Origin: a virus | Length of the DNA stretch: 26,580 nucleotides | IMG/VR virus record: IMGVR_UViG_3300032020_000040 | Coordinates: 1-26,580 of that record | Strand: one strand, 5' to 3' | In this document: in pieces, positions 1 through 26,580 of the stretch | Layout: each line of letters starts with the position of its first letter | Position numbering within the stretch: position 1 is the first letter of the stretch | Program-made: the position numbers and the translations under genes | The notes under the pieces: model-generated | Database searches by the model: none | What the model was told of the DNA's origin: nothing | The model's input: only the letters and a program-made list of their open reading frames with translations

Positions 1-98
1 CTCGTCGCACCGAGACTCGTCCCCGCTATCATATACCGGCGGTCAAGGGCATACGAGCAGTCCCCCCTGAAGGCGGGGAGGCGCTCGGTAGGCAGAGA

Positions 99-120
99 CG
101 CGCCGGCCGCAGCCGGCGCG
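99..120 (-). terminator. Hairpin terminator after the aldehyde dehydrogenase gene
   Basis: A perfect 9-bp stem (CGCGCCGGC / GCCGGCGCG) closes a CGCA loop, 25 bases past the stop codon of the minus-strand dehydrogenase gene. Read on the minus strand it is followed by TCTCT, a weak U tract. Position and stem strength fit an intrinsic terminator. Confidence 0.6.
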
Positions 121-145
121 CCTTCATCCGGATGTTCCCGGGGGG

Positions 146-1570
146 CTACGGGCGGTTCAGGACCATCAGGCGGATCTCCGTCTGGTCTTCGATGGCGTAC
201 TTGACCCCCTCGCGGCCGAAGCCCGAGTCCTTCGTGCCCCCGAAGGGCATGTGGTCGATGCGGAAGGTGGACACGTCGTTGATCATGACGCCGCCCACCT
301 CCAACTCCTCGAAGGCGCGGAGGGCGTGGTCCAGGCTGCCGGTGAAGACGCCGGCCTGAAGCCCGTAGGGCGACTCGTTGACGCGGGCCAGCGCCTCGTC
401 AAAGTCGTGGAAGGAGTAGATGTCGACGATAGGCGCGAAGGCCTCGAGGCTGCATATCTTGCAGGCCGTGCCGACGTCGGCCAGCACGGTGGGCTCGAAC
501 AGGCGGCCCTGGCGCTTTCCGCCGACCAGGACACGGCCCCCGGCCTGCACGGCCTCCTCGATCCAGGACTGGATGCGCTCGGCGCTGGCGTCGTCGATGA
601 CGGGGCCCACGTCTGTCTCCGGGTCCAGGGGGTCGCCCACCTTCAGGCGCTTCACGGCGTCCACGAGCGACTTGGAGAACGCGTCGTAGACCTCCTCGTG
701 GATGAAGACCCGCTGCACGGAGATGCAGACCTGACCGGCGAAGGAGAAGGCGCCGGCGACCACACGCTGGACGGCGTAAGGCAGGTCGGCGTCGCGGTCG
801 ACGATGACGCCGCCGTTGCCCCCCAGCTCCAGCACCACCCGCTTCTTGCCGGCCCGCTCCTTCATCCCCCAGCCGACAGGCGAGGAGCCAGTGAAGGTGA
901 GGAGCTTGAAGCGGTCGTCGCTTACCAGGCGGTCGCCCAGGGCGCGGGTCATAGGCAGGACGCTGAAGCCGCCCGCCGGCAGTCCCGACTCGTGGACGAT
1001 GCGGGCCACGGTCAGCAGCACCAGCGGCGCATCGGAGGGCGGCTTGACGACCACCGGGTTTCCGGCGGCGATGGCCGGGGCGATCTTGTGGGCGGCCAGG
1101 TTGAGGGGGAAGTTGAACGGCGAGATGGCCGCCACGGGCCCGATGGGGAACCGGCGGGTGATACCCAGGCGCCCCTTGCCGAAAGACAGCCAGTCGATGG
1201 GGATGACCTCGCCGCCGATGCGCTTGGCTTCCTCAGCGGCCACCTTGAAGGTGTTGACGGCCCGCGCTATCTCCACGGCGGCATCGCGGACCGGTTTCCC
1301 CGCCTCCTGCGCCATGAGCCGGGCCAGCTCATCGCGTTTCTCAGCGATGCCGCGGGAGATGAAGGCCAGGATCTCCTCGCGCTCGAAGGAAGCGAGGCGG
1401 CTGGTGGTCTTGAAGGCCTTGTGGGCGGCTGCCGTCGCCTCCTCCAGTTGCTCGGCGCTGGCCAGGTAGGTGGTGCCTACCGGGCTGCCGTCGTAGGGGC
1501 TGGTGACAGGCAGGGGCTCTGATGATTTCTCCCACCGGCCCGCCAGGTAGAGGGGCCACTCGTTGCTCAT
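146..1570 (-). CDS. NAD(P)-dependent aldehyde dehydrogenase
   Basis: This 474-residue protein belongs to the aldehyde dehydrogenase superfamily, whose members oxidise an aldehyde to an acid or acyl product with NAD(P). The Rossmann region carries SPFNFPLN and NPVVVKP (about residues 150-177). The general base is Glu248 in LELGG and the catalytic nucleophile is Cys282 in GQVCISVQRV, both in place. Length is normal for the family. The GQVC context resembles lactaldehyde, succinate-semialdehyde and non-phosphorylating glyceraldehyde-3-phosphate dehydrogenases, so the substrate is uncertain. I chose the ATG at 1570 because AAGGAGG lies about six bases upstream; an upstream ATG at 1588 would precede this ribosome-binding site. 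This is host DNA left of the prophage. Its own promoter region adjoins the insertion point. Confidence 0.93.
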   Translation of the reverse strand: MSNEWPLYLAGRWEKSSEPLPVTSPYDGSPVGTTYLASAEQLEEATAAAHKAFKTTSRLASFEREEILAFISRGIAEKRDELARLMAQEAGKPVRDAAVEIARAVNTFKVAAEEAKRIGGEVIPIDWLSFGKGRLGITRRFPIGPVAAISPFNFPLNLAAHKIAPAIAAGNPVVVKPPSDAPLVLLTVARIVHESGLPAGGFSVLPMTRALGDRLVSDDRFKLLTFTGSSPVGWGMKERAGKKRVVLELGGNGGVIVDRDADLPYAVQRVVAGAFSFAGQVCISVQRVFIHEEVYDAFSKSLVDAVKRLKVGDPLDPETDVGPVIDDASAERIQSWIEEAVQAGGRVLVGGKRQGRLFEPTVLADVGTACKICSLEAFAPIVDIYSFHDFDEALARVNESPYGLQAGVFTGSLDHALRAFEELEVGGVMINDVSTFRIDHMPFGGTKDSGFGREGVKYAIEDQTEIRLMVLNRP

Positions 1571-1671
1571 GGACTTCCTCCTTGCCATACCTCCGCTAGT
1601 CGAGGCCTGGGGGCTCCAGGTGCCGCCAATAGTCGAAGGGGATTACGGGGCTCGGGGCGTCGCAGACCTTT

Positions 1672-1679
1672 CCTCTAAT
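1672..1679 (+). other. Candidate left attachment core (CCTCTAAT)
   Basis: CCTCTAAT here recurs at 25158-25165, outside the right-end repeats. The flanks form a short inverted repeat (ACCTT before, AAGGT after). An 8-base match between two segments of this size can occur by chance, so this is only a candidate crossover site for the integrase. Confidence 0.25.
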
Positions 1680-1716
1680 AAGGTGATCTAGCCAACCCCA
1701 CCGGACCCTAGCCGCT

Positions 1717-1747
1717 TTGACAATCAGGCACACTCCCCAGGTACACT
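1717..1747 (+). promoter_or_regulatory. Phage promoter, copy 1 (integrase operon)
   Basis: TTGACAAT at 1717-1724 is a perfect sigma-70 type -35 hexamer. A weak -10, TACACT at 1742-1747, follows after 19 bases. It lies directly before the integrase ribosome-binding site and is one of six near-identical elements in the prophage. Confidence 0.6.
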
Positions 1748-1768
1748 ATATCTGAGGGAGGGAGTGCA

Positions 1769-2731
1769 TTGACAACACTGACCCTGACTAGCTCGCATAT
1801 TGATGCGCCTAATCTTGGGGGCATTCGCCGGGAAGACCAAGAGGATATTACGGCCTTCCTAGACAGCCTAGCACGCCGGAGCCCCAAGACAAAGAGCACC
1901 TACAAGGAAGCGGTTGAGAGGCTGGCGCTCTACACAGCCAGCAAGGGGATGCCTCTGCTAGAGAATCTAGAGCGGGAGCATCTTGAAGCCTTCTTCAACA
2001 GCCTGAAGGCCAGGGGGAACGCCCCGGCCACCATCCGCAATCGTCAAGCCAGCCTCCGCGTCTTTTTCAACTGGACGGTTGAGTTTGACCTTCGGAAGAC
2101 CTCCCCGATGGCTCGCGTTAAGTGGGAGCCGGTCCCGGACAAACTACAGCCTCATTACGAGCCCCAGGACATCATGGCCGTGTTGGAGGCCATCAAGGGC
2201 AGTGACATCCTGGCCCTCCGGGACCGGGCCATCGTGCTCGTTCTCTATGATACGGGCCTCCGGGCTCAAGAGCTTTGCGATCTCCGAATCGGAGACCTAG
2301 ACCGGGAGGCGCGAATAGCCAGCGTGGTGAGTGGGAAGGGCGGCAAGGGTAGGCGCGTCCGCTATGACGCAGCCGTTGCGAGTGCAATATTCAAATACAT
2401 CCGGAAGCGGGGTTCACTAGAGCCTGGGGCGCCGCTGTTCGCAGCCCGCGGTAACAAGCCGCTAACCTTCAATGGGCTCCGGATGCTCCTAGAGCGCCGG
2501 TTCAAAGCAGTCGGTGTTGCGTTCAGGGGAGCGCATGGCTTTCGCCGGTCGGCTGGTATCGCGTTCCTAGATGCAGGCGGTAGCAGTGAGGATCTCAAAG
2601 AGCTTATGGGCTGGTCCTCTTGGGCCATGCTCTATCGATACACAAAGGCCACGGCGTCTGAGAGGGCGCTGAGGGCGCATGAGGCACATTCGCCGGTGGC
2701 GGCAATGATGGCGGGAGGTAGGCGGGCATGA
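1769..2731 (+). CDS. int: Tyrosine recombinase (phage integrase, XerC/D-like)
   Basis: This 320-residue protein has an N-terminal SAM-like core-binding domain (about residues 25-115) and a C-terminal catalytic domain. Visible catalytic residues are Arg165 in DTGLRAQEL, the beta-hairpin lysine in SGKGGKGRR, His256 and Arg259 in HGFRR, Trp in place of the usual second His in GWSSW, and the nucleophile Tyr291 in YRYTK. The length is typical of compact Xer-like integrases and there is no long arm-binding domain. I accept the TTG start at 1769 because GGGAGG lies about 8 bases upstream and promoter copy 1 precedes it. The stop overlaps the next ATG (ATGA), so the lipoprotein is probably co-expressed. 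Its expected role is site-specific integration and excision of this prophage. Confidence 0.93.
   Translation: MTTLTLTSSHIDAPNLGGIRREDQEDITAFLDSLARRSPKTKSTYKEAVERLALYTASKGMPLLENLEREHLEAFFNSLKARGNAPATIRNRQASLRVFFNWTVEFDLRKTSPMARVKWEPVPDKLQPHYEPQDIMAVLEAIKGSDILALRDRAIVLVLYDTGLRAQELCDLRIGDLDREARIASVVSGKGGKGRRVRYDAAVASAIFKYIRKRGSLEPGAPLFAARGNKPLTFNGLRMLLERRFKAVGVAFRGAHGFRRSAGIAFLDAGGSSEDLKELMGWSSWAMLYRYTKATASERALRAHEAHSPVAAMMAGGRRA
1786..1798 (+). repeat. End-repeat motif GACTAGCTnGCAT, left copy
   Basis: GACTAGCTCGCAT lies within the first codons of the integrase gene. The same motif occurs at 25133-25145 with one mismatch and at 25082-25095 with one extra base. Copies near both prophage ends suggest integrase arm-type sites or an attachment repeat; function is inferred. 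Confidence 0.4.
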
Positions 2732-3123
2732 AACGTCTGCTCTGGCTCCTGGCCCTACTCCCTCTGCTCCTGACCGGCTGCCTGCTCCCGCCCGGCCTAC
2801 ACGTCATCGTGGGGGGCGGCGCTAACTACTATGACGCCCCAAGCCGCACGGTAGCACTCGCGCCCGGTCAGTCTGCGGGCATCGTGGCCCATGAGCTTTG
2901 CCACGCCCATCAACATGAGATGGTGCTAGAGAAGAATCCGGCCAGTGACAACCTCTGGCTCTACTTCGGGACTTCAGAGGGCATGGCCTTCCTTGCCCTT
3001 CGCAATCAGGCACCATCCGCGGATGCCCTAGAAGACGCCGCGTGGGTCTGTGCCTGGTACTACGTTGACCCTAGCAGGCTCACACCTATCGCTTTGAGTT
3101 GGGCGGAGACATGGGTGCGCTAG
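2728..3123 (+). CDS. Lipoprotein with HExxH zinc-peptidase motif
   Basis: This 131-residue protein starts with a lysine/arginine tip, a hydrophobic stretch and a lipobox ending LLTGC (Cys18), so it should be exported and lipid-anchored. The core contains HELCH (residues 55-59), the zinc-binding motif of metallopeptidases. Glu84 in TSEGMA, 25 residues after His59, could be the third ligand as in gluzincins. I know of no exact family. It overlaps the integrase stop by four bases and shares its promoter, so it is likely expressed in the lysogen. That context suggests a conversion or superinfection-exclusion role at the cell surface. A lysis role is less likely but possible because no endolysin is visible. 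Catalytic activity is inferred from the motif only. Confidence 0.75.
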   Translation: MKRLLWLLALLPLLLTGCLLPPGLHVIVGGGANYYDAPSRTVALAPGQSAGIVAHELCHAHQHEMVLEKNPASDNLWLYFGTSEGMAFLALRNQAPSADALEDAAWVCAWYYVDPSRLTPIALSWAETWVR

Positions 3124-3166
3124 GAAATCGCCCAGAATCGAAGCGTGGGCGGAATTCTAAGCCTTA

Positions 3167-3197
3167 TTGACAATGATCCGGCCCGTTGGCCGATACT
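3167..3197 (+). promoter_or_regulatory. Phage promoter, copy 2
   Basis: TTGACAAT at 3167-3174 is followed after 19 bases by GATACT at 3192-3197. A transcript from here would begin near 3204, which supports the GTG at 3220 as the start of the next gene and excludes an in-frame ATG at 3145. Confidence 0.55.
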
Positions 3198-3219
3198 AGG
3201 AGAGGAAGGGAAGGACAAC

Positions 3220-3426
3220 GTGACTGAAGAGAAAAACCACGAGGCACGCGTTCGGCGCTTTGCCAAGTATTATGACTCGCAGCTCCGAAAATGGCGCGGG
3301 ACCGGAGACTACGGGCTCATTGATCCCCGCAACAATACCCTGATAGCAGGCGAGCCGGGCCAGGGCTGGACACTCAACGACATCGAAGACTTCCTGCCCC
3401 GGCCCCGGTACACCCCACCGGAGTAG
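3220..3426 (+). CDS. Small hypothetical phage protein (68 aa)
   Basis: I place the start at GTG 3220, preceded by a purine-rich site (GGAAGGGAAGGA), rather than at the in-frame ATG 3145, which lies upstream of the promoter -10. The protein is hydrophilic. It has a charged helical N-terminus (EEKNHEARVRRFAKYYDSQLRKW) split here as EEKNHEARVRR and FAKYYDSQLRKW, then a proline-rich tail. No signal peptide, membrane segment or known domain is visible. It has its own promoter and is followed by two hairpins, so it appears to be a single-gene transcription unit between the integrase operon and the methyltransferase operon. A small regulator is conceivable from this position, but nothing in the sequence proves it. 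Confidence 0.6.
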   Translation: MTEEKNHEARVRRFAKYYDSQLRKWRGTGDYGLIDPRNNTLIAGEPGQGWTLNDIEDFLPRPRYTPPE

Positions 3427-3439
3427 ACATCACCCGCCC

Positions 3440-3499
3440 TGACCTGCGAAGGGAGAGGCAGGTCATTGGGGCCCCCGGTAGCGGCGACCGCCGGGGGCC
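3440..3499 (+). terminator. Tandem hairpins after the small unknown gene
   Basis: Two perfect stems lie in tandem. The first is TGACCTGC / GCAGGTCA (3440-3447 with 3458-3465, 10-base loop). The second is GGCCCCCGG / CCGGGGGCC (3470-3478 with 3491-3499). Neither has a U tract, so they may act as weak or factor-assisted terminators, or as RNA 3' end protection. Confidence 0.5.
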
Positions 3500-3515
3500 T
3501 CACCATACCCCCTAG

Positions 3516-3546
3516 TTGACAATGGAGCCCACTAGCTGCGCATACT
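3516..3546 (+). promoter_or_regulatory. Phage promoter, copy 3 (methyltransferase-terminase block)
   Basis: TTGACAAT at 3516-3523 is followed after 19 bases by CATACT at 3541-3546. The spacer contains ACTAGCTGCGCAT, related to the prophage-end motif. This would drive the small basic protein, methyltransferase, cysteine-rich protein and terminase. Confidence 0.55.
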
Positions 3547-3592
3547 AATGATAGGGACAGTGATCGGTTAAGACGCCAACTCTACTTCAAGG

Positions 3593-3856
3593 ATGGCCCC
3601 GGTCCCTCACACCACCATGCCCCCAGCTCTCGATCCCGAACAACAGCGCATAGCCAACTTGCGTCGCCGTGCCAGTATGCTCGAAAAGCACCGTCAATGT
3701 AGAGGTGCAGACGGTAAGAGCGCCCTCGCTGTCAGGGCCGGTAGAGCAGGCGGTCAACGTACAGCAGAGCGTCATGGTGGTAGTTCAGCATGGGGCCTAC
3801 GCATGGCCCTCAAGCGATGGCACGGTATCGCCCTACCCCAAGAGCCAGCGGCATGA
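3593..3856 (+). CDS. Small basic hypothetical protein (87 aa)
   Basis: The stop overlaps the methyltransferase ATG as ATGA, the usual coupling seen across this prophage, which is the main support for this frame. The protein is basic. It contains GRAGGQRTAERHG followed by WGLRMALKRWHG, which resembles the glycine-rich helical motifs of small phage DNA-binding proteins; this is a resemblance only. The start is uncertain because AAGG directly abuts ATG 3593 and no better site is visible; ATG 3617 is an alternative. A second open frame (about 3666-3878, plus strand) overlaps the 3' half and shows higher GC at third positions, so a frameshift or an overlapping gene cannot be excluded. Confidence 0.5.
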   Translation: MAPVPHTTMPPALDPEQQRIANLRRRASMLEKHRQCRGADGKSALAVRAGRAGGQRTAERHGGSSAWGLRMALKRWHGIALPQEPAA

Positions 3857-4641
3857 CAGGGAGACGGCGGCTCCTTGACCTATTCTGCGGCGCGGGCGGG
3901 GCGGCGATGGGCTATCACCGTGCGGGCTTCGAGGTAGTAGGTATAGACATTCTCCCGCAACCCCATTACCCCTTCGAGTTTCATCGAGCCGATGCCATGA
4001 CCTACCCCCTCGATGGCTTTGATGTGATCCACGCCAGCCCGCCATGCCAACGATTCTGCGATCTTCACGGGATGTACAACGCCAAAGAGCACCCCGATCT
4101 GCTGACGCCTATCCGGGCGCGCCTCAAGGCGAGCGGGAAACCTTATGTGATTGAAAACGTCGAGGGCGCCCCGATGGAAGATTACATCGTCCTATGCGGT
4201 ACGGCGTTTGGCATGGGTACCGCAGACGCGGAACTACGCCGCCATAGGCGATTCGAGGTCTATCCGGCGGGCATCGTCGCGCCCCCATGCATGCACGGCC
4301 TGAAACGAAGGGTCATTGGGGTCTACGGCGGGCATGGGCGGGACCGGCGGCGAATGGTGGGCCAAGGCTTCTCGTTGGAAGAGCGCCAAGAAGCGATGAG
4401 GATCGAGTGGATGAATGGGGCGGAACTCAGTCAAGCCATCCCGCCAGCCTACACTGAGTACATCGGGCGATGGCTGGTGGCAGTGGCACTTCTTGTTAAC
4501 GGAAATGGCCTTGACCTTGTGCTCGTGCAGCTAGGGGCGCCGTGCATGAGACACAACTACCAGCGCCATGCGCGTAAGAATCATAGCTACTTCGTGGTGT
4601 GTAGGTGGCATCCTGAAGGCCAACAGGGGGCCTCTGCCTGA
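3853..4641 (+). CDS. C5-cytosine DNA methyltransferase (phage, solo)
   Basis: This 262-residue protein methylates cytosine at carbon 5 using S-adenosylmethionine. Motif I is LLDLFCGAGG near the N-terminus, motif IV is SPPCQ with the catalytic cysteine, motif VI is ENV, motif VIII is RRHRRFEV, and the final cofactor motif is IPPAYTEYIG. The target recognition region is short, as in small phage enzymes. I chose ATG 3853 because it sits just before motif I and overlaps the preceding stop. After the last conserved motif there are about 55 extra residues with CMRH and CRWH, a CxxH-x15-CxxH arrangement that could bind zinc. No restriction endonuclease is nearby, so self-protection of phage DNA or a packaging/expression role is likely. 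The next gene begins inside its stop (TGATG). Confidence 0.88.
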   Translation: MTGRRRLLDLFCGAGGAAMGYHRAGFEVVGIDILPQPHYPFEFHRADAMTYPLDGFDVIHASPPCQRFCDLHGMYNAKEHPDLLTPIRARLKASGKPYVIENVEGAPMEDYIVLCGTAFGMGTADAELRRHRRFEVYPAGIVAPPCMHGLKRRVIGVYGGHGRDRRRMVGQGFSLEERQEAMRIEWMNGAELSQAIPPAYTEYIGRWLVAVALLVNGNGLDLVLVQLGAPCMRHNYQRHARKNHSYFVVCRWHPEGQQGASA

Positions 4642-4844
4642 TGTGCTCCTGCTCGTGTGGCTGTGGGCGGGATGAGTGCCTTCCTGATGACACATGCCGG
4701 GGAAAGGATTGTCTGCTCTGTCACTGTGTCCGGGATGATTGCGCCTGTACGAAGGAAGTAGAGGGGCCTTGCTTGATGCTTGTTGGTGGGCGCCCCAGGC
4801 CAGGGCCAAAAGGCGGCAGGCAACGATGTCTGCCTCTCAGTTAG
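4641..4844 (+). CDS. Cysteine-rich mini-protein (67 aa, 13 Cys)
   Basis: The ATG shares a base with the methyltransferase stop (TGATG), so translation is probably coupled. Twelve of the first 44 residues are cysteine: CSCSCGC at the start, then CLLCHC and CAC, with Asp and Arg between them. The tail (about residues 49-62) is basic and glycine/proline-rich, which could contact nucleic acid. There is no signal peptide, so the cysteines would be in the cytoplasm and more likely bind zinc or another metal than form disulfides. I recognise no family. Together with the CxxH pair at the end of the preceding methyltransferase, it suggests a metal-binding partner. That link is inference. Confidence 0.6.
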   Translation: MCSCSCGCGRDECLPDDTCRGKDCLLCHCVRDDCACTKEVEGPCLMLVGGRPRPGPKGGRQRCLPLS

Positions 4845-5002
4845 GCGCACTAGGCGAGCCAAAAGTGAATCTGGCACAGCCCCCACACGGCCTCAGAGAG
4901 ACGCTAGTTAGGCGCACACCGGCAATGGGCATGGCAATCAGCAGCAATGAGCATGGTGCTTTTGCACAGACGGATGATGCAAATGCACTAGGACAACAAT
5001 AA
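4826..5002 (+). CDS. Small hypothetical protein before terminase (58 aa)
   Basis: This frame starts at ATG 4826 with a weak AGG about eight bases upstream, overlaps the end of the cysteine-rich gene, and ends in TAATG with the terminase start, the coupling pattern used throughout the prophage. The protein has no recognisable domain; it lacks the helix-turn-helix expected of a small terminase subunit and is short for one. Third-position GC is lower than in neighbouring genes. The DNA here carries direct repeats in different reading frames, so this stretch may be constrained as a DNA site more than as a protein. A longer in-frame version from 4739 is possible but would overlap the preceding gene heavily. 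Confidence 0.45.
   Translation: MSASQLGALGEPKVNLAQPPHGLRETLVRRTPAMGMAISSNEHGAFAQTDDANALGQQ
4839..4917 (+). repeat. 12-bp direct repeat before terminase (candidate packaging site)
   Basis: AGTTAGGCGCAC occurs at 4839-4850 and again at 4906-4917, 67 bases apart. The two copies fall in different codon phases of the overlapping frame, so the conservation is at the DNA level. GCACTAGG also recurs at 4847-4854 and 4985-4992. The position just upstream of the terminase gene is where pac or cos recognition sites often lie. Confidence 0.4.
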
Positions 5003-6258
5003 TGCCTTGGAAGAAGGGGCAGTCTGGCAACCCGGCGGGGCCGAAGCCCAAGCCTAAACCTGTGCCCTGGGTCGCTCCTGAGTACCTGCCCCCTATCCTT
5101 TACCCCAAACAGCACGAGGCCATCTACTGCCCTGAGCGTTACGCCGTCATAGAGGCGTCTACCAAGAGCGGCAAGACGTTCGGCTGCATGGACTGGCTGG
5201 TACAGAGGGCGCTTGCCGGGAGCGACGGGCAAACGTTCTGGTGGGTGGCGCCGAGCTACTACCAGAGCAAGATCGCATGGCGGCGCTACAAGCGCACGCT
5301 GCCAAGGGGAATGTTCAAAGCGATTGAGGCCCCTGAGCCCGCCATCACCCTCAACAATGGCGCCCGAATCGAGTTCAAAACCGGCGACAACCCCGATCTA
5401 CTGTACGGCGAAGACGTGTATGCCGCCGTTCTTGATGAGGATTGTCGCATACGAGAGGAAGCATGGCACGCTGTACGCTCTACTCTGACCGCTACTCGCG
5501 GCCCCGTCCGGCTCATTGGCAACGTCAGAGGCAAGAAGAATTGGGCCTACAAGCTGGCTAGGCTGGCTGAATCGGGCAAGGATGGCTACCACTACTCCAA
5601 GTTGACGGCCTGGGATGCTGTTGAGGCAGGCGTTCTTGACCGGGATGAGGTCGAAGACGCTAAGGCCACGCTGCCAGCCGATGTGTTCCGCGAATTGTAC
5701 GAAGCCGAAGCTACGGAGGACGGCAGCAACCCGTTCGACATTAGGGCTATTAGGGATTGCATCGGTCCTCTGGGCGACGGCCCTGCCACCTCCTTCGGTT
5801 GGGACTTGGCGAAGTATGTGGACTGGACGGTGGGCATCGGGCTCAACAGGGAGCGTGCGGTCTGCGTCTTCGAGCGGTTTCAGGCGCCGTGGGGCATACA
5901 GATACCGCGGATTCAGGAGGCCACCGGCCGCATCCCGGCTCTTGTAGACGCTACGGGCGTTGGAGATCCCATCGTTGAGGAGCTACAGCGTGGGGGCGGC
6001 AATTACACGGGCTTCCGTTTCAGCCAGCAATCGAAGCAGCAGATCATGGAGGGGCTCGCCATGACCATTCAGCAGCGCAAGATTCGCTTCCCAGAGGGGC
6101 CGATCACACAAGAGTTGCTGGACTTCGAGTACGTCTACACCCGCACAGGGGTCAGGTACAGCGCCCCAGAGGGCCTAAATGATGACTGTGTCTGCAGTCT
6201 GGCCCTTGCCAACGCCCACTATTCAGAAGGAGGAGCGAGAGTTCGCTTCATCGAATGA
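5002..6258 (+). CDS. terL: Terminase large subunit
   Basis: This 418-residue motor packages DNA into the prohead. The N-terminus KGQSGNPAGPKP is the basic leader often fused to phage packaging proteins. The ATPase domain has Walker A ASTKSGKT (residues 52-59) and Walker B AAVLDED (141-147, Asp145-Glu146). The RNase H-like nuclease follows, with acidic residues in FGWDLAKYVDW (about residue 268), LVDATGVGD (about 316) and LNDDCV (about 394). Length is near normal for a compact TerL. The ATG overlaps the preceding stop (TAATG), and the stop overlaps the next gene (ATGA). No small subunit is recognisable beside it. It should bind the portal encoded about 1.5 kb downstream. Confidence 0.93.
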   Translation: MPWKKGQSGNPAGPKPKPKPVPWVAPEYLPPILYPKQHEAIYCPERYAVIEASTKSGKTFGCMDWLVQRALAGSDGQTFWWVAPSYYQSKIAWRRYKRTLPRGMFKAIEAPEPAITLNNGARIEFKTGDNPDLLYGEDVYAAVLDEDCRIREEAWHAVRSTLTATRGPVRLIGNVRGKKNWAYKLARLAESGKDGYHYSKLTAWDAVEAGVLDRDEVEDAKATLPADVFRELYEAEATEDGSNPFDIRAIRDCIGPLGDGPATSFGWDLAKYVDWTVGIGLNRERAVCVFERFQAPWGIQIPRIQEATGRIPALVDATGVGDPIVEELQRGGGNYTGFRFSQQSKQQIMEGLAMTIQQRKIRFPEGPITQELLDFEYVYTRTGVRYSAPEGLNDDCVCSLALANAHYSEGGARVRFIE

Positions 6259-6416
6259 AAAGGCTACTCCGTTTCCGCCCCGACTGGACGCCGCGGCTCT
6301 TAGACCTCCTGGGCTTCGGGCTCATTGTTGGCGGTGTCCTCGTGCTGCTGGGGCCCGGCCCGGCGATGCTTACAGCCGGGGCCATCTTCGTGATGGTGGG
6401 CTACGCCCTCGAATAA
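6255..6416 (+). CDS. Two-helix small membrane protein (53 aa)
   Basis: The ATG overlaps the terminase stop (ATGA). The sequence begins with a basic tip (MKRLLRFRPDWTPR), then two hydrophobic segments, about residues 15-33 and 37-50, separated by the turn GPGPA. A hairpin of two membrane helices with a positive N-terminus is the topology of small class II holins, but many other small membrane proteins share it. No endolysin is nearby, so a lysis role is only a possibility. It closes the terminase transcription block, with promoter copy 4 following within 25 bases. The coupled start and clean hydrophobic pattern make it a believable gene despite its size. Confidence 0.6.
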   Translation: MKRLLRFRPDWTPRLLDLLGFGLIVGGVLVLLGPGPAMLTAGAIFVMVGYALE

Positions 6417-6439
6417 TCCCCAAGAAACGATAGGCAAGG

Positions 6440-6481
6440 TTGACAATTCCCTGGCAACTGTGTTATCTTATGATCAGATAG
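6440..6481 (+). promoter_or_regulatory. Phage promoter, copy 4, with a dyad over the -10
   Basis: TTGACAAT at 6440-6447 is followed after 18 bases by TATCTT at 6464-6469. The -10 forms the left arm of a dyad, TATCT-n7-AGATA (6464-6480), centred on a TGATCA region. A dyad over a -10 is a typical repressor operator position; the binder is unknown. Confidence 0.55.
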
Positions 6482-6497
6482 AGGAAGGAGACACACA

Positions 6498-6773
6498 ATG
6501 CCACGTGGAATCTACCCCCGAAAACCGTTTACACCGGAACACACTGCCCGTCTTGGCGACGCGGCCAGGCGGTCTTGGGCAGACCCGGAGATACGGGAGA
6601 AGCGCATCAACGCGGATAAGGCGCGTTTTGCGACGCAAGCTACTCTGTATCGTGCCCTGAAGCAAGTCCTAAGAAGGCGCCCGGCGGGGTATGACCCGAA
6701 GATCGCCACGGATCGGCACTGGGTCGTCGTCACCACAGAGGACGGCGCAGACATCTACATGGGGCCATACTGA
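6498..6773 (+). CDS. Small basic protein with NUMOD3-like N-terminus (91 aa)
   Basis: A strong site, GGAAGGAG, precedes the ATG by about nine bases. The first 45 residues (FTPEHTARLGDAARR, then SWADPEIREKR) follow the pattern of nuclease-associated modular domain 3, a short DNA-binding helix found in homing endonucleases and in stand-alone phage proteins. The middle is rich in Arg and Lys (RALKQVLRRRP). The C-terminus (HWVVVTTEDGADIYMG) looks like a small beta unit. No nuclease catalytic motif is visible, so this is probably a DNA-binding accessory protein. It is the first gene after promoter copy 4 and lies one base ahead of the helix-turn-helix gene, so the two are probably made together. 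Confidence 0.65.
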   Translation: MPRGIYPRKPFTPEHTARLGDAARRSWADPEIREKRINADKARFATQATLYRALKQVLRRRPAGYDPKIATDRHWVVVTTEDGADIYMGPY

Positions 6774-6774
6774 G

Positions 6775-7539
6775 ATGAGCATCGAAGCCATAAACCACGT
6801 TATCGGGCTGAGGGGCTTAACGCCAAGCGAAAAGTGCCTGGCCTTATTGCTCGCCAACAGGCATAACGATGACCGGGGCTATGCCTGGCCCTCCATACCC
6901 CGGCTGGCCGAAGAAGCGGGTCTCACTGACCGTGGTACACAGAGAATCCTTCGGCGACTAGAGGCCAAGGGAGCCATCGCCACTGAGGAAAACAAGGGGG
7001 GCAGAGGGCATACAAACCAGTACACCTTCCCTATGCTAAAAGGCGACCGTTGTTCACCCTTTACGGCGGTAGAAAGGGTGACCGTGGGGACCGAAAGGGT
7101 GACCGTAGCGCCGCCCGAACCATTAGTAGAACCATTACTTGATGATGATCTTGGCGCGGCTTCGCCGCCCCGCCCTGACTTTTTGCCTGTCGGGGGTAAC
7201 GGTGACGGGCCGGACAAAAGGCCGCGCAGCGGCCCGAAAGGTACTCCCGTCCCGGTCGAAGCCCAGGCCGAAATCACGGGGCGGCTCATTGGCTGGGGCG
7301 TTGACCCCGGCGTTGCCGTTCAGTTGGTCTCCAAGTATGGTGTTGCCCACGTCACCGACCGTCAAGCAAAGTGGTGGGGGCAGCACAAGGATCATCCCGA
7401 TGCTGCCCGGAGTATCCCTGCGAGCCTCGTCGATGCCATCCGGCGCCCGAAGTATGACCCGGCGAAGTCACGACACCAGATAGAGCTTGAAGGCCCCGGC
7501 TGGGTGCCCTCCACAAAGCCGAGCCCTGCCGCCTCCTGA
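6775..7539 (+). CDS. Helix-turn-helix replication-type protein (254 aa)
   Basis: The N-terminal 85 residues form a winged helix of the HTH_36 type (LTPSEKCLALLLANR, WPSIPRLAEEAGLTDRG, ILRRLEAKGAI). This domain opens many phage replication initiators and replisome organisers. A low-complexity linker with repeated RVTV and a PPEPLVEPLL stretch follows, then a C-terminal helical part (WGVDPGVAVQLVSKYG). The architecture fits an initiator or helicase loader acting at the phage origin; a regulator is the alternative. I start at ATG 6775, one base after the preceding stop and at the first residue of the conserved domain; an upstream in-frame ATG at 6691 would overlap the previous gene. Iteron-like repeats lie within the linker DNA. 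Confidence 0.7.
   Translation: MSIEAINHVIGLRGLTPSEKCLALLLANRHNDDRGYAWPSIPRLAEEAGLTDRGTQRILRRLEAKGAIATEENKGGRGHTNQYTFPMLKGDRCSPFTAVERVTVGTERVTVAPPEPLVEPLLDDDLGAASPPRPDFLPVGGNGDGPDKRPRSGPKGTPVPVEAQAEITGRLIGWGVDPGVAVQLVSKYGVAHVTDRQAKWWGQHKDHPDAARSIPASLVDAIRRPKYDPAKSRHQIELEGPGWVPSTKPSPAAS
7054..7137 (+). repeat. Iteron-like repeats within the replication-type gene
   Basis: GAAAGGGTGACCGT occurs at 7072-7085 and 7093-7106 (21-base period). TCACCCTTT at 7054-7062 is the inverted form of AAAGGGTGA. GAACCATTA then occurs twice (7117-7125 and 7129-7137) in a more AT-rich patch. Initiator-internal origins, as in lambda O, have this layout, but repeated KGD/RVTV-type linkers in such proteins could also explain it. 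Confidence 0.35.
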
Positions 7540-7563
7540 AGATCTGATAAACCGCTGCGCCCA

Positions 7564-7593
7564 TTGACAATTCCCGCCTCCATCGTCTACGCT
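7564..7593 (+). promoter_or_regulatory. Phage promoter, copy 5 (portal operon)
   Basis: TTGACAAT at 7564-7571 is followed after 18 bases by TACGCT at 7588-7593. It precedes an untranslated leader of roughly 80 bases and then the portal operon. Confidence 0.6.
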
Positions 7594-7603
7594 TAGAGTG
7601 AAG

Positions 7604-7665
7604 CCTTGGGGTGTGGCGCCTTCTCCACACCTCGCCAACCTCCTTTCCTCAGCTACACCCCAGGG
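7604..7665 (+). promoter_or_regulatory. Structured leader with competing hairpins
   Basis: A local hairpin pairs GGTGTGG (7610-7616) with CCACACC (7625-7631). A longer one pairs CCTTGGGGTGT (7604-7614) with ACACCCCAGGG (7655-7665) including one G-U pair. They share bases and cannot form together. The loop of the longer one holds ACCTCCTTTC (7638-7647), identical to the 16S rRNA 3' tail. A regulatory switch is inferred, not shown. Confidence 0.4.
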
Positions 7666-7679
7666 CCACACTTACTGCG

Positions 7680-7784
7680 ATGACAAAGAGCAAGACGAAG
7701 CAAAAGGCCGAACGTAAGGCCCGGCGCCAGCCCAGAGAGACGAAGGGCGCCAAGCGTGTCGGACCCAAAGGGGGCCGCCAGTGA
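7680..7784 (+). CDS. Very basic mini-protein before portal (34 aa)
   Basis: The frame ends in GTGA, overlapping the portal start by four bases, which is the main support. The protein is almost entirely Lys, Arg, Gln and Gly (MTKSKTKQKAERKARRQP at the start, KRVGPKGGRQ at the end), with no hydrophobic core, so it should be disordered and may bind RNA or DNA. It has no clear ribosome-binding site, unlike most genes here. Its first seven codons match a tiny frame at the right end of the prophage (25049), 19 of 21 bases being identical. Function is unknown. Its main role could be translational coupling into the portal gene. Confidence 0.5.
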   Translation: MTKSKTKQKAERKARRQPRETKGAKRVGPKGGRQ

Positions 7785-9103
7785 CATCTTTCCTACGTGC
7801 TCTGTTCAACAAGGCCCCAATCGCCTATGTCCGCAATGTCGGACTGGGATTCGGCGGCATGGTTGGGACCGCCCCCAATGTTGAGGGCCTCCTAAGAACC
7901 TACGGCTCGGTTGGCACCCTGTTCGCTATCGTCAACCGGCTGGCGAATAGCACGGCCTCGATCAACTGGCACCTCTACCGGGCCGTGCAAGGCGGTGAGC
8001 CCGTTGAGGTGCTGAATCATCCCGCAAAGGATTTGTGGGATAAGCCTAACCCCTTCTACAGCCAAAACGACTTCATAGAGACGTGCCAACAGCACCTTGA
8101 CTTGGTAGGCGAGGCGTGGTGGATCATCTCTCGGAGCAGCGTGGGGTTCGGCCCGCCCCTAGAACTCTGGCCCATCCGCCCCGACAAGATGTCGCCTGTG
8201 CCTCATCCCACCGAATTCATCTCAGGCTACCTCTACTGCAACGGCGGGGAGCCCGTCCCCTTCAAGCTCGAAGACGTTATCTGCCTCAAGAGTCCTAACC
8301 CCCTTGACCCCTACCGTGGCATCGGGCCGGTGCAGAGCATCTTGACCGACATCGACGCCGAAAGATTCAGTGCCGCGTGGAATGCTAACTTCTTCCGCAA
8401 CTCCGCCGAGCCCGGAGGCATCATTCAGGTAGACAAGAAGCTCTCCGACGATGAGTTCAATGAGATGTGCCTACGGTGGAAGGAGCAGCATCAAGGTGTT
8501 CAGAATGCCCACCGGGTAGCCGTGCTAGAGCAGGCCACGTGGGTGGACCGCAAATACACACAGCGCGATATGCAGTTTGCGCTTCTCCGAGAGACTAATA
8601 GGGAGATCATCCGGGAGGCTTTCGGCTTCCCGAAGCCCCTTTTGGGCACTACTACGGATGTGAACCGGGCCAACGCAGAGGCGGCAGAGGTTGTATTCGC
8701 CCGCTGGTGCGTCCGGCCCCGCCTAGAAAAGATCAAGATGGCCCTCAATGAGAAGCTCTTACCCCTGTTCGGCACGAGCGGGAAGGGCCTTTACTTCGAT
8801 TACGAAGACCCAACGCCCCAAGATAGAGCCCAGGACACCACCGAAATGACGGCAAAGGCCACTGCTCTCGTGTCTTTAGTGGGCGCTGGGTTTGATCCGG
8901 TTGAGGTCTGCCAGATGCTTGACCTCCCGGAGCTCACCCACACCGCCCCTGCCCCGGCGCCGTCGCCCTTCCCGCAAAACAGATTCCGGGGAAAGGTTGA
9001 CCCCGTGCAGCAGGCGCAGAAGCGGATAGAGCGCAACTGGTCCGACCGACTCGATACCGAACAGGCCAGTCTACAGAGGTTCGTCGATGATCGGGCCGGA
9101 TGA
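7781..9103 (+). CDS. Portal protein, HK97 family
   Basis: This 440-residue protein forms the ring at the capsid vertex through which DNA enters and to which the connector binds. Typical features are the N-terminal SVGTLFAIVNRLANS helix, LWDKPNPFYSQNDF, VICLKSPNP with the following YRGIGPVQS, and ANAEAAEVVFARWCVRPRLEKI near residue 310. The proline/alanine-rich stretch APAPAPSPFPQNRF near residue 390 marks the start of the variable C-terminal tail. I accept the GTG start because it is coupled by GTGA to the preceding mini-gene and the protein begins at the expected place. It overlaps the MuF-like gene by 17 bases, the usual portal-MuF order. Confidence 0.93.
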   Translation: MTSFLRALFNKAPIAYVRNVGLGFGGMVGTAPNVEGLLRTYGSVGTLFAIVNRLANSTASINWHLYRAVQGGEPVEVLNHPAKDLWDKPNPFYSQNDFIETCQQHLDLVGEAWWIISRSSVGFGPPLELWPIRPDKMSPVPHPTEFISGYLYCNGGEPVPFKLEDVICLKSPNPLDPYRGIGPVQSILTDIDAERFSAAWNANFFRNSAEPGGIIQVDKKLSDDEFNEMCLRWKEQHQGVQNAHRVAVLEQATWVDRKYTQRDMQFALLRETNREIIREAFGFPKPLLGTTTDVNRANAEAAEVVFARWCVRPRLEKIKMALNEKLLPLFGTSGKGLYFDYEDPTPQDRAQDTTEMTAKATALVSLVGAGFDPVEVCQMLDLPELTHTAPAPAPSPFPQNRFRGKVDPVQQAQKRIERNWSDRLDTEQASLQRFVDDRAG

Positions 9104-9653
9104 CATCGATCACTGGCTCTCTCAGAGGGATTGGGCCACCCTCTACGGCGCCGATGTAGAGGCCGAGTTCGCTGATCTCTTCCATGCGGTTCTCGTTCGA
9201 GAGGGCGTCGCCGACGGCCAAGCGCATCTTTTGGCTGCAAAGTACGCCGAACAGCGAACCGGCGACTTGATCCGTGGGCTGGAAGACACCACCATAACCA
9301 ACCTGCGCGGTCTAGTCTCTCAGGCCATCGGCCGCGGCGATAGTCTGGGGGCTCTCAAGAAGGCCATCCGCGAGGACCAGACCTTCAGCCCCCGCCGGGC
9401 GGAGACGGTGGCCAGAACGGAGACGGCAACGGCGCTCGGCCAGGGCAAGCGTGCTGCGGCTGTTGATCAGGGCCGGGATCAGAAGATGTGGCAGGCCAAC
9501 CCCGACGCCTGTGCCGACTGCCAGGAGAACGAGACCGGCGACTGGCTACCGATAGACGAGAGCTTCCCTTCCGGCGATGACACCATCCCGGCGCACCCAA
9601 ACTGTGAGTGTGCGGTTCAGTATCGTACGGCGGCATTACACGAGGAAGATTGA
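9087..9653 (+). CDS. MuF-like minor head protein
   Basis: This 188-residue protein lies directly after the portal and overlaps it by 17 bases. The second half has the phage Mu gpF-type head morphogenesis signature: ARTETATALGQGK, then MWQANPDACADCQ, and a terminal HPNCECAV, where the Cys and His residues probably bind zinc. The N-terminal half is helical (FADLFHAVLVREGVADG, LRGLVSQAIGRGDSL). Such proteins are packaged in few copies inside or near the portal and help head assembly or DNA injection. The protein is shorter than Mu gpF and has no C-terminal toxin domain. Its stop shares a base with the next start (TGATG). Confidence 0.85.
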   Translation: MIGPDDIDHWLSQRDWATLYGADVEAEFADLFHAVLVREGVADGQAHLLAAKYAEQRTGDLIRGLEDTTITNLRGLVSQAIGRGDSLGALKKAIREDQTFSPRRAETVARTETATALGQGKRAAAVDQGRDQKMWQANPDACADCQENETGDWLPIDESFPSGDDTIPAHPNCECAVQYRTAALHEED

Positions 9654-9943
9654 TGCCTGAGTCAAGCTTTCCGCCAATGGGCCCCCCGAACGGCGAGCGC
9701 GTGACTAACGCCGTGCTTTACAAGGCCCTCTACGATTTTCAGGGCCGGATGCTAGAGCAGTTTAGGTCCATCGATGACCACTTCACAAGCATTGCAGAGC
9801 GGGCCTGTATTGGCGAACGCGCCCTTGCAGCCCATGAAGGTCAGTTTCACCCCGGCGCAAAGACTACCGGCGGGGTGCTGGCAGCGGCCTTTGCCAGCGC
9901 GGTTGCCTTCCTTGTCGAGGTATTCCGGCGCTTGCATGTCTAG
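9653..9943 (+). CDS. Small protein with C-terminal membrane helix (96 aa)
   Basis: The start at 9653 overlaps the previous stop (TGATG); in-frame codons upstream would lie inside the MuF-like gene. Residues 1-60 are hydrophilic and helical (LYDFQGRMLEQFRSIDDHF). Residues about 71-90 form one hydrophobic segment (GGVLAAAFASAVAFLVEVF) followed by a short basic end. A coiled N-terminus plus one C-terminal membrane helix is the layout of XhlA-like lysis proteins and of several phage membrane proteins of unknown role. Together with the two-helix protein at 6255 it is one of two holin-type candidates, but neither sits beside an endolysin. Promoter copy 6 follows at once. Confidence 0.65.
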   Translation: MPESSFPPMGPPNGERVTNAVLYKALYDFQGRMLEQFRSIDDHFTSIAERACIGERALAAHEGQFHPGAKTTGGVLAAAFASAVAFLVEVFRRLHV

Positions 9944-9945
9944 GG

Positions 9946-9975
9946 TTGACAATCGGGCGCCCAACGTGCGATCCT
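9946..9975 (+). promoter_or_regulatory. Phage promoter, copy 6 (capsid and tail operon)
   Basis: TTGACAAT at 9946-9953 starts two bases after the previous stop codon and is followed after 18 bases by GATCCT at 9970-9975. It is the last copy, with about 15 kb of structural genes downstream and no further copy. Confidence 0.6.
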
Positions 9976-9999
9976 AAATGAGAAGGGGCATACACTGAA

Positions 10000-10827
10000 A
10001 TGCCAATCCCTTCACCCCGCAAGGATGAGGACAAAGAGGACTTCATCGACCGCTGCATGACCTCAGACGTGATGAAGCGGGAATACCCTAAGAGCAACCA
10101 GCGTTGGGCCGTCTGCCAGGGCCAGTGGGAGAAGAAGAACGACGTGAAAGCCTCCTGGTACAAGGTTGAAAACCGGACTGAGGCCGAGGCCGACATCTAT
10201 CTCCTGGACGAGATCGGCGGCTTTGGCGTCACGGCGGGCGACTTCATCCGTGATCTCAAGAGCATCAAGGCTCGCCGGATCAACCTCCACATCAACAGCC
10301 CCGGCGGAGATGTGTTTGAGGGAATCACGATCTACACCGCGCTGAAGCAAAACCGCGCCGAGATCATAACCCGCGTGGACGGCCTGGCCGCGAGTGCTGC
10401 CTCAGTTGTGGCAATGGCGGGCGAGCGAGTCATCATGGCGCCCCATACTTATTTCATGATTCACCCTGCTCAGGGGCTCACCATCGGCAACGCCGAAGAT
10501 CACCGCAAAATGGGCGACCTGCTCGACATGATGACCGGCAACATCGCCGACGTGTACGCAGAGAAGGCGGGCGGTACGCAGGACGAGTGGAAAGAGCGGA
10601 TGATCGCTGAGTCCTGGTACGGCGCGGAAGAGGCCGTAGCTATCGGCCTGGCTGATGAGGTGGGCGACGGCGAGGGCCAAATCAGTAACTCGCTCGACTT
10701 GAGCCGGTTCAAGAATGTCCCGGCGGCATTGCTGGCAAGGCTGCAGGCATCAGAAGACGAAGAGGAGGAAGCCCCTCCCATTGACTATGCGGCTCTGTTC
10801 GCAGAGGCCGTAGAAGGAGTGTTGTAA
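10000..10827 (+). CDS. Prohead protease, ClpP-like (S14/S49 clan)
   Basis: This 275-residue serine protease matures the capsid. Residues 1-50 form a separate N-terminal module (DFIDRCMTSDV, YPKSNQRWAVCQGQWE) seen attached to various phage head proteins. The ClpP-like domain starts near residue 60: INSPGGDVFEG forms the oxyanion strand, Ser132 in DGLAASAAS is the probable nucleophile, and His155 in MIHPAQG the base. The acidic C-terminus (EDEEEEAPP) may act as a scaffold or capsid-binding tail. It lies directly upstream of the capsid gene, with a TAATG overlap, the standard HK97-type order. A purine-rich GAAGGGG lies 12-15 bases before the ATG. Confidence 0.92.
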   Translation: MPIPSPRKDEDKEDFIDRCMTSDVMKREYPKSNQRWAVCQGQWEKKNDVKASWYKVENRTEAEADIYLLDEIGGFGVTAGDFIRDLKSIKARRINLHINSPGGDVFEGITIYTALKQNRAEIITRVDGLAASAASVVAMAGERVIMAPHTYFMIHPAQGLTIGNAEDHRKMGDLLDMMTGNIADVYAEKAGGTQDEWKERMIAESWYGAEEAVAIGLADEVGDGEGQISNSLDLSRFKNVPAALLARLQASEDEEEEAPPIDYAALFAEAVEGVL

Positions 10828-12131
10828 TGTCCAAGCCCAAGGCAATTCCCGAAACGTCGGAGGGACTAACCGAGTTGCTCTCTGACGATAAGCGGCGCGA
10901 AGAGGTCTTCGGCAACGCCGAGAGCACCAAGGAGTTCTTGGCGAGCTACGTCAAGGCCACCAACAAGGCGGGAGAAGTCGCCAAGCTCGTGAGCGAAGAG
11001 GTCAATAGGGGCCTTGTCGCTGCGCTCAAGGAGTACGGAGTCAACCGCCCGAACATGGTCTTTGACACCCACAAGGGTACCGCCTACAACCCGAAGGCCA
11101 TCGGCGCCAAAGTCGATGCGCTGTTCCCCGACGCAGGCGACTACCTTCAGGCCATCTGGCACAAACATCTCAACACCCGGCCGGACCCCCGTATTGTAGA
11201 GCTTCAGAACTACTCGGAGGCGGTGCCGGACGCCGGGGGCTTCCTGGTGCCAGAGACCCTACGTAGTGAAATCCTACGCATCTCTCTTGAAGCGGGCATC
11301 GTGCGCCCGCGTGCCCGCATCATCCCGATGGACAGCTTGCGTGTGCCGCTACCGGCCATCGATAGCACCACCAACGTAGGCTCCGTCTACGGCGGTATCG
11401 TCGTCTACTGGACGCCTGAGAGCGGCACCATCGCCCTCAACGACGCCAAGTTCAGCCGTGTGGTCTTGGAAGCCCGGAAGTTGACCGGCGCGTTTGTCGT
11501 ACCGAACGAGCTACTTCAGGACTCGATCGTGAGCTTCGCGGCCTTCGTCAACACCCTGCTCCCGGAGGCCCTTTCCTTCGCTGAGGACATCGCGTTCCTC
11601 AACGGGTCAGGCGTCGGCGAGCCCCAGGGTATCCTGAATAGCCCGGCCTGCGTGGTCGTGGCTAAGGAAGCCGCTCAGGTTGCCAACACAATCGTCTGGC
11701 AGAACATCGTAAAGCTCTATGCCCGGATGCTCCCGGCCTCACTGGGCAGGGGGGTCTGGCTTGCCAGCATCGACACGTTCCCTCAGCTCGCGACAATGGC
11801 TCTGGCCGTCGGCGCAGGCGGGTCCGCTATCTGGCTCAACAATGGCGTGGTTGGTCCCCCGATGACCATTCTGGGCCGCCCGGTCATCTTCACAGAGAAA
11901 GTTCCGGCGCTAGGCTGCCAGGGTCAGATTGCTTTCTTGGACCTGGGCTTCTACCTGATCGGCGACCGCCAGGTTATGACGGCTAGTTCCAGCGAGCACA
12001 TCCGGTTCCAGCAGGACGAAACCATGTACAAAGTCATCCAGCGGGTCGATGGTCGCGGCTGGGTCCAGCACGACATCACCCCCGCAAACGGCGGCGCCGC
12101 GCTTAGTCCATTCGTCCTACTGGCGGCATAG
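10827..12131 (+). CDS. Major capsid protein, HK97 fold
   Basis: This 434-residue protein forms the icosahedral shell. Residues 1 to about 115 are charged and helical, which fits the delta (scaffold) domain removed by the upstream protease. The mature fold begins near VPDAGGFLVPETLRSEIL and continues with SIVSFAAFVNTLLPEAL and the P-domain hallmark FLNGSGVGEPQGIL. The C-terminal half has VWLASIDTFPQLATMA, ILGRPVIFTEKVPALG and AFLDLGFYLIGDR, all typical of this family. Length, position after the protease and these motifs make the assignment firm. I cannot place the cleavage site exactly. The gene is followed by two strong hairpins rather than by a coupled start, which would separate its expression from the next gene. 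Confidence 0.95.
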   Translation: MSKPKAIPETSEGLTELLSDDKRREEVFGNAESTKEFLASYVKATNKAGEVAKLVSEEVNRGLVAALKEYGVNRPNMVFDTHKGTAYNPKAIGAKVDALFPDAGDYLQAIWHKHLNTRPDPRIVELQNYSEAVPDAGGFLVPETLRSEILRISLEAGIVRPRARIIPMDSLRVPLPAIDSTTNVGSVYGGIVVYWTPESGTIALNDAKFSRVVLEARKLTGAFVVPNELLQDSIVSFAAFVNTLLPEALSFAEDIAFLNGSGVGEPQGILNSPACVVVAKEAAQVANTIVWQNIVKLYARMLPASLGRGVWLASIDTFPQLATMALAVGAGGSAIWLNNGVVGPPMTILGRPVIFTEKVPALGCQGQIAFLDLGFYLIGDRQVMTASSSEHIRFQQDETMYKVIQRVDGRGWVQHDITPANGGAALSPFVLLAA

Positions 12132-12141
12132 ACCATAATCC

Positions 12142-12210
12142 GCCTGGGGATAGCATTCAAACCCTGTCCCCAGGCTAGGCCCATCGGGGCATTGAAACCC
12201 CCCAATGGGC
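12142..12210 (+). terminator. Tandem hairpins after the capsid gene
   Basis: Stem 1 pairs GCCTGGGGATAG (12142-12153) with CTGTCCCCAGGC (12164-12175), 12 pairs with one G-U and a 10-base loop. Stem 2 pairs GCCCAT (12179-12184) with ATGGGC (12205-12210) and an inner GGGG/CCCC. There is no U tract. They may stabilise or attenuate the capsid message. Confidence 0.55.
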
Positions 12211-12228
12211 GGGAAAGAGGAAAAGAAC

Positions 12229-12735
12229 ATGCAAAGACTCGGATTCGATTATGACCTGGTGCCGTGTTGCACCCCAGTTGACGGTACTGGCGGCCCCGAA
12301 CTGTGCGCCAGAGTGTCCCTCAAGGACTGTGAAGGCGTCGATTTCGTGCTCTATAAGGGCGCGGGCACTGCGGGCCAGGACCCCGTAGTAGACGTTCAGC
12401 AGGCCAATGCCGCCAGTGGCGGCGCGGCTAAGGACCTCGATTGCATCGCCCGCTTCTTCACGAAGAAGGAAGCCACCCTGGACGGCGACGAGTTGTGGGT
12501 GGAGACCGTGCAGACCAAGGCGAGCGAGATCACCGTTGATACCGATCTCGCCGAGGTGGAGGCCATGCAGGTCTACCACGTCGATGCTGCCGATCTGGAC
12601 ATGGCCGGTGGCTACTACTGGGCCTTCATCACCATCGCGGACTTTGCCAACACACAGTTGGTCAGCGTCTTTGCGGTTCGCACCGGCCTACTCGTCCAGC
12701 GGAAGCCGTCGAACCTTCGCAACCCTAACGCATAG
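12229..12735 (+). CDS. Hypothetical structural protein, decoration-like (168 aa)
   Basis: I start at ATG 12229, preceded by AGAGG eight to twelve bases upstream; an in-frame ATG at 12205 lies inside a hairpin. The protein is predicted to be beta-rich (VDFVLYKGAG, ITVDTDLAEVEAMQVYHVDAA, YYWAFITIADF), acidic, and lacks signal peptide or membrane segments. The position directly after the capsid gene is where decoration or head-stabilising proteins usually lie. Three cysteines sit near the N-terminus (VPCCTP and LCARVS). No family is recognised with certainty. Hairpins on both sides isolate it from its neighbours, consistent with a highly expressed single cistron, which would fit a decoration protein. 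Confidence 0.7.
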   Translation: MQRLGFDYDLVPCCTPVDGTGGPELCARVSLKDCEGVDFVLYKGAGTAGQDPVVDVQQANAASGGAAKDLDCIARFFTKKEATLDGDELWVETVQTKASEITVDTDLAEVEAMQVYHVDAADLDMAGGYYWAFITIADFANTQLVSVFAVRTGLLVQRKPSNLRNPNA

Positions 12736-12742
12736 TCGGACT

Positions 12743-12781
12743 CAGGTGGGGGGCCTTTACAACCGATAGGCTCCCCACCTG
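12743..12781 (+). terminator. Hairpin after the decoration-like gene
   Basis: CAGGTGGGG (12743-12751) pairs perfectly with CCCCACCTG (12773-12781); a 21-base loop can pair further (GGCCT with AGGCT). No U tract follows. It lies between a stop and the next ribosome-binding site, so it may attenuate transcription or protect a 3' end. Confidence 0.5.
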
Positions 12782-12796
12782 CCTAGAGGTGAAACA

Positions 12797-13063
12797 ATGG
12801 CCTACATTCAGACGTACACGGCTCACCGCCTCCATGCTGAAATCGTCGCTGGCCAGAACGAAGGCGTTGATACCACGATCCCCGTGGCCGGTATCGCTAT
12901 AGGCGACAAGGTTGTGGCCGTGTGTATGCTCAGCGCCGCTTATCTTGTGGGCGAGTGGCGCAACGATGACTTCAGCGCCCACACCGGCGACATACACGTT
13001 GAGGCCCATGCCCAGGACACCACAGGTGGCTTCTACCTGATCGTCTGGGAGGACCTGACCTAA
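12797..13063 (+). CDS. Hypothetical phage structural protein (88 aa)
   Basis: AGAGGTGAAACA precedes the ATG, a good ribosome-binding site. The protein is probably an all-beta unit (IPVAGIAIGDKVVAVCML, GFYLIVWEDL), without signal peptide or membrane segments. It lies in the head block between the decoration-like gene and a larger beta protein, one base ahead of the latter, so the two are likely co-translated. Similar small beta proteins follow capsid genes in many phages and may be head fibre or surface components. I do not recognise a family and give no function. Confidence 0.65.
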   Translation: MAYIQTYTAHRLHAEIVAGQNEGVDTTIPVAGIAIGDKVVAVCMLSAAYLVGEWRNDDFSAHTGDIHVEAHAQDTTGGFYLIVWEDLT

Positions 13064-13064
13064 G

Positions 13065-13646
13065 ATGACCGCCGTTTTCGTTGCCGCGATCCATAACTAC
13101 ATGGGGCTTTCCACCGACGGTAAGCCGACGGCGGGCGTGCCTGCCGGGTCACACTTCGTAGAGACCGACACGGGCGCGACCTACACCTTCGATGGCACGG
13201 CCACCTGGTCAATCGACATCGGCGAGTACCTTGCCCACAAGAGCATCACCTTCACTGGCGCCGCTGGGCTGGGTCAGGCAGGCAACGTGCCGCTATTCAC
13301 GGTCACGGGCGAGGTCGAAATCCTCCGAATCGTGCCCTACATTGTGGCTAGTCTGACCGCTGCTGGTGCGGAAGACCCTCTGCTGTCGCTCGGAGTCACC
13401 AACGCGGTGGCGCTGTTCATTGCTAACACGCCCATCCTTGACCTAGACACCGGGGAGTTCTGGACGGAAGCGACAGGCGCAGGCATCGCTAATTCGGGTA
13501 TCGCCATCCCAGAGGCCCTCGTATGCATCGCCATCACGAGCAATATCGTGGGCACGGCGGTCAACCATGACATCACCGGCGGCACGCTCCGGCTCGACAT
13601 CTACTGGCGGCCCTTGAGTGCCGATGGCAAGTTGGTGCCGGTCTAA
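13065..13646 (+). CDS. Hypothetical head-surface-like protein (193 aa)
   Basis: This protein starts with a motif common in phage head or tail fibre proteins, in which a value is supplied and visualised as a labelled attribute: GVPAGSHFVETDTGATYTFDG, seen here as GVPAGSHFVETDTG and ATYTFDGTATWSI. The rest is predicted beta-rich and hydrophobic (FTVTGEVEILRIVPYIVASL, LFIANTPILDLDTGEFW). It has no signal peptide or catalytic motif. The start is one base after the preceding stop (TAA-g-ATG). Position after the capsid suggests a decoration or head fibre component. The next gene starts one base after its stop. Confidence 0.65.
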   Translation: MTAVFVAAIHNYMGLSTDGKPTAGVPAGSHFVETDTGATYTFDGTATWSIDIGEYLAHKSITFTGAAGLGQAGNVPLFTVTGEVEILRIVPYIVASLTAAGAEDPLLSLGVTNAVALFIANTPILDLDTGEFWTEATGAGIANSGIAIPEALVCIAITSNIVGTAVNHDITGGTLRLDIYWRPLSADGKLVPV

Positions 13647-13647
13647 C

Positions 13648-13800
13648 ATGAGCTGGCAGCAGCTACTTGACATCATACGTGAGATCAAGGGCAGGCGCTC
13701 GGAGCCACCTACCGCCTGCCCTATAGACGGCGAGCCGCTGTCTACGGGGCCACGGGGCGAAACCTACTGCCCCTGGTGTGGCTGGCAGCTCGGCCAATAA
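13648..13800 (+). CDS. Zinc-ribbon mini-protein (50 aa)
   Basis: The start at 13648 is one base after the preceding stop; the in-frame ATG at 13618 would overlap it. After a helical start (SWQQLLDIIREIKG) come two half-ribbons, ACPIDGEPL and YCPWCGWQ, with a single Cys in the first and a CxxC in the second, so metal binding would need a further ligand such as Asp. Small proteins of this pattern (a CP-DGEPL turn then a C-terminal CPxxGW) precede the head-tail connector in many actinophages and related siphoviruses. Their function is unknown. It is easily missed because of its size. Confidence 0.65.
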   Translation: MSWQQLLDIIREIKGRRSEPPTACPIDGEPLSTGPRGETYCPWCGWQLGQ

Positions 13801-13844
13801 CTGAATAATCCCGATCCTGAAGAAGAAAGCATTGGAGGGAGACG

Positions 13845-14879
13845 GTGTTGTACCCCACCTACGTTACCCGCGAGGCATTCAAGGCCGCTGCGGGCTTCAA
13901 AGGCGCTGACCGCGATGCAGCCATTGACCGGCTGCTTCAAAGCGCATCCGCCCAGATAGAGAAACTACTTCATCGTTTCTTCTTCCCCATCGTGCGGGCC
14001 CGCGCCTATGAATGGCCCGCACCATTTCAGGACACCTCCTTGCGCCTTTACCTGGACGGGGATTTGCTGGCCCCGACCACGATCACATCCGGGGGCGCCC
14101 CCTTCACTCAATACGTCCTACAGCCCTACAACGACGGCCCGCCCTACAGCCGCATCGAAGTCAACCTAGCCAGTGATGATTCGTTTGAGCAGGATGCCAT
14201 CCGGCAACTGAGCATCATCGTCACAGGCAAATGGGGCTACTGCATGGATACCGCTGTTGTGGGCAACCTGGTGGCCGCCATCGACAACGTGCAGACAACG
14301 CTAGTGGTGCCCGATGCCTCTAAGGTAGGAATCGGCGACCTCATTTTCATCGGCGCAGAAGCCATGCTAGTGACCGGGCGCTCCCTGCTAGTCAACACTT
14401 CGGCTCTTACCGCCGGGGTAGCCGCTGACAATGCCATTGTCCTTATCCCCGTGACTGCCGGTAACACGTTCCACGAGGGCGAGATCATCACGGTAGACGC
14501 CGAGAAGATGTACGTTGTGGGCATCGCCGGTAACAACCTTACCGTCAAGCGGCCCTATGATGGCTCGGTCCTGGCCCTCCACCTTACCGCCGCTCCTGTC
14601 TACGTCGAGCGCACGTTGACCGTGACCCGTGGCGCTTGCGGCACTACCGCTGTCCTACACCTTATCACTGCGCCCATTACCCGGAATGTCCCGCCTGGGC
14701 TGATTAGCGACTGGTGCCTAGCCGAAGCCCTCTCGCGCTTCCACCAGGAGGAGGCGGGCTATGCCCGCAACATCGGCAACGCCGAAGGCGTGATTGAGGT
14801 CAGGGGCGTGGGACTCAAGGACATCCGCGAGCAGGCGACAGACGCCTACCGCCGAGTGAGAGGCCCTGTGGCGATCTAA
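13845..14879 (+). CDS. Head-tail connector with inserted beta modules (344 aa)
   Basis: I use the GTG at 13845, preceded by TTGGAGGGAG. Residues 1-128 (AAIDRLLQSASAQIEKLLHR, RIEVNLASDDSF, LSIIVTGKWGY) and the end (WCLAEALSRFHQEEAGYARN, VGLKDIREQATDAYRRV) match the helical gp6-like connector family, normally only about 100-200 residues long. Between them lie two beta modules, near 140-176 (TLVVPDASKVGIGDLIFIG) and 205-275 (EGEIITVDAEKMYVVGIAG, LTVKRPYDG, LTVTRGACGTT). These resemble a widespread phage surface module. The insertion makes the connector about twice the usual size. The stop overlaps the next ATG (TAATG). Confidence 0.78.
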   Translation: MLYPTYVTREAFKAAAGFKGADRDAAIDRLLQSASAQIEKLLHRFFFPIVRARAYEWPAPFQDTSLRLYLDGDLLAPTTITSGGAPFTQYVLQPYNDGPPYSRIEVNLASDDSFEQDAIRQLSIIVTGKWGYCMDTAVVGNLVAAIDNVQTTLVVPDASKVGIGDLIFIGAEAMLVTGRSLLVNTSALTAGVAADNAIVLIPVTAGNTFHEGEIITVDAEKMYVVGIAGNNLTVKRPYDGSVLALHLTAAPVYVERTLTVTRGACGTTAVLHLITAPITRNVPPGLISDWCLAEALSRFHQEEAGYARNIGNAEGVIEVRGVGLKDIREQATDAYRRVRGPVAI

Positions 14880-15274
14880 TGCTAGCCTGCGAAGTCAAAC
14901 TTACCGGCCCGCTCTTTACCGGCCCTGTGACGCCCAAAGTAACACGCGCCATCGATGGCACCGTGCAAGAACTAATGGAAAAGGGCGAGCAGCGGCTCGG
15001 TCAACTGCTTCAGAAGGCACCAACCGGCGTCTACTTGTCGGACGGCAAGAGCGTGGGGCACTACCGCAGGAACGTGCATGGCGAACTCAGGCCCGATCAC
15101 AGCGCCTTGATCACAGATGGGGGCGTGATCTATGGCTCCTGGCTAGAGTTCGGCGGCAGGGGCACACGCTTCAAGGGCTACAGCACCTTCCGCAAGGTCG
15201 GTCAGTGGCTCGAACAGCAGGCCCCCGCCATCGCTGACAAGCACGCCAACAAGCTCGTTAGGGGGTTGTCCTAG
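14879..15274 (+). CDS. HK97 gp10-like head-tail protein (131 aa)
   Basis: The ATG shares a base with the preceding stop. The sequence has the HK97 gp10-like layout: a helical start (TVQELMEKGEQRLGQLLQKAPTG broken here as TVQELMEKGEQ and RLGQLLQKAPTG), then HYRRNVHGELRPDHSALI, and a C-terminal YGSWLEFGGRG motif followed by helix FRKVGQWLEQQ. This family sits at the head-tail interface as adaptor or minor tail component. Length is normal. The stop overlaps the next GTG start (TAGTG), placing it in a coupled connector-gp10-terminator set. Confidence 0.8.
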   Translation: MLACEVKLTGPLFTGPVTPKVTRAIDGTVQELMEKGEQRLGQLLQKAPTGVYLSDGKSVGHYRRNVHGELRPDHSALITDGGVIYGSWLEFGGRGTRFKGYSTFRKVGQWLEQQAPAIADKHANKLVRGLS

Positions 15275-15732
15275 TGGCATCGCAGATAGGCGTCACTCTA
15301 AAGAAGCTCAAGAGCGCCCTACTGGGCTTGGGCATCTTCGACACCGTGAACCTTGTAGAGCCGAAATCACCGCCGGGTTCAGGTATCACGGCGGCGATCT
15401 ACTTTGCGAGTGCCGGGCCCGCGGCGAGTGCAAGTGGACTTGACCGGGCCAGCGCCCTATATGTCTTCACCGTGCGGGTCTACAGCAACATGCTCCAAGA
15501 GCCAGCAGAGGAGATCGATCCGGTGCTGGTAGGGGCCGTGGACGCGGTATTTGACGCGCTGGCCGGGGACATTGACCTGGGCGCGACGGTACGTAACGTC
15601 GACTTTTTTGGGTCGGCAGGGGCGCCACTCTTGGCCAAGGCGGGCTACGTCGATGTCGGGGGCACGATGTACCGCTGCGTAGACATCCTGCTCCCGCTTA
15701 TCGTCAATGACAGTATGGCCGTGTTCGGCTAG
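15274..15732 (+). CDS. Tail terminator-like protein (152 aa)
   Basis: The GTG start is coupled to the preceding stop (TAGTG). The protein begins with a helix (GVTLKKLKSALLGLGIFDTVNL) split here as GVTLKKLKSALL and GLGIFDTVNL, followed by a beta-rich body (LYVFTVRVYSNM, VRNVDFFG, MYRCVDILLPLIV), the fold pattern of tail terminator or completion proteins. Placement right before the tail tube genes supports this, since terminator proteins cap the tube at the head side. Sequence similarity in this family is weak, so assignment leans on context. Confidence 0.65.
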   Translation: MASQIGVTLKKLKSALLGLGIFDTVNLVEPKSPPGSGITAAIYFASAGPAASASGLDRASALYVFTVRVYSNMLQEPAEEIDPVLVGAVDAVFDALAGDIDLGATVRNVDFFGSAGAPLLAKAGYVDVGGTMYRCVDILLPLIVNDSMAVFG

Positions 15733-15740
15733 GAGGAATC

Positions 15741-16517
15741 ATGGCTAAGAAATCGGGACTCGGAGATAACTTCTACATCAGTGGCTATGACCTCTCAGGC
15801 GACGTGGGCGCCCTGTCTAAGATCGCCCTGCCCTGCGCCCTGCTTGACGTGACAGCCATTGACAAGTACGCCACCGAGCGTAGGCGCGGGCTGAAAGACG
15901 GGAGTATCGATTTCAACACCTGGTTCAATGACGCCAAGATAGCGGACGGCGACCCCACCGACCAGGAGCACATCGTCCTGAAGGGCTTGCCCCGGACGGA
16001 TGTGATCGCCCTCTACTACCGCGGCACGATCTTGGGGGGACCTGTCGCCGCTATCCTCGGAAAACACGTCAATTACGACTGGGTACGGGGGGCGGACGGC
16101 AGTCTTCAGGGGACCGTACAGGTACTCGGCCAGGGCTCCCGCCTTGAGTGGTGTGAATCCTTGACCGTGGGCAAGCGCACCGATGTAGCTGCGACCAATG
16201 GCGCAAGCGTTGACTACGGCGCTGTAGACACCAAGTTTGGCTTGAGTGCCTACCTAGAGGTCTTCGCCTTCGACGGAACAGACGTGACCGTGAAGCTACA
16301 GGACTCGGCCAACGATGCGGCCTGGGATGACATCGTGGACGCTGCCTTTGCCCAGATCACCATAGCGGCGCCACCGGGCCAGGCACAGCGCATCGAGATC
16401 GGCTTGACAGCGACGGTTAGGCGCTACGTGCGCGCCGTGACTGTGACCACGGGCGGCTTCGCCAGCCTGGTGTTTGCCGTCGCATTCGATAGATACCTGG
16501 GGGCTAGAGACCCCTAG
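15741..16517 (+). CDS. Major tail tube protein (258 aa)
   Basis: AGGAGG stands about seven bases before the ATG. The N-terminal half has the tail tube layout: MAKKSGLGDNFYISGYDLSG, LLDVTAIDKYATERRRG, IDFNTWFNDA and VRGADGSLQGTVQVLGQG. After residue about 135 a second beta domain follows (LEVFAFDGTDVTVKLQDSAND, RYVRAVTVTTGGFASLVFAV), likely a surface-exposed Ig- or carbohydrate-type domain on the tube. The next gene encodes a shorter paralogue that lacks this domain. It is one of two candidate tube subunits; which dominates cannot be told from sequence. Confidence 0.85.
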   Translation: MAKKSGLGDNFYISGYDLSGDVGALSKIALPCALLDVTAIDKYATERRRGLKDGSIDFNTWFNDAKIADGDPTDQEHIVLKGLPRTDVIALYYRGTILGGPVAAILGKHVNYDWVRGADGSLQGTVQVLGQGSRLEWCESLTVGKRTDVAATNGASVDYGAVDTKFGLSAYLEVFAFDGTDVTVKLQDSANDAAWDDIVDAAFAQITIAAPPGQAQRIEIGLTATVRRYVRAVTVTTGGFASLVFAVAFDRYLGARDP

Positions 16518-16537
16518 AGCCATAGGAGGTAATTACC

Positions 16538-16951
16538 GTGGCTAAGGAATCTGGACTTGGGATGACCATTTCAGTTGATGACTCGGCTGGAACGCCTCAG
16601 GCCATCTCTAACGACATCCTCTCAGTGGGCATCAAGACCCCACGCGGCGTACAGGACATCACGGGCATCAACAAGAGCGCTATCGAACGGCTCTTGCTGC
16701 TTGCTGACGCTGAAGTGGCCCTATCCGGCGTGTTCAATGACGCGGCTAACATGAGCCATTCCGTCTTCAAGAACTTCGCCACCATCCTCGCGGGACAGGT
16801 GGGGCGCACGGTCGCCATCGCCATTAGTGGGCAGACGCTCTCAATGGAGATGCTGTTCGATGACTACGCGCTCACCAGGGCCGCCGACGGGAGCCTAACT
16901 TGGACCGTCACGGGCCGCCTGGCTGACGGCACTGCGCCTGCGTGGTCCTAG
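16538..16951 (+). CDS. Second tail tube protein paralogue (137 aa)
   Basis: A strong AGGAGGT lies seven bases before the GTG start. The start MAKESGLG mirrors MAKKSGLG of the preceding gene, and conserved blocks align: DITGINKSAIERL with DVTAIDKYATERR, SGVFNDA with NTWFNDA, and RAADGSLTWTV with RGADGSLQGTV. It lacks the C-terminal extra domain. Two tail tube paralogues in tandem suggest a duplication with division of labour, such as one forming the bulk tube and the other a distal or decorated part. It is followed by its own strong ribosome-binding site for the tail chaperone. Confidence 0.82.
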   Translation: MAKESGLGMTISVDDSAGTPQAISNDILSVGIKTPRGVQDITGINKSAIERLLLLADAEVALSGVFNDAANMSHSVFKNFATILAGQVGRTVAIAISGQTLSMEMLFDDYALTRAADGSLTWTVTGRLADGTAPAWS

Positions 16952-16960
16952 GAGGACTAG

Positions 16961-17317
16961 ATGCCAGCGTTTAGGTTCAAGCAGCGCGTGGCCCAGCTCG
17001 TCTTCGAAGACGAGGACTATAAGGGCGCCGAAGTCCGGGTACAGCTCGACTTCCCCATTGGGGAGTTCCTCGCTATCCAACGGCTTCAGGCTGACCCGGA
17101 GAGCACCGAACAGCTTTGCCGGTTCATAGCCAGCATCCTTGTGGATTGGAACCTAGAGGATGACAAAGGCGCTCTCCCGGCGAGTTACGAGGGTGTGCTA
17201 CGGGTGCCCCCGCTCTTCATAAGGCGGCTGGCTGAGGAGTTGGTAAAGGCTCTGACCGAGCCCCCTGTCCCTTTAGAACAGCCATCGCCAAGTGGAAGCA
17301 TGTCGGGGGCGGAGTAG
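16961..17317 (+). CDS. Tail assembly chaperone, short form (118 aa)
   Basis: AGGAGG precedes the ATG. The protein (FRFKQRVAQLVFEDED, VQLDFPIGEFLAIQRLQ, CRFIASILVDWNLEDD) is the lambda gpG-like chaperone that coats the tape measure protein before tube growth. It ends at a TAG at 17315-17317. Just before the end it contains a canonical slippery site, so a fraction of ribosomes continue in the -1 frame. It lies exactly between the tube genes and the tape measure gene, the conserved position. The C-terminus is proline-rich (EPPVPLEQPSPSGS). Confidence 0.88.
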   Translation: MPAFRFKQRVAQLVFEDEDYKGAEVRVQLDFPIGEFLAIQRLQADPESTEQLCRFIASILVDWNLEDDKGALPASYEGVLRVPPLFIRRLAEELVKALTEPPVPLEQPSPSGSMSGAE

Positions 17318-17478
17318 ACCAACAGGGCAACGTGGTGGGGAAGCCGTGGGAACTTGTAGAGGCCGAGTTTATCCTTGCTCTCTGCGCGCGTTTCCACTGC
17401 CTGCCGAGCCAGTTGCTTCGGGAGCCTAGCTCGACGTTGCTGCTGCTCGCTGTAGAGGCAGTAGGAAAGCCTGAGTAA
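16961..17478 (+). CDS. Tail assembly chaperone, -1 frameshift fusion (G-T type)
   Basis: Ribosomes that slip back one base at 17269-17275 read on from AGA at 17275 through AIAKWKHVGGG, PWELVEAEFILALCARF and LREPSSTLLLLAVEAVGKPE, to TAA at 17476-17478. The product is 172 residues: 105 from the first frame and 67 from the second. The open -1 frame has clean coding content, its stop directly abuts the tape measure ATG at 17479, and the second part has the usual hydrophobic helical look of the T extension. It has no start or ribosome-binding site of its own, so it can only be made by frameshifting. Confidence 0.88.
17269..17275 (+). promoter_or_regulatory. -1 ribosomal frameshift site CCCTTTA
   Basis: CCCTTTA fits X XXY YYZ exactly, in phase C CCT TTA (0 frame) shifting to CCC TTT. 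It lies 40 bases before the 0-frame TAG and enters an open -1 frame that ends right before the tape measure gene. I see no convincing strong stem immediately downstream. Confidence 0.88.
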
Positions 17479-19065
17479 ATGCCGAACGATGTAGTTATCC
17501 ACATCAAGGGGAGAGACGAAGCCTCCCGCGTGCTCGATGGCGTCACCAAGAAGGCGGGCGGGCTCGGCTCTGCCCTCAGCGGCGTCACTAAGATTGCCGG
17601 TGGCTTTGTCATGGCTCGGGGCATCATGGCGGCGCCCGGTATGCTCATGGATATGACGCAGGCCGCGGCGGATGACGCTGCCTCTGTCGCCAAGCTACAA
17701 CAGGCAGTCGAGAACAGTGGTGCCAAGTGGGAGGACTATGAAGGCACGCTTAATGGCGTCATTGAGACGGCCCAGAAGCGCGGGTTTACCGACGATCAGG
17801 CCCGCGATGCCCTATCCCTTCTGACTGCCCAGACGGGCTCCGCAGAGGAGGCGGCAAAGCGGTTCGCGCTGGCCCAGGACCTAGCCCGTGGTGCCAACAT
17901 TGATGTCTACACAGCCTCTAAGCTCTTGGGCAAGGTCACAGAGGAGAACGTCAACGTCCTATCTAGGTATGGCATCGTTGCCAGGGAGGGCATGAATGAG
18001 ACCGAACTTTTCGGGATGGTGCAAGAGAAGTTCGGCGGGCAGGCGGAGACCTTCGCCAACTCTACGGCGGGCCAAATGGAGGCCGCCAAGATTCAGATGG
18101 GGGAATTGAAGGAGACCATCGGCTATGCCCTCCTGCCCGTTATGACGAAGCTCATGCAAGTCATCGCGGACAACATGCCGCAGATTCGGGCCTTCATAGA
18201 GGAGGGAATCAGGCGAATCAAAGAGGTCATGGAAGCCCTAGCGCCGGTCGCACGGGCCCTTTGGGACAACTTCAAGAGGGGCCTTGAGACGATCTACCCC
18301 CCACTCAGAGCTCTTGCGGAGTTCATCGTAAACAACAAGCCTGTTCTCATTGCGGCCATCCTTGCCATCGGCGCTGCAATCGTCATCGCTCTAGGACCCG
18401 GCGAGCTCGCCGTCCTTGCCATCGTCGGCCTCATCGCCCTCATCGGCTACCTCCGGGATCACTGGACCGAGATCTCGAATGCCATTGTGGGCAAGCTGAG
18501 GTGGCTCAAGGACAGCTTCTTTAAGCTGGTGGGCGGGCTCCGGGACTGGCTAGCCGATAATTGGAAAACTATCGTCAACGCCGCTCTGTTCATCCTCTTC
18601 CCGGCTGCCGGTGGCCTCTTCTTCATCGTGACCCATTTCCAAGAGGTCAAGGATCGGGTTGGTAACATTCTCAATGCCCTCGTGGGCTTCTTCGAGAACG
18701 CCTTTGAGCGGATGCTCGCGCCTATTCAGTGGGTCATCGATAGAATCTGGCAACTGATCGGCGCCATCAGAAGTATCCCATCGCCCGGTGACGTTCTGGG
18801 CGGTCTAGGCGGTCTGCTGGGGAAGATACCCGGCTTTCAGGCAGGCGGCTATATCCCATCCGCCCAACTCGCTGTTGTGGGCGAGCGGGGCCCTGAGTTG
18901 GTAGCCCTACCCGGCGGGAGCCGCGTCTATTCCAACAGCGAGAGTCGGGGAATGGGCGGCGGCGGCCAGACCATCAACAACTACGGGCGCATCAACAACA
19001 TCTTTCCGAACGCCGACCCCAGGGTTGCTTTGAGAGAGACAGACAGGCTCTTTAGGGGTGCCTAA
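17479..19065 (+). CDS. Tape measure protein (528 aa)
   Basis: This protein sets tail length and later helps DNA entry. The N-terminus is helical (GRDEASRVLDGVTKKAGGLG, IAGGFVMARGIM) followed by long amphipathic helices (residues about 55-240). Hydrophobic segments lie near residues 287-324 (LIAAILAIGAAIVIALG, AVLAIVGLIALIGYL) and 364-388 (FILFPAAGGLFFIV), as in other siphovirus tape measures. The C-terminus GFQAGGYIPSAQLAVVGERG and PELVALPGGSRVYS is the widely conserved tape measure end motif. With about 0.15 nm per residue, the tail would be near 80 nm. It starts right after the frameshift fusion stop, and its stop overlaps the next ATG (TAATG). Confidence 0.93.
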   Translation: MPNDVVIHIKGRDEASRVLDGVTKKAGGLGSALSGVTKIAGGFVMARGIMAAPGMLMDMTQAAADDAASVAKLQQAVENSGAKWEDYEGTLNGVIETAQKRGFTDDQARDALSLLTAQTGSAEEAAKRFALAQDLARGANIDVYTASKLLGKVTEENVNVLSRYGIVAREGMNETELFGMVQEKFGGQAETFANSTAGQMEAAKIQMGELKETIGYALLPVMTKLMQVIADNMPQIRAFIEEGIRRIKEVMEALAPVARALWDNFKRGLETIYPPLRALAEFIVNNKPVLIAAILAIGAAIVIALGPGELAVLAIVGLIALIGYLRDHWTEISNAIVGKLRWLKDSFFKLVGGLRDWLADNWKTIVNAALFILFPAAGGLFFIVTHFQEVKDRVGNILNALVGFFENAFERMLAPIQWVIDRIWQLIGAIRSIPSPGDVLGGLGGLLGKIPGFQAGGYIPSAQLAVVGERGPELVALPGGSRVYSNSESRGMGGGGQTINNYGRINNIFPNADPRVALRETDRLFRGA

Positions 19066-21962
19066 TGTACGCTCTAACACCGACCACCTTCGACGGCACA
19101 ATGCTCGCCACCGACTACGAAGCGAAGTTCCTGCGCGAGCATGACCCCCTCTGCCTGGTGACGGAGGAGCCCGTGGAGACCGAGGTTGCGGGTGCCTTCC
19201 CCGTCTCCCCACGCTCGCAGCCCCAGAGCCTTGTGCTGCCTCTCTACGTCCGCATGAAGACCACCACTCAGGCGGCCCTCAACGCCTTCAAGACGCTGTT
19301 CTCCCCCGAACGGGGGGACGCGCTGTTGACCGCTACGGACGGCGCCGCTGTTGTCTACCGGTTGACCGTCAGGGTCATCAATGTGAAGGCCATCCCCAGG
19401 AGCATTGACGCCTTTATTGTCCGGCTCTATGTTGCGAAGCCCATCTTCCAGAGCGACACCGAGCGGACGGATACTCAGACAATCAATGCCAGCCCTACAC
19501 TCTGGGCGACGGTGATCAACGCGGGCACCGTCCGCGCTCTCCCCGCCTTTGAGGTGAGCCCACTTGTGCTTAGGCCGCATACGGATGGCTACACGCGCCG
19601 CTGGCAGGTCATCTGCGCCTGGCGGTCGGAGCTTCCGGCCAGCAATTACCCCGTGGATATTGCAGCCTCAGACAACGCCGGACAGATAGACTACAAGGCA
19701 GAGATGGACGCCGGGCGCTTGCTGGTGAGCTGGAATGACATCCGGGTGCTAGTGGACGGTGTGAGCGTTGACTACTACACCGCCAACGTGGGGGATGCCC
19801 AGCACATTAGAATATGGGCCAACCTCGACTTCAAGCCTGCCATCTCTGCCGTTCTACAAGAGGCTATTACGGTCACTAGTCCGGCGAACGGCGGCGAGCT
19901 CGCTGTCGATGACACTTCCCTCTGGCCAGAGAGCGGCTTCTTCATACGCAGCGGCGGGTACGAGTGCTACCAGTACACCAGTAAGACGCCCACCGCTCTT
20001 TGTGGCATCGTGCGGGGCGCCCGGAACACAGGCAGGTATGTTGGCCCCGCCGAAGACGTTATCTACCTAGTCGAGCACGAGATTCAGGTTCTCACCGACT
20101 ACTCGAATGAGGCCGTCCATACGCCCCATGATCCCGACTTCGCGCCGGTCATAGATACCATTCTTTCGACCAACGTGGAGCAGCGCTACCCCGGCCCCTA
20201 CGTGGCGCCGGGTACAAACAGGAGCGACCAGCTTCTCCGGGCGTTCTATGAGGACAACCTGCTCTCCCCGCTAGTCTCACTCGATGCGGACAACGCCGCG
20301 CCGAGCGTCGCCAGTTTCCGCGATACGCCGCCTTCAGGAGACGCGCCCCAGTTCAACAGCCTAGAGCTATACGTCCCCTGCGGCGTGAAGGCGGCAGCGG
20401 CGGCTATCACACATGATATTGTGGTCAATGACCTGCTGGGCCTTGAGGTCTTCGGCACAGACATAGAGGGCCTTGAGGCGCTGCTAAAGCGGTACTGCTC
20501 GACGGATGACGGCGGCGACGTAACGCTGACCCCTGCCGCCGTACTCTCCCGCATACGATGGAGCGTCAACCTGCTGCCCGTGACCGGCTGTAGGACACTT
20601 GACGATGACGAGGAGGCTATCCCTTGGAATGATGCAACCTGGGGGGAGTACCGCTATCAGAGATTCGTCATCGACGCGGACACAGAGCTTTCCGGGCTGA
20701 TCGTGCGGCTTAGGCAGGTTGGGGCCGATGGGAACGTACAGGTTGCCATAGTGCCAGAGGTCGCCGGTGTTCCCAGCACGGCCTACACGATAGGCGGCAC
20801 CTTCACGTTTGCTGCAAATACCCTGGGCGGAGCCCATGCGGACAAACCTCTACTAATGGACGAATCCGCGGGCTCAAAGCGCCGCTCATGGATCGCCGCG
20901 GGCACCTACTACCTTCTCATCGGGCGCTCCGGCATGACGGCGGGAACGGTCTACATTTCGACCTCTACGGCGGGCGTCTATCCCTATCCTCATGGCTGCT
21001 TATGGCAGGAGAACATCGGCACACACGTCTGGACGAGGAACGGGCGCACGGCCCGGTTCGCCATCCTGGGGATGCCCGCTGGGGAGAAGCAGCCGGAAGC
21101 GCCCACCGGCTCTGCGGCGGTGGCCTCAGCAGGCGACCTCAAGATCGTACTCGACAACACAACCCCCAGGACGCCCGCCATCGTCCGGGCTACCCAGGAG
21201 CATATCTACTGGCTTCAGCCGACGCTTAAAAATGATGACACCCTACAGGAGCTTGCCTTGGGCATCGTGCCTAGCCTCATCTCCGAATACTACGACCAGA
21301 CCGATGGCTGGTGGACTTTCGGCAACGTGGTGGGTGATACGAAGGTAGGCATGGGCTTCAAAGTCGGGGCCGCCCAGACTGTTCCCTTCATCTGGGCCAT
21401 GCTCAAGAAGGTGGGGGCACCCGTTGACAACGTGACATTGGAGATTCAGAACGATGACGGTGCTGGTAAGCCCAACGGAGTGGTCATCGCAAACGGCACG
21501 GCTACACCCGTTGATGGCGCTACCCTAGACACAATAGGCACCTGGGTTCAATTCATATTCGCAACGCCGCCTAGCCTCGTGGCGGGCACCCAGTACCACG
21601 TCGTTATTGCGCGCAGTGGGGCCATCGACGCCGCCAAATATTATCTCTGGCAACGCCTAGCCGCCGCTCCCGGCGACGGCTACCCGTTCGGGGATGGGAC
21701 TCACTATGATGGGGCCGCCTGGACGACAATAAGTCGGGATTTCGACTTCAGGATAGGCTTCATCCCAACCATCACCATCGACTGCGAAGAGCACACGGTT
21801 ATCCGCTCCGACACAGGCGAGAATGTGCCCGGTCTTTTGACGCCTTCCGATGAGGCAGAGTGGCTACGGCTGGGCGCCCAGCCACATTGTCATCTGCGCT
21901 ACACAGAGGCGGGCGTCGGTACGGTGAAGGTCAAGACCTTATGGAGAGACCCTTGGGCATAG
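19065..21962 (+). CDS. Distal tail (Dit)-like protein with repeated binding modules (965 aa)
   Basis: Residues 1 to about 170 resemble the distal tail protein that joins tube and tip (VLPLYVRMKTTTQAALNAFK, TVRVINVKAIPRSIDAFIV). Around 165-265 is a DUF2341-like beta domain (RLLVSWNDIRVLVDGVSVDY), and 266-360 another beta unit. Two related jelly-roll-like modules follow, near residues 525-670 (RFVIDADTELSGLIVRLRQ, GTYYLLIGRSGMTAG) and 742-903 (GFKVGAAQTVPFIWAMLKK, QYHVVIARSGAIDAAKYYLW). The second closely matches a module in the tip protein at 23662. Usual Dit proteins are 200-500 residues, so this is strongly extended, probably for host surface binding. It overlaps the next gene by 22 bases. 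Confidence 0.8.
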   Translation: MYALTPTTFDGTMLATDYEAKFLREHDPLCLVTEEPVETEVAGAFPVSPRSQPQSLVLPLYVRMKTTTQAALNAFKTLFSPERGDALLTATDGAAVVYRLTVRVINVKAIPRSIDAFIVRLYVAKPIFQSDTERTDTQTINASPTLWATVINAGTVRALPAFEVSPLVLRPHTDGYTRRWQVICAWRSELPASNYPVDIAASDNAGQIDYKAEMDAGRLLVSWNDIRVLVDGVSVDYYTANVGDAQHIRIWANLDFKPAISAVLQEAITVTSPANGGELAVDDTSLWPESGFFIRSGGYECYQYTSKTPTALCGIVRGARNTGRYVGPAEDVIYLVEHEIQVLTDYSNEAVHTPHDPDFAPVIDTILSTNVEQRYPGPYVAPGTNRSDQLLRAFYEDNLLSPLVSLDADNAAPSVASFRDTPPSGDAPQFNSLELYVPCGVKAAAAAITHDIVVNDLLGLEVFGTDIEGLEALLKRYCSTDDGGDVTLTPAAVLSRIRWSVNLLPVTGCRTLDDDEEAIPWNDATWGEYRYQRFVIDADTELSGLIVRLRQVGADGNVQVAIVPEVAGVPSTAYTIGGTFTFAANTLGGAHADKPLLMDESAGSKRRSWIAAGTYYLLIGRSGMTAGTVYISTSTAGVYPYPHGCLWQENIGTHVWTRNGRTARFAILGMPAGEKQPEAPTGSAAVASAGDLKIVLDNTTPRTPAIVRATQEHIYWLQPTLKNDDTLQELALGIVPSLISEYYDQTDGWWTFGNVVGDTKVGMGFKVGAAQTVPFIWAMLKKVGAPVDNVTLEIQNDDGAGKPNGVVIANGTATPVDGATLDTIGTWVQFIFATPPSLVAGTQYHVVIARSGAIDAAKYYLWQRLAAAPGDGYPFGDGTHYDGAAWTTISRDFDFRIGFIPTITIDCEEHTVIRSDTGENVPGLLTPSDEAEWLRLGAQPHCHLRYTEAGVGTVKVKTLWRDPWA

Positions 21963-22963
21963 TGACGATCCATGACCCCACCGCCCCATGCCGGATGCTG
22001 GCGGAGCTTCCTACGGCCACTGACATTGACTGCCTGCTTACCATCTCCGGGCATGGCGCCTTCTCCTTTAAGGTAGTGGCCTCCGACCCAGGCGCCAACA
22101 AGGACACGATCAAGCAAGGCAACTTGGTGGTGATCCGTGGGGCTCACGCCTACATCGGCATCATCGGGCGGATAGAGGAGGAGCACGGCGTCCTAGAGGC
22201 CTCCGGCGATAGCTGGGCCTCCCTGCTCTATGAGCGGCGGGTCCCCCTTGATGTTTCCTACAGCAACCGCGCCGCTGGCAGCATAGCGTTGCAGGCGCTT
22301 CAGTTGGTCAACGGCCACAATCCGACCGGGTTCCTGCCCAGCCCCCGAAATGAGCCTTGTGGCCCCTTCCGCGGGACATTCCAGGCAGGCGGCATGTACC
22401 TGGGGGATGCCCTTGATGACCTAGCAGATAAGGTCGGACAAGAGTGGTGGCTAGAGCAGATCGTGGGGCGCAATAGGCTCCAAGGCTTTCTCCATTGGGG
22501 CATCCGGCGGGGCAGCGATAAGAGCGGCTCTATCCATTTGACAGATGGCCTACACTTCACGAGCAGCAGGTATGTTCAAGACATCCTGGGCGCCACTCAG
22601 AGCGTCCAGGTAGTCGGTGGGGGCACTGACGTAGCCGACCGCCCCAGCGCCACGCAGAGCGGCGCACTTCAGGGAGCAACCCTCTCACGTGAGAAGGTCG
22701 AGTACCTGCCGTCGGACGAGGAGATAGCCGTACTGTCGGACGCTGCCCAGGCAGCCCTAGCGAATCCCCTGGTGGCTGCCGAGTCCCTACCCCTTACCAT
22801 CAACACAAAGCTCGACTGGCGCCTCATCGGGCCTGGCGACACCATCACCGTCATCCTGCCCGATACCTACTTCGGCTGTGTCAGGCGACAGGTACGCATC
22901 TTGGCGCTTCAACCCGATGAAGCCGCCGGTGAGTGCGATCTAGCGGTAGAGGTACTGGTATGA
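21941..22963 (+). CDS. Tail hub / baseplate protein, Gp37-like (340 aa)
   Basis: I start at ATG 21941, inside the end of the preceding gene, preceded by GGTGAAGG; the in-frame ATG at 21860 would give a basic, unlikely extension. The sequence (IHDPTAPCRMLAELPTATDI, DTIKQGNLVVIRGAHAYIG, ERRVPLDVSYSNRAAG, QEWWLEQIVG) resembles the ReqiPepy6 Gp37-like tail protein family that forms the hub below the Dit ring. The C-terminal part has a small beta domain (LDWRLIGPGDTITVILPD). No lytic enzyme domain is visible. Its stop overlaps the next ATG (ATGA). Function is inferred from family and position. Confidence 0.8.
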   Translation: MERPLGIVTIHDPTAPCRMLAELPTATDIDCLLTISGHGAFSFKVVASDPGANKDTIKQGNLVVIRGAHAYIGIIGRIEEEHGVLEASGDSWASLLYERRVPLDVSYSNRAAGSIALQALQLVNGHNPTGFLPSPRNEPCGPFRGTFQAGGMYLGDALDDLADKVGQEWWLEQIVGRNRLQGFLHWGIRRGSDKSGSIHLTDGLHFTSSRYVQDILGATQSVQVVGGGTDVADRPSATQSGALQGATLSREKVEYLPSDEEIAVLSDAAQAALANPLVAAESLPLTINTKLDWRLIGPGDTITVILPDTYFGCVRRQVRILALQPDEAAGECDLAVEVLV

Positions 22964-23301
22964 GACGCGACCTGATAGGGGAACAGCAAAGGAAATATGG
23001 CCTACTCCCCTCTGTGAAGCGGCAGGAGCGTCAAGCCAAACGCCTTGAGCGGGCGCCCAGGACAGGCGATACCGAGATCACGCGGATAACGGCGGGCGGC
23101 ATCGGCACCCTCCCTAATGCTGATCAGGTTGCATACACCCCTGCTGTTCTCGCCGACTGGGACGGCGCGGCTGACCCCGGAAACACCGATGATGCCCTAG
23201 ACCAGATTGCCGAGCGCGTTACTGACTTAGAGGGCGCGCCCGCTGGTGGCGGTGGCGCCGGACTCGCTATCACATTCGCACTTGTTCTCGGAGGTGACTA
23301 A
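22960..23301 (+). CDS. Tail-tip protein, fibre-like motif (113 aa)
   Basis: The ATG overlaps the hub stop (ATGA). The N-terminus is highly basic (EQQRKYGLLPSVKRQERQAK). The middle carries VAYTPAVLADWDGAADPGNT and DDALDQIAERVTDLEG, a repeated element in many phage fibre and tip proteins that forms a short coiled coil. A glycine-rich stretch (APAGGGGAGLAI) ends the protein. It may anchor or trimerise the following tip proteins. No enzymatic motif is seen. Its stop shares a base with the next start (TAATG). Confidence 0.7.
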   Translation: MRRDLIGEQQRKYGLLPSVKRQERQAKRLERAPRTGDTEITRITAGGIGTLPNADQVAYTPAVLADWDGAADPGNTDDALDQIAERVTDLEGAPAGGGGAGLAITFALVLGGD

Positions 23302-23660
23302 TGGCTGCACCAACACAGTTTACGCCTATGCCCCTTCTCGATGGCACGGCGATCCCCGACGCTGCTGCCGTAGCCTATGCTGCCCCAGCAGGCGCCAACG
23401 ATAAGGGTGTCATCATCGCTGGTCTGCGGGTGGTCAATATCAGCACGTCCCAGATTCTCCTGTCCCTCTGGGTCGTACCTAGCGGCGGCGCTCGCTCAGA
23501 CACCAACAAGATAGAGCATGTCGGGTCAATTCCTACCGATGGCTTTGACCACGTTTTCCTGAAGGCCGTCATGCTCGAACCTGGCGACGCCGTTCACTGG
23601 CTGGCCGGAGTAGCCGCGTCGCTCTCTGGCCGTATCGACGGCGTGAAAATGGAGACCTAG
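23301..23660 (+). CDS. Small beta-rich tail-tip protein (119 aa)
   Basis: The ATG shares a base with the preceding stop. The sequence (IIAGLRVVNISTSQILLSLW, FDHVFLKAVMLEPGDAVHWL, ASLSGRIDGVKME) has the alternating pattern of a compact beta sandwich, common in phage tip proteins that lie between the coiled-coil anchor and the receptor-binding protein. No signal peptide, membrane segment or catalytic residues are visible. The next gene begins one base after its stop. Its function is unknown. Confidence 0.7.
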   Translation: MAAPTQFTPMPLLDGTAIPDAAAVAYAAPAGANDKGVIIAGLRVVNISTSQILLSLWVVPSGGARSDTNKIEHVGSIPTDGFDHVFLKAVMLEPGDAVHWLAGVAASLSGRIDGVKMET

Positions 23661-23661
23661 A

Positions 23662-25047
23662 ATGATTGAGGGATTCGCCAAGCGCGACGGTCCGCTGGAA
23701 TTGTTCTACCCGCGCAATGCCAACCCGGTCCAGCTCTCAACCCCCTTTGTGTCCTTGACCACCTATGGCAGCGCCAATGTTGACACCGATTATCTGGTCG
23801 GGAACGCCGCAGCTAGTACGAGGCGGGGGCAGGGCATCAAGATTGCTGCTACCAGTTACATTGGTCACATCGCCCTCTGGCTGAAGAAGGTCGGTTCCCC
23901 AACCGATGATGTCCAATGTCAGATTTTCACCGATGATGGAACCGGCAAGCCGAGCGGCACCCAGGTAGGGAGTACGATAAGTAGAGCAGGCACTGACTTG
24001 GACACTGCCTACGTTTGGGTTAGTTTCCCCTTTGCCACGACAGACGCCGATGGCCCACAACTAACGGGTGCTGTTCAGTATCACATCGTTGTTCGCAGGT
24101 CTGGAGCAAACGACGCTGCTAACTACTATGTCTGGGGCGGGGATGCCAGCGCCCCCGGCTACGTTGATGGGGCAGCCTCCGTCTATAATGGGGCGAACTG
24201 GGCGGCGGTGGCAGCCGACCATGCCTTCAATGTTTACCAGTCGGCGCGATGGGGCTGGTCTGCTTATTCCAACATCGTGGCCGCAACGGTAGATAGCTTC
24301 GTGCCCCACGAGCTTAACCTGGTCCTACAGGTACTAGGAAAAGTTGACGCGGGACTGGCGATCTGGATTGAGTACGAACTGGCGATTGGGGCTGCTCCCA
24401 ACGAGGTGAACTTCTTCCGGTACACCGATGTTGTCGCCAACTATACCGTTGCCCCCGGTGTGGGCACCACGAACAGGTTTACCTTTGGGCGGACGCTCCC
24501 GGTGGGGCCGAAGGAGATCCCCGCTGGCACGCGGATCTCCCAGCGAATAAGGGCCTCTGAGCCGTTCACCAATACGTCGGTCTTGGTCTGGGCTTACCTG
24601 GGGGGCTACGCCGGGGGTGGCGTGCCTCTGTCCTATACCCCCTATGTGTTCCGGCCCTACCTGGCCGGAGTACACAGAGCCAAGTCCGATATCTCTACGC
24701 AAGGTGACAGCTACGCACGGATGACCCCAGCCAACTTCCCCAATTACGGTAATTGGGTACAGGTCATCGACCCGGCCCCAGCCGACCTCATCATCTACGG
24801 ACTCGCCTACCGACAGTTTACGCCTTCGTTTGGTGTCGGTAGCTTTTATGTCCAGATCGGCACGGGGGCCGCAGGCCAAGAGGTTCCCCGGCGTGTCATG
24901 GGGATTCCGCGAGCCACCATGCTTGGAAACGTCGGCATGTGGAAGATGCGCTATCCGGTGTTCGTCAAGAAGGGCGAGCGCGTAGCTATTTGCGGCACCG
25001 GCTACACTGTGGAGCAATATGTCAAGCTGCTGTGGGAGGCGATGTAA
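23662..25047 (+). CDS. Putative receptor-binding / tail-tip protein (461 aa)
   Basis: Residues about 33-193 form a jelly-roll-like module (GHIALWLKKVGSPTDDVQCQ, DDGTGKPSG, QYHIVVRRSGANDAANYYVW) that is a clear paralogue of the second module in the Dit-like protein. The rest is beta-rich (HELNLVLQVLGKVDAGLAIW, TRISQRIRASEPFTNTSVLV, FYVQIGTGAAGQEVPRR). As the last long gene of the tail block, it is the best candidate for the protein that contacts the host surface. I cannot say which sugar or protein it binds. A strong GGGAGG site near its end serves the tiny frame that follows. Confidence 0.75.
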   Translation: MIEGFAKRDGPLELFYPRNANPVQLSTPFVSLTTYGSANVDTDYLVGNAAASTRRGQGIKIAATSYIGHIALWLKKVGSPTDDVQCQIFTDDGTGKPSGTQVGSTISRAGTDLDTAYVWVSFPFATTDADGPQLTGAVQYHIVVRRSGANDAANYYVWGGDASAPGYVDGAASVYNGANWAAVAADHAFNVYQSARWGWSAYSNIVAATVDSFVPHELNLVLQVLGKVDAGLAIWIEYELAIGAAPNEVNFFRYTDVVANYTVAPGVGTTNRFTFGRTLPVGPKEIPAGTRISQRIRASEPFTNTSVLVWAYLGGYAGGGVPLSYTPYVFRPYLAGVHRAKSDISTQGDSYARMTPANFPNYGNWVQVIDPAPADLIIYGLAYRQFTPSFGVGSFYVQIGTGAAGQEVPRRVMGIPRATMLGNVGMWKMRYPVFVKKGERVAICGTGYTVEQYVKLLWEAM

Positions 25048-25048
25048 G

Positions 25049-25078
25049 ATGACCAAGAGCAAGACCAAGTGCCCCTAA
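25049..25078 (+). other. Tiny frame matching the start of the pre-portal mini-gene
   Basis: This frame encodes MTKSKTKCP then TAA. A well-placed GGGAGG (25034-25039) precedes it. Its first seven codons match those of the basic mini-gene at 7680 in 19 of 21 bases. It may be a truncated copy of that gene, a leader-like mini-peptide, or coincidence of a low-complexity sequence. Confidence 0.3.
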
Positions 25079-25080
25079 AT

Positions 25081-25145
25081 AGACTAGCTACGCATGGCAG
25101 AGGAATCGAGAGACAAATAGAGCTACCCTACAGACTAGCTTGCAT
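25081..25145 (+). repeat. End-repeat motif, two right-end copies
   Basis: AGACTAGCTACGCAT (25081-25095) and AGACTAGCTTGCAT (25132-25145) are 51 bases apart in direct orientation. Both match GACTAGCTCGCAT at the integrase start. A placement of one copy at the left end and two at the right end fits integrase arm sites. Confidence 0.4.
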
Positions 25146-25157
25146 TTCCCCTGAGAA

Positions 25158-25165
25158 CCTCTAAT
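25158..25165 (+). other. Candidate right attachment core (CCTCTAAT)
   Basis: This is the second copy of CCTCTAAT, flanked here by GAGAA and TTCTC as an inverted repeat. It lies just outside the two right-end motif copies and before the host gene leader. It is weak evidence alone and is paired with 1672-1679. Confidence 0.25.
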
Positions 25166-25211
25166 TCTCTGCTTTCCGCTCGACTGGTACAATACGCGAC
25201 GAGCGCAGGCC

Positions 25212-25235
25212 GGCCTGCCTGCTGGCAGGCAGGCC
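25212..25235 (+). repeat. Palindrome in the leader of the DUF35 gene
   Basis: GGCCTGCCTG (25212-25221) pairs perfectly with CAGGCAGGCC (25226-25235) around a CTGG loop. It lies about 50 bases before the host gene start, with no other copy in the window. It may be a dispersed genomic palindrome or an RNA hairpin in the leader. Confidence 0.5.
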
Positions 25236-25286
25236 GCAGGCTGACGGCGATGGCAGTTTGGCGCCGCGTTTCCGTGGGAGGACGCT

Positions 25287-25727
25287 ATGACAGCTACCCA
25301 GGCCGATGAGAAGCCCAAGCGTGTGGTTCCACTGAGGGAAGGCCTCTTCTGCATCCCCAAGAGCCCTGGCGAGAAGCCGGCCCTCATCGCCAGCCGCTGT
25401 CCCCGCTGCGGCGAGCACTTCTTCCCCAAGCGTGCCATCTGCCTGGCCTGCGGCCAGGTCGGGCTGGAGGAGGCGTACCTGACGGGCCCCGGCAAGATCT
25501 GGACCTTCACCATCGCCCGCATGACGCCGCCCGGCTCGCTTATCGAGGCGCCCTACGTCGTCGCCCAGGTGGAGCTGCCGGAGAGGGTCATCGTGACGTC
25601 TGTCCTCAGCGACTGCGACGTGGACTCGGTGCGGGTGGACATGCCGGTAGAGCTGGTGCTGGAGAAGGTGAAGGAGGACGATGAAGGCAACGACGTCGTG
25701 GCCTTCAAGTTCAGGTTGATGCAGTGA
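25287..25727 (+). CDS. Zn-ribbon/OB-fold acyl-CoA-associated protein (DUF35)
   Basis: This 146-residue protein has a rubredoxin-like zinc ribbon (CPRCGEHFFPKRAICLACG, residues about 38-56) followed by an OB-fold (GKIWTFTIARMTPPG, APYVVAQVELPERVIV). This architecture is the DUF35/ACAC family, which binds acyl-CoA and works beside thiolases, for example in archaeal acetoacetyl-CoA synthesis and in bacterial steroid or lipid breakdown. Length is typical. GGGAGGA lies about eight bases before the ATG. The neighbouring thiolase-like gene, 46 bases downstream, is its likely partner. It is host DNA right of the prophage, and it is transcribed away from the aldehyde dehydrogenase gene on the other side. 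Confidence 0.92.
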   Translation: MTATQADEKPKRVVPLREGLFCIPKSPGEKPALIASRCPRCGEHFFPKRAICLACGQVGLEEAYLTGPGKIWTFTIARMTPPGSLIEAPYVVAQVELPERVIVTSVLSDCDVDSVRVDMPVELVLEKVKEDDEGNDVVAFKFRLMQ

Positions 25728-25773
25728 CGCGCACGGCGGGCGATCCGCCCGCCGTCCCGGCGAGGGGGATGTC

Positions 25774-26580
25774 ATGAGCGATAACCGGGTGGTGGTACTG
25801 GGGGTAGGGCTGGTCCGTTTCAGCCGCTACCCCGACAAGTCGGCGGAGGACCTGGGACGGGAAGCAGCCCTGGCTGCGCTCGAGGACGCCGGCATCGATT
25901 TCAAGGACGTGGAGGCCGGCTTCTACGGGCGCGTTGAACGCGCGGTGGGCGGCGGGATGCGCACCTTCGGGGAGTTGGGCCAGTACGGCATCCCCGTGAC
26001 GAACGTGGAGCTGGCCTGCGCCAGTTCGTCGCGGGGCGCCCTCCTGGCCGCCGACCTCATCCGAGGCGGGCTGTACGATGTCTGCATGGTCATCGGCGTG
26101 GAGAAGATGGGGCGGGGCATGCTGGGGGGCGGCGGCGAGGCCGGCTACCAGACGCAGATGGGCATGTTCCTCCTGCCCGGCCTCTACGCCATGATGGCCC
26201 AGCGCCACATGCACCTCTACGGCACGAAGAGAGAACACTTCGCGCGGGTCTCTGTGAAGGCCCACCGCAATGGCGTTCTGAACCCCAACGCCCAGTACCA
26301 GAAGGAGCTCACCCTGGAAGAGGTCCTGAGCTCGCGCATGATCGCCGACCCCATCACGCTCTACCAGTGCTGCCCCACCACCGACGGCGGCTCCGCCGTG
26401 ATCCTGTGCTCGGAGAGGTACGCCCGCCAGCACACCACGAAGCCTGTGTACCTTACGGCCTGGGCCGCGGGCACCCCTATATACGTCTCTGGGGAGTCCG
26501 CTCTGGCCGAGGGCCCTACCAGGGTGCTGGCCGACAAGGTCTACCATGCCTCTGGTCTGGGGCCCGAGGACGTGGGCGTG
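25774..26580 (+). CDS. Thiolase-like protein (SCP-x / acetyl-CoA acetyltransferase type), 3' end cut by window
   Basis: The frame starts at ATG 25774, preceded by GAGGGGG, and is open to the window end, giving 269 residues. Thiolase features are VVLGVGLVRFSRYPDK at the N-terminus, the catalytic cysteine Cys82 in NVELACASSSRG, VCMVIGVEKMGRG, and TTDGGSAVILCSERYA near residue 210. The C-terminal half with the second active-site residues lies outside the window. It forms a pair with the DUF35 gene, as in thiolase systems of fatty acid, steroid or mevalonate pathways. The exact reaction cannot be set from this part. No frameshift is visible. Confidence 0.9.
   Translation, partial: MSDNRVVVLGVGLVRFSRYPDKSAEDLGREAALAALEDAGIDFKDVEAGFYGRVERAVGGGMRTFGELGQYGIPVTNVELACASSSRGALLAADLIRGGLYDVCMVIGVEKMGRGMLGGGGEAGYQTQMGMFLLPGLYAMMAQRHMHLYGTKREHFARVSVKAHRNGVLNPNAQYQKELTLEEVLSSRMIADPITLYQCCPTTDGGSAVILCSERYARQHTTKPVYLTAWAAGTPIYVSGESALAEGPTRVLADKVYHASGLGPEDVGV

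Follow-up and report, generated by a model that had tools for sequence, protein, structure and literature searches.

Programmed -1 frameshifting of the kind used for the lambda G and GT proteins is a well-known phage strategy, and the slippery heptamer in lambda is GGGAAAG. Both gpG and gpGT bind the tape measure protein, the T part of gpGT binds the tail tube subunit, and the molar ratio of the two proteins is approximately 30:1 (PMC5009743). Here we describe a locus that very probably employs the same strategy, from a family that is almost absent from cultured phages.

The DNA analyzed is a 26,580-base IMG/VR virus record, which is called the window when referred to at its full length. It encodes an integrase (1769-2731, plus strand), a terminase, a portal protein, a protease, a major head protein, and tail genes. 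An aldehyde dehydrogenase gene (146-1588, minus strand; Pfam Aldedh, E 3.4e-150) adjoins the integrase at the left end, and because this gene is presumably host flanking DNA, the window is probably an integrated prophage. The same ORF is matched by PHROG 15577, a family of unknown function (E 3.6e-126), and therefore this PHROG may hold a host-derived aldehyde dehydrogenase. The tail genes relevant here lie on the plus strand in the order major tail protein, G, T, and tape measure, with G and T overlapping. The upstream neighbor is a major tail (tube) protein candidate (15741-16517; phrog_9522 major tail protein, E 5.9e-15), a second tail protein candidate sits between it and G (16538-16951; phrog_10528 major tail protein, E 5.1e-05), and the tape measure protein occupies positions 17479-19065 (phrog_991 tail length tape measure, E 2.4e-21).

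The G ORF, read directly from the sequence, is preceded by AGGAGG and extends from its ATG at 16961 to the TAG ending at 17317 (118 aa, plus strand). Near its 3′ end is the heptamer CCCTTTA (17269-17275), over which the zero-frame codons are CCT and TTA. This confirms by direct reading the proposal in the earlier note that the heptamer is in the exact phase (C CCT TTA) for -1 slippage. After CCC TTT, the -1 frame continues with AGA (17275-17277), and from there the T frame (17275-17478, plus strand) remains open for 67 codons up to a TAA at 17476-17478, directly abutting the tape measure ATG at 17479, just as had been claimed. The -1-frame translation across the site reads PF and then RTAIAKWKHVGGG..., and both the 161 bases between the G stop and the tape measure start and the predicted junction peptide (VPL from G joined to RTAIAK from T) match what had been noted previously.

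It is highly likely that programmed -1 frameshifting at CCCTTTA yields G and GT tail assembly chaperones in a lambda-like manner. A tailed temperate phage whose tail genes follow the lambda order would in this way obtain two chaperones from one gene. The majority of ribosomes would synthesize only G and terminate at 17317, while a minority would slip by -1 at C CCT TTA, with tRNA-Pro leaving CCU for CCC and tRNA-Leu leaving UUA for UUU. The slipped ribosomes would then translate the T domain to 17478 to generate a GT fusion of 172 aa. By analogy with lambda, G would coat the tape measure protein and GT would recruit tail tube subunits through its T part, which is why the ratio of G to GT would matter for tail assembly. 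This reading is supported by the phase, the open frame, the deep conservation of a heptamer and of T, the gene order, and the predicted folds; the occurrence and rate of slippage and the binding partners of G and GT are what we infer from it.

How often such a site would arise by chance was assessed by synonymous resampling of the G gene: 1.1% of the draws had an in-phase XXXYYYZ heptamer among the final 30 codons. Because of this chance level, the CCCTTTA site alone is only suggestive, and it is the relatives that decide the matter. Among the 5,831 codons of the window that were checked, there are 11 in-phase XXXYYYZ heptamers, and CCCTTTA occurs just once, at G. Two others, GGGAAAG at 8989 and CCCAAAC at 9596, were considered as sites of a second frameshift and rejected, as the -1 frame closes after a few codons in each case. 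They lie within the portal and head-morphogenesis ORFs, are chance matches, and could be used as internal negative controls.

Relatives were sought in viral contigs, genome contigs, whole genomes, and phages with the protein sequence, not the heptamer, as the query. A first scan of genome contigs for relatives of the window gave no match, and a second recovered only Streptomycetaceae prophages from a group that is sister to that of the window. The searches together yielded approximately 50 related loci, comprising IMG/VR contigs, prophages of the Streptomyces family, and one cultured phage (Dagobah), which form 31 lineages when clustered at 60% identity. Every one of the 31 lineages carries an in-phase XXXYYYZ heptamer at nearly the same position, with G in frame 0, T in frame -1, and T open and conserved. 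The homologous protein is divided in this way at each locus whose region is complete. Left out of this count were one locus cut by a contig end (L013) and one truncated relic with no G match (L067); the latter is a relic prophage in a Streptomycetaceae genome that retains a T remnant and lacks both G and the heptamer. The earlier note had named relatives without the heptamer, or with a stop in the -1 frame, as the observations that would count against frameshifting, and among the intact relatives none of either kind was found.

The heptamers themselves vary among lineages (CCCTTTG in 20, CCCTTTA in seven, and TTTTTTA, AAAAAAG, GGGAAAA, and TTTAAAA in one each). Six different heptamers at one place indicate that it is slipperiness that is conserved and not the letters. 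Moreover, the AAAAAAG and GGGAAAA sites are located two or three codons further downstream than the CCCTTT sites, and this displacement suggests that heptamers came and went within a short interval without loss of the slip. One Streptomycetaceae prophage (L060) has a second in-phase motif, CCCCCCG, 31 codons upstream of its conserved CCCTTTG; its row in the tree is mislabeled with CCCCCCG, and the conserved CCCTTTG was used in later counts. The family offers a natural series of six heptamers that are interchangeable at a single site, with which one could ask what properties of a slippery sequence selection retains.

The T frame also changes in the manner of a coding sequence. When substitutions between the window and a relative were scored beyond both zero-frame stops, the third base was favored in each comparison, with 4/3/10 changes at -1-frame codon positions 1/2/3 relative to L006, 13/10/31 relative to L007, 16/17/27 relative to L008, and 19/15/30 relative to L010.

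Among the alternatives, the one that fares best, although it too is very improbable, is that T is translated separately by internal initiation or by termination-reinitiation, without a frameshift. The end of G does overlap the start of T, and GTG or TTG codons occur in the T frame of some relatives. However, the T frame has no start codon that is conserved ahead of the conserved T domain. In the window, the T frame has GTG only at codons 21-22 and TTG at codons 48 and 56, all inside T, while L051 has no start codon whatsoever in this frame and several other relatives have one only past codon 45. Independent initiation of T is unlikely for these reasons, and it would also leave the in-phase heptamer in every lineage unexplained.

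A still less credible alternative holds that the fusion is made by stuttering of RNA polymerase rather than by ribosomal slippage. Runs of seven A residues in two relatives (L019 and L023), and the longer A run that encompasses the AAAAAAG of Geobacillus phage GBK1, are the sort of sequence this would call for. Transcriptional realignment has been tied to longer runs (more than seven A or more than eight T residues; PMC3711429), whereas the longest run in CCCTTTA is three, which disfavors transcriptional slippage at the window locus. Furthermore, the phase of the site is preserved as that of a tandem-slip heptamer. Finally, the in-phase matches at 8989 and 9596 with their short dead-end frames show that such motifs do arise by chance, and the G site might be another of them, with T left over as a decayed or non-coding sequence. 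This hardly deserves credence when every intact relative, down to approximately 40% identity, has an open T frame with protein-like content and the changes in T are biased toward the third base.

If programmed frameshifting at CCCTTTA is accepted, the manner in which slippage is promoted can be considered. The earlier note saw no obvious strong downstream stem, and our analyses agree: RNA structure downstream of the window site does not exceed that of shuffled sequences (z +0.5 to +2.2), and no stable downstream structure was found across the family (mean z about -0.4 to -0.5). For the CCCTTTA group, to which the window belongs, there is likewise no upstream stimulator resembling a Shine-Dalgarno (SD) sequence, as the observed value of -3.24 kcal/mol is close to the -3.21 kcal/mol of synonymous resampling. 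The lack of both kinds of stimulator weighs against frameshifting, as do the lower efficiency of UUR heptamers in E. coli (PMC4066793) and the scarcity of profile matches to known chaperone families. In the CCCTTTG group, the SD-like stretch is stronger than expected from synonymous resampling (-6.06 versus -4.08 kcal/mol, in 29 of 36 loci, with kinship ignored). Such stretches lie no more than 20 bases upstream of CCCTTTG, for example in L032, L048, and L049.

In the E. coli measurements of Sharma and colleagues, which covered all 64 heptamers, ZZN codons composed entirely of pyrimidines or entirely of purines shifted best (PMC4066793). CCCUUUA and CCCUUUG thus form the weaker half (UUR class) of the CCCUUU series, although for each a -1 shift above 0.10% is listed even when no stimulator is present (PMC4066793). 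The earlier note described CCCTTTA as a less common form; in the family of the window, CCCTTTA and CCCTTTG are the usual heptamers. All 48 CCCUUU sites in the family end in a purine (A in 12 and G in 36) and none in C or U. A weaker-class CCCUUUR site would fit a low requirement for GT, although a need for Leu and not Phe in G would be an equally simple reason.

The seventh base of the heptamer offers a lead with regard to the host. CCCTTTG is present in all 23 intact Streptomycetaceae prophages (L040-L042 and L047-L066) and CCCTTTA in none, a count that ignores kinship. The CCCTTTA loci come from viral contigs and from one genome (L046), which belongs to a phylum-wide sample in which its class is represented by only three genomes. 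Dagobah, which infects Streptomyces coelicolor, has GGGAAAA and is likewise without TTA. In S. coelicolor, the bldA tRNA is the sole reader of UUA and is dispensable for growth (PMC2000904). Thus, a heptamer containing UUA would tie synthesis of G and GT to host development, and avoidance of TTA at the site becomes a testable idea. In the tree, the CCCTTTA rows form a group that also takes in a few CCCTTTG rows, whereas those of Streptomycetaceae fall in more than one part. The deep branches are weak, however, so kinship alone may explain the split between CCCTTTA and CCCTTTG. It is only a tentative speculation, and one we consider rather more apt to fail than to hold, that the family keeps a CCCUUUR heptamer with its seventh base tuned to the host and that Streptomycetaceae sites avoid the bldA-read UUA. 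The same heptamer series should be useful for asking whether host tRNA supply shapes a slippery site.

The assignment of G and T as a tail assembly chaperone pair, which had been made from the sequence alone, remains a prediction and is supported by gene order, by fold, and by weak PHROG matches. A Pfam search for chaperone families gave no match, and family searches with G alone and with T alone returned nothing useful. PHROG 344 (tail assembly chaperone) was matched weakly by two of nine family members, with a best E value of 0.0066. The G protein, which could be aligned with its relatives, has a predicted structure with a pLDDT of 86, and proteins annotated as tail assembly chaperones are among its top fold matches in viral models (E 3.9e-3 and 1.2e-2, prob 1.00). 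The model for T has a pLDDT of 89.8 and consists of a helix, a hairpin, and then three further helices.

Several known systems can be compared with this locus. CCCUUUA is the slip site of Giardiavirus. The heptamer appears together with frameshifting in a Giardiavirus paper (PMC8230311), and the likeness extends to the heptamer only, as this is a eukaryotic double-stranded RNA virus and the gene is unrelated. The HK97 tail assembly chaperone (PDB 2OB9) is the best PDB match to the G model and Bacillus subtilis YqbN (PDB 3KLU) the fifth, each below significance (E 0.42 and 4.0, respectively; TM 0.37-0.47). The lambda gpG/gpGT system shares with the window a short ORF between the tube protein and the tape measure, near whose 3′ end a -1 slip adds T (PMC5009743). 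The window differs in its CCCTTTA heptamer, in that no stimulator was found, and in that none of the named chaperone families was matched significantly by sequence.

The comparison extends to phages whose fusions have gone unannotated. Geobacillus phage GBK1 (MN727882) has a likely -1 fusion at AAAAAAG (L068, 1638-1644) that was deposited as two hypothetical ORFs. Annotation also needs correcting in the family of the window, actinomycete and environmental siphophages whose GT fusion is overlooked. The sole cultured homologue with good coverage is Streptomyces phage Dagobah (MT711977), in which the G and T domains are found in HUN42_00022 and HUN42_00023, immediately ahead of the next large ORF. 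Here too the deposited record has two hypothetical ORFs and lacks a joined gene. In Dagobah, an in-phase GGGAAAA (L028, 3279-3285) would give the -1 fusion, a heptamer different from that of the window at the junction of the same two domains.
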